Shown here: one piece after another, positions 1 to 64,000 of the stretch
How positions within the stretch are numbered: the first letter of the stretch is position 1
How the letters are laid out: every line of letters begins with the position of its first letter
Assembly (NCBI GenBank): GCA_020091685.1
Contig: CM034597.1
Span: 35,085,301 to 35,149,300 of the forward strand
Origin: Lutjanus erythropterus
Taxonomy: Eukaryota > Chordata > Actinopteri > Lutjaniformes > Lutjanidae
Length of the DNA: 64,000 nt
Direction of reading: 5' to 3'
The notes under the pieces: generated by a model
Database searches by the model: none
The model's input: the letters and a program-made list of their open reading frames with translations, nothing else
Told to the model about the DNA's origin: nothing
Made by a program: the position numbers and the translations under genes

Positions 1-1170
1 AACACTTTATAATAATACAACATATATTGGGATTTAGTCTGGAACCGACTGCAGTTCTGTGCCAGCACCTTAGTCAGGTTTTGACAGTGGCAGAAACCGG
101 AGCACCCAGAGGAAACCCATGCAAGCAAGAAAATGCAAACTTCACACAGAAAGGATTCAGTCCTCAAGCTTTCAGAATAAAGATAACAAGAGTGAGATGT
201 GTTTTTAATGTAATGTTAACATGAACTGAAACTAATATGGCAATATGGCCCTAAAATAATGTCATTGTAATCAGGTTATTAACGATATTCTTGACAATAT
301 CCGCAGGATGTTTGGCTCTCCTCACACTCAACCAGGTGCTTCTGATTGAGGTTGCGTTGCTCCTATTTGTTCTTACAGTCCTCCTACACTTCTTACATAA
401 TTAATGTGGTTTGTTCGACGTCTTCTGTAACAAAACCACATCAATGCTACTGAAGCCACTTCCCTTTTGGAACCAGCTCCTCCACCGTAGAGCCGCTATC
501 AATGTCACTTTTGCTTTCAGACATGCTTGTTGTTGCTGTTTGTAACAGTGTAATGTCATTTTGTCAACAAGTTGTAATATTGATATTATCAGAATGAGTG
601 ATATGAAATGACAAACCCCTGCTCAACATCTGGATGTCTGTCTTTGAGATGCTTTGCTTAGTTTGAAGTGTTTACTCCCTTTGTTGGAAAAGTTTGATGG
701 CGCTGTTCACAAGCTAAATTTATTATTAATCCCTGATGATGTGCCTCAAATGCAAAGTACTTACATTCACGACTCTGTGCTGTTTTTGTGTCTTTTCAAC
801 GGGTCGAAGTGCAGCTGTTGTTGTAGAGTTTCGGCATCAACTTGGTAACAAACTATGGGTCCTCGTGACATCCCTACACATTACACATGCATGCACATAC
901 ACTCATACATGTACACACACTCTCTGCTGTGCTCTTTTATGCTTTGCACTAATCCTTTCATTTTTCCAGCTGGACTTAATCTTCTGAACTAACCTCTTTT
1001 CTTCTTCTGTCTTTTTTTTCCCGCTTCCTGCCTACCTATCTGTTTCTCGTCATCCCAACCATCTCTGTTCTCTTTTTTCTTCTTTCCTCTACTGTGTCTT
1101 CCTTCCTGTCTTTTACCATCTGGTTTCCTCTCCTCCTACTCCTCCTCCTCCTCCTCCTTCCTCACTATAG
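1..1170 (+). other. dlg1: Intron upstream of the KYRYQ exon (5' part off window)
   Basis: This stretch ends in a pyrimidine-rich run of CTCC repeats and the acceptor CTATAG immediately before position 1171. Apart from a reverse-oriented fragment of a fish dispersed repeat near 84-157, no coding exon is visible. The long CT-rich tract from about 990 to 1160 would serve as the polypyrimidine tract. The exons for the L27 domain of the long (beta) form should lie upstream, outside the window. Confidence 0.75.
84..157 (-). repeat. Fragment of a teleost dispersed repeat (same family as 43197-43498)
   Basis: Read on the minus strand, this segment says CCTTTCTGTGTGAAGTTTGC, then a GGGTTTCCTC motif and a CTCCGG motif. 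These match in order the middle of the longer copy at 43197-43498. The rest of the element is missing or unrecognisable. The family is very common in fish genomes; I do not assign it to a named class. Confidence 0.7.
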
Positions 1171-1512
1171 AAGTATCGGTATCAAGAAGAAGAAGGGGCA
1201 TCACCAGGTGCCCCGAAACTCCACCAACACCCCTGCCATCAGCACCCAATGGGAGTAGCCAGAGAGCTGAGGGACGGAGGGACCCTGGGGAGGGAGGGGA
1301 GGGAGGGGAGAGAGGGGGGGACCTGGAGGAGAGAAGGAGGGGGCGCCGGGACCATGGAGAGAGAAAGGGAACGATCACTGGGGAGGGACGGATCTCTCGG
1401 CCGCCACTGTGACCTGCGGGGCGCGGAGCTGGTGCAGGTGGCGGAGCGGCAGCTGTCTCAGATTCAACACGTTCACGGATACGTCACTCACACACACATC
1501 ACGCCCGCTCAG
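1171..1512 (+). CDS. dlg1: DLG1 exon KYRYQ...HITPAQ, with Arg/Gly/Glu-rich expansion
   Basis: This internal coding exon has 114 codons and is phase 0 at both ends (acceptor CTATAG, donor CAG/GTAACT). It opens with KYRYQEEE, the motif that begins the shared N-terminal region of DLG1, DLG2 and DLG4. It closes with RGAELVQVAERQLSQIQ and HVHGYVTHTHITP, matching the DLG1/DLG2 block ELVHVSEKNLS...VHGYV. In mammals the two blocks are about 20 residues apart. Here about 70 residues intervene, rich in Arg, Gly and Glu (GREGREGREGG, MERERERS), encoded by GGGAGG-type repeats. The region lies N-terminal to the PDZ domains, between the L27 or palmitoylated N-terminus and PDZ1. An ATG at 1249 is in frame but is not needed as a start, because the homology begins before it. 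The exon ends are secure; whether the whole expansion is retained in mRNA is inferred from the open frame. Confidence 0.88.
1287..1320 (+). repeat. G-run tract inside the exon (potential G-quadruplex)
   Basis: Successive runs of three to seven G separated by A, AGA or similar short spacers satisfy the usual G-quadruplex pattern on the coding strand, so the pre-mRNA would carry it. It encodes the GREGREGREGG part of the exon expansion. Confidence 0.7.
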
Positions 1513-4500
1513 GTAACTCCTGCTGGACGTCTGTGATCTCACGCACGCACGCATGACACTGACACTGTCAATCTGTTCCCCATCACATCCGCTCACCTGT
1601 TTAGAAACACATTGCTCAGGGCTCACCAGTCTGCCTGTCAATCCATATGTCAAAATAACTGCTGCCAAATGCTGCATATTTAGCTGATTGTTATGTTTTG
1701 ACTCAAAGCCCCAGTGAGCTCATAAATTTTGCGCTGTATTGATACATAATTAAAGACTTGCAGGGATAGTCTCAATTGTTCATAATTGAAGTGACAGCCC
1801 AGCTTCCCTTCTGTACTTACAAAATATTAATATTGTAAACAACCACCTAACTGAACCAGCAGAATATAACATCGTGTTACTTCTGTTTGATTTGCTGTCT
1901 GGTGTTGGTGTCGGTAAATCAATTTGGGATTGAAAGCCAATCCCAAATCTGTTTATCTCGGCCTGCTACTAATTTGTTTCGCCAGTTACGTTTTGAGGGA
2001 AATGTATTCGCTGCCTGGATTATGTTTTGTGGAAACATAAAAAGCAAAGCTCTTTGATACCAGAAGGTTTGCATCCCATGTGTGGTCATGCTTAAAGCAA
2101 CACAAACAGTTTAGTTAGGGTTAGGGAGTGATTGTGGATTCAGTTAAATATTAATAAAGTAAACACAATATTTCTCATGCTTCAAGTCACAGTTGACTAT
2201 GACCATATTTCAGGGCACAACAGTAATATTTTTAGACACTTTGGCAAGTGTGTTAAAAATCTACTGGCCCAAATAAAAGTTCTACTGGCACTGATTTAGA
2301 TATAACTTTATACTTCTACCTCACTGCTCCTCAGAGGCAAATATTGCTGGCTTTTTTCTGTCTTTTGATAGTTACTTTTTGTATTTGTCCCTTTAAAAAA
2401 CAGTCCTGTCTCATGGCACTTTGTTGGATTACAACAAACTCGACAGTTCATCTGTGTTGAGTTGACATTCTAAACCCAGGTGTGTGTTTTTCTTCAAGAC
2501 CCATTTTATGTTTTGACTTGAATGTTGTTCTGGGATTGTTGACTAAACAAGTCTGTCTGTCTTCACACAGCACTCTGCTTGTTTCCTAAGGACAGACAGA
2601 CACAGACAAAGCAGAGCAAAGAGTAGACGTAGTAATGTCACTTGCAAAGCAAAGGTTATTGATGTTTAAATGAAATGATTTTTTATAACTTCTTGGATCA
2701 ATGGACTGATCGGCCAATTGGCTGATTGAATGTACTGGCCTGACTGACCCTGGGCAATCCTTATTGTTGGACCCTGTGTATACTGTGTCTGTGCTAACAG
2801 GGAATGGCGGTGAATATGTGCGGAGTGCAGAAAAGGTGCGCAGTGAAATTGTCAGTCTGGCAGTAAATGTACAGTGTAGGGTTGTGGTAGAGTCAAGTTG
2901 AGCCGTTTTACAAGCTTTACACACATATCACTACACTACCGTGTACCCCACGAAGGTATGAAGGCATGAAAAGTTGGAGTGGAAATAGTAAGACAAAAAA
3001 ATGAAATACACCGTCAATGAATCTTGAATTTTCTGATACATTCAGAATGAACATTTTGCAGTCATTAACAATGTTTATTAAGAGGCTAACAAATTTAATC
3101 TGGGCAGCAGTACATTTCCTTCAACATCCATTTTCGGTCGCAAATTAGTAGTTTACAATCAGTCATTTCTAGTAGACAGGCTTGTCATTCTTGTGTGTTT
3201 TTTTTGTGTGCTTCACTTCACTTCTTTGGGAACCCTGGGCTTTTGAAACTTTTTTTTTTTGCACGCCGATGGTTAAATTATAATGCAGTCAAGCTTAAAT
3301 TAAGCCTGTTTGTCATAGTCCCTGAGAAGATGACATGTTGGAGATAAAAGCTTTTTAGCCACCAGCAGTGATGCTTCATGTCTACTGTGACTGCATAGTC
3401 ATTTATTCAGAATTTGGTCCAATATCAGCTCTAATACCATCCGCTTCTATTTCTGAGGCTCTTGGCTTTACAGTGGTGAAGGTGGCAGACGCACCTCTCC
3501 TTTTAAGTTCAAGTACAGTCAGAAGTCAGGGGACCTGTTTCAATATGGTTCCAGAATTAGATAGGTCTTTTTAAGTGCTTAGAAGTCAAGGATACTGGCC
3601 TAAATTTCCTTCCATGCACAGAGCCTTTCTTTGTATCAGGAGAATACTTTTGCAGAACTGTGCATGCAGGGATTCAGTCGAACGCTTGTCCCATTTTTTA
3701 GTAATGAGGCCCATTACTATCTCTGTTCCGCACTCGGTCTGTGTCTGTCTGGCTCCCTTTCTCTTTGTCTCCCTTTCTTTTCCCCCTCTATCTGCCTCAC
3801 ACACGCTTATAATCGCACGGCGGAGCCTGGTAATCTTTTTATTTTGGTTGATTGGGCTGTATCTGTCTGCAGATTAGTGCTTACATCACAGCACTCGCAC
3901 AGCTCCGGCCACACACACTTGTTTCCCTGCTGCACATGCACTCGCGAATACACACACACCTCATTATGCCCCGTAATGTGTATGTTATCTTTTGTTGACA
4001 CTCCATTTTATACTACCTTTTTTGAATTGGAGGTTTTATTGCAGTCTGATAAATCATAATTACTGTCTTTTATATGTGAGAACAAAAGTAGGGTCCCAGT
4101 CCATTAAAATTATACAAGAATATGCAAATTAAGAGTATCAAATTTCTTACTACCCCATCAATTACTTGGTAGTAAAGAAGGTGATCAAAGGACCATTAAC
4201 ACAATGGTTTTTCTCTCATTCTCTCAAGCACAACCTCAGTTTTTTTTCAAGCCATAAACACACAAGAGGCTTTAAAACAGCTGACAGAAATTCAAAAATA
4301 AGATTTATAATGACAAAGGATTCTTTTGCTTCTTTGATTTCCTCGTTTTCTGTCTGCGTCTCCTCGTCTCTTCTCTGTCTGTCTTCTTTGTATCACCCCC
4401 CCTCTGATATGTCATCCTTTCTAAATTCCGGCATGAATGATTTATGTAGAATTTTATTAACCCAACTCTTACGTTGTCAGTAGTAGTGAGTGCGTGTGTG

Positions 4501-5064
4501 TTTTGGCTAAGTTACGACAGCCCTCGGCACGCTGCAATCAGTTGGAGCTGAGGAGCGCATGTGTATCAGCGGTGCGTCAGTTCCAAGTCATTATACACCA
4601 TCATTCGCTTTGTCTCTGCACTGGCTCAGTTGTCAGTCACCACCACTTCAAAGTTTGTCTGCTTGAGAAGCCCTGGACAGAACTGAAGACACTCGTGTTG
4701 TCATTGTGATGGAGGAAATGTTGGTGTGTAGCTCCACCGTGTGGATGGATACACACTAAACATTTCAGTGTTGAGGGGCATTTAAGGCCCAGACGGGCGC
4801 TTTTCTTGATGCAACTTTCCATGACCAGCATCATCCACTTACTGATAGATGGAATGATTTGTTTATCTTTTTATTCATCCGTCCATCCATTAATAAAGCT
4901 TTCTATCTGATGCTTTATGGCAGTGATCTTGAGGTTGAGGCTGCCATCTGTACTCAGCCTCATATCCTTTTGTTTCATGGTCATTATGGCGTAGAGGTGT
5001 CAATATCTTGGCCTGTATCATCATCATCATCATCATGAGAATCACTCTTTACAAAAAGATCCAT

Positions 5065-5180
5065 TTCAGCTGCTCATCACCTGTCTGACTGTGTAAAATC
5101 TCTGCTGGCGTGTATGTGGTGAATGTGTGTGTTGCTGTTGGTATATTTGGGTTTTCAGGTTATTTTGAGAACTCCGCCTT
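5065..5180 (+). repeat. Diverged direct repeat, copy 1
   Basis: It shares TTCAGCTGCTCATCA, a GTGTATGTGGTG block, TTGCTGTTGGTATATTTGGG and GGTTATTTTGAGA in the same order with 7509-7608. This indicates either a local duplication about 2.4 kb apart or two copies of one dispersed element. No coding potential is seen. Confidence 0.75.
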
Positions 5181-5187
5181 CCCAAAT

Positions 5188-5188
<1 letters not shown>

Positions 5189-5222
<34 letters not shown>
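5189..5222 (+). repeat. (GT)17 microsatellite
   Basis: An uninterrupted run of GT directly follows the copy 1 direct repeat. Confidence 0.95.
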
Positions 5223-5224
<2 letters not shown>

Positions 5225-6484
5225 ATGCAAGCGTGTGTGTGTAAGTGTGACCACAGGTGCTGGATCTGGCTTGCTTCTGTATGACAGATGGACCTGCCAC
5301 CTTGTTCTCCCCATGTATATGTTCCCTTCTCTTCCTCCCTCCTCACACACACACACACTGACATTTTATCCTTCTTCCTCTCTATAATGGATCTTAAGTG
5401 CACATTTGTGTTATTTCTCAATACATCATTTAAATAATCCATGCATGTATAACCTCTTGCGTTGTGACGTAACATATGTATTTTTATAAACAGTGTTCTC
5501 ATAACTTAATTTATTCGTCTTCATCTACTCCACCCCACAAAGCTAAAATGCAGATATTTGGTCAAAATTTAGTTAAATGCAGAATCTATTTTTTCTTCAC
5601 CTGCTATGCTATGTGAAAAATATTATTCCATAGAAATGTGTAAGTGGAAAATACAAAAACAAAACACAGGGAATTGTTTGTTATATGTATGGCAGTAGAT
5701 AAGGACAGAAATGTTGCACCAGATAAGCAACAGTTCTAAGAAAAGCTAACTAACCTTAGCTTAGCTACTCTTTCACAAGCATTTATATTAAAATTGAACT
5801 GGATACACCATTACCATCCAAGCTTCAAGTTATACCATGATATAAACTGCCCAGCCCTAAAGCAGAGCCTGCTCAGTAGTGATCAAGATTAGAGCTTTGT
5901 TTTCTAGCTCCCATCCACACAGTCCTACTTGCGATGAAGTTGGCCGACTTAATCACAAGCGGGGCTCAGCTGTCAATCATAATGTGAAACTCACTTTTTA
6001 TAGCATCACATAACTAATTAAAACAAAAGTTAGCGTGATTAGAACTGCCTAAAATGAAATGAAAAATATGTCTGACTTGTGCTTTGACATTTTAGTTTGG
6101 CTCATGTCTCATCTGCTAACATAGAGGGGGTGGGGCTTATGATTTTATCTGGTTACTGTTATCTGCCTTCATGAATATACGTATTATGATTGTGATTGTG
6201 ATAATGTTTGAGTTACAGTAAATAAATTAATGTTCATTGGTGGTCAGGGAAACATAGAGTTGGATATTTGCATAGACACAATGTGTGGACATGCCGCTGC
6301 ATTGTCTCCATTTATTTTATAAAACTTGTAATCTACAAAAAATAATATTATACAACAAGATAACTGTTACAGTCAGGATGCCAGTGCCTGTGCAAAGGTC
6401 AGACTGCAGTGCATGCTGCATATTAGTGTGCCTCCGTGTGTGTGCGTGTGTTGCACCATGCTGAGCTCTGTCTGTATATCGTAG

Positions 6485-6607
6485 GTAGAATCACCTGAGG
6501 TTCCCTTTGATGACGAGGCGTGGCCTCATCCAGAGGGAGAGAGGCTGAATGAAGTCCCAGCCCCGCCTTTCTCCTCCCTCTATTCACAAAGCCACGCCTA
6601 CTACCAG
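6485..6607 (+). CDS. dlg1: Optional 41-codon exon at the I1A position
   Basis: Acceptor TCGTAG and donor CAG/GTAACC enclose 123 bases with no stop in the phase-0 frame. The exon encodes an acidic and proline-rich peptide that starts VESPEVPFDDEAWPHPEGER and ends SLYSQSHAYYQ. It sits between the HGYV exon and the I1B-like exon, exactly where mammalian DLG1 has the alternatively spliced proline-rich insert I1A. It is a multiple of three, so it can be skipped without changing frame. The sequence does not visibly resemble mammalian I1A (33 residues, Pro/Val-rich). The polypyrimidine tract is weak (CTCTGTCTGTATATCGTAG), which fits regulated inclusion. An alternative acceptor AG four bases downstream would break the frame. 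No other family is suggested. The exon call rests on the open frame, the splice signals and its position. Confidence 0.72.
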
Positions 6608-7508
6608 GTAACCCCGCCTCTGAGCCCGTCGCATGCTGGCACAGTTTTGTTCGTTTGTGACATGATGTTGGTTTTCAGTCGTTTCTCGTCTCTGGAGTTC
6701 ATGTTATATGTGCATGCAGATCTTTTTTTTATTAATTATTTTTGTGTGTTTTGTGAGACAGTTCTGCAGATTGCCCAAGACTCCTTTATTTGTTCAATTT
6801 GTTGTTGTTGCATCGGTTGATATTCACAGACATCATGCCTCAACACCTCACACAAACATCTTAAGGTGTTTTAATGTGGCATTTTAACACCAATAAATTG
6901 TTAATAAGACAGACACCCTTAATAGGACACTCTTCCTCTGTGCAAATGGAGCTAAAGTGCCAGAGGTCTCAGTGGCAGATGGTGCAAGAGATGAAAAACT
7001 GAAGGAAAAATAATTTGTTTATATTCTTAGAAAGAGGAGACATAACTTGAGGGGAGGCAGATGGGGTTGAAGGGACATGTTTAATATCTTATAGAATATC
7101 TTAAAGAAGCTTCATGGTTTCATTTAGAGGAACAGAAAGTTTGAGACAAAGTATATATCTGTAATGTGTCTCTGTTTACAGTAATTATACCTTGCAAGAT
7201 CATTTATATTACAATGATTTTCTCATCATACTGACATTTAAAAAATGCCACATGTAGCATCTTTAAGAGACCGACTCTGCAGCATGCTCACTCTTTGCTC
7301 CTTCTGTACCACATTAATCTCCTGAAGCCAGAACACCTTTGTATTTTTTAGTTTTGGTTGTCTGGACCACAGAGCATACTAATACTGTGATGGTTGATAT
7401 GTTTCTGTTCTGTTCTGTATGTTTGTGTCTATTTGTACCGTCCACATGGTCTGACACGGATGTGATGTGGGCAACTCAGGACTCAGCAGTAACGTTTGCC
7501 AGGTTGCC

Positions 7509-7608
7509 TTCAGCTGCTCATCATCTGTCTGTCTGTCTGCACCGATGTGTATGTGGTGTTGCTGTTAGTATATTTGGGTCTTTTGGGTTATTTTGAGACT
7601 CTGCCTTG
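7509..7608 (+). repeat. Diverged direct repeat, copy 2
   Basis: Partner of 5065-5180. It has the same order of blocks: TTCAGCTGCTCATCA, GTGTATGTGGTGTTGCTGTT, TATATTTGGG, GGTTATTTTGAGACT. It lacks the GT microsatellite that follows copy 1. Confidence 0.75.
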
Positions 7609-9856
7609 ACTTAATTGGGAATCATTTTTAGAAACTGACAACTAGTTTTTGACCTTTGCCATCTGTGGCGACAAGATTTTAACATATAAAAAAATAGACA
7701 GTAAACAGCAAAACATGCGTACAATGATGAATAAATTTGTTGCATTATTGATATTTAAATGTTGCTGTTACAGTCTGAACCAGAAACAGACGCTGCATGT
7801 GCGTTGGTGTGTTTACTCGTGTGTTTACAGGCATCTTTTTTTTAGACACAATGGTGGAGCAAATTATTGTGGAATTATTTTTAGCAATCTGTGAAGAACA
7901 TGACAACCGCTGCACTACTGCTGTTTTGTATAACAGGAACTGAGGGTGGACACCTTAACTGATAACACCGAGATTCAAGTTTCACATGAAACACAAACTA
8001 TAGAGAATTTTATTTGGTTCCTATAATAAAACTTCAATTTTATGTCACATTTTCATTAACAAACTTACATATAACATTGACAAAAAATGGCAACCATATA
8101 TTTTCAGTTTTGGCAAACACTGATGCCTGTCCACTTTTAAAAGTTAGTGTTGAGCCCTGCAATTACACAAGGAGTAGACGTGTGTGAAATCCCATCTACT
8201 AGAACTGGATAAGATCAAAAGGCATCAGAAAGCATTTATTTTGGCCTGTAACTTAAAACTTTTCACTCAGTATCTTCTTTGCTGCCCTGTTCTGTTAATT
8301 GTGAGTCTGAATTAATTATATTAATAAGAAAGGAAGCTAATTAGAGTACAGTGGTTAATGCATCTCTCCTAGTTTAGATGTAGTTGCACTTTGTAAGCTG
8401 CAGGGGGCAGCAGAGGCAGCAGAATAACCACCATACTGCGAGGTACCTGCACAAATCAAGATCTGACTGAGCTGAATTCATCAAACTGTTTAACAGCAAG
8501 CATCATGAAAACAAATAACTGGCAAAGAGGCTCAATAAATGAAACAGGAAGGCTTATTGTTATCAGTATTGGCAAACGTGTCAGAGCGTTTATGGTAGAC
8601 TGAGGAGGAAATGCTGCCTACACCGCAGCAGCATAATTGGCTTTGCTTAAATAACTCCACTGACAAAAATTTATATCTGCTGCTGAGGCTGAATGAGGAG
8701 AAACAGTAAAGAGCCACTCGCTCGTCTTCCTATACTGTAACACACAAACAATAAGACACACATATAGGGCACTCACAGACCTCTTAGTCATTAAGCTAAT
8801 GCAGATAATTAGGAAGGAAGGAAAGACGGAGAGGGCCAGTGAGCGGCGAGAGATGGGATAAAGAGAGAATTACAGGCAGACAGACACAGAGACAGAGGGC
8901 AGATTTGTTGTTGGATGTTAATCAACCTGTCAGTCAGCCAAATCACTCCTCCCAAATGAACCTCCTTTCCCTCCTGCTGATACAGTAATAGAAATTAGGA
9001 GCCAGTAAGACTTCTTCACTGCACTTACCTGTAATGTTTAATAGGTGTATAGTGGATTCAGTGTGGAGGCCCACATGACTGACAGTAGACAATCAAACCA
9101 GCTACTGTATATGTGCACAAAAAATCTCCTTGATTGTTAAAGACAGATAAATGTCAACCATTCACTGCACACTGAGTAGCTGATAATTAGCCAGATCAGA
9201 CACCATTAGTAATCAATACACGCATTATTAACCCATTTATCAAACCAATAGCTAACAGCAGTCAACCTTGTCAATACAGAAAATAAAAAAATAAATAAAT
9301 ACACATATTAATGGTTTTGATTCAACTAAAACTCCCTGCATCCTTCAGGGAATATATTACACCAACCTCCCTTAAAGAAATTTGACATATTAACAATTCC
9401 TCACATGTCAGTAAAAGCACAAAACTCTAAAAACACAAGATAAAAGGCATAAAATGTTGACAGTCTTCTTGTCAAATGGGCAACAATAGACTTCATCAAG
9501 ATAAACAAACTTTACATTTCGTCGTCTCAACTCGTCAGCAGCCTCTGTCAGTTAGCTGCACTATTTTAGTCGGAGAACACTGTCGGAATAAGAGGTGAAC
9601 CATTTCACAGATTAAGATTTCTCACTAAAATACGTGCTGGTGATGGTATTTTTGCAGCTATTACCAAAGTAACTACCCGGTTTGTTGAGTTGTTTGGTGC
9701 TGGAGAAAGCACACCTACCTTCATTATATTAAATAACATGTTTGATTTTATCAGAACTTCAAGATGAGAAAAAGAGTTAAGCTCAGACTGAGTTTTATAA
9801 CATATGATTGACCACAGAGGTTATTTAAACTAGTAGAAAGGCACTTTGAGAGCACA

Positions 9857-10170
9857 TATCTCCGCCAAGGTGTTTTTTTTTCTACAGTGACATTTTAGGT
9901 GCCTGTTATGTCTGTATATTTAGTCATGGCGCACTGTGCAGTTTAATAACACTGAGTTTGTGCATGTGCAACAAGTTCAACGATTTGCCAAAGACAAGTT
10001 AAAAAAAATATGTATCCGCCCTGTGATTTGGAGCCACTCAAATTTAATGAGCTCTTCCTTGGCCCATGCTACCTTCATGAAAATCAGGCCAATAGTTTTT
10101 CCGTAATCTTCCTCACAGATGGACAGACAGGCAAACATGCATCACCGAAATCATAACCTCCTTGGCGATT
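9857..10170 (+). mobile_element. Degraded non-autonomous element with CCGCCAAGG / CCTTGGCG ends
   Basis: The left edge reads ATCTCCGCCAAGG and the right edge reads ACCTCCTTGGCGATT, so the ends are inverted relative to each other. Between them lie blocks typical of this common fish element: CCTTGGCCCATGCTACC, CCAATAGTTTTTCCGTAATC and a run of ACAGACAGGCAAAC-type bases. No open frame of interest is present. The class is not assigned. Confidence 0.6.
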
Positions 10171-10223
10171 AAAAAAGTTAAAACATTAAAATATCAACTA
10201 GGCTGATGCCAGTAGCATTTTAA

Positions 10224-10511
10224 GGTCCAGTCTGTAAAATTTATGGGGATTCATTAGCAAAATATGGCAGAAATCAAGAGAGAGAGTAAGACGAATTGTT
10301 GCGTTTTCGTACCTTAGCATGAGCCCTTTATCTGCAGATATAAATGGAGGCTGCCATGTTGCACCACTCGAGAGAGGGCCTTTAGCATTTTGTGTGAGTT
10401 TTGCAGCCATTGTAGGTTCTCCTGTGTGCTTGGAAGGGCAGAGTGAGAAAAAGTGTTTGCAATATGCGTGCTTGCCGCTAGAAGCCACTAAATCACACAC
10501 ACTGGTCAATT
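10224..10511 (+). mobile_element. MITE-like copy, 'CAGT(G)TGTAA...' family, copy 1
   Basis: Blocks shared with copies at 18365, 45490 and 62455 include TCCAGTCTGTAAAATTTATG, TTAGCATGAGCCCTT, CTGCAGATAT, GGCTGCCATGTTGCACC, CTCCTGTGTGCTTGGAAGGG and a CACTAAATCACACACACTGG end. The two termini are roughly inverted, as expected for a short DNA-transposon derivative. No coding sequence is seen. Confidence 0.72.
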
Positions 10512-13284
10512 TTGTGAGTACTTATTTGTGCAGTGCTGCCATTATTATTATTATTATTATTATGGTTAATTTCAGATGTTTAAACCTGCAATGACTGATA
10601 TTTTAAGAAATCTGGCAGTTTATCTTCTGTGGTGTACTTGTTAGCAAGCAGATGCCTATTTATGCACTGAGCAGATATAGAACAGCATTATCTTTTATTT
10701 AGAGTTGTGTTTCTGGCTACCTGGTGGAAGTGAGTACATTAATCTCTCTCTTTTAGCTCTGTTTTGAACTCATTCAACTCCTGAGGGAAATATCTGGCTC
10801 TTCAGCTGCAAAATGCTCCACTATATACACCAGCTATGCCTGTCTGCTGGTTAGTGTTGAGCAGGTAGTGTACAGGGGGATTTTAGTGCTTTAAGACAGT
10901 GAAGTTTCAGCTAAACGGATAAAAAAAAATGAGCGGAAACTTGATATAAAGGTCTGTAGATCTGCAGAGAGGGATGATTATTCCCTGTGGGTTCATCACT
11001 ACAAGTGACACCTTTCACATTGCAATTGTCACATTTCACATTACACAGAGTTTGCAAAGTAATTTGATCGATTCCCATTATAAAAATATTGATTGTGGCG
11101 GCTTTAAATCACAAAGTACAAAGAATAACCTGTGCTGCATAGTTCAGAAAAACACCCAGCCAACTCCCAAACACGATCAGAGAGGCTTAATATTTTTCCT
11201 GGTCTACTGGGATGCTCCTTTTGCTTGAGCTGGTGCTTTGCAGAGATTTATGTCTCTTTCTCTATACCCCCAGTATTTACCAGGGGAGTCTGACGTAGCT
11301 CTTCAAAATGGTCCTTACCAGAATGTGAAAGGGATCTAATGGAAGGGTTGGGGGGGAGCCAAAATGGTTAGGAACCACCGGAATAGACCGCAGTATAGAT
11401 CTGCATGGCGTCTGGTTTACAGTGCGTCTTGCTGCACCGGTGTCCCTTTATGACTGTTGACAACACAAAGCTGATAGTTATTACAGTTTTATTGAAAGCC
11501 ATGTTAAAGTTAAAGGCGAGCTAACACAATGTGACAGGGCAACAAACAATCCCTCCAGGAGGTTTTATAATTTTTGTGGCCTAAAATGTCTGATTTCACT
11601 GCAGCTTTTCTAAAAAAAAAAGTGCAAGCGTTAAATGCATTTTTTGCATTGAAATGCCAGAGCAAGTGAAAATTGCATTAAAAAATTTGCGTTTTTTTGT
11701 ATAATTCATAAAAAATCAAAGGCAGGTTGTCCCAGGCAGAATGAAAAGGCACTCGGCTGAGTATTGTAAGTAACCTCCAACAAAATATGCCTTATTGGGT
11801 ATTTGCACTTCAGCGTATTCTACAAAAAAGCAAAAATTTTTTGCAGATCAGACTCAGTCAAAACAGCAAGCACAATAATATTAAATATAAAAGGACACAC
11901 AGCATTGATAAATGACAATAATAAAGTCAAACCATATGTCCTTTTCAGTACCTGTGACAAAATAAAAAATAGTAAATGATAAAACACTGAGTCAGCTCTT
12001 TCATTTCTGCAGAAGACTGATATGACTGGTGGATCTAGTGGGAAGCTACACTGATTGTTAAAATTTGCAGAAAAGTTGTGGTGATTTGACAAAATTGTAA
12101 GGTCATGCAGGATTCAAATGGGTTGGTTGAACTTGGTTGGTTGGACTGAATAAAAGCGCAAATTATGTTAAGGTTGTGGTTGGCCACATGTCTTACTACT
12201 TCTCAACCTTTGAAATGAATTGTTAGCCGTCATATATTTAAGTACAACCACTTCTAAAATCAGTAGGGAAATATACATAACTGCATTGATACTGGGTTAC
12301 TGTGACAGCAGGGTCAGACTGTCTAGAGCCTGTTGAGCTGGGACACAAAATAGGTTGTTGGTCAGTCTGTGGTGGGACCACAGCCAGGGCAGAAGATAAA
12401 ACAGTTATTTTTTTTCTCTCTTTTTTTTTTTTAAAGTGAACATAGCATTTGTATGCTAGGCTATCACTAGTCCGGCCTACCTGTGGAGGATGGGAGGGCA
12501 AAGTTGGCTCTCTCAGCAGTCTGACATTAAACATGCATGATGTGTGCTTTTATTTAATTGGTGCTGAAATATTAATAGAGCTGGCATTCACTGGCTGACA
12601 TTTGACTGGAGAGAGAAGAAGAAAAAGTGAAAGAGAGAGAGAGAGAGGCTCCTGAAGGCTGGGTTGGAAGTGATGTGGCCAGTGTGTCAGTGAATTGTTG
12701 CTGTGTCAGCTGACACGTCTGTGCATTGTGCTTTTTGTTATGGTGGCTGGCTGCAGACACGCTGACTGTAGAGGGTGACTGGCAGATGCTAATGATATGG
12801 CTCCAGTTGTATTTATGCTAGCTGCGATGATAGCTTCTTACTGTGCGTTCACACTGTGGGCAGCATGATTGATGCATTGCTCTGTCCTTGGTGATTGTGG
12901 GTGGCGCAAGAAGCTCAGGTTGCATTAGTGTCGTGTTCTGCGACCATACCGTTTTCACGCTGCATATGTGTTGTTTTAGAACAGTGGTTGGAGCAAACTG
13001 GGACATGGGTGGGGTACAGAACCATTGCTGGAGGTCGTGGATGACCAGTTGAAAACTGAAAGTGTGCACTCCACTACCCATACTACCACACTATTTAGTA
13101 TACTAGAAAAAGATGTCCTAGTACATAGTATGTCAGTTACCAAAAATACCAGGATGTGCTACAGCAGATTTTTATGATGCTATCATGCTGACCTTTATTT
13201 CACTAAAATTCAATGTGGATCCTTTTCAATTAGTTGCTTCTTCTGTCAGTGTTAATGATTGAAACAAAAAAATGCAGGGCATGA

Positions 13285-13640
13285 TAATTTCACTCAATGC
13301 ATGTTTTTAGCTTTGCTAGGCTAGCAGCGCAGCTGAATCAGTCCACCACTTTGGTCCAGACTGACTACCTCTCATATCATCATCAGGTCAATTTTAATGC
13401 TTCCAGTACTTTGGTTTATGACCAAATACCTGTAGAATCAATGACATTCCCATCCACCTCAGATGAACTTTGTTTTTAGTGCTAGTTAGCAAAGGTTAGC
13501 ATGCTAACACACTAAACTGAGATAGTGAACATGTTACACAAATATCTGATAGGATAAAATGGTGACATGATGACATTTTATATCCAAAAGGTCAAAGGTC
13601 ATTTGACTATGACATCATACCGTTCAGCTCACTGGAAATC
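13285..13640 (+). repeat. Probable dispersed repeat carrying a DR1 motif
   Basis: The text runs through TTTTTAGCTTTGCTAGGC, GCTAGTTAGCAAAGGTTAGC, ATGCTAACACACTAAAC and AAGGTCAAAGGTCA, a set of blocks I recognise as repeated in fish genomes. No second copy stands out inside this window, so the limits are approximate. At 13589-13601 it contains AGGTCA-A-AGGTCA. Confidence 0.45.
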
Positions 13641-14414
13641 ATACATATCAATAGAATGATTTATATTTTGGCAAAGAATTCCTTCAAAATCTTCACTACA
13701 TACCTTACATGAGTCTGGACAGACACGCATGTTAACTGAAACTTGTCTGGCTGTTGGAAGCATGTAGCCGCAAGATGGTAACTCTTGTCTGGTGTTTCGA
13801 ACAACTTGATAGTAATGTGTGAATTGATTAATGGTTTGAATCACAAACCTAGAGAACATACTGCCACTTAAGGTATTTACACTGAGATAAAATACATTTA
13901 ACTGATTGTCATAAAAGCCTAAACTGTCAGTCACTGTCAGTTTACTATGACTGTAAAGGCTACAAAATCCTAAACAATTAGGCAAAATAACCTAAGGGCT
14001 TTATGCAACGCGTCGCAGTAAACCCCTTAGCATAGAGAAATATTTCGTGTAGGGGATAAACTTCAGGTAGTTTATGCAACTGGGCACACAGATTGCACAC
14101 TGACTTTCTTGTCGTGTGGCCATAAGGTCAAAATGATAATTCACTATCAACTTTATGAATTAATTAATATCTGTAGCTTCTGTAGTCGTGGAGCAGCTTG
14201 GCCAGTCTGTAGCTACTTTATATTCAAACTGTTAAGTGGTAGTTACTGCTCTGAAAATCACTCTCACCCACTCTGTTTGCCTGTCACATAAGAGGCAGCT
14301 TTCTTAAGTTAATGAAAAAAAAAGCATAAGAAATCTCAGTGACATCTATTCAGATCTTAGGAAACAACACATTAGTCAGCCAGTACCAGGTGTATTTCAG
14401 GACTCGAAAAAGCT

Positions 14415-14443
14415 GTTGCCATAGATACAGTTCCCAAGGAAAC
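14415..14443 (+). promoter_or_regulatory. Paired RFX-type X-box motifs
   Basis: GTTGCCATAGATAC (14415-14428) and GTTCCCAAGGAAAC (14430-14443) are adjacent. The second fits the palindromic RFX pattern GTTNCC..GGNAAC fully; the first is one or two bases off. Tandem X-boxes are typical of RFX-bound enhancers and promoters. This is motif evidence only. Confidence 0.5.
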
Positions 14444-15114
14444 ACAGGAAGAGGCTGTGACAGGGGTCCTGCTCCACCTATGGCTAATCCTGAGGGAGGC
14501 TACGATAGCCATGTAGGCTAACTGTACACCTCGGACACTGGGGGATACTGCTGCAAATAGCTGCGTTTAGTTTGTGGTGGAGAGCTGGTGATTGCAGCTA
14601 AAGCCAGCCTGACTTATGAAGCTAGCTGCAAGCCTGGCTGCCCTTTCACTTGGCTTGCCTATGGCCCAGACATGCTAGCTAATTCAGAGCTTAAGCCTCT
14701 AGGCCTGTGCGCCAGGCTTCAGGGATGCTGTGAGGACACTTGCTAGCCTGGTTGTGTACTTTTCTCCTCTCCTCTCTGCTGTCTTCTCCTTTCTTTTATC
14801 TCAGTCGGTGCCCAGCAACAGCCTGTTGTTTTCCATTCTGGAGTCGTGCTCCATGCGTGTATGTCTGTGTGTGTGTCTGTGTGTTTGTGTGTGTCTGTGC
14901 ATGAGAGAGAGTGAGTGAGAGTGTGTGGGAGAGCTGGGTGCTGCAGTGTCTAGAAACAGCCTCAGGAGAAGATCTCTCTCTGCACACACACACATTTACA
15001 CACAAACACACATGCGTACACATGTACAGACAGTAAACCTATTATCTGATGCATGCATGCATCATAGCTTATATTTATTTGCTAATATACGCTAATAGGG
15101 ATATAGAAAGATAT

Positions 15115-16100
15115 AGCTGTGATTAGGGTACTGAATTCTGTACTTTCAAGGATGTAGACTAAAATACATTGGTACTACTGGACACCAATTCATATAAAAT
15201 CAATCTGTGCCAAATCTTGATACCTGGTAGCACATCTGGCTGAGAGAGCAAAAGAGGGTAAAGAGAGAAAGAGAGAGGGATGTTAGCCCAACAACTTGTT
15301 CAACTCGCAGTGAGTCAGGACAATACAAGTATAGTTAAACTTTTCAAAACTCAACACAGACAGCACTTACTGCATTATTGTTATGTGAAATACAAAGCTG
15401 AAGAAGGCAAACCTGAGCTTGAAAGCCAAGTCCCCTAAAGCGGCTGTAGCTAATGTTAGCATGCATGCAGCTAGCATCTAAATAGTGTAACCTTTCATGG
15501 ATAACAAAACTTTAAGCGAGGCATCAAAAACTTTATCAGCATCTTCTGTTGATTAATTAGTTTGTTGGGCAAGTTTTTGCTGTAGATGACTGCTCTTTTT
15601 ACTGAGATAAATGTCTTGGTTAGCTTAGCATTTTTACAAGCAATAGCCAGCATGGGCTGTATCAGAAACTCCTTATCAATATGCTATTTATAACGCTACT
15701 ACATTGTGTGAAATTTATTAGCATGTCTGAAACCTTAGTATCAAACCAATATTTGTGAATTACCGACTAATAATGGGGAAATATTACAGTATGTGAGTGC
15801 AGTGGTGCTAATGATGACAACAGCATAACAGGAAGGATGTCATATGTGCTTCCTTCATGACACAAACAACAGTGTTGCCCTGGTGACAGACTGACAGGGT
15901 GCAGGTTAGAGATGTGTTTGAGGTAGAAATAAATAACAGAATATTTGAAATAAATAACAATGTTGGCACTGAGAAGTCTGGACTTATTTCTTTACAATAG
16001 AAATTGCATTTTTGTTATTACAGAAAGAGTAAAGCGCCAAAAAAAGGGGTACTGTTGGGTACAGGTACCGAATACCAGGTACCATCATCTGTACTGTCCT
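15115..16100 (+). repeat. Possible dispersed element with GGTAC-type ends
   Basis: The left side has GGTACTGAATTCTGTACTTT, CTGGACACCAATTCAT and CAAATCTTGATACCTGGTA. The right side has GGGTACAGGTACCGAATACC. These resemble the two ends of a common fish repeat, but the inside (which includes GAGA and unique-looking DNA) is not diagnosed. The limits are uncertain. Confidence 0.35.
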
Positions 16101-16429
16101 AACTAGAAACATACCTGTTTGAACTGTACTTCAGTATGAATTTTTGTTACTGGGTGAAACTGGGTGACATGTCTCTCTTATTGCACTCTTGCTTCCCCTT
16201 CTCTCTCCCCCACAGACACCTCAGCACACCTACACACGCACACACGCACACACACACTTATCTCATTATCTGTCTGGCCACCGCTAACGTTCAGTTTCTT
16301 CTTCTATGGCATTCAGCTGTTTTCTACCTCGACTCCTCCTCAACCTGCAACAGGCATCATCACGGTTTGTGTGTGTATGCATGTCTGAGTGTGCGTGTGT
16401 GTGTGTGGTGGGGACTCTGTTATGTCATT

Positions 16430-17557
16430 GGCTGGCTGGAATGTAGGGGCGTGGCTTGTACCGGTAACGATATCTGACAGTTAGAGAGGGAGAGAGGCGT
16501 CGGGTTGCAGCTCCAATAAAAGACTGGAAAAGACAATTTGCTGAAAGACAGACAGAGAAAAGGAGAGAGCAGGTGGGCGTGGAGTAGGCTGAAAAAAGAG
16601 AGAGACAGACAGAATACTGTACTGAGAGAGGGAGAGACGGGAAGAGAGGAGAGAGTGAGACTTGGAGCGACATCACAGATGTAGGAGGGAGGGGAGGAGA
16701 AACAGAAGAGTTGCAGAGTGATTCTTCCAACCATCCACCTACTTCAGATGCTCTCCTCCTCGCCGCCTGCATCCTTCCACCTCCCTCCTTTCTGCCGTCC
16801 AGCCGCCCATCCCTCCCTCCCTTCTTCCTTCCATATTTAATGGGAGCGCACACAGTGACAGAGGGGAGATTGACTGGTCATCTCCTTGGACTGGAGAGGA
16901 GGAGGAGGAGGGAGCGAGAAGGGAGGAAGAGGTGGGGTGGACAAAGACTGAGAGAAAGAGTGAACTCCTTTAAATAATCAATCCTCATATCCTGTCGCTG
17001 CCTGGCTGGCCCACACTCCACAGCACTCTGTCTTCTCTCTGAAGAAGAGAGGAAAGAAGGGAGATTTTGGACAACCAGAGATGAGGCTGCTGGACATTTC
17101 TCCTGGATAGAGAGAAGATGGGATGATGGACAAAAAAGACAGAAGGGTAGATGGATTGATGGGTAGATGGATGTACAGTGACCCCGACGGACCAACTCCA
17201 ACTCTAAGAGGACTCTGTCTACCTGCCCTGCACTTTCTACCTCCTCCTCCAGCTCCTCCTCCAGCTCCTCCTCCTCATCTTACCATCTGCCAGCTGCTAT
17301 CTCACTCCTGAGGGAGCTGAAGAAGAGAAAAGGGAAAATAAAGAGGTAATAATTAGAGAAAATGATTAAAATATCACCACTGGCAACATAGTCCTCAGCA
17401 GAAACAGAACAGAAGGAAGTGCTGGACTGTTATATTTGACAGCAACACATTCAGAAGCTTGAAAGAAAGTGAAGTGACAAAGAGATGAAGCCGCAGAGAA
17501 GCGTTACAACATGAACTCTATCTTGTCTGTCTAAAGGAAGAGCGGACAGCGGAGACG
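16430..17557 (+). promoter_or_regulatory. dlg1: Probable alternative promoter 2 and 5' leader of the MNYIFGNN exon
   Basis: Roughly 1.1 kb of GA/CT-rich, GC-enriched DNA directly precedes the alternative initiator ATG at 17558 and continues into it without a clear splice acceptor. It is unlike the AT-rich intron on either side. It has several upstream ATGs, including one opening a 62-codon uORF (17123-17311). No TATA box at a convincing position was identified, so the transcription start is not placed. Transcription from here is inferred from the coding first exon that follows. Confidence 0.55.
17123..17311 (+). other. Upstream ORF in the leader of alternative first exon 2
   Basis: This 62-codon frame starts MMDKKDRRVDGLMG and ends with a Pro-rich run encoded by CTCCTCCAG repeats. 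It terminates about 250 bases before the main ATG at 17558. No protein family matches. If the leader is transcribed as drawn, this uORF and several shorter upstream ATGs would be expected to dampen translation of the isoform. Confidence 0.35.
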
Positions 17558-17827
17558 ATGAACTATATTTTCGGCAACAACACCCTGTACCCCCGCAGCG
17601 CCAGGGTAGGCGGGGCGTCCGGGGGTCAAGGGGCGGGGCTAGGAGTCAAACAGAAGCTGGGACCCAAGCGGGGCTCCTCTGAGGAGCTGGCACCTCCCCA
17701 CACCTCGTCCCCCTCCACCTCCTCTCCCGCCTCCTCCTCCCCCTCCACGTCCTCCTCTCGCTGGCAGCAGCTCCTCATGTTCTTCTCCAGGAGGAGTGCC
17801 TTCACCGACTGTATCAATGCCGGCCAG
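17558..17827 (+). CDS. dlg1: Alternative first coding exon, MNYIFGNN N-terminus
   Basis: The exon has ninety codons from ATG to donor CAG/GTAACG and ends in phase 0, compatible with the I1B exon at 44931. The peptide starts MNYIFGNNTLYPRSARVGG, passes through KQKLGPKRGSSEEL and a Ser/Thr/Pro-rich run (STSSPASSSPSTSS), and ends SRWQQLLMFFSRRSAFTDCI then NAGQ. From memory, a mammalian DLG1 isoform begins MNYIFGNNTLLYSR and carries an SRWQQ...FIDCI block before ANPPPV, so this is a vertebrate-conserved alternative N-terminus that replaces the L27-containing region. The Ser/Thr/Pro stretch is longer here and is encoded by TCC repeats. The hydrophobic-basic segment WQQLLMFFSRR could touch membranes (inference). 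Upstream, the leader is continuous. Confidence 0.85.
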
Positions 17828-18127
17828 GTAACGCACACGTCACACACTGTGTATGTGGGTGTGTGTGTGTGCGCGCTTTATGCTTGAGGGGTGGTGGTAG
17901 GGGATCAGGGTGGGAGGCTTGTAACTTAAGCTGGGTTTTTGTTTTGTGTGTGTGTATGTGTGTGTGTGTTCGTGCATACATGGGGCTGATCATTACATTA
18001 GCAAACATTCTCTAGTTTCAGTTTCTTCGCCAAAGCAGGGAGGCAGTCAGGGGCAGCAGGCAGGTTTTTTTTTTCTAAATTGAAGTTGAAGCGGCTCTCT
18101 CTCTTTGTGGTTGAGATTTTTGATAAT

Positions 18128-18194
18128 GTTGTCATGGAAATGAGCCCTGGCGTAGTGTATGAGACCCAGAGAGCCAGTGTGTTGCCATGGCAAA
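18128..18194 (+). promoter_or_regulatory. Two RFX-type X-boxes just downstream of alternative first exon 2
   Basis: GTTGTCATGGAAAT (18128-18141) and GTTGCCATGGCAAA (18181-18194) lie 39 bases apart and about 300 bases into the intron after the MNYIFGNN exon. The second differs from a perfect GTTGCCATGGCAAC palindrome only at its final base. An intronic enhancer for promoter 2 is plausible. Confidence 0.55.
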
Positions 18195-18364
18195 GCCATC
18201 ATTTAGCTGGTGATTGCGTTTGCACTTTGGCAGTCCAGTGGCACTAGATGAGAAGTCCACAGTGAAATCAAAATCTTACCATGGAAGGGGAAGGTGTGTG
18301 GCTGACCTGAGAAGAGAGGAGTCACCACACGTTTATATCGTTTCTTTGTTTTATTTTGGCACAA

Positions 18365-18702
18365 TTAGTGATAGAAATCATACATAATGTTTATATATAA
18401 TTTGGCGTCCTAGCTATGTTTTTGTTAGTGTATATCCACCTGAAAATTAAAATCATGTTGTTACCTGAGAATGAGTCATTTATATCTACAGAGAGAGCAG
18501 GTCCCCTTCCACAGAGGCCGCTATGTTGCACCGCCATGTTTCTGCTGCAGCCCAGAAGGGCCCTTTGTGTTTTTCCCGACTTAAGCTGTCACCCTAGACT
18601 CTCCTATATGCTTGGAAGGGGAGGGTGCGGTGAGAGTTCAGTTGGTTGCAGTCTGCAACCTCACCACTAGATGCTGCTGAATCCTACACACTGGTTCTTT
18701 AA
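18365..18702 (+). mobile_element. MITE-like copy, 'CAGTGTGTAA...' family, copy 2
   Basis: Blocks include CACCTGAAAATTAAAATCA, TTACCTGAGAATGAGTCATT, CCTTCCACAGAGGCCGC, ACCGCCATGTTTCTGCTGCA, TATGCTTGGAAGGGGAGGGT, CAGTTGGTTGCAGTCTGCAA and ATCCTACACACTGG at the right end. This is the most complete of the four copies in the window and is on the same strand as the others. Confidence 0.8.
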
Positions 18703-20692
18703 ATGTGGCGAAGCAAATGTTGCGCAGTGTATGTGTGACAAAACTACAGCGAGTGATGTGCATGTCCTCAAAAATATAAGTACATCTACGACCTCTGTAG
18801 AGATATTAGATTGAGACAGCAATAACTGTGACTGGTCAGTTTGGGCTGTTAATCGCAATTGCAATGAAATCACAATATGGTGCAATATCTAAATTGTAGA
18901 ACCAGAACCAGGAACAGGACCAAATGAGGCACTGTAGTGCTGCATAGGTGACCTGACCTAAAACTCTTGTTCTCCAGATGAAAGATAACATATTTATTTG
19001 GTACAGACCTCCATAAATATCACATCATCACGACCTGAATAGTTTAAAACTGATCATTTCTGCTAATCGCAATTTCAATCAAAATAATTGCAATATGAGT
19101 TTTTTACCAAATCATGCAGCCATACTAACAATACATGGGAAATGGACTGCTGATGAAAGGTGTCCGTTAGCTAACTAGGGTGCATTTACATTTGTTTGAA
19201 TGTTGATTCACATCCCTCCCTCCCCCTCCCCATGGGTCTCCATATTCAATAATATATGCAGGATACAAGAATCCAAAATTTATCAGCAACACCAAAAATA
19301 TATTTCATTTGCAGTGGGTTGCATATTGCAGAAGCCAGAAAACTTTATTGGTGAGCAGTTCTCATTGAACTGAATAGGCGCAGTCCTTAGATCTGGTATC
19401 CTCTTCTTAATACATCAATGGTTCTAACAAACCAAATGAAATAACTGAAACACCATAAACATGATGATTGTGCAGCAGTAGTCTCATGATCAGCAATGAG
19501 ACAAGGGGACATAGAAGTTACCTTGTTGTAATGATGTTTCAGTACAGGAGTAGCCCACCACTCCTCCGTATCACAAAGTAAATATTTAAAATGTACAAGC
19601 AATTACTTCCAGATTAGAATTAAATCTTAATATAGCCTGATTATGAAATATATATCTTTTGCTGCAGTGCTGCTGTCAGTAGGTAAAATAAAATGCTGAG
19701 TAATATCTCAAATTTTGCACTGTAGTTATCCACAGTGGGACTCCCATTAACCTATTGTGTCAAGTCTGATGGCGTTTCACATGCTGAGACAAAAATGCTT
19801 ATATACAATGGCACTGTTACAAAGACCGTGGTATAATTATGATTGAATGAGTCGGTTGCCTACCTGAGTGGTTAAATAAAGGTAAAATATTTACACCGAT
19901 TCATTGGGGATGTAGGCTGAAAGAAAGTGTTTGTCTTGCAGCGTTACTGCTGACAGAACTCATAAATAAAATTGGCGTCCATGTTAACCAACTTGAGTCA
20001 TCACAGCAGCAGCTTGCATAAATCACTGAACTAATATCCAAAGCAATCTCAGCTACCTATGAAGGAGCCGGCGGAGCAGGAGTGCTGGTTGCTTGATAAA
20101 AATCCGTACATGAGACACTTCTGATGTTGACAGATGCTGCAGCAAACAGCCTCCTCAAGACTCCTCTCCTTACCACTCTCATAATTCCAATAATACATCA
20201 AAGTTTCCTCTATCAGTTCACTGTCTTTAATCCAAAGCACATTTTCATCCCTTTCATGTGGATTTGTTTCATGTTCAAGTTTAGCCTTTCTCACTTTTTT
20301 ATGTGCCTTAAAAATGCAGACCATCTGGGCCTGGAAGACTGTTTGGGGTCTTGATAATAATATTAGATGCTTACTTGGGATTTTTTTGCCTGGCATTCTG
20401 CACCTCTGAAGACAAGCTGGCCTGAAATCTCAGCCCATGACAAAACTGCTGCTGTAAGCCAGTGTGATTGGCTGCCGCCTCGACTCCACCTGCTGATGAC
20501 TGGATTCCTCCAAACACTGTACTCTCTCTGCTTCAGCTGAATTTTTGCTTGTGATGCTGGTCATTAAGATGGCTAGAATAATTTGGTCTCGGGACTTGTT
20601 TGCATGTGAGTTTACACTTTTGATTGCATTTGCACCCAGTTTCTGAAATATAGAGCTCCACCAGAATGTTCTCCCACAGCGGCTCACAGAAA

Positions 20693-20960
20693 CTTAAAAG
20701 GAAAGTTCACCCCAAAATGAAAATAATTTTTCCTCTGGTCTGTAGTGCTATTTATCCATCTAGATAGTTTTACTGTAAATTGCACTCGGATGTCTGTTGT
20801 CTCTTGAATATAGTGGAACTAGATGACACTCAGTTTGAGGTGCTCAAAGTGGTATTAATTATATATTTGACCACATTTCAAAACCTTGCAGCAACGCTTC
20901 CTTCCAGAAATCGTGAATCACGGCAGCTTACCTGGTGGGGAGCTGACCTGTTGCAAGACT
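20693..20960 (+). repeat. Dispersed repeat, 'GGAAAGTTCACCCCAAAATG' family, copy 1
   Basis: It opens with AAAAGGAAAGTTCACCCCAA and continues through CTATTTATCCATCTAGATAG, a block about cycle-like counts of TGTTTGTCTC type, and a segment near AACGCTTCCTTCCAGAAATC. An oppositely oriented partner sits at 52485-52690. It is typical of short non-autonomous fish transposons and has no coding sequence. Confidence 0.65.
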
Positions 20961-21771
20961 CTGGCTCAGTCAGGTGCAACCGTTGCAGAAAAAGAGTGTG
21001 CAAACATCAAAATGAACAAAGATAGCATTGAAACATGATAGAAGCATGCAACATATGTTTGTTTCATGTATTAATTTGAGCAACTTTACAGTCCCCTCAT
21101 GTCTCCACACATAGCTTGTGTTTTTGTCAGCAATTTCAGTCATGATTAAAACTAACCGTTTCCATCACACTTTGCTACTTTTAATGATACACCAACTTTC
21201 CCACCTCAGCCGAGCATTAAAACATGTTTAAATACGTCTAAAAACGGGTTAAATACTTTTTGACAAATGCCGTAATGCCTCTATTGGATCCTAACCTGCA
21301 GTATTGATCTAAACCTTCTGAGTGGACGGGGGACCACTCACAGCGTTCAACCCTGCAGCACTTACACATTTGTCTGCAGATTTACAGCACAGCCCATGGA
21401 GAAAAAAAGTTAACCCACCCACGCCCCCCTGCAGTAATCATATTGGCCAGTGTTTTCCCAAGGTGTTGCCATTTTCCTGTCCGAGGCACTTACTGCATGA
21501 CTGATAGGCCATTATACCACACACACAAACACACACAAACACAAACACACACACAGCTGTTAGCGTGGTTGATGCCAGAGACTTTTTTTTTTAACTATTT
21601 GATGGAAGTGGTTTGGATCTGCTGATCTGGCCTCATGGGTCAAGTCAAAAATGTGCCATATTGCTTTTCAAACTGTGTATGTGTCTCTATGCATGTATGT
21701 GTGGTGTGTTTTTGTGTCTGAGAGAGATTTTGATGGTTGAACTAAACACTGGCAGTTGGTTGTTCACCTGA

Positions 21772-21778
21772 ACACACA

Positions 21779-21836
<58 letters not shown>
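21772..21836 (+). repeat. (CA)n microsatellite
   Basis: About 30 CA units with one early A interruption. Confidence 0.95.
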
Positions 21837-21840
<4 letters not shown>

Positions 21841-22051
21841 TTCATCACACTTTAATCAAATTATTAAGCCTTATAGAGTAAAACAATGTGACATTTATAG
21901 GTCTGGAATATGTTAGAGTCCAGACATGCTACTTTATCTCACCGGAAAGCATTTTATTGCAAAATCTCTTCCTTGCTGGCACTGGCTCTAACAGTATCGA
22001 TGCCTCATGCCATTAGCCCACCAGTCAATCCGTCTGTGTCGGTGGCTCCAC

Positions 22052-23315
22052 TTTAAAGGGACAGTTCAGATCATTTGAAGTTGGGTTGTATGAGGCACTT
22101 ATCCATAGTCAGTGTGTGCGTGCAGTAGATGGTGGTCCCCACACCCTCAGTTTGGGGAAGCAGCAGGAATTCTAGTGTAGGAAGCTAAGCAATGTACTGC
22201 AGTGGACAGGATCAGCAGCAAAACATATTTTAGCCACCTAAAAAGGAATATTTGATCAATCATTGCAGCTCCAATTGCACTAAAATTCTTACGCTCACAA
22301 CTTGGGGCTAGACCCTGCCCACCGTACCTCATAGACGGACATAAATGAACATTATTGTTATAGTGTAAGATACATTTAGACTATTTTCACTGCTGTACCT
22401 TGCCATCAGACAACATTTTCCAAGGGTTAAGCACTGTTATTTGAATGTTGTTGCTGCTGTTTTGAATGTAGTTTGATTGTTCCTCATTAGCATCCAACAT
22501 AGATTTCGCACTGTATCTTTTCTCTGCGGAGCAAAATGCAGGATTGACATGACCTCAGGGACCAGCCAGCAGTTTAGCTGAATTTCTACCACAATATCAT
22601 CTGCTGCTGAGTGGGCAGTATGTAATATACTCAAGTATGAGATGTATTGTCAGGAATCTTCACACCATAACTGTGAATTTTCACCCCTCCGAAACTATAG
22701 AACTACAGAAACTACACGCCATGGCCGCATAGTAAGTGAGCAGTGCTTCAGAGCAGGAGAAAGGGGAAGGGAAGAAGCGTTTTCAGTGACAATACTTTTA
22801 TTTTACAAAAACAAACACATTTGGGACAAGGAATAAAACTGCTCTAACAAAAAATGGTGATTTTACCTTGAAAAACATGTACCACAGCCTTGATCTGTAG
22901 TCTTTTTGTGTTTTTGTGTGACTTTTGTCAATTCAAACAAAGTCACACAACTGTTTTTTTCTGACTGTTTTTGCCAAAGGAGTCTGGTTGCACAGAAGAG
23001 AGAAATATTTGGCTTACAGAATAGCAGTTTACCATTGGATACCATTGGAAAATGCAAGATAAAGCACTGAAAATATTCTAAATACAGCGTATACTTTAAT
23101 TGATGCTGATTTTTTTTAAGGTAGACCTTTTATTCAGTGATTAAAATATATTTTGCTGCCGATCTTGTCCACAGCAAGTCATTACTTAGCTTCCATGGTG
23201 GTTCTCCTCTCTGCTTCTCCAAATTCGGGGGCATGTTGACCACCACCTACTGTACAGTGACTGTTAAAGTACCTCACACAACCCCGTTTCAGATAATACG
23301 AACCATTCCTTTAAG
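22052..23315 (+). mobile_element. Foldback-type element with inverted ends of ~120 bp
   Basis: The left end (TTTAAAGGGACAGTTCAGAT, then GGGTTGTATGAGGCACTT) and the reverse complement of the right end (CTTAAAGGAATGGTTCGTAT, then GGGTTGTGTGAGGTACTT) match for well over 45 bases. They continue to match, with gaps, through the CAGTAGATGGTGGTC and TTTGG.GAAGCAG blocks. The internal part (22583-22839) recurs at 25832-26084. There is no transposase frame, so this is a non-autonomous DNA transposon remnant. Related ends lie at 27030-27140 and 50526-50790. Confidence 0.75.
22583..22839 (+). repeat. 257-bp segment duplicated at 25832-26084, copy 1
   Basis: The shared order of blocks is TTTCTACCACAATAT, GAGTGGGCAGTATGTA, GAATCTTCACACCA, CTGTGAATTTTCACCCC, GCATAGTAAGTGAGCAGTGC, AGCAGGAGAAAGGGGAAGG, TATTTTACAAAAACAAAC and AAGGAATAAAA. 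It lies inside the foldback element. Confidence 0.85.
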
Positions 23316-24254
23316 TTGTCTTTCGGTAGTGACACTGTAGTGACATTGACATCTCAGTAATCGCAGATTAACCCTACAGTTTTCCATTGTTTTTGTTTTG
23401 GACACGTGCAGCGGGCCTCCCTCCCTCCTCCCCTCACCTCCACCCTGCCTCTGTATAATTGATGAGTGGTAAAGCAGAGGTATGAAAGTCAGCCTGGTCC
23501 TTCAGAAAGAGCTCTAAAAGCCTTAAAGAGGTGTTTAGCGGTCACAGGAAATGGGGGTAGAGAGGGATGGACAGAGCTGGAGAGACAGAGGGATAGACAA
23601 GGAGAGAGAGGGTGAGACACAGAAGGAGAGAATTAGTGATTGATTAGGAGAGAAATCTGATAGCCTGTTAGCTCAAAGTGGGCGATGGGAATATATGATG
23701 CGCATTACTTGTTTGGATAATAATTCATTCATCAACCTGAAGAACGTGCATCAAGTCAGCTGACAGACTTTTACTACCTTTATTAGTTTATCATGACTGG
23801 TTATGAGTTGAGTAATGAACCAGATGTTTCTGTAGGTCATTTCAAAGGCAGTCAGTATTAGGGATGGGCATTTCAAAAATACAAAAATACTGCTTGATAT
23901 TCACTGAACTAAACTAAACTAAACTAGCCTTTAGTGGTCTGCGCTGCTCTGCTGGTGAAGGATGGTCTTCAGATGTTGTGGTGGTATTCATGAACTACAA
24001 TGTTTATGTACATACAGGACCAGGACTCAATACAGGACAGTCTAACTTTGAGGGTACATTGTGAGCATTTAGCCCATCTGACAGTCACAGCACTGTCGCA
24101 AATGCACCACTGCCCTGGTGCAGACAAGAGCTGAACTTTTACCATAAAAATGGCAGAAATATATTCTTTTAAGACAAGGCGAGTTACATGCACTATTTGA
24201 TTTTTTATAATTTAATGCCTGTTTGAAAACTGAAACTCGTGGCCCAACTATAAC

Positions 24255-24480
24255 AGGTCAGGATGCACCCAATATGTTATTAAGGAAAGCACAAATAATG
24301 TGATGGAAACATATTTCTTCTACCTGGAGTTGTCATCATTTGAGAAAAAAGTAATTTCCAAAAGTAACACTGAGAGTTGTACTTTTACTTTTATGTACAA
24401 GTGGATTTTTACACAGTTACTTAATTTTAATATTGTAGTATTATTATAAACTGCAGTAAGATTAACACATCAATTAACAT
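24255..24480 (+). mobile_element. Dispersed element, 'GGATGCACCCAA' family, copy 1
   Basis: It shares GGATGCACCCAATATG, a TTATT..GGAAA block, ACAAATAATG, ATTTCTTCTACCTGGAGTTG and AAGTAATTTCCAAAAGTAAC, in order, with 50951-51190. A later AACGTCTCTG(T)GCA block near 24930 also has a partner near 51265, so the full element may extend to about 25060. No coding sequence is present. The class (perhaps hAT-derived) is an inference. Confidence 0.6.
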
Positions 24481-25831
24481 GAATGCAGCATCATTGAAAT
24501 TTAGGACTATTCCCTTCAAATGAAAGATGTTTTTACACCTTTACTGTAATGAGTTCCTGTATCAAATGCAACACAGAATCTGTCAATTTAGAATACATTT
24601 CAATATCAGTCTGTTATCGTTCAGTGTTCCCAGTTTAAGTGGGGGGTTCAGTTTATAAAACTTAGTAAAAAATAATAATAAAGAGAGAGACAGCAATATT
24701 AAATGAACTTGATGCTTTGAAGGCACAACACTTGCACTGATAATGAATGTTAGGTTAGACAATACAACATTTGCCCAATTTCACGAGGTCTCCTCCCTCC
24801 CTATAGCTGACTTGCACCTTTTAATTGATAGAGCTGCTGAAGATATGGAAAGAGGGGTTCGACATGCAGCAAAGGGACGTAGGCTGGAATCAAGGTTTGG
24901 GCGACGTCTACCAAATTGGCACAGTGAAGCAACGTCTCTGCACTATATGTCTGTAACTTAGTTGTGTTTAATAAGAAGATAATAAACACAACATGGAGAC
25001 ATTGTGCAATGAACAGCAGCAACAGTCTATTTTTATTTTCTCCCCCACATGACAAAAACAGCAACAACTCTATGTCAGTTCTCAGGCGGCACACAACCTC
25101 AAATACAGAAGGCTTTTAAATCACGATGTAACGATGGTAGGGGGCTCAGTGGGCTGACGGACGATGGCATCTGATCATCTGATCTGCTGAATTTGAACCA
25201 GGGCTGCTGCAGAAGACTTAACCTCAGTACATGACGCTGTCGCTCTGCCGGCTCTCGCTCTACCAGGGTGCCCCAACTTCTGGTCTCCTATCGGAAAACA
25301 CAGATACAGAGACAGATGGCTTTGTTGGTTGAACAGATACAGATAATGACATCTCTGTGCAAGTCTACAACTTTTATTTACTCTTTGTCTTTAACTCTAA
25401 ACTATTGTTTGAAGTTTGTTAGATGTTCCTGTGCTGAAAATAGTATTTGTGTCGACGTATGGAAATCTCATTTATACATGTTGGGTCATTTTAAAATGGA
25501 AAACATGTTGGAGCTGCGTCATTAACCCTCTAAATCCATACTGCTAAGTGCATGTGTGCTGTAGAGATCAACCTAGACTCCCGAACACACGCCCTGCTCC
25601 TGTACAGAGTGGCTCATTATCCTTCTGCTGCCTAAGGAAACTTTCCACTCTCCCTGTGCCTCATGGGATACCACCATGCATGTGTAGGCTTCTTTGGTTC
25701 TCTCTGTCGTCTCTCTTTAGATCTGTTGTGCTGGTGGTGCGATGGGCGGTAAAGATCATGTTTTAAGTGCGTTTGTTCTGAGTCAGATACTGCAGCCAAG
25801 CTCACCTTTACACTTTGAAACTTCATCACAG

Positions 25832-27140
25832 TTTCTGCCACAATATTTGTATATATCATCTGTTACTGAGTGGGCAGCATGTACTATACCCAAGTAGGAG
25901 CTGTATTTCTGGGAATCTTCACACCACAACACTGTGAATTTTCACCCCCCCACAGTGAGAAACTATACATAATGGCCACATAGTAAGTGAGCAGTGCTTT
26001 AGTGCAGGAGAGAGGGGAAGGAACATTTGCAGAGACCATGCATTTATTTTACAAAAACAAACCAATTTGGTGCAAGGAATAAAATGAATAAGTGGTTTTC
26101 ATTTTCAGAACTCATGAAAAGTGAAGAGAGTCACAGAAGACTGATGCAAGAGGTGTCACTTGAGCGAATTAGTGTTTTTTTCTGTGTAAACGCCCAAGAA
26201 CTGCACAGAATCTGATTATTCCTGTCCCTCCAAGCCTGCGATACACTCCTGTCAAATGGGGATGGGCAACTTAAAGGCTAAAGAGATAGTTCAGGTTTTT
26301 AAAGAAGAAGTTCAGTTTCACCAAAGTCACACAAAAACACTAAATAGTAAACTAACTAACCGTAAAGTGTCCTATCATTAAAAGAGTCCACTTATTAAAT
26401 CCCAGCGCCCTGCAGAGCTTCTTTCTCCAGACCGCGACCGTCCGGCATCGCCTGCTCTGCATGCTCCATGCTCCTTCATGCCATGAAATGAAGGATTTAT
26501 TTCGATCAAACCAGAGTTGGTGCATGTTGTAACAGTGAAAGTACAAACTAAAGTGTTTTAGGTGTGTTTTATTTAGTTTCTGTCGAGTTTAAATGAAGCT
26601 GATGTTAACATACAGTTTTTCAAAGGGCAAACTGCTGTTTCTGGTGAAACAAATGCACCTTACTCTTTAATTGTCTCTCACTCTCTATGTCAGACACATA
26701 TGATAATAACCTGACCCTGTCAGTGGCAAAAACAAGCAAGAAAGCTCTGCGGTGTGCTGGGGTGAAGTCGCTGACGGTGTATTACCTGCGCTCCGTATCT
26801 ATCTCTCTTCTCCACCTCCATCACAGTTGGTTCTGTCAATTGTGGTGATTTAGTGACTCAGCTTGTAAAGTTGACAGCCTGTCATGCTGTTGCATTGCTC
26901 TGTAACGCTCATTTCAGCCTCTCCATCGCGACAGCTAATATGAAAATATATTTATTCTTCCCCTTATCTTTAATCCCTCATTGAAATGTTATCCCTGTGC
27001 ACTTTTGTAAGCTTTTATCTGATTTATCCTGCTGCTTCTCCAAACTGGGGGCGTGCCGACTGCTGTCTGCTGTAGGTAATACACTGACATGGATAAGTCA
27101 TACCACTGAACTTCAAAAAACCCAAGCTATCCCTTTAAAA
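25832..27140 (+). mobile_element. Truncated relative of the foldback element at 22052
   Basis: 25832-26084 duplicates 22583-22839. The stretch ends at 27030-27140 with CAAACTGGGGGCGTGCCGAC, GTAGGTAATACACTGACATG and AAGCTATCCCTTTAAA, which is the right inverted end of the same family. An AAAGAGATAGTTCAGG motif at 26282 may be another end. The interior from 26100 to 27000 is not matched, so either this is one long divergent copy or several nested pieces. Confidence 0.55.
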
Positions 27141-27446
27141 CCAGTGATTTGCAATCATCATGTGATAATCAACATGTTCAGACTTGTTTTAAACCTTCAG
27201 GGCACCATGACTGACGTGTTCTTCCCACGTCGGTTGATCCTGATCAGCTGTTACATGTCACTCGTACATGCTGTGTGCTGCTGTAGGAAGGATTGATCAT
27301 ACTGTTTGCTTTCTTTAAAACTAATCAGTATTTTCTCTAAAGCTGAGGTCCCGAGACTGTTTGATCTTTTCAATAAATCCTGATGGTGTGGAGGTGATGT
27401 CATCGGTGGGAGGAGCTAATGCAAATGTTTACAACCTGGACCGCCA

Positions 27447-27524
27447 TTGCCCATGGTAACCACCAATGAGCTCCTCTGATTACTGGCCTACACTGCGGGC
27501 GGCATCAGCTGTTGTCATGGTGAT
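27447..27524 (+). promoter_or_regulatory. Two X-box-like motifs in a GC-richer island
   Basis: TTGCCCATGGTAAC (27447-27460) and GTTGTCATGGTGAT (27511-27524) are about 50 bases apart inside a locally GC-richer, apparently repeat-free stretch (about 27390-27560). That stretch also holds an octamer-like ATGCAAAT (27419-27426) and GATGTCATC. Motif content suggests a regulatory element; each X-box has one or two mismatches. Confidence 0.4.
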
Positions 27525-27790
27525 GCTTCTATGCTGATCACCACGCAGAGCGTGGCATGTGGATGTGTGTGAGAGAGAGTGTGTGTATGTGTATGAGAGA
27601 GAGAGAGAGAGCTAAGGAGAAAGAAAAAGAGAAAAAGAGTTGAGTGTGTCTAAACTTAAAATTTTAATATCCTCGCTCACACACTCAGTATTGTAGCAGG
27701 GAGTAGTGCATTAGATTTGTGGTGCTTGAGAGTGTGTGAGGTGTTGCATCACCTTCTGCGTGTGGGATGGAGCTTGCATATCAGCGCTCT

Positions 27791-27792
<2 letters not shown>

Positions 27793-27832
<40 letters not shown>

Positions 27833-27872
27833 CACACACACACACACATGCACACACACACACACACACACA
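27793..27872 (+). repeat. Compound (CA)n microsatellite with TGCA interruptions
   Basis: CA repeats are interrupted twice by TG. GA/GT-rich DNA flanks the tract at 27560-27620. Confidence 0.95.
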
Positions 27873-28139
27873 GACATCTCAACACAGATACACTCTCTCT
27901 CCATCAGTCTCCTACCTCCAGCCTGTTCTCTGTCTATGCTGATATAATCAGCATCAGCAGATGAGCTGACCGAGCAATCACTTAATATGACCACTTACTA
28001 ATGATGCTGATCACAACATTATGACAGCTCCGTTTATTCTCTTTTAATTAGTATTGAAAGGTTTGACACTACTGACAGTTTGACCTGTTCACTGCTACCA
28101 CAGGACAACTTCAAAACTAAATATAAATGATGATGAAGA

Positions 28140-28480
28140 TCAGACGAGATGAAATAAGATGAAACTTTATTAATCCTGAAGGAAATTCTTGTGTCCTTAC
28201 CGGTGAATTATTGTGAGATTGCTCCAAAATTTGAGTAACATAGAGAAAGATTATAAAATTTAAAGTCTATAGGGTGTAAATCCAAAAACAAAAAGAAAAA
28301 AAAAAAAAATGCATAAGTGACAAAGTAAAATAGAAGAGCAGTATTGGCAGTAATATTGAAAACTAGTAAAAAGCGATATTGCATCTGATAATGAGCATAT
28401 CATTGGGCATATCAAATGTAATATTGTACATCATAATAATAAGGAAATTGAAAAGTAAGATTGCACAATATTAATACTGG
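28140..28480 (-). mobile_element. LINE 3' tail remnant (L2/Rex-like)
   Basis: AAACTTTATTAATCCTGAAG followed by GAAATTCTTGTGTCC is the familiar end of abundant fish non-LTR elements. It is followed by A-rich and AATATTG-rich sequence like their 3' untranslated part. Orientation and class are from general knowledge of fish repeats. No coding remains. Confidence 0.55.
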
Positions 28481-29659
28481 ACATGTTACATAAGGGATCA
28501 TGTACATTGAACAGGTCATTATTGCAAAATAAGCCCTGACAGGATTCTGTAGGACCTTTGAATCATTCATTAACCTGCTTATTACATAACTACTTACTGG
28601 CAAAAAATATTAATTTAAAAATTACTTCAAGGATTTTAAAACATTTTTATTGCTTCTTGAGAGTCTATGATCAGAACTGCATGCATGGCAACAGCCTGCT
28701 GCACTAAACAGACCTTAGAATGCTGTCATTGACCAATCAGAATCGAGTATTTAACAAAACTGTGTAATGAATGATAATAATAAAAAGTTACTGTTATTGT
28801 ACATGAATATAATAATGAAAATAATATTGCACCTGCTGCTGAAAAGTAATTGAACATGATGTTGTGAATCAAAAGCAACGTTTCCTTCTTCTGTGTGATA
28901 TCAGCAGGCAGCAGTGATATGAGAACCTTTGTCATGCAGTCACACATGGATGTGTTACAGGAAGTGACAGGCTCATTACTGTATAAGACAGATTTTAATT
29001 GGAGCAGCTATTGTTACTCAGAGAATACAAGACAAGAGCAAACTTTGTCCCATGTAAGTCATGCAATCCCTCTTGACCTGTAATCGCTGTGCCTCCTCAC
29101 AGGCCATTCAGCGTGTTCCTTGATTAAAATTAAAGTTTAATGCAATGTAATTCTCTGGCATCCCGTGACACAAATTGACGTTAGCACTGCCAGCGGTTGA
29201 AGACGAGGGAACCTGTCCGTCTTCAGAAAGACTCATCTAGAACAGCAGCCACTATGACATGTGACAACATATATTCATGAAAGGAATTTTTATCAGTGTA
29301 AAAAAAAGTCTAACTTTGATATGATACCAAACAAATTCTAAAATTCTCTGGTCTTTCTGGTCTCTGGATTTTCAGTTAAAAGACTCAATAAGAAGGATAA
29401 AAGTTAAAATTTGACTTTGCAACTCGGCAACTCAAACCAAAACAGTCTAGATGCATGAAGAGCTCTACAGGTAAGAGGAATAATTTTCTTTTTTTATGAT
29501 TAACATTTCATTGGCATTTTGAAATAGCAAACTTTACAAGCATACATCTGACAAATATCTGGTGATAGGACCAACAACCAGTGATATTAATGTACGTGTA
29601 ATGTATAAAAAGACTGACACAAAATAGAAAAAAGTATTAAGTTTACGCCCCAGTTTCAG

Positions 29660-30220
29660 TGCAGTCTGCACCCATTCTACATCCTAAAGTAGAGATGGAG
29701 GATATCCAACCTCTGGGAGAAAGACACACTCTGCCTTATGATGTGTGTAATATTTTTATGAATCTCAGACCAGACGTCTTGTATTCTGGGGCAGCTCTGC
29801 AACATACATATGAGTCTAGTTGTGAGTTCCCTGGACATCATTTTAAAGTTTAGTAAAAATCCTCCTCCAGCCCCTCTCTGTGAATGACACAATGAGGTCT
29901 GCCTCCCAAGTCAGTCTGGGGGCGGATTTACCTTTGTCTGAGCATTTTAGAAGTATTAAATAATACAACAATGCCTTGTGTCTGTCACCAAAGATTTTCA
30001 TTATTTTTGTAAGGAAGCTTAGTGGGAGGCGTTGAGAGAGATCCAAAGGTACGGAGCAGTAGCTGTCTGAGTAAGTAAGAGGAAGAATTTTAGAATTTTG
30101 GGTGAACTGTCCCTGTAATATATTACTTTGTGGCAAGTTAGTTAGTTTTAGTTTTAAATCACCTTTTTGCTGTTTGCAGCTCTTTGATCCACTGCCTGCG
30201 ACTGGCAGGAGGGGTGGCAT
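29660..30220 (-). pseudogene. Broken LINE ORF2 C-terminal fragment
   Basis: On the minus strand, one frame (30220 to 29843) reads LPLSFLTKIMKIFGDR, then SAPRLTWEADLIVSFTER and GWRRIFTKL, then stops. A second, overlapping frame (29892 to 29677) continues with LQSCPRIQDVWSEIHKNI. The order W-E-x-DL, then W..I(F), then CP.IQ.VW is the usual layout at the C-terminal end of L1-like reverse transcriptase proteins in fish. The frame break and the missing catalytic part make it a dead remnant. It is unrelated to dlg1 and opposite in strand. Confidence 0.6.
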
Positions 30221-32577
30221 CTCTAGACTCTGAAAAAAAGTTTGTAATTAAGTCACAGAGGATGTGATCTCAAGGCTGGCAGACACAGTAGACACCTAGA
30301 TAGAGACAGGAGACAGAATGGCAAACTAATCTGCAACAGACACTGAGACCATATCCTTAATGGAGAATGCCATTACAGCAGTATTACCTCACTCTGATTC
30401 TTTGGCTCACAGCTGGAGTGAGGCGCAGCCAGTGTAGCTGACAGACTGCAAGCTAGGGTTTCACCAGAAAGAGCGGGAGACAGAGGGCGACACAGATAGA
30501 TGAGAAAGGAAAGAGTACTGTAGTCCGAACGCCGGGGTGAATGAGCCACTCGGTTAGTGTTGAACATGTGTCCTGACCTGAGGAGGTGATGTTCCCCATC
30601 AGCCCCACATGTGGGATCACTTCTTGAGGTCAGCAGTCAGTGTGAGAGGAGGTTCAACTGAGATCCGCTGTGATGAAGACTCAGTTCTGCCCCCGTTGAC
30701 CCTGATACTAACTCTCAGCATATAACAACCCTGCTAAGGCTATTTGCAGATCATTGACTGTTGAAGCAAACAAATTCCACTCAGATATTTACTCTTTGTT
30801 TTAAACCTGTGTTTTACATTAACTTCAGATAAACTACGTTTGAGCCTAATTGGACACCAAAAAGGAAACCCAAAAATACTCCCACACACCATCTATCATC
30901 TAATTTGCAACACCCCGTTCCTCACACCTTTGCCAGGTGAAGTAATTCATCAGGAATTTTACTTGATCGAGAACCAAAACCTTGTTAAGTCAAGCGAGTA
31001 TGAGTGTGCAAGATTCTGGCATGTAACAGGCAGTAAAAACATCTCTTTGTTTGCCCAGACAGATGGCAAGAACTCTACTCAACAGATCTTTTTATTCTCC
31101 TCTTTTATGGAAGTTGAAAAGAGTTTTGCAGTAACGGTGAATCAAAATTGGGCTTTCTACATAGTGGGCAAAAATGATACTACTTTACTAGGGCTGCGCA
31201 ATTAATAAAAAACACTACGGCCAAGTGCAATATCCAAAATCGCAGAAGCTGCAGTTTTATTTACGGCCATCTGCAGTTTGTAGCAAGTGGTTTTTGCGGT
31301 CTTCGATAAAGACTGCATGTAGTTACGCTTGGATGCCAAAAAAAAAGAGCTTCCCATAATCTCCTGCTGACAGGAAGCCGCGTTTTTACCCAGACTGTTT
31401 TGGTGACCATCCTGAATGGACGCTGGTAGGATTTATTTTCTGGCATAAGAAATTAACAAATCAACACATAGAAGAAAGAAATGCATATACATTTCTGCCA
31501 GTTGTTTTACATACACTACGGGCGAAAGGTGGAATGTGCAAAGAAACACAGCAGTGCATCAGCAAAGGCAGGGAAGAAAAAGACAATGACAACATGGATG
31601 TAAACAATTCAGATTTTCAGGTGTTCTTCTTTGCACATGTTTTGCGGAGAAAGAATGCGTCCCACTGGTTTTCTCATTTACAAGAAAACCTTTAATTGTT
31701 TGAATGAATCAAATTACCTTGCGGGCCTACACAGCATTTAGCTTCTTTTAGTAATTCCTCTCCTCAAACCCTCATATAAAACAGTAGTCAGCAGCTGTTT
31801 CAAGCAAACAAGCCAAACAAGCCAGACAAGCTGAGTATTCGTGGTGAAGAAAGTTGCGCACCCTACGAGTCAAAGACTGATATTTCTGTCAGCATGTGGT
31901 GGACACCAGAGTATTGGAGTATTGGGCTTTAACTGGTCAGGTGACAGGAAGCGTGACTCCAGTGGGACGATCGTGTTACTCTGCTGCTCAAGTAGGCAGG
32001 TGCTGGTTGATATGGTGGCCATCTTGATCTGTTAATGGTGCATCAGTGCTGTTTTCTGTGACTTCTCTATCTTACCTCTATCAATTTCTAACCATAAACA
32101 TGGAATATGACTTAATGCGGCTTTGAATTAAATGCCAGTGATCAAAAATCAACATTATTTTCAATCATTTTCTGCAATGAAAGTTTAGTTGTGTAATGAT
32201 TCTGTCTTTCACACCATACGGTGACCTCCCAACCCCATTCCCAAAAACAAATCCCTGCTCTAATCACAACCGGCGCTCTAAATTAATACCGATTCATCAT
32301 GCCACGTTGTTTGTGGCTGCTGGTGTGATGTATGATAATGAAGATCTCAGGCTGTAACCTCACATGTCTGATCAGCCACTGAATCCATGGAGACCACAGC
32401 TCTGCCGTGTTGAGATGCAGTGTTTTCTTACGGTTTACCTTCAGATGGTGTCAGCGTGTCTGCAGCCATTATTCAGCAAGAATTTTGATTGGTTCAGTCA
32501 GTAGCACATAGGAACAATAAAACCAGTTTTTAATGTTGATGGAGCTTCTCTGACTCCAACTTCTTAAACGTTAATTT

Positions 32578-32737
32578 TTTTTTATGACAATAGACTAAAT
32601 ATTTTTGGGTTTTGGGCAAAATATCTTGGGCTTTTGAAAACTGATCAACATTTTTCGCCATTCTCTGACATTTTATGGAACAAGCAACTAACAGATTAAC
32701 CAATAACACAAATAATAATTTGTTGCATCCCTACTCT
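32578..32737 (-). mobile_element. MITE, 'GGGCTGCAACTA' family, partial copy
   Basis: On the minus strand the blocks CAAATTATTATTTGTG, AATGTCAGAGAATGGCG, AAATGTTGATCAG and CCCAAGATATTTTGCCC match those of copies at 35921, 41625 and 47127 in order. Confidence 0.6.
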
Positions 32738-34672
32738 GGAGTCAGTGTTTTACTGAGATACTGTTTTTTAATGTTATTTAACTATTATTCTTAAAGACTG
32801 GACCATGTAATTATGCTGGTAAACAATATTTGCAGTAATATCCAGTCTACCTCTAACGTCAGTGTGCCTAAAGTAACATCATGCTTTATTTGATATTTGT
32901 AAGAAAGTGCTTGCTAAATTAGTAAAGTACAAGCAAATATAGTATATAGATAGTAAGATGAAGCCAACCAATCAGGTAAGCAACAAACCAACACAACAGC
33001 ATCTTCTGAACTGATTGAATTATTGTATTTCTCACATGCCGCATGCTGTTGTGCATCATTTTCAGGCGTCGCTGTATTCCACCGGATTTGACCCCCCCTT
33101 CCCCCATGTCCATGTGTGCTTGTATTTCCATCACCATTATTTGTCTGTGATGCAGTCTTTTAAGATGCACTAGGATGTATTATCTTTGTATGATATCGCA
33201 CATGCTGCCAGACTGTACTGATAATATCAGACAGATGAAACAAATAGCTCGGTAATGACGAGGGAACAGGACTGAAGAGGGGCATCATTAGTATATCTGT
33301 GTGTGTGTGAGAGTGTGTGTGTGTGTGTGTTCCCATCAGTGCTCCATCTGTCTGAGTGGAGTCTGAGGCCCCCTGCTGGTGACATTCAGTATCACAATAT
33401 TGTCTCCCTGCAGGGAGTTCAGTGAGCACTAAAAAAACCTGATGAGTGATTTTTGGAGAATGTTTTAAGTCTGTCTTGCACATCACTAGAGGCCCTGTCC
33501 ATAATGTTATTTCCTGTTAAATGTTGCACTTTGAACGCTTGATCCTCATTATTTCTGCTCAGTTTTGAGTGAAAAGAGTTTAGAGATTAAAGAGAGAACC
33601 ACCGTAGATGGAACAGCATAGAAATGGCAAGAGGAAATGATTTGTTGTTTTAAATTTGACCCTTTTCAGCAGATAACCTCATTCTGATTCAAACTGGCCT
33701 GTTAAGAGTAACATGTGCATCTTCAGCGGGCTAAGTAATATCCATTACACTAATTAAGTACAGTAGAAAAGGTTTGATGCTGAATAAACGAGGTTTTTCC
33801 TGGATTTTTAAACTTTATCGGCGGGTCAGTTTGACCCAGAACATAAAGCGAGGATTGATTAAACAAACCATTTTAGCAGAATTTATGAATCACGCATCAT
33901 AGACTAATTTTGAAGCGTTTCTTAATGTGTTTCTTAATCATTCTTCTCAGAGCCGTGTCAAAAGGAAGTGGGGGCTGAAATCTACAGAGAGCTTGACATG
34001 GTGTGGGCACGCTGACTCAGATGTTTTATACATAACAATATTTGAGGATAATGATTGGAGTTTGTCACTACTTTGGTGTGGATATGGTAGTATAGATCTT
34101 TGGTTGACATATTGATATAGAAAAAGTGTTTTTGGCTAAATAACAAAACTCAAACCCCTAAGCCTAACCCTTTACTCGTTCTAGACCCCCCCCCCCCATC
34201 TTCTACCTTTGTTTCATCTCTCGTCTTCAACCGTTCCTCACCACAGCCCACCCCCTCCCTACCCCGCCCCGTAGCGCTATATTAGTGTGGGCTTCATCTA
34301 GCGCCGTGATGCTAACAGCCTATTCTCCTTGCTCATCCTCTCCTGACTGAGCGGTTAGCCTGCAGCGCTAGCAGCACTTTACACAGGGAGCACTAACAGA
34401 AACGCTCTAACAGCCACCCTCACCCTCTTTTCATCTATTTGTGCTCTCCACATGGGTGCTGCTTTTTAATCTGCCTCTCCCGCTCTCATCAGCTTGGTTT
34501 GGGGCAAGTTGTGGCATATGTTGGCTGACATTATAGAAGCTTAGACCTCGTGCTGGATTGCCGTGTGTTTGCTTTGTGTAGAAACCAATGGCAGATCCTG
34601 TTCTTTGTCAAATGCCAGCTGTAGCCATCTGCAGGAAGCCAGAGGCTATGATCAAATTAATATTAAATATCG

Positions 34673-34717
34673 TGGCCACTATCTTATAATGCTAATAATA
34701 TTCTAAGATAGTGGCCA
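34673..34717 (+). repeat. Hairpin: perfect 14-bp inverted repeat, 18-bp stem with one mismatch
   Basis: TGGCCACTATCTTA (34673-34686) is the exact reverse complement of TAAGATAGTGGCCA (34704-34717). After one mismatch the stem extends by three A/T pairs, leaving a 9-base loop. No repeat family was recognised around it. Confidence 0.85.
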
Positions 34718-35920
34718 TTCTCTGGTCATTCTGCACATCATTGTTAAAGGAATATTAAGAATTTTTGTCATTCATTTTTCAAGTTATCATGGACATTTAT
34801 TATCGTTACACACACATACAGACACAGATCATTAAATAAATTCAGTAGAATAGAATAAGATATGAAAGAAAATAAAATTAAACAGTATATACAGATATGT
34901 ACATATGTAATTATATTTATAACTATGCACCCAGGAAATAATTCTGTAGTGTATTTTTTTTAATTTACGTCAGGTTAAATATTAACAGCAGCATCATCAC
35001 AGTGATGGTTGACATATTCTCATAAAAAGTTTGATATCTGGGAAACGTTGCCCATCAATTTTGTCTGTATTTGAACTCAAAGTACATCCCTGTGAACACA
35101 GAGTCCACTTCCCCTCGTCCTGCAGGAGTCTTGCTTGTTGCATCCTGTCCGCTCAGAACTGCCCATGAAGTGCAACAACTTGATCCAGGATGTGGTGAAG
35201 CAGGTCTCTGTGAGACGAGGGCGCTACAGTCTGATTTCCTGTGGTTTGGCCAGCCTGAGTTCTGTTTCATCCATTTAACTTTTCATTTATTCAGGAGCAC
35301 CCTTAAGTCTCTTTCTTATCCCTGAGGATCTGAGGATGCTTGTTGATCATCTCAAGGTCCACAGGTCTTTCATCCAAACCCAACACCTGACAGAAATACA
35401 CTTATGTGTTTTAGTGGTAAAACTGAAAATATAATAGATTAAAAGAGAAAAGTATAGCAAAGTTAGAAGGAGCTACCTGCCATAGCATCTACGTTGCCAT
35501 GTGTAACAGAATAAATTAACTAATGCTGAGAAGGCTGCTTGAATTGATTGATAGGTGTGTTTGGAGACATTCTGATGACTTGTTGTTTTGTTTTTCCAAT
35601 ACTTGCACAAGTACAAGACCTGAGTTTCAGTACTAAAATATCCCACAAGTTTTATCACATTTGAGTAGTTTTTCTAAAAAAAAACAGAAAACAGATGTAT
35701 TATTTGAATCATGAAGGGCCTCCACTTTTATAAAATTGTATGTGGCCTTTGGAAGGAATTTAGGGTTCAGTGTTTTATTCAAGGACACTTCAACCTGTGG
35801 CCAGGAGGAGCTGGGGATCAAAACACCAACAATCTGGTTAGTGGATGATCCGCTCACCTGCCCGCCACTCTCCAGAGTGAGACAAATGTTTGTCTTGAGA
35901 CCAACAATCCAATCAAATTA

Positions 35921-36127
35921 GGGCTGCAACTAGTAATTATCTTCATTATTGATTAATCTGTCAATTAATTAAAGCCCAAGATGAAGTCCTCAAATGTCTT
36001 GTTTTGTCCACAACACAGACATTTTTTTCTTTTCGTCAAATATGACTCAAAATGATTAGCAAACTAGTTGCAGACCAATTTAATGATTGACAACTAGTCA
36101 ATTAACAGACTTATTGTTGCAGCCTCA
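35921..36127 (+). mobile_element. MITE, 'GGGCTGCAACTA' family, copy
   Basis: It starts AGGGCTGCAACTAGTAATTA and contains AAAGCCCAAGATGAAGTCCT, CAAATGTCTTGTTTTGTCC and a closing ACTTATTGTTGCAGCC. The ends are inverted (GGGCTGCAAC versus GTTGCAGCC). It has an internal deletion relative to the copies at 41625 and 47127. Confidence 0.8.
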
Positions 36128-36296
36128 GATCAATTCAAATCAAACTGAAATATAATATAAAATTAACAGAAGTATTATGTTTGTATTTATTATTATAAAT
36201 TAGGACCAAATTTAACAAAGAATTTGGTGCAAACGTTCCATACTTTTCTGCATGAAGACATGAGACAGCATTTGGTTGGTACTCAAAAAGTACTGA

Positions 36297-36310
36297 GTTT
36301 CCATAGTAAC
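36297..36310 (+). promoter_or_regulatory. RFX X-box motif
   Basis: GTTTCCATAGTAAC fits the RFX consensus in both half sites (GTTNCC and GNAAC). It lies about 1.65 kb upstream of the third alternative initiator. Confidence 0.5.
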
Positions 36311-36477
36311 CAGTAGTGCCATAGTTCCAATCTGTGACCAAAAGAGGAGAGACATTTGCAGTGTTACTGTCAGGTCACCGTTTGCTGCACTGGAGTGTTG
36401 CTCCTGAACAGATTTGACTGAGCTCAGTTTGTATTTTACCCGATCATCATGAGACCTACTCTGCACCTGGAGTCTTG

Positions 36478-36479
<2 letters not shown>

Positions 36480-36521
<42 letters not shown>

Positions 36522-36657
36522 ATGCATGTGGCGGGCTGACTTGCCAGACACTGCAGATTGAAATGCGCCTTTGCCCTCAACAAACATTAAACTTGGAGGC
36601 GCACACACAAGCAGAGACACACATTCTGACAAGGAAGTAGGCCAACGCATAGAGAGA

Positions 36658-36698
<41 letters not shown>
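36480..36698 (+). repeat. (GT)n and (AC)n microsatellite pair
   Basis: (GT) runs at 36480-36518 and (AC) at 36659-36698, in opposite sense about 140 bases apart. Transcribed RNA could pair the two tracts into a long hairpin. Confidence 0.9.
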
Positions 36699-36700
<2 letters not shown>

Positions 36701-36899
36701 CAGGCATTTCATGGACTGTATTCCAGCTGACCCGGCCTGCCTTGTGATGCTTTAAAAGAACAAGACAAAGGTTGATGGAAGGGACTGCCCTCCACCAATC
36801 ACAGCTCTCCAACCATTCTACGCACACACACACACACTGACTGAGCTCTGAGCACTGTATCACTGTCCCTGGTCGCCTATCGATTAGTCATGCCTGGCT

Positions 36900-37940
36900 G
36901 CTGTCATGTGCAGGAGTCCAGGGAAGACCCTAATTGGCCAGTCCAGGAAAGAGGGAGAGGAGGGAGAGTTGGAGAGACAGAGAGGGGGCCAGACACTGAG
37001 AGAGGGAGGCAGCACAGAAAGATGAGAGAGGCTGAGAAAGAGATTTGTGCATAGAGATGTGGGCCTAATATCAAATCATGATAACGGAAAGAGAAAACAA
37101 GACAAGATGAAAGAAGGAAGACAGTTTTACTCTTTTGAACTTTAATTTCTCCAGGATGGACAGACTGGATACACATCTGACAACAAAAAGAAATCAAACA
37201 GAAATCTAACCTGCGCAAACTCCTCCTTTACCTTCTCTACGTTTCTTCTGGATTATATGAATCAACACCGTCTACAGAGCGACCAACACTTAAGATACAA
37301 AGGCAGCGCGTGCAGCAACACAGATGGATAACACGAGTTACTCTGTGACTGACAATTGAAGTGAAGTGTAATCACGCGATGAGAAATCTTCCATTGGAGT
37401 GCATGAATTGACTCACATCCTCTACGGAAACCGACACCCTGGGACTGGAAGGAGGCTCAACTTGTCCATGTGGACCTGCTGCTCCTTCTTTGGGCCACAT
37501 CTTTTGTCTTACTACTGACCCAGTAACCCTGAGGGATGGTAAGAGGGTCACTGTGACCCTCAGAGGAGAAATCTGAGAAGAGGAGGGTTAAACGTCACGC
37601 TAAAGGGGATATTTTGCTTTGCTGGACGAGCTTATGCTCTAAGTATCCAAATAGGCAAAGAAATGAAAATAAAAGTGAGGTCATGTTTTAATTTTCTAAT
37701 ATTCTAGTGATCTTAACACACTGAGACACAGTGGAGAAAGGGGAAAGGCAGGAATCTCAACTCTACACTGGACAAAGAGAGAGATCGGTCGTTCGGGAGA
37801 AGCATGACCTACATTATTCGGACACAAGTGATTCTGAGGAGCTACTCCCTTTTGTCATCTCTGTAAAAGAGACGATGTGGTGCAAGTGACATAAAAAGAT
37901 AAAGAAGATCTCTTTGTGACTTTTTTTTTTATCTCTGTAG
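36900..37940 (+). promoter_or_regulatory. dlg1: Probable alternative promoter 3 and 5' leader
   Basis: GA-rich DNA (36940-37050) followed by less repetitive sequence leads to the third initiator. Immediately before the coding segment is a textbook 3' splice site: a branch-like TGTGAC, a run of ten T, then ATCTCTGTAG ending at 37940. A matching donor-like ATG/GTAAGA lies at 37538/37539. I therefore infer a non-coding first exon ending near 37538 and a ~400-base intron, but an unspliced leader is possible. The transcription start is not located. Confidence 0.45.
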
Positions 37941-37942
37941 CG

Positions 37943-38821
37943 ATGACCACTTATTTCCACAGCCATGAGTTCTGTTGTAGCCCCAAGAAGCCCAGCAGTG
38001 GCTCCACTAAGAGCAAATCAGGCAAAGGGAAGTCCAAGTCAGGGAAGGGCCACTCTCACTCCAAGCATAATCAGAATTTACTGCAGATACAGACGCCGAA
38101 TCACCAGCAGCAATCCTCACCACTGCACTCACCAAAGCACCATTCGCCCAAACATGGCTGCCATTCGCCCCAGCATTTGGTTCCTTCGCCATCTCCTAGC
38201 TACTACCACATAGCACCGACGTCTCCAAGTCATCAGCTAGCTCCGCCGTCGCCGACCTTCCAGGTGGCTCCACAATCACCGACTCGCCTGCTCCAGTCGC
38301 CAAGCCACCACCAGCTTCACCTGTCACCGAGTCACCATCAGCTGCAGCATCACTGTCAAAACCATCCGCCGCCGTCGCCGAGTCACATGCTTTCATCGCA
38401 GTCGACGCATCAAATCTACCACCAGCAACAGCAGCAGCAGGTGCAGCTCCATTCACCCAGTCACCACTCGCTGTTCCAGTATCAGCACCACCACCACCAC
38501 CACTACCCTCCTCCTCTTCCTCACGCCTCCCAGTCGCTGTCTATCCACCCTTTTCACTCGCCGCAGCTCCCCCTGTGTTCGGGGCTGGGCGGGTATGGGT
38601 GGAGCACACTACCGACCAACCTGGCGACCAGGGGCTCCAGAGGAAAGTTTCCCAACCTGAAGGACAGCGTGAAGAAGAGTCCCACAAAGAGCAAAGGCAA
38701 GGGCAAGGCCGGAAGCAGGCCATGGCCAAATGACACGTACATCTGGACCGCATGTTCAATGGAAACGCCCCCACACGCGCCACTCATACACCACTTTCCA
38801 CAAATACAGGCACATGTGCAG
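37943..38821 (+). CDS. dlg1: Alternative first coding exon with a 293-residue His/Gln/Ser/Pro-rich N-terminus
   Basis: This is one of the longest open frames in the window. I chose ATG 37943 because a strong acceptor ends at 37940; an upstream in-frame ATG at 37916 would be intronic. The exon ends at CAG/GTAGGT in phase 0, so it can join the I1B exon (44931). The peptide begins MTTYFHSHEFCCSPKK, with a Cys pair at residues 11-12. A Lys/Ser/Gly segment (KSKSGKGKSKSGKG) follows, then about 150 residues dominated by Ser-Pro, His and Gln (SPSHHQL repeated, Q6 and H6 runs). The last third is less skewed (GKFPNLKDSVKKSPTKSKGK, RPWPNDTYIWTACS). More than a dozen Ser-Pro sites suggest proline-directed phosphorylation. 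The Cys pair recalls the palmitoylated cysteines of PSD-95 and PSD-93 (inference). I recognise no homologue; the Cys-Cys start and Pro/Trp-rich end only vaguely recall DLG3. Confidence 0.7.
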
Positions 38822-41624
38822 GTAGGTTTGATGGGTGGAAAGTAGATGGATGAATACAGACAATAGAGTGTTAGGCCAGTGTTCTTATGCAGTGTTCATA
38901 TTTCAATTATTTTGACAGATGTTGCCATTGCGATATGATTCGCAGTTGGTGGAAATGATCATTTTTGCATCACAATTTTGGTTTTCATTGAAAAAAACTA
39001 TTGAAGTCATGATGAAGTGCAGAGAATGGAAGTAACTCCTACTGTACTTAAGTAATAAGTATTTTTTGACAACATTTTACTTTTGCTCCCCACATTTTGT
39101 CACAGACGTCTACTTTGAATACATTACATTTTCAAAACAAGCTTGTTACTTACTTACTTTTATTTTTTATTAATTTTTTACTTTTATTTTTTTATTTTGC
39201 ATCATTGTGAACTGCCTTTCCAACATCAAGATGGATTTCAACCTAAATGAATTGAACAATAACACATAGAAAAGATGTAAACAAGACAAAAATGATGCAA
39301 GAGATGAAACAAAATAAAACAAATAAGAGAGGGAGGCTTTACCACAGAGAAGAGCACAGGTTAACAATAGCTGCTAGAAAATGTCCATCGGATATTTTAC
39401 TTTTATAATGAACACATTTCAAAGCCTCTACTTTTACCCAAACATATTTTCTTACATTTGGAGAACAAGATTTGTAGGTCAGGGCATCTCTGCAGAACTA
39501 CAGTACTTCATTATAAAGCTGTTTTATCACACATTTTACGTTTTTCAGAAAATTGCAGCTTTATTGCACTTGGCCATTTTGCTAGTTTGATAATATTTCG
39601 ATTAATTGTGCAGCCCTAAATCTGACCGGAGCTCTGAGGTGACTGTCATTAATTTAGCTTTTTTGTTCTTTGTTTGTTCTTCTAATTAATATGCTGTTGG
39701 TGTAACTGTGTGTATGTGCACTGTAAATCCTGTTGAAGTGCAGGTGAACGTAGTGAGGATCAGTCAAATTGCACATGAGAACACAACAAAACCTAAAGCA
39801 CTAAGTCTTAAATAAAATGCAAGAAGTATTGGTTGGATAATTATTCCCAATCTGAAAATAACTTAAAGATAGAATCAGTAGAATTTGTCTGAGATGTTCA
39901 TAAATGCAGCAGAAAGTGGTGGGTCTAGTGGGTCATGAGTGCTGATTGAAAGGGATTTATGTGAGTCTGCACAGAGTCTGCAGCACATTACACCTTTAAA
40001 CTCTAAAAAAAGTAGGAAGAATAATACTGTATCGAGAAACATAACAAAAGTTATGTAGTCAAATTGATTGCATAATCCATTAATGTTCAAAGTACTTCTG
40101 GAATCAATACATGTCAAGATATATTAGACACTAAAGGAATGATGGGACAAAGAGAGACAGGAAGAAATCTAATTTGTGATATCCATTTCCATCAAACACG
40201 TAATATCACCGTGTGATGAGACGTCTACAAAGAACACTGCCTGCTGTCAGATCAACACTAAGAGTTGCACTGGTATCTGACCACAGCAGTGGACGCTCAC
40301 TACAGCGATGCTGCCTGTTATCTTTGTTGTGCTTCAGTGTTGTGCTCTGAGTTGTTGTTCAGAGTGTGTGTGGGCTGTTACTCCAACTTTTTCTCTGAAG
40401 GTTGCTGAGAGCAGTTTTCAGAAATGTAGGAAACTGACAGAAACACCAAACAGAAACACATCAGGGTGTGAAAGAAAATAATACATCACGCCATTTGCTT
40501 GGGTTACGTAGTTATTGTGCCGTACATCTGCTGTGGGCACATTGATCAGAGATAGCAGGTAGTGATAGTCTGATTAGTGTGATTAGTGCGGCCATTCTGA
40601 TTTGATTAGAGCCACGCTCCGTCTGATTAGCTCATCAGTCAAATGGAGTTTTATTGGAAGGCATTAGGAAGACAGAGTGGATAGTGATATTAGAAGTGGA
40701 GTATTTGTGTGTGTGTCAGTGTGTATCTTCACCTCTCAGTGCAGGCTCTTCTGCACTACAGATACAATTTAAAGTACACCCTTAGAAATAAAGGTGCTAA
40801 CTGGAACCATACAGTGTTCTTTGGCTTGTCCCCATTGGAGAACCATTTCTAAAGGCCTTACTTGGAACCCTGTCAGAGACGTACCTGTTTTGAGGCATCT
40901 ATGAGTGTATTACTGGTGTGTGGGGTATATCTTTAATATGTCTCACAAGCTGTTCAAGCAATCTTTTGTTGTCATTTGTTACACAGATTTGGTGCAGAAT
41001 TTAACCAGCGAAGGCAACTTGAGAATTGATAAACAATCCAAAATACAACATTAAGACCTTGATGACCTTGAGATTTTGTGCGCTTCTGTTCTGGAAATTG
41101 CTCAGAGACTCTGTTATTGTCAATATACCTAAGAAAGCCATCCATCATCTGAAGGCTCCAGGTGTCTAGTTTGTGGTTGTGAAGTTTCATGAGGTTGTGA
41201 TGATCCTAGAGGTCACAATAGGTCATTTTATAGTGTGGCCAAGTTTCAAAAAAATGCTTTCACGACAATGAAATGGCGACTACAGAGACTAATATTATCA
41301 CAGGTGAATACAGTTGGGCTTGTTGAATCCACAAGAGTCTCACCTTTCCAGTCAGACCCAATTAAAGCAAATGCAGGAACTCCAGTTTGCAGGAATGTTA
41401 CAAATTTTTAGAATAGGTGAGAAGAATACATTTACACTGCATGCTAAAAAACTACTTTTAACTGAAACTGCATGGGATTAACATGGAGTGGTTATGTTTG
41501 TAAAGGGGAGACTCTTGGAAAGCCATAGAGTGGTCAAAAGACCCCTTGGCAATGGCAGCTTCTCCTTTGCCAAAATTTAGCCTAACTTTTGAGCTTTATT
41601 TATCCCTCTTCCAGACGAGCTAGC

Positions 41625-41958
41625 ATGACATGGTTACTAACTAACGACTATTTTCATTCTTGAGTTATCTGTCCATCGTTTTTTCAGTTGATCAATTAGT
41701 CCTTTAAGATAAATAAAAATAAAATGTCAGAAAATGGTGGAAAGTGTTGATCACAGTTTCCCAAAGCCCACGATGACGTCCTCAAATGTCTTTTGTTCAC
41801 AACCAAAACATATTCACTTTACTATCAGAGCAGACCGCTGAAATCAAAGACTTTTGACTTTTTTCACTTAAAACTATTAATTGGTTGCTGTAATAGTTGT
41901 CAATCAATTTAATATTTGACAACTAATAGATTAATCGACTAATATTTGCAGCTCAAAT
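41625..41958 (+). mobile_element. MITE, 'GGGCTGCAACTA' family, near full-length copy
   Basis: Contains ACTAACGACTATTTTCATTC, AAAATGTCAGAAAATGGTGG, CACAGTTTCCCAAAGCCCA, GACGTCCTCAAATGTCTT, AGATTAATCGACTAATATTT and a GCAGCTC end. These blocks are in the same order as in the copy at 47127. Confidence 0.8.
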
Positions 41959-42239
41959 GATGCGTTAGGTTGTCTAGTTTCATATAATACCAGTTTTCTT
42001 ACTCTAGCTTCAAAACCGATCCCTCTACAGCCTTTGAAAGAGAGTAATGTCAGCTGCAGACGAGGGCGTCTTAGTGGAGTTTAAGAGGTTAACAAACTGC
42101 TGCTGTGGATCATTTTGACATTCTTTATTTCTGTTTATCCAATCATGATTCATCTGCTAATTGATAATTGACTTATTATAATGATGGTGCAGAAGCTGAA
42201 CCCAGCGCTCTTTACTGACGGTAAATCATTTCCCAAAGC

Positions 42240-42241
<2 letters not shown>

Positions 42242-42272
<31 letters not shown>

Positions 42273-42735
42273 GTCTTAAGCATATCTTAACCGTCCTGTG
42301 TAGGATGAGAAATATGGCGCTGTTGATGATGATGATGATGTTGATGATAATGATGATGATGATGAGACAAACCAGGGATAGTCTGGATCTCTTTCTAAGC
42401 TGTGCTGTTCTGGGCTGAACCCGGCCATAATGCCATGGTAACACAGCTGGTGCAAAAGCAATTACGTAACAACTAACAATCACTCGCACAGTGCGACAAA
42501 AACACTGTCTGGATATGGATGTTGTGTGTGTGTGTGTGTGTGTGTGTTTGTGTATTTTGTGTGCGAGCGTTTGTTTGTTTATATTTGCACGTTTGTTCTT
42601 TTGGCCTTTTCATGTAACACAACCTCATCCACACACACTGACACACTCCTATTGATGTTACGTAAGCGTGCAGTCTGACATGGCGTGTCAATGGAATCAC
42701 CAGCTGACTAATACACTGGATTTGGCGCTTTGTGA

Positions 42736-42772
<37 letters not shown>
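42242..42772 (+). repeat. Cluster of CA, GAT and GT microsatellites
   Basis: (CA) at 42242-42271, a GAT/GATGAT run at 42324-42365, (GT) at 42520-42547 and (CA) at 42738-42772. Between them the sequence is unremarkable. Confidence 0.9.
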
Positions 42773-42776
<4 letters not shown>

Positions 42777-43196
42777 GTTGTGCAGTTTGTACAGTGCTGT
42801 TGTTTTATCGGTGAAGGAGTCAGTTGAGCTTCACAGACAGACAAGCTAACTTTATGCTAGTTGTTGCTTAAAGTACATTAGCATCAGCTGAGATGACTGC
42901 AGTCAGGTGAAGCATCTGAAATGAGTCTATTGTGAATACACACAATAAACATCCAACATCCTTGACTATCTCAGAGAGTTCAAACCAAGGAAGTCAGGAT
43001 ATGTTTAACTATTCAACAAATCGGGGGAAAAAAAGTTTAAAAAGATTTACAGAATCATAAATGCAGGGTGTTTGGTACAGTCATGGTTGTTCACATAAGA
43101 TTGCTGAATTTATATTAATTAAAAATCTAGTTATGGAGTGGAGAATTGATTGTTTTCTTTGTCAATATGATTAGATTGATAAGCACAGTTTAGATC

Positions 43197-43498
43197 GGGG
43201 GGAAGCATGGTGGTGCAGCGGTTGGGTCAGGACCTTTCTGTGTGGACTTTGCGTGTTCTCCATGTGTCTGTGTGGGTTCTCTCTGGGTACTCCACCCTCT
43301 TCCCACAGTCCAAAGAGCAGCTTAATTGGTTAATTGATAACTCTAAATTACCCGTGTGGACGTGAGTGGTTGTTTGTGTCTATGTGTCAGCCCTGCGATG
43401 AACTGGTGACTTGTCAAGTGTGTACCCCGCCTTTCGCCCAGTGTCAGCTGGGATGGGGTCCAGTTCCCCAGCGGTTACGGACAATGGATGGATGGGGT
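43197..43498 (+). repeat. Teleost dispersed repeat, long copy
   Basis: Blocks in order are GCATGGTGGTGCAGCGGTTG, CCTTTCTGTGTGGACTTTGC, GTGTTCTCCATGTGTCTGTG, CCCACAGTCCAAAGAGCAGC, TTAATTGGTTAATTGATAAC, GTCAGCCCTGCGATGAACTG, GTGTCAGCTGGGATGGGGTC and ACGGACAATGGATGGATGG. This is a highly abundant fish repeat. It lacks an obvious coding sequence. I do not assign it to a class with confidence. Confidence 0.85.
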
Positions 43499-44930
43499 TT
43501 AGATCAGACCTCTTCAAATAACACAGTGTCTCAGTGTGACCTCATATAGATCATTACCCTCCACCTCTCCCCTTCCTGCACATCAAAACACACAAAGATC
43601 CCAACAGCTGCAACTGTCAGCATGACCCTCACTGTATCCCTGAACCTCATCCCCTCACCGCACCACACGCCCTCCATCTCCTTCTTTCACATCCTCCCTT
43701 TTACTTCTGCTCTCCCACCATCCTGTTTTGTTCTTTTCTCATCGTGTCTGTGGTTTTTCATGATGGTGGGGTGAGGGGGGGTTGTGTTCATCTGTCTGCA
43801 CCCTCTGCTCCTCATTGCTGTTGTTGAGCAGGCAGATTTGACTCCTCCCACCATACCTATAATCCCTCTGATCCCCTTGCTCTCTCTCTGTTTCTCTGTC
43901 TGTTCCCATGTGGGATCAAGCATCCTGTCAGCTTGACTGACAGACAGTTGGACATGTGGTGGAGAGAGAGAGAGGGACCCGGAGTGAGATGATACATGTG
44001 TGTGTGTGAGAGAGAGAGAGAGAGAAGATAAAGGAGTGGATAAGGGGGGTGAGAGAGGTAGAGATTAGTGTAGAGGGATAGATGCTATTGCTGCTCTGTT
44101 GCACATTGATGCTGTGAAGTGAAGTCTGGGTGGACTGTCCATTTGGTTGGGTTAGCTTGTTTGATGCTTGGTTAGCTGGTGAACTTTTTTGTTTTTGGCT
44201 GCAGTACTCGAGCTGGAGCTTTAGATTATCTTACATGGACTGGTTTGCTCATTACTGGTTTGTTGGAGGAGGCTAGAGCTGCAGAGGCTGGACTGGCCAG
44301 CGCTCGATACTTTCTGGGGAGAAAGTTAGTGGAGGCTAAAGGGTGGAATGATAAGATGGAGGCTGGTGTACCCCCTGCAAACACGAGGAGAAAAAGACAC
44401 CTTGTGGCTATTTATTAGCTAGTGTGAGGTTTGTCATTTGCTATGCTTGTGTAGGAAGCGAGAGGAAGATAATGTCAATCATCTGCTGCTGCTTGAACGA
44501 GGCCATAATGCAGTCGACATGCAATAGAACAGAGAGTACAGAGTAGTGGAGTACAGTATCCTACAGGCTATTAAAGTACAGCTTAAAATGTACAGGTACA
44601 GGGTGATATCGTACTTTGTGGCGTAGTAACAGAGTCTGTTACGTTTCAGTGCGGTTTGCAGCGTAGTACATTAGTATTGTCCAATATAAGGGCTGTGCAG
44701 TATGTCATGCGGTGTATGCTGTCGCTCCGTGGTGGTAATCTGTAGCAGATGTACACAACATGCTGTACCAAAACGTGAGACGAGTAAGTCGGCATCACAG
44801 ATCTCTGCATGTGTGTGTTTCTGTGTCTTTAGTTTAAGAGCGAACATCACGCTGGATGTTACTGTTTTCATGATAATATCCTTCAAATCAAACGTGTTTG
44901 AACAAGTTTGCTCTTCTCTCTCTCTCACAG

Positions 44931-44984
44931 GCCAACCCCCCTCCAGTGGTGGTCAACACCGACAGCGTCGACACCCCGCCATAT
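44931..44984 (+). CDS. dlg1: I1B exon (ANPPPV...TPPY)
   Basis: The exon has 18 codons, phase 0 at both ends, acceptor CTCTCACAG and donor TAT/GTGAGT. It encodes ANPPPVVVNTDSVDTPPY, which aligns without gaps to the 18-residue DLG1 insert I1B and is the clearest single-exon evidence that the gene is DLG1. In DLG1 the I1A/I1B proline-rich inserts are alternatively spliced and have been linked to SH3-domain binding. Being a multiple of three, the exon can be skipped. It is the first common exon that all three N-termini in this window can join. Confidence 0.92.
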
Positions 44985-45489
44985 GTGAGTAAACAGTATT
45001 TTTTGGGCAGAATATGGCAGAGATGTCATAAGTATGTTTTCATTGGTGTGTAATCACCTTAATTGCTGAATAAGTTTTATATGTGTATATAAAAAAGATA
45101 ATATTTAAAGGGAATTACCATTGACATGCTAATAAAAATTAGCATCACAATTGCTGTATTATTATCTTAACAAATGGATCCATTTAAAAAACATGCTTAA
45201 GATAAAATGGCATGTGTGTTCATACTTTCAGCCATATGTTTCCCTCTGCTCTGTAACTAATGGCAGCTGACCTCACACTACTAACTTAGTCTATCACTCC
45301 GGCATCAACACTCCACACTGACCAGCTACAGCAACTTCTAAGTGTGAAAACTTAAAGTTTACTTCAAAAAGTACCACGTTTATGCAGTATAGAAATGTTG
45401 CAACTCAAAAAGCTATACAGTCTCTAGAAGCATGTGATACAACTTTTTTCCCATGGTCTAGTGTTAAAAAGCAAACAAAGATCAAAAGT

Positions 45490-45745
45490 CATTCCACCTA
45501 CAAATGAGCACTTATCTACAGAGGCTGCCATTTTGAACCGCCATGTTTCTATGGTAGCCCATAACGGACAAACCAAACACTGACTCTAGATACGGCTTTT
45601 AGTATTTTTCGGAAGTTTCATGGCCACTGTTGTTTTTCCCACACACTTGTATGGGAAGGGTCATGCAGGCAGTAGTTATTTGGTGGCAATCCACAGTATA
45701 ACCTCACTGCTGGAGCCACCAAATCCTGCGCACTAGTCCTTTAAA
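45490..45745 (+). mobile_element. MITE-like copy, 'CAGTGTGTAA...' family, copy 3
   Basis: Matches copy 2 from ACTTATCTACAGAGGCTGCC through GAACCGCCATGTTTCTATGG, AACGGACAAACCAAACACTG, the TTGTATGGGAAGGGT block and CCAAATCCTGCGCACTAGTC. The left end is missing or beyond recognition. Confidence 0.75.
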
Positions 45746-47126
45746 ACTATCCGACAGTGAACTTTGCACCCTGCTGATACTGTAGCATCTCTGCGGTCAG
45801 TTCTGCATTTGTTAAGATTTAGTCTTTAAGTAGTCTTTGAAGAGTTTTCTGAGAAAAGAAAAAATAAGATTAAGATTTATATTTTGCATATTTCTAATCA
45901 TGTCACAAGCTTCCATGTGAAATTCTAGTGGTGTCTCCTCTAATTGCGTTACTTTGCCAAATATATAAGATATCAAATCCCTTTCTCTGTAAAAGAAGTA
46001 GCAGCCATGAAAATGTCAAGGGTTTTAACTGTGTAAAGACTTAAAACAACTTGTTCAGTAATTTCAATATTTCTCCCCGATAAAAATGCACAAGCGGCAT
46101 CCTGGATTTAGACAGAAAGCTCGGTCCAGAATTAGATGGATCCAGATGTCACTTTACTGGTAGCCAGCTGCCACAGAGAATCAGTGTCTGTTGTTGTTAG
46201 ATAAGTTTATTATGTAATTACTGTGGAATTACTCCCTGCTGAACTGACTGGAATATAACAGACAGGGAGAGAAAAAGATTTATCTCACGCAGATTTCACT
46301 GATATGACTGATGTGAAGCGAACAGTGAAGCTGAAAATGAGGCTAAAGTGGTCGTCGACCTTTTCTTAAATAGGAAAATATATTTAAACACACTGCAGAT
46401 GCACAAAGCCGTTTCCACCTACTGTGCCTATAGAAAGTAGAGGTTATAACTTGAATAATCTTTTAATAAGGTCACTGATAAGATTGGTTAATTGGTCGAT
46501 TGCTTATTTAAATAATGACGGGGCTCCGTTAATCAGGAAGTATCACATAGACGTCACAGAAGATTGGATGTGTCAGAAATCTGTTTGCCCAAATTGTTTG
46601 CCCCTGCACAGATTGTCTTATTTTTGGCTATCAAATAACAACATGTTTAATCTAATGTTGAAAAATGATGAAAAACGTCCAAACCGATTTTTCAAATAAC
46701 AAAGGTGACTTTTTCAGGCCAAAACCAAAGATATTCAGTTTAATATGATAAACCAAGAAAAAGACAAGTGAGTCGCCAGATTTAACAGCCCTGTGTGGGA
46801 TTTTTACTTACCCAGGGGAAGCAGGCAATCCTCATTACTGAGTCCTGTGTTGTCCTCATTTTTTTCAGAATAATCCAACATTTTATGTTAACACAAAATA
46901 AATGAATGTGACTTCAACCAGGTGAAAGACTGAAAAATCCGTGCGTACGTCCATGTGACATTAAGGGCCCAAAATGCAAATGGTGGCCTCCTAATAAATG
47001 TTCACAGGGGCCTCATCTAGTGTTGTTTTTCACATTGTCTGCAGGTATTTGGATGTGCATGCTTTTGTAGTTCGTAGTTTTTACCTTTAACCAGGTGCCT
47101 GTCCAGTCAGTGTACAGTGTATCAGA

Positions 47127-47428
47127 GCTGCAACTAAAGATAGTCTGGTTATTATTTTCTTGATTAATTGAATACTTGTTTGGTCTATAATATATCAGAA
47201 AATGGTGAACAACATTAATCAGTGCGTCTGAAAGCCTAAATGACGTCCTTAAATATTTTGTTTTGTTCGCAACCCAAAGATACTTAGCTTACTGTCACAG
47301 AGGAGACAAAAAAATGTCAAATTTAAGAAGCTGAAATCAGAGAACTTTTTTCATTCGATTATTAAAACAGTGATAGTGATAAATTTAATAGTTGTCGGTT
47401 GATTAAGTGAATAATTGTTGCTGTGCGG
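47127..47428 (+). mobile_element. MITE, 'GGGCTGCAACTA' family, near full-length copy
   Basis: Starts AGAGCTGCAACTAAAGATAG and continues GTTTGGTCTATAATATATCA, GAAAATGGTGAACAAC, AAATGACGTCCTTAAATATT, AACCCAAAGATACTTAGCTT, TTTAAGAAGCTGAAATCAGA and GAATAATTGTTGCTGTGC. A further partial copy lies at about 46620-46770. Confidence 0.8.
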
Positions 47429-48079
47429 CGTATGGTGGGTGATAGCAGACACTCTGCACATGGTGGCTGATGGGAGATTGTGCCCTCTGTTTGAAACGAC
47501 AGAAATTCAAAATCTAAACTAATCTGACTGCACAGAGACACAGATTACAGCCAAGGGGATTACATGGGCCATTGGGATGCCACTCGACCACTGTGCGTGT
47601 GCATGTCTGTGTGTGTTTTCGTGTGTGTGTGTGTGTGTGTGTGTGCGTGCGCCTGCAGCAACTATAGCAGGAACAAGACACTCATCTCCCAGTACAAACA
47701 AAATATATAATAGTTATAATATTCTACCCGGATCAGATTTAATTCTGCGTGCAGTCCATTCAGTCAGGAAATGCAGACGTTAATATATTTTACAGTACAG
47801 GCCGTCCTGGCTGAGCAACGTGATTGGCTCACGGGTAATTCACCAGGGATGTTCTTAACTATGACATCAGAGATACATCATCATTAAGTACGCATTACCA
47901 GTTTAATCTCTGGGATTCATGCGTCATTCATAAAAGATCAAATGTCCGATTTCACTTTTCTATAATTCTGATATTTGTTGCAGTTTGTTTGACCTGATGA
48001 GTGAAATAATATTCAGATTATCAGCACATCACAGTTTGTATTAGAATTAGAAAAGAAAGTTGTGTACTTGCACAATTCA

Positions 48080-48175
48080 CTTCAGAGGGAAATAAGGTAC
48101 ATTTTACTTCACTACATATTTAGTAGCTTTAGTTATTATAAAAAATCAAGATTCTTGCATACAAAACATATGAAA
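48080..48175 (+). repeat. Piece of a common fish dispersed repeat
   Basis: GTACATTTTACTTCACTACA, TAGTAGCTTTAGTTA and TTGCATACAAAACATATGAA in order match a repeat I know from many fish genomes. A related fragment is at 39030-39160. Limits are approximate. Confidence 0.5.
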
Positions 48176-49599
48176 ATGTTCAAGTAGTAGGACACAGTCT
48201 ACGTCCTGAAGCTCAGATCTGTGGAAAAAAACAATATCACACAGTAAAAACCTGAACAATGTCAGTGTTGGCGAATGTGTTGTAATATATCTGCTGGTCA
48301 TTTTCACATTTTAAATAAATATTATTTGGTAGACGTGAGATCAGATCATACTTACTTTGTTTCCTGCATTCTGGTGACTTTAAAAGAAAGAAAAAAAAAC
48401 TAAATAATAAGTTCACTGCAACAGTACAGCACATAAGTACAATGTATGTCAAATCCTTGTTTATGTTATGTTGTTTATGTTGAATACTACTAATTTTATG
48501 CTAATTCACAGGAAAGAATACAGAATAATTTCTCCCTCTGGTGTGAACTTTTTAAATCTCGATCATAAACTAATATGCATCACTTTTCATTCATTCGTTT
48601 ATGTTTTGCCCCTGCCCCGATTTGGAAAAAGCATGCCCCTTTCCTTTAAAACGTTCCTTAAGAAACAGGAATTCTTAGGAAGTCTGGTTTGGCGTAGCTG
48701 TATTGTTGAAAAAAAATGCATGGAAATTTGTCAGAAATTGGGAGAAATAAAGGAGAATTGTGATCCAAGGAGGAAACAGGCAGAGGGAAATGAAAAAACA
48801 GGAGGGTCCTGGGAAAATCAGGAGGTTTGGCAAGTATGGATGAAATCAGCGATCAGCCCGGATTTCTTGATTTTGATTTCAGTATTTGTGTACCGTGCAT
48901 TTGGGAAATGTACCAACAAGGCTGAAAAGGCAGGGCAGATTTTTATTACTAATACCACTAACAGGTAGTAAAAAAGAAAAAGCAATAACCAGGAAATGGC
49001 TGAATAAAGAGTCTCACATTGACTCTCATTGACTTTTCCTCTGAGACATACCATCAAAAAAAGTGAAAAATACTGGAAAAACTGGACATTGTGTTTTACA
49101 CTGGAATGGTTTCTTTACTATATATTTATTTTGTTTTGAAGAACTTTGTTTTTATTTCCTTCTGTACTAAAGATTAAGAGAGTAGACTTGTTCTCTGTCT
49201 GTCTGCTCTGTTTTTGTTCAAAATAAAAATAAAGGTAAAAGGAAATGAAATTATTTTACTTAAATAAGGACGTGAAGGCTTCCTTCACCAGCGATGATGA
49301 TGACAGTGATGGCTTATATACTGTCAAAGAATATTTAATGCACACACTGTACATGTGGCGCAGAAACGGTGAGAAATACGATAAAGCTGTGATAAACATG
49401 AAGGTTGAATGTAACATGAGAGGGTGGTTTACCTCCCAGCAGCAACCGACGTGACAAACAGAAAAACACTGCATATAAATTATGGATGTCAAAAGCTTTA
49501 CCATAAAATCAAATGAGCGCTTTAGTGTCCATTACAGTAAAACAGACTCCAGTGTTTTCGCTTAATTGACACACTCTTCTCTTTTCTTCCTGTCTGCAG

Positions 49600-49650
49600 G
49601 TCAATGGAACAGAAGCAGACTATGAGTATGAGGAAATCACGCTGGAGCGG
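49600..49650 (+). CDS. dlg1: Linker exon VNGTEADYEYEEITLER before PDZ1
   Basis: The exon has 17 codons, phase 0 at both ends, acceptor GTCTGCAG and donor CGG/GTAAAA. The peptide VNGTEADYEYEEITLER matches DLG1 (VNGTDADYEYEEITLER) with one conservative change; DLG2 has EIEYEFEE and DLG4 EGEMEYEE. The last residues EEITLER form the first beta strand of PDZ1. The donor departs from consensus at its last exon base position (CGG/GTAAAA) but is usable. Confidence 0.93.
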
Positions 49651-50525
49651 GTAAAAACTCACATACAGTATAAACACGCCACCGACATGCGTGCCTTTTA
49701 TACTCACTGTACTGTAAATGTAGTCAGTCACATCAGCCCCACGATGAGAGGACCTCCGCCCATTCAGGCTGACCCCTGTCCCCCCCCGAACCCTCCTCCA
49801 TAATCATGTTAAAAACATTATCACCACCGGCGAGAGCAGAAATTATTTTGAGTCTATTTTAAACTGGGAGAGCTGGAACCTGTGCTGAGACAAAAACCTT
49901 GCAAATAAAAAGGAGAAATAGAAGGTGTGAAAAGACCAAACAGATTTATGCTGATAGAGATTGTAACAAGTTAAGATAGCTATTGTTAGCACACTGAGTA
50001 TTTGAAATAGGCATTTCACAGTGATTTTATATTGATATCAAAGCAAGCTAGAGTTTATGCTTTGTTAAAATTCTAAATGGTTCAATAAAAAAAAGATCTT
50101 ATCTGACAGAACTTATCATTATAACCTCATTATAACTAAGACTAACATCATTACATATGAATCAGCAGTTGCACTATATTGAACATGCAACATCCTGCAA
50201 AGGAGCGAAATATTTTACAGTTTAACAACAAACTTTACTGTCGAAAATGGTATCAGAACTTTTACCAGTATTTTTAAGTATATCTTAAAGTATACATTAT
50301 TATTATTATATATTTATGCTGATACTGATGTAGACCAGTATAACTGTGATAGGCCATTATTGTTCGACCTGCGTATCAGTCAGGCTCTACTTTAAAGTTG
50401 TCATAAACAGTAGCTTGTTTTGACTGTAAGTGTTTTTATTTCCTATTTAAGTGCTCACGGAAATTATGTGAAGATACTTAAGTGATACTTGGTGAAGTCG
50501 AGCAAACTTTCTTTGCCAGAGATAA

Positions 50526-50790
50526 ATTAAAGGGATATTGAAGTGGAATTGTGTGACGTAGACATACGAATATATTCAGTGTATTACCTACAGCAGATGA
50601 TGTTGGTATGTCCCCAGTTTGAGAGCAGAGAGGGACACCAAGCAATGAACTGCTTTAGACAGGGTCAACAGCAAAAGGTAGTTTTAAGCCACCTAAAAAC
50701 TTCTGAAGGGGGGCATTCTAGAAAAAGTTTGGGAACCACTGATGTAAGCCAAATATTGCTTTGTCTAAAACCAGCAAACTATCACTTTAA
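50526..50790 (+). mobile_element. Short derivative of the foldback family
   Basis: The left end TTAAAGGGATATTGAAGTGG is followed by CAGTGTATTACCTACAGCAG, CCCCAGTTTGAGAGCAG, CAATGAACTGC, CAACAGCAAAA and TTAAGCCACCTAAAAA, as in the 22052 element. It ends AAACTATCACTTTAAG, inverted to the left end. About 265 bases, so most of the interior is deleted. Confidence 0.75.
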
Positions 50791-50950
50791 GGACACCTAA
50801 TCATAATTTGTGAAATATAAAGAGAGTACGAGTAAGAAAAATGACAATGTGATGTTTTAAGGAAACAAAAAACCTAAAATGTTTTTTTACAGACTGGAGG
50901 TCACAGACTTGTTTGTTTACCTCCACCTCTCACTTCAGTCTTATTACACA

Positions 50951-51190
50951 GTAGGGATGCACCCAAATCTGAATACATTATTCAGGAAATCATAAATAAT
51001 GCTAAAGACACAGATATTCTTCTACCTGAAGTTGCTTGTTATTATTCAAGATAAAATTATTTCCATATTGTAACACAGTAATGCCAGGAATATTACTTTT
51101 TACTTTATCTAAAGGCTCAGTTTTACTATTATATTATTATAATATTACTATATGTATAATATTTTATGACTGTAAACTGCATTAATATTC
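50951..51190 (+). mobile_element. Dispersed element, 'GGATGCACCCAA' family, copy 2
   Basis: TAGGGATGCACCCAAATCTG, TTATTCAGGAAATCATAAAT, AATGCTAAAGACACAG and ATTCTTCTACCTGAAGTTGC parallel 24255-24480. An AATAACGTCTCTGTGCAACT block near 51260 also recurs near the first copy. Confidence 0.6.
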
Positions 51191-52484
51191 AGTTAATAAA
51201 AATAAAAAAACAGTACAAGGATGTATGAATATATTTGTGAACAAAAACAGAAGAAATAATAACGTCTCTGTGCAACTCTGCTACACAGGAAAGTTATTTT
51301 AATATGCCTCAAAAAGTTATTTCTGATCTTCTCATGTTGACAAATTCTGTAAAACAGTTGTCAGGATACATTAATTAAACCAGAAATATTACAATGCTAA
51401 AATCTTCATCAGCTATCTTAGTTCACATCTTCCTCTCCTTTGCTTCTCCTTCTCTCCGTCCCACCATCGGTCCGACTCCGCTGACCCTGTTTCCTCTCTA
51501 TTCCTCGTCCATCCTTTCCTACTTTCTTTCTCCTGACCCCCCCCCCCCCTCATTATATTCCCCTTTCTCTCACCCTGAGGCTCTCCCTCTGCGTCTCTCT
51601 CTCTCTCTCTCACTCTATTCTCCTGTGACCTGGTTCTGTCTACTTGACGGGATCTGCTTTAAAGACACTATGGACATACACGCAAACACAGGCACAGACA
51701 TTATACGAGCTTTAAACCCGGTGACAAACGAGAGAGAGAGAGTGCAGTGACACAGAGCAGTGACTGTCATCAGGTGATGTGGGTGGTCTGTTACGTGTAA
51801 CTTGGTAAGAAGTGATAACAGGAGAAAGGCAGATTACATGTTTATTCAGATGATAAACTGGTTTTGTAAGAAGTGAAAATTGGGGGGATATTAGACGAAG
51901 TTTTGCGATAAATTTAATTTCCGTAAGATAGATTGAATAGATGCTTCTTTGTGAGAGGTAATATATCACCTGTAGTGTGTGATGTGTTAATGATGTGTGA
52001 GATTTTTGCAGCAGGAAGTTCTAATTATTTCCCCTTATAAAGAGCATCTCAGAACATTTGTGCTCGGTTGCATAAAAGCACATTAGGTTTTTTGTTTTTT
52101 TTTGTTTGCAACATTTTCCTAAAAAATCGTATAGACTCATGTAGACATAAACCCTTTCAATCATCACTTATGACCCTCGAGAGGTGTTCAGTGGTGGCTG
52201 TATCTGCAGAAACCCTGTCCTCCTCTGTCTGTACTTCCTTTTTTTCATTATGTGCACAGGATGCTTTACCAACCCAAAATGTTTGTATTTGACGTCCCGG
52301 GACGTTCTGGTGTGTTTAAGACAGCTTGGGCAAATCCTGCTATCCTTTAAATTTTCATCTAAGGATGCCTAAGGGGAAAATGAGTTGCACAAAATCACGG
52401 TAACCGTTTCCTTGGGATGTTGTAAGGGAAAACCCTTTAAAAGTGTCTGCCGTTAGTTCTAAGTTGTAGAGTTTTAGAGAGAAC

Positions 52485-52690
52485 TTGAATTTTTCAAATG
52501 TAGTTTCTTTGGTGCTTTGAGCACCACAAGCCAAGTGCCATTTAGTCCCATTACATTGGAGAGACAGCCGATATCACTACGGCCAAAATCTCCCAAACTC
52601 TGTAACTCACACCAAAAAAATCTAGATGGATAAACACCAGTACAAGCCAGAAAAATCTGTACTTTTGATTTTGAGGTGAACTGTCCCTTA
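52485..52690 (-). repeat. Dispersed repeat, 'AAGTTCACC' family, copy 2
   Basis: On the minus strand it starts TTAAGGGACAGTTCACCTCA and AAATCAAAAGTACAG, includes TTTATCCATCTAGATT, and runs to ATGGCACTTGGCTTGTGG. It parallels the + copy at 20693. Confidence 0.65.
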
Positions 52691-53422
52691 AGTATTCCTT
52701 TATGTGTTTCTAGAATGTCTTCAACATCCATTTTCCTCAGAAAATATTAACTGACCTATACCAGTCCCTTAAAAGTGAAATGTAAATAGGGATGTGCAAC
52801 TTGTTAGACAGTATGGATTTGTCATTAGTATCAGCAACTCTGTACCTAGCCAAACATTAACATATATTAATATTTGCTATATCGTTTTATTTAAACTCAC
52901 CAGGTTTTGTCGACTCCTGTCGATGTTTCTCTCTTTTCTTGCCGTCACAGTAACGTTTTCATATTTCTTCATCACTTCCTCTGTGGTTCGTTTCACAGCA
53001 GATTTCCTGCATTGATTTTGTCACTTAATTCTTGCCACATATTCTGCTTGTGTATTTGATATTGCTGGGTTAAATTTTCTTTGGATTATTTGCCTCTATA
53101 TTCTGAGAGGAGAACAACATTCTCATCTTCTATCGTCTGTAGTCCTTTACACAGAAACTCCTAGATAGTGAGCAGGGAAAAGTGAATGAGCGAAGGATTT
53201 CAGACACAACTTTAGTCTAAACAGTTAGTGAAAGAGACAATCTAAAAAGCTTTATGCTACACTCCTAAGTGAAGCCCCAGTGTTCTCAAGTGTAGGGAAG
53301 ATAATGTAGATAAATGGAGCAACTCTGTCATTTATCGTAGATCATCTAAGCTTCTAGCATCAGAAACAGTCTTTGAAAAGTAATATGCATGTTCAGATGG
53401 TGTTCATTTTTATTTTTCCTGA

Positions 53423-54598
<1,176 letters not shown>

Positions 54599-54768
54599 GG
54601 TGAATGACTGTATAGTCCGGGTAAACGAGGCAGACGTCAGGGAGGTGACCCACAGCGGGGCTGTGGAGGCACTGAAGGAGGCGGGAGGTCTGGTCAGACT
54701 TTGTATACGACGCAGGAGGAGCCTCACTGAGAGAATCATGGATATCAAGCTGGTCAAAGGGCCCAAAG
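54599..54768 (+). CDS. dlg1: PDZ1, second exon, through PDZ1-PDZ2 spacer
   Basis: The exon has 170 bases, completing Arg with its first base and leaving one G for the next exon (donor AAAG/GTGAGA). It encodes [20 protein letters not shown], then [20 protein letters not shown] and [17 protein letters not shown]. The His in [10 protein letters not shown] is the helix-B residue that reads Ser or Thr at ligand position -2, making PDZ1 class I. The short spacer before PDZ2 has SLTER where mammalian DLG1 has PVSEK, and the beta strand has LCIRRRR for LYVKRRK. This is more divergence than in neighbouring exons and fits one of two teleost duplicates. Confidence 0.95.
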
Positions 54769-55221
54769 GTGAGAAAATGCTGCAAAAATAAACAGAGCAT
54801 ACAGTGGAACCCATAAGTAGTAAAACCCAGACTAATTTTGAGTGCTGACATGCTTTTTCTATGTTATTACTTACTGACTGCAGGAGAAGGAAATATAAAA
54901 ATAGACATGAGCTGGAGCCTGAAAGTGAGAAAGTATGACGAGGCATGGTTTTCTGATTTCAGCTACAAAGACATCACAGTGATTGAGCAGGGGAAATAAA
55001 AGATTAATAGAGTAATTAGAATGATTGAAATCTGAAATATATGTGACGGTTCACTTTCTCTTTTGATTATTACCCTTTAATTGTACTGTATCAACTGTCA
55101 GAATTGAGAAAAGGCACTCAAGAGGGAAAATGCAGCACTGCAGCAAATACAAATTGTAAATGAAGCAAATATAACATTAAAAACATCCCCAGAAAACAAA
55201 GCTGTTGATGTTTTCTCTCAG
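54769..55221 (+). other. dlg1: Intron between PDZ1 and PDZ2
   Basis: About 450 bases of AT-rich sequence with no feature recognised. The acceptor TTTTCTCTCAG is strong. Confidence 0.8.
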
Positions 55222-55358
55222 GTTTAGGATTCAGTATAGCAGGTGGAGTTGGAAACCAACACGTCCCGGGCGACAACAGCATCTACGTGACTAAGATCAT
55301 CGAGGGAGGGGCTGCACACAAAGACGGACGGCTACAGATAGGAGACAAGCTCGTAGCT
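55222..55358 (+). CDS. dlg1: PDZ2, first exon
   Basis: The exon has 137 bases, entering with two bases that complete Gly and ending in phase 0 (donor GCT/GTGAGA). It encodes [20 protein letters not shown], then [20 protein letters not shown] and DKLVA. With the split codon the loop reads GLGF. The block [16 protein letters not shown] is diagnostic of DLG PDZ2, with Val for the usual Ile in [14 protein letters not shown] corresponds to LQIGDKLLA in DLG1. Confidence 0.95.
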
Positions 55359-56032
55359 GTGAGAAACTCCCTTTTATTCTTTTGAATTCTTTGACACTCT
55401 TCTCTCTTCTTCATTCTTCATCTCAACATGCGAATACTCTAGTCTAGTATGCCCTGTAGATTTTAGTTTTCATCAAAGCAAAGACACAATTAGTTTCCTA
55501 ATCAAAGAAAAACTTCCTTTCAAGCTCTATATTGAATTTACATGTCATAAATATCCCTTAGTAACACCAACTATGAAATGATTTGCACTTAATAAAACCA
55601 GAAATGTAATTCCTCCACAGTAATGTCACCAAATTTAGGATGACTTGTGCATTAACCTGGGAACTGAGCAGAAACAAGGCTCTCCATTACTCCCTTTATT
55701 AAATTCTTACATATTACCTGCTGGGTATGTTATATTCAAAGACTGAATTAGGTGTATTGGAGAAGGGCCGTCTGCAAAGGGTATGATTGTATCAGATTTT
55801 TACTCCTCTGCTCTTCATCCAAGCTCATTAAAGGTGATTTAACACAGCAGCACACCATTCAGGATAAAAATAAATATAACTCCTCTATTCATATTTTAAT
55901 ATGCTTGTACACTCCATGGACCCACAAACACATAGTGGAGTTTCATGTGGTGTTACAGTGGACATAGTGATGTCGGTGTGTTTATTCATGCCTGTACATG
56001 ATGACAGAGTCTATGTTCGCATGTGTCTCCAG
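55359..56032 (+). other. dlg1: Intron inside PDZ2
   Basis: About 670 bases of AT-rich unique-looking sequence. Nothing else is recognised. Confidence 0.8.
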
Positions 56033-56177
56033 GTGAACGCCTCCTGTTTGGAGGAGGTAACTCATGAGGAGGCAGTGGCCGCGCTAAAGTCGACTCCTGA
56101 CGTCGTTTACCTCCGTGTGGCCAAACACACCTCCCTTTTTATCAATGACAACTTCCCTCCACCCGACGTCACTAATT
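56033..56177 (+). CDS. dlg1: PDZ2, second exon, and start of the PDZ2-PDZ3 linker
   Basis: The exon has 145 bases, enters in phase 0 (acceptor GTCTCCAG) and leaves one base (donor AATT/GTAAGT). It encodes [20 protein letters not shown], then [20 protein letters not shown] and FPPPDVTN. The [10 protein letters not shown] helix carries the class I His. [11 protein letters not shown] matches DLG1 rather than DLG4 (GLEDVMHEDAV). PPDVTN is the conserved start of the linker that follows PDZ2. [11 protein letters not shown] replaces the usual KPTSMYMNDGY, so the linker edge is somewhat diverged. Confidence 0.95.
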
Positions 56178-58304
56178 GTAAGTACACGTTCATCAGACAC
56201 ACCATAATGCAGCAATGATTACATTTAGATGCACAAAATACTCTGCATTTTGCCTTTGCTGCAGCCATGCATACTCAGATTAAAATAATGACGTTCATCC
56301 TGCAGCTCATATCATACATCATATTCAAAACATAGCAAAGCAGATCCAAAAACCTGGTGAAATATAATTTTTCTTAATATTTAACAGTAGGTGTTTTCCT
56401 GCATCTGATCAGAGATGTAGGCTTTTCTTTTGTGCATGCATCGCTACGCCAGCTTTGCAAACTGTTGGCCAGCTGACTGTAAACTATCATGATGCACTGT
56501 GTACATGTCCAAAGAATGCTCCAAAAACCTCAATAATATTGGCATATCCGTCATGTCTTAATCAGAAAATGCTACATTTAGAACGGATCCGTGGAATATA
56601 CCGTTACACGTCCTGCAAAATTCAGAATATTGTCATTTTTACATGTAACATAGTCATTTTGCTCACGGTTCATTTCTTAGTTTTATTCTTGACATCAGAC
56701 ACAACTTGCGGTGAAACTGTTCTCTGGTAAATGTAGCACACATCGCTGCAGCCAAGAGGCTGAAGTATTTTAGGTCCAGATGGTGTTCAACTATAACGAA
56801 CAGCAAGGAACAAAGCTGTTGGTGGAGATTTTTGCTTTGAGTGGGTTTATAAAAAAAAAAAAAAGAAAAAGCACCCATCTGATATTAGGCTTTTTGCAGA
56901 GACTCCTATTAGAACACTGTGACAGCACGGTTTGCATGGATTTCCAGACCACTTTCATTACAAGCAACCTATCAAAGCAACACGCTCAGGAGATGTTAGA
57001 TTTTAACAAACATATTAATGTGGCTCATTAGTTTTACTGTTTTGGTTGAACCATTTGTCATTCTCTTTCCAGACCAAGTTCCTTTGTGATATTCAGGAGA
57101 TTGCAAAATCTTACACATATATTGAGAAAAACTGTCTGTTGAGATGTGGTATAAACAAAAATTATCAGCTTTCTCTCGCTCTCTCTATAGAACCTTCAGG
57201 AACATATCAGTTCTAGAAACTGGCAGGTTTAATGCCACACCAGAGGTGGACAGACTTTGTTTGTCGTGTGAGCTTAGTAAAACTGAGAAGTAAAGATGAA
57301 ATATATAACCCCTCAACATTCAACAAAAGTTACTGCAAACCAAATTCAAAATATTGGAGCGAGTTGCATCCCTCCACCTCCTTCGTCTAAGACTGTAGGA
57401 CGTCTAAGGTTGCCTGCAGGTTGCAGGGACACTGACCCTCAAGAGGACTGCAGCAGGGAGTGTAATCAGAACTTATAGGAGTATACTTTAAAGATTCTGT
57501 TAAGTTTAACCGTTCTAAACATCTCCTACTAAAACATTATTAATATTAGCTCAGTTTAAAGTGAATAAATGTGTGCAGAATCACTCTGCACTCGAAAGGA
57601 CATTTCTTACTGGCTGAAATCCTCGACATAATAACATTTATAACCCTCAGTGCTGAATACCACCAGGGACTACGGTGTCTGTTCTCGTCGTATGGAGCCG
57701 TAAAAATGTATTACTCAACAAATCTTTTCTAGCGGTTGACAGTACAAACCCGACAGCCTTAAACTTGGACCCTGACAATTATGTTCTGATACAGTCCCCG
57801 CTCTAATAATATCAAGTACTTCCAGTTATTTTAAACCAGTTTAAGTTGGTTAGGATCATTGTGTTTATGGTTTAAAAGATATAAAGATGACATCGAGCAG
57901 ACAGTTTTAAACGTGTTATATAACAGTCTGATTATCAGACTGGGTAAATTTGGTCCACTGGATTACAGCCACTTGACACCTCTCCAAATCAGCATATTAT
58001 CAAACAACATGTCATTTATCACCGCTCTGAATCTAACACGTTACCGAACAGCATATATCACACCACCGTCTCTCACCATATCTCTAATTATATAAAGTAC
58101 ATCAACAGTTTCACTGATTGGCCAAAGATCCAGTCTGAACTGTGACTGATTCGACAATAAATACACTGTTTAATCAGAGACTGCTGTTCGATGATGTTTC
58201 AAATTAGAAATCACGCTGCAAGTGCATGAAAGTACACAATGTGGTTTTATGTGTGACAGTTTGTAAAATATGATTAAAATAAATGTGTGTGTGTGTTCCT
58301 CCAG
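56178..58304 (+). other. dlg1: Intron after PDZ2
   Basis: About 2.1 kb without a recognised exon or transposon. A short A-run near 56851 and a CT/AG mix near 57175 are the only compositional features. The acceptor is preceded by (TG)6 and TTCCTCCAG. Confidence 0.7.
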
Positions 58305-58437
58305 CGTACTCCCCTCATCAAGACAACCATATAAGCCCCTACTTGAGCGGCAGCCAGTCTGTAAGCCCCGCCCCACTGACCACGCCCAGATACTCACCGC
58401 TGCCAAGGGCCATGACCGGAGACGACGATGTCCCCAG
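58305..58437 (+). CDS. dlg1: PDZ2-PDZ3 linker exon
   Basis: The exon has 133 bases. It enters with two bases completing Ser and leaves AG to be completed as Arg (donor CCAG/GTGAGA). It encodes YSPHQDNHISPYLSGSQSVS, then PAPLTTPRYSPLPRAMTGDD and DVP. DNHISP...RYSP...DDD..P follows the DLG1 linker pattern (DNHVSP, ARYSP, GDDEI). It is a flexible, Ser/Pro-rich link that lets PDZ3-SH3-GUK move relative to PDZ1-2. It is rich in Ser-Pro sites, so phosphorylation is plausible. There is no sign of the longer DLG2 insert (YSTVNK-type). Confidence 0.93.
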
Positions 58438-59472
58438 GTGAGACGTCACACACGCAAACATCTACATTTTAATGAGTACAAACAAAAGGTTTTTCTCTGA
58501 CTGTTCTGTAAAACCCCACCCCAACTGTAACTGACCAGTTTATTATTTTATTAGTTTATTTATCAGGGAAAATGCGAGAAATATATATTTTGTTATTACA
58601 GGTTGTAATAACAAGATACAGATCGGTTTACAGAAAACATCCCATACTGTTATTAGAGAGATTATTAGATGGAGAAAACAAATATGAGACATTGTAGTGT
58701 GGGTTTTGAAAATGGTAGTTTAATTGGGCTAATCTGGGTTTAAGTATCATATTTCATTAATGGCATCTTCTTATTGTTTTCATTGTATGACTGAACAGGA
58801 AATTTATTTTCTGTAATTGGTCCCTTATTGAATTTAGTTAGATTCCCCATTGGTTAATGCAATTGATAATATTTTACTGGACATCCAACACTAATGCACA
58901 TGCAATAACATCAGCTTTATGTATGGAAACTTTTCAGGCTGATTAAGTCAGTAAGACATCTTTATTTGTTTAAAAACGTTATGTTTATCAGTTGCAATTG
59001 CAAAGTTTGTCAACCAAAGAAAATTCCAAATCCACCAAAGTGATGCCTTTACAGTCTATACTCCCACTGTAGACCCTTGATCGGGAGGGAAAAAAACAGA
59101 AGAAACCTCAGGGAGAGCCACAGAGGAGAAATGGATGTAGCCTAAATACAAATCGTGATGACAAAATTTCTGATATATTAAAAAGGAAAGAAAGACACAG
59201 AGAGAAAGAGAACGTAGGAGAAATGACTTGGCAGACATTTTGCATCTTCCTTTAGCTTTACTAGCTAAAAAAAATGACTAAATCAAACATCCTACATGGT
59301 CAAATGTCAGTCTTCTCTTCTTCTTTCTCTTCTCCTTTATTTCTTGTCTCATGTCCCCTTCTTGGTTCTAAGCGGCCCTCAAAGAGGTCCACAACACCAG
59401 ATTGGGACTCCTAGAGAGCCCAAAATACACTAAATGACCTCTGTCCCCGCCTGCTCACCCTGCTGCTATGTT

Positions 59473-59512
<40 letters not shown>

Positions 59513-59581
59513 TGTGTGTTTGGCAGTAAAAGGCAGATGGCACTGGGAATTTTGTCTGGCATGTAAACTCAGGTCACATAT

Positions 59582-59623
<42 letters not shown>
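59473..59623 (+). repeat. (GT)n-(GA)n and (CA)n microsatellites
   Basis: GT run 59473-59494 followed by a GA run to about 59510, then a CA run at 59584-59623. The GT and CA tracts are complementary, about 90 bases apart. Confidence 0.9.
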
Positions 59624-59626
<3 letters not shown>

Positions 59627-60822
59627 GATACACTCTCAGTGCTGCTCTACTGTCTTTAATCCATTTTAATGGACGGATTACAGCCTATCACAGCCCTCGT
59701 CACTCAACTGGCGTCACCGTGGTTACCAGAATATGACTCATTTCGTCATAACCCTCCGGGCCAATCAGAGCGCTTTGATTATAATAAATCTGATAAGCCT
59801 GAGACTGACTGCAGAGTGGTCATTTTGACGTCTGTGTTTCCATCTCTCCTTTGTTCTCTCTTTCATCTCTTTCATTCTCTGATTAGTTTCTCATGCACAT
59901 AGAGGATTATGGGTATTAATAAATGTCCACTGAGTGCGCACAGTTTCAAGAACATCTGCTTTCTCTGTAAGTAGGTGATTTCAAGCGAAAGATGCGGTCA
60001 TTTATTAATTCACATCATAGGAGGACGGATTCACCGGTTTAACCTTTTTTCTCTCGATAGACGCCAAAATCTCTGTCTGTGGAAACTGATTACCAGTCCT
60101 CGCTTTTTTCTAAATTTAATATCTGCGTACTGTACCACCCTGCGTGCAGCTCAACACTGCTGTGGCATTAAAAACTGAATCACCAGCCCGCCTTAATGAA
60201 TGTAACTGAAACACAGAATTTTAATGACACTGCAGGGTGTCGCAATTCTCCAAATCCATGATTCGATTTGACTTTTAATTTAAAGGTCACAATTCAATGC
60301 GATCTTTTGATTTAAACTTTTTTTTTTTGCACTGACGCTTACGGAATTGTTAGACCATCGAGTCTTGATTTGTAAAGAGCAACAGATCAATGGTTTTATA
60401 CCCTAAAAAACATAAACATCGTCTATATGGTATATATAAATGTGATATAAAGACTGGTGGGCTACATTATGTCGTCTTTTAAATGTAGTTTTTGTTCTCT
60501 GGACATGCATTGAGCACCACAAGTAGGCGAGGGTAGAGAGAAAAAAAACTACTGTGAGAACTGCCAATTCTGCCTCTGATTTTTGATTATTGAAATTAAA
60601 AGCTCATTTCGATCAGTATCTCTGTCACAGACTTTGGTGCCAGTTGTATTCAAGTTTACAGGAGATGAAATATCAGTCATGCTTTTTGGAGAGCAAAAGC
60701 AAATAAACAAAAAGTAGTCAGTGCAGTATGTTATTCTCTGAAGTGTGTTCTTTTCATTTTCTTTCCTCATCAAAGGTCATATAAAGTAGATACCTAATCC
60801 CAGCGTCCTTCCTAAAGCCTTA

Positions 60823-60922
60823 AGCCCTGAACCCTCATGGAGTCAATCAATATGAGCCCTGAACCCTCATGGGGTCAATCAATATGAGCCCTGAACCCTC
60901 ATATTGATTGATTGATTGATTG
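60823..60922 (+). repeat. 32-bp tandem repeat (2.5 copies) ending in a perfect hairpin and (ATTG)n
   Basis: The unit AGCCCTGAACCCTCATGGAG plus TCAATCAATATG occurs at 60823-60854 and, with one change, at 60855-60886. A third starts at 60887 and is cut off after AGCCCTGAACCCTCAT, passing into ATTG repeats. TCAATCAATATGAG (60875-60888) is the exact reverse complement of CTCATATTGATTGA (60898-60911), with a 9-base loop. Confidence 0.9.
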
Positions 60923-62454
60923 ATACTTATATTGTCAGAACAAGTCTGAAATTTGTCTCACGTCATAGTGGCTCTGTTTGCAACAAATATATCAGTAACA
61001 TCTTTTCTCAAAATGTATCTCAGAAAGTCTTTCTTGCATGTTTTATTGTCTTATCTGTTTTATTAGTAGTATTTCTGTTTAATGAGGTTTTTCCTTCATT
61101 TTATTCCTTAATTATTTTAATTGTCTGATTCATTTTCCTCAGTCCTGAAATGTTTTAATCATGGTCAAACATGCAAAGCACTCAAATATTCAATTTACTC
61201 GTTTTTGGATGTGCCGTCTTAGGATAAGTGTGCATAAGGGGTTCAAAAAGTTTGTGAGAGAAGCCTCATGAACTTAATCTTTTGACACTGGGACAGACCT
61301 AAGCCCTTTGCAGACTTACTGGAAATGTGCCTCAGAGTCTGTGAGTGTGTGAGGGTGGACACTGGGTTTGGGCCAGTATCTCAGGATTTTAATGCGCTTC
61401 TCCCATAGGCTTCAATAAGAACTGGCACCAGAGTCTGGCACCGAGCAGAGAATAGAGTGTTCTTTAGTGATGTAATGCCCCTTCCTTCCTCCAGTATATG
61501 GACTGGCTGAGTATAGTCATAAATAACCTTAATAACTCACTAACAAGAATTCAGCTCTTGGATTCTTGGAATTGTTTCTGCACTCATCATGATTGTTTTC
61601 ATCACTAATTTTTCATGAGGATGACATGATGGTCAACTGGTTTCCTCCCAGTAAGACAGACCTGGTTTCAGTTCTGTCTTGAACATGTTCTGCCTGTGTC
61701 GTCTTGGACTTCCTGCATGTGTTCTTGTTTAACCCCACTGTCTAAAGACGCTCGAAATATGCTAAAGAATCAAAAGGGCAGAGTAACTGACTGTGGTGGA
61801 GCAACAGAACAGAGACAGTGCAATACTGACATCTGCTGGTCATTGAGGTGAATGATCCTGATTTTAAATACTCTTTTCATTCCACTGAGATGTAACTTTA
61901 GAAGATATACACAACAACAGACCCGTTCAGTTGGCGGCTCATTTAAAAATATGAAATTAAAAAAGTATAGAATTGTTACTTTGTGATTAGTTCATCCAGT
62001 AGTTATAAATGATTTTAACCACAGAAACTTTAATTTAAATTCTAGACTGTTTAAGCAAAAGTAATTTAGGAAAGTCAAACTCAGTGCAAAAGTATGTTAA
62101 ATCAACATTTTTTTATTCATAAAAAAGCAACTATCTAGGATTACAAATGTGCATTTTTTTCATGCACATAAAGTGGAGTAAAAACAATCAAAAGATGCTT
62201 TGTTTTACACGTTTAACTTCCTAACTTGTCAGGTCAGACATAAAAGGTGTAAACATCTTGCCCCTTGACACTTTACTTTTTCCAAATCTGGCCATGCACA
62301 GGCCTGCACTACAGGAACTGCTAAATATAGCTGAAATATTTTATTTTAGGTATATTGTAGGTATGAAATACTCATTTATATCCTGACTGTTAAACAGGCG
62401 TTACAACTAAACATTATCTTAAACTAATTAATCAAAAGTCATCATACAGTAAAG

Positions 62455-62752
62455 ATCCAGTGTGTAAGAATTATGGGGATTTATTGGCATAATATGATGT
62501 TTTTAAAAAGTATGTATAATTAATTATAAAGTATGACTTCATTTGTGTTTAATTGCCTGAAAATAAGAATGTGTTTTTTTTTTCCTAATCTTAGAATGAG
62601 CTGTTTACATCTAAGGTATGGTTCTCAATGGTTCTCAATGTTGGCCACCATGTTAAACTGCCAGCTTTCTACACTAACCCAGAACCAAATACTGGCTTCA
62701 GATACAGCTTTTTATGTTTTGTGCAAGTTTTGTGTCACACGCTGATCTTTTA
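62455..62752 (+). mobile_element. MITE-like copy, 'CAGTGTGTAA...' family, copy 4
   Basis: Left end ATCCAGTGTGTAAGAATTAT, then GGGGATTTATTGGCATAATA, GCCTGAAAATAAGAATGTG, CTTAGAATGAGCTG, GGCCACCATGTTAAACTG and CCAAATACTGGCTTCAGATA. The right end is degraded. It lies about 100 bases upstream of the PDZ3 exon. Confidence 0.75.
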
Positions 62753-62839
62753 AGATGCGTGCGAAACTGATAAAAAAAAAAAAAATACCATCAATACAAT
62801 ACCATCATCATCTTTTCCCCTAACCCAGTGTGTGTGTGA

Positions 62840-63714
<875 letters not shown>

Positions 63715-63817
63715 GTGAACGGTGTGGACCTGTCCAGTGCAACGCACGAGCAGGCAGCCGCTGCTCTGAAGAATGCAGGACAGACCGTTACCATAGTAGC
63801 ACAGTACAGACCTGAGG
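63715..63817 (+). CDS. dlg1: PDZ3, second exon
   Basis: The exon has 103 bases. It enters in phase 0 and leaves one base (donor GAGG/GTGAGT). It encodes [20 protein letters not shown], then [28 protein letters not shown] holds the class I His of the helix. [11 protein letters not shown] matches DLG1, with SSATHEQ for RAASHEQ. The next codon should complete the second Glu of RPEE in the following exon, outside the window, where the rest of the linker, SH3, HOOK and guanylate-kinase-like domains are expected. Its acceptor is the TG tract just upstream. Confidence 0.94.
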
Positions 63818-64000
63818 GTGAGTACTGCACATAAACACAGTATATTATCGTCCAGCTCATGTACAGATTAATGCATAAGAAAATCTCAGTGGAATTATAA
63901 CAGAACAGAACAGATTTTTTTCTTTTTTAATTAACACCCCCCTGGAACGTCTTGTCTTTGCTGCCCTCCAGTGGTTTAACTCCTCACCTCACTGCGGTTA

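Follow-up and report, generated by a model that had tools for sequence, protein, structure and literature searches.

A likely alternative coding first exon in a teleost dlg1 gene with resemblance to the epsilon-type start of DLG2

Among the described starts of DLG proteins, the closest to the one analyzed here is an alternative N-terminus of mammalian DLG2 (PSD-93), MNAYLTKQHSC..., presumably the epsilon form; the beta form of PSD-93 is presumably the one with the MICHC start. In the DLG1 genes of mammals, the KYRYQ exon is used by the L27 and the palmitoylated forms. According to a 2017 report, DLG2 has two coding first exons, each with a promoter of its own, which are the counterparts of the beta and epsilon starts of the mouse; one of them, CFEin8, is located in intron 8 (PMC5518101). 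These exons have AG/GT donors and are expressed in fetal brain, and no reads entering them from upstream were seen (PMC5518101). Neither exon was included in the human and mouse reference gene models that the report used, and among 29 patients with partial DLG2 deletions, 90% carried deletions of these coding first exons (PMC5518101). The human exons are deposited in GenBank as KY368394 and KY368395, and the mouse ones as KY368396 and KY368397 (PMC5518101). In the mouse, the epsilon and delta exons of Dlg2 can splice onto exon 6, and the choice of start bears on the cell location of the DLG2 isoforms (PMC6389146). The order of the exons leads us to infer that the epsilon exon is CFEin8 and that the I1B exon discussed below has its equivalent in exon 6 of Dlg2.

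The window analyzed here is a stretch of 64,000 nucleotides (64 kb) of the genome of Lutjanus erythropterus, and the DLG gene that it carries includes the following exons.

1171..1512, + strand: KYRYQ / MAGUK_N_PEST exon (Pfam PF10608, E 3.3e-10), phase 0 onto I1B
17558..17827, + strand: MNYIFGNN-type alternative first exon, joining I1B in phase 0
44931..44984, + strand: I1B exon ANPPPVVVNTDSVDTPPY, the expected splice partner of the exon under study (the phase-0 join is open)
49600..49650, + strand: exon VNGTEADYEYEEITLER, part of the joined reading frame
53450-53574, 54599-54768, 55222-55358 and 56033-56177, + strand: PDZ1-PDZ2 exons, from the joined peptide, for which DLG1 is the best fit

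Judged by sequence comparison, this gene is dlg1, as the preliminary description of this DNA had proposed: the peptide from ANPPP to PDZ2 is identical to human DLG1 at 183/227 positions (81%), as opposed to 173/226 for DLG4, 169/227 for DLG2 and 148/206 for DLG3 (77, 74 and 72%, respectively), all against human references. The name dlg2, suggested by the known DLG2 starts, was ruled out by the exon-by-exon comparison, which pointed to dlg1. Among PDB sequences, the matches of the PDZ1-PDZ2 peptide are led by two-PDZ chains of DLG4, with DLG1 first among the single-domain chains, and the top chains come from DLG4, DLG1 and DLG2. Elsewhere in the genome (938 Mb, 444 contigs), DLG loci were found at C13:38.17 Mb (best fit DLG1, referred to below as the second dlg1 gene), C11:31.35 Mb (best fit DLG2), C8:25.6 Mb (best fit DLG3) and C11:23.14 Mb (best fit DLG4, by a narrow margin), and weaker PDZ matches are also present at other places. 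The head of the fish dlg3 (C8:25590001-25670000) reads MHKHHHCCKCPECYEVTR... and is near mammalian SAP102, while in dlg2 (C11:31256057-31340359) the KYRYQ and ASPAPIIVNTDTL exons are 84 kb apart.

The exon under study lies between the KYRYQ and I1B exons of the window, and its parts and splice signals are given below.

37920..37942, + strand: acceptor-like tract TTTTTTTTTTATCTCTGTAG plus a 2-nt leader before the ATG; T-rich, with TAG ending at 37940
37943..38821, + strand: candidate for an alternative coding start of dlg1, based on its open frame, donor and periodicity and on a homolog in the second dlg1 gene
38093..38572, + strand: Ser/His/Pro/Gln-rich stretch, codons 51-210, from composition and alignment; for the most part lacking in the C13 copy and in the DLG2 form
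38591..38731, + strand: conserved core GYGWSTLP...GKFPNLKDSVKKSPTKSKGKGKAGSRPWPN, matching the human DLG2 form (42%, E 3.7e-5) and the exon of the second dlg1 gene
38822..38827, + strand: 5' splice site GTAGGT, phase 0 (CAG/GTAGGT fits the consensus at 8/9 positions)

The open frame is 293 codons long (MTTYFHSHEFCC...QAHVQ), begins with the ATG at 37943 and, as had been described for this 879-base frame, ends at a consensus donor in the phase needed for an open join to I1B. Its length by itself is only moderate evidence for coding. The composition is also as reported earlier, with CC at residues 11-12, a KSKSGKG segment, Q6 and H6 runs, and 16 Ser-Pro pairs by our count (at least 15 had been claimed). 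From 38821, the path through 44931, 49600, 53450, 54599, 55222 and 56033 gives a single stop-free frame to the end of PDZ2 (56177). The KYRYQ, MNYIFGNN and 37943-38821 exons are each in phase 0 onto I1B; since the first two end in phase 0, and splicing of a phase-0 exon into 37941 leads to an immediate stop, its most likely role is that of a start, a use suggested by the constraint described below.

The exon scores 85.7 for three-base periodicity, whereas the median of 2105 windows, each of 879 nt and taken at a step of 30, is 5.7; the 25 highest-scoring of these windows in the 64-kb stretch all overlap 37943-38821. Masking of the Q and H runs lowers the value of the exon to 68.1. The source of this signal is mainly codons 51-210 (matched by 0/1000 shuffles), whereas that of codons 1-50 is matched by 7/1000. 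The last 83 codons show no periodicity beyond shuffles (269/1000 reach it); the coding evidence for this part is conservation. A codon comparison of the internal repeat units (pS 0.80, pN 0.35) was disregarded, since these units had been chosen on the basis of their peptide.

Although presented as unrecognised, the exon does have relatives. With the 293-aa peptide as query, two places were found at E<=1, i.e., the exon itself and C13:38185127-38185261 (minus strand, E 0.21), the latter being located in the KYRYQ-I1B interval of the second dlg1 gene and on the coding strand of that gene; against the 80-kb C13 stretch alone, the E-value is 4.6e-5. The frame at this place (C13:38185112-38185480, minus strand, 123 codons, MTTHY...NLRDSVKKSPTKS) reads MTTHYPRQEL...RSRFLNLRDSVKKSPTKS...VPFSFSK and ends at an AAG/GTACTT donor in phase 0, and the distance from its ATG to I1B is 5.8 kb vs. 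7.0 kb in the window. The reverse search with this exon returned the window exon first among four non-self places (E 0.029). The genome-wide E-values between these ohnologs (0.21 and 0.029) are weak alone, and the case is instead made by place and by the codon pattern of a short block. The peptide score between the two exons was reached by 0/5000 window shuffles, also when only residues 211-293 were used; what carries the argument is that the two agree in place, strand and phase and in their MTT start. No further place scored for the exon in the 938 Mb (8/8 candidates scored), which shows that it is not a common repeat.

Over a 20-codon core block, the window and C13 exons give pS 0.96 and pN 0.18 (this block was selected for its conserved peptide, which lowers pN but does not raise pS), and over a 32-codon block pS 0.92 and pN 0.31. 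In both shifted frames of the core block pS is lower than pN, with stops in one of them. Because synonymous change in the core is saturated and pN is low, in one frame only, the comparison indicates selection on the protein, that is, a coding exon. A DNA comparison of both dlg1 loci at E 0.001 did not detect the exon, while four PDZ exons align at 67-84%; hence, the core protein has been kept despite divergence of the DNA.

The exon of the second dlg1 gene resembles that of the window in its MTT start, a Q run, the core SRFLNLRDSVKKSPTKS, the phase-0 donor and its location in the KYRYQ-I1B interval, but has 123 residues and lacks the N-terminal Cys pair (there is no Cys within its first 70 residues), the His run and the SPSHHQL units. 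The window exon is about 170 residues longer, through the Ser/His/Pro/Gln-rich stretch. Accordingly, the CC pair, the SPSHHQL units and H6, which had been put forward as key features, turned out to be the least conserved ones, missing in the second gene, with the Q run alone shared. The one element with demonstrated constraint is L-x-DSV-K/R-K-SP-x-K, part of a conserved KxxxLxDSVxKSPxK motif in frame near the 3' end of the exon. A genome scan for the codon pattern of DSV[KR]KSP found 90 places vs. 135 for the reversed control; both dlg1 exons are among the 90, and none is in the dlg2 interval on C11.

The same core provides the connection to DLG2. The human DLG2 form gave one match in the window (tblastn), at the exon, in frame, with 42% identity and E 3.7e-5; its score was reached by 0/2000 shuffles in each of three schemes and by 0/5000 further ones, although the closest full shuffle scored 73 vs. 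74, which shows that composition matters in this comparison. For the exon of the second dlg1 gene, the score with the DLG2 form was reached by 1/5000 shuffles. Five other DLG N-termini were run as comparison, four of which gave nothing unusual; the DLG1 linker, a negative control, was reached by 3/2000 full shuffles and by 109 and 57/2000 window shuffles, which is a composition effect. Searched against the whole genome, the DLG2 peptide matched three places at E 10, all with E>=2.55 and comprising neither a dlg1 exon nor a dlg2 one, and a 38-residue piece of it had no match. In the fish's own dlg2, an epsilon-type exon was not found in the 25 kb upstream of PDZ1, with about 67 kb of the interval unread, and a brief similarity to PWLPFS, located ahead of the I1B-type exon of dlg2, was rejected, being in no plausible exon. 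The peptides searched for, that of this DLG2 form among them, were not found in the text of open-licence papers.

The DLG2 epsilon form and the window exon have in common the KxxxLxDSVxKSPxK core, in frame, and an M-x-x-Y start. Based on the DLG2 studies, the two also share an AG/GT donor, their own coding start and a place relative to the exon that follows KYRYQ, which both precede (PMC5518101, PMC6389146). The order here is 1171-1512, 37943-38821 and 44931-44984, with a phase-0 donor, and the same order is found in the second dlg1 gene. On the other hand, the window exon is in dlg1, has 293 vs. about 105 residues, includes the long Ser/His/Pro/Gln-rich stretch and shows another Cys pattern. 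Taken together, the homology of the dlg1 exon to the DLG2 form is well supported by these comparisons but not proven.

As had been claimed, the exon is none of the L27, MxCxC and MNYIFGNN starts: the 293-aa peptide matched 0 Pfam families at E 1, L27 included, and its first Cys is at 11-12. Joined to I1B in phase 0 with the frame open, it would replace the L27 start, as also suggested earlier. A PDB comparison of the peptide returned 14 sequences, the best at an E-value of only 0.11, which we take for composition or His-tag matches. A palmitoylated MAGUK head of the PSD-95 alpha or PSD-93 alpha/beta type was rejected, given the first Cys at 11-12 and none in residues 1-70 of the C13 copy; the CC pair could be acylated or metal-binding, but it is not conserved and is not the headline. 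The second dlg1 gene has a counterpart of the MICHC start, MLCHCKVACTNSTISLMFGCK. PSD-93 beta is described as a palmitoylated form with five N-terminal Cys (PMC7685708). The head of SAP102 (DLG3) was likewise rejected, as its similarity to the exon, equalled by 105 to 306 of 2000 shuffles, is not significant; one study describes this N-terminus as long, flexible, His- and Cys-containing and not palmitoylated, features that the exon would share, with its cysteines reported as zinc-binding (PMC10620527). Finally, the MNYIFGNN start of DLG1 is, like the exon, an alternative first exon of the same gene that can join the same I1B, but the two show no sequence similarity beyond shuffles.

Alternatively, the open frame might have arisen by chance, in a low-complexity stretch that is rich in C and poor in stops. 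Frame 1 indeed stays fully open in 7/2000 dinucleotide shuffles of the exon stretch, and the remaining two plus-strand frames also carry open runs, of 139 and 177 codons; however, chance would not account for the presence of a homolog at the equivalent position of the second dlg1 gene, for the frame-specific constraint, or for the strongest periodicity of the window, and we consider this explanation very improbable. Somewhat less remote, although still improbable, is that the exon is a relic, that is, an ancestral start that is maintained in the C13 gene and decaying here, the low-complexity expansion being a sign of lost constraint. Such decay would fit the long stretch without a real C13 counterpart and the different lengths and ends of the two exons, but not the 293 codons without stop or frameshift, the intact phase-0 donor, or a core kept with saturated synonymous change (in a two-copy comparison, the constrained copy is not distinguishable).

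A variant of the explanation that we favor, a start at this exon, concerns the acceptor-like tract. The preliminary description had a strong acceptor directly before the frame, and there is an acceptor-like tract 2 nt from the ATG (pyrimidines at 16/20 positions, then TAG, with 37941 the first base past its AG), but alone it is weak evidence because the plus strand of the 64 kb has 49 sites of similar quality, five of them with an ATG <=8 nt away. The tract may be a genuine 3' splice site that follows a 5'UTR exon, or may be there by chance. If the acceptor at 37941 were real, there would be a noncoding leader exon upstream and a promoter further upstream, and, in the extreme, the exon would be used as leader RNA only. 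The position of the tract speaks for such a leader, since, from the 49 sites in 64 kb, we estimate the by-chance expectation of one lying a few bases from a given ATG at <1/100, while the C13 copy, with merely a weak CAG ahead of its ATG, speaks against it, as does the lack of reads splicing into the DLG2 first exons from upstream (PMC5518101). Leader-only use is made less likely by the protein-level constraint, and a spliced leader would leave the protein unchanged. Overall, we regard the spliced leader as unlikely, albeit a more serious candidate than decay.

Hence, we favor, with considerable confidence, the hypothesis that the exon is a coding alternative first exon of teleost dlg1 and belongs to an epsilon-type class with further members in vertebrate DLG2 and in the other dlg1 gene of this fish. 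That is, it is most likely the dlg1 member of this class, in an enlarged variant, rather than a wholly new N-terminus; the earlier proposal of an alternative dlg1 start that is coding and in phase 0 onto I1B was borne out, but the label "unrecognised" was not, the class being known from DLG2. By analogy with DLG2, the transcript would start from a promoter located at the exon or upstream of it (or, as above, a spliced leader would precede it), translation would start at 37943, and the donor at 38821 would join I1B at 44931. The product would be a DLG1 scaffold that keeps the PDZ domains but lacks both L27 and the MxCxC palmitoylation head, carrying in their place a long, basic and probably disordered arm. 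The constrained part of this arm would be the DSVKKSPTK core, with a putative phosphorylation site of the S-P-x-K type, which is the consensus of cyclin-dependent kinases. The His/Ser/Pro/Gln stretch would be a later, copy-specific enlargement that may tune condensation or binding, and the new head could change the targeting of the scaffold.

We found no description of an epsilon-type exon in dlg1 in the open-licence literature, although the exon may already be listed as a predicted isoform in gene-prediction databases; what is new is that the second dlg1 gene carries a homolog of this start exon, placed in the corresponding interval and with the same orientation. A dlg1 counterpart would suggest that the alternative start is older than the DLG1/DLG2 split, and other vertebrate DLG1 genes are worth searching. 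Further, the DSVxKSPxK core is a short motif open to testing, and the expanded and short copies in one genome represent a natural experiment on low-complexity arms. It is tempting to speculate, as a possibility toward which we do not lean, that an ancestral vertebrate DLG had a second start before the DLG1/DLG2 split, which was kept in fish dlg1 and mammalian DLG2; one teleost dlg1 copy would then have made of it a long, kinase-tunable His/Ser/Pro/Gln arm altering the condensation and destination of the scaffold, and mammalian DLG1 would have lost the start or would hold it unannotated.

A few additional differences between the two dlg1 genes were also observed. Compared with the human form, the MNYIFGNN-type exon of the window (17558-17827) is expanded by Ser/Pro-rich sequence, and no counterpart of it was seen in 80 kb of the C13 gene. 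The latter keeps an I1A-type exon, AEATPPSSPIIPVIPVSPIAAETTIIPPT, before I1B (C13:38170001-38250000, reverse-strand position 69565-69672), while I1A had no match at E 0.1 in the window gene. Finally, within 34914-35492 of the window, two stretches, one of 230 nt (74% identity) and one of 88 nt (80%), have non-collinear matches in the C13 gene, located upstream of the MLCHC exon there, and represent either a dispersed repeat or a conserved element that has moved.
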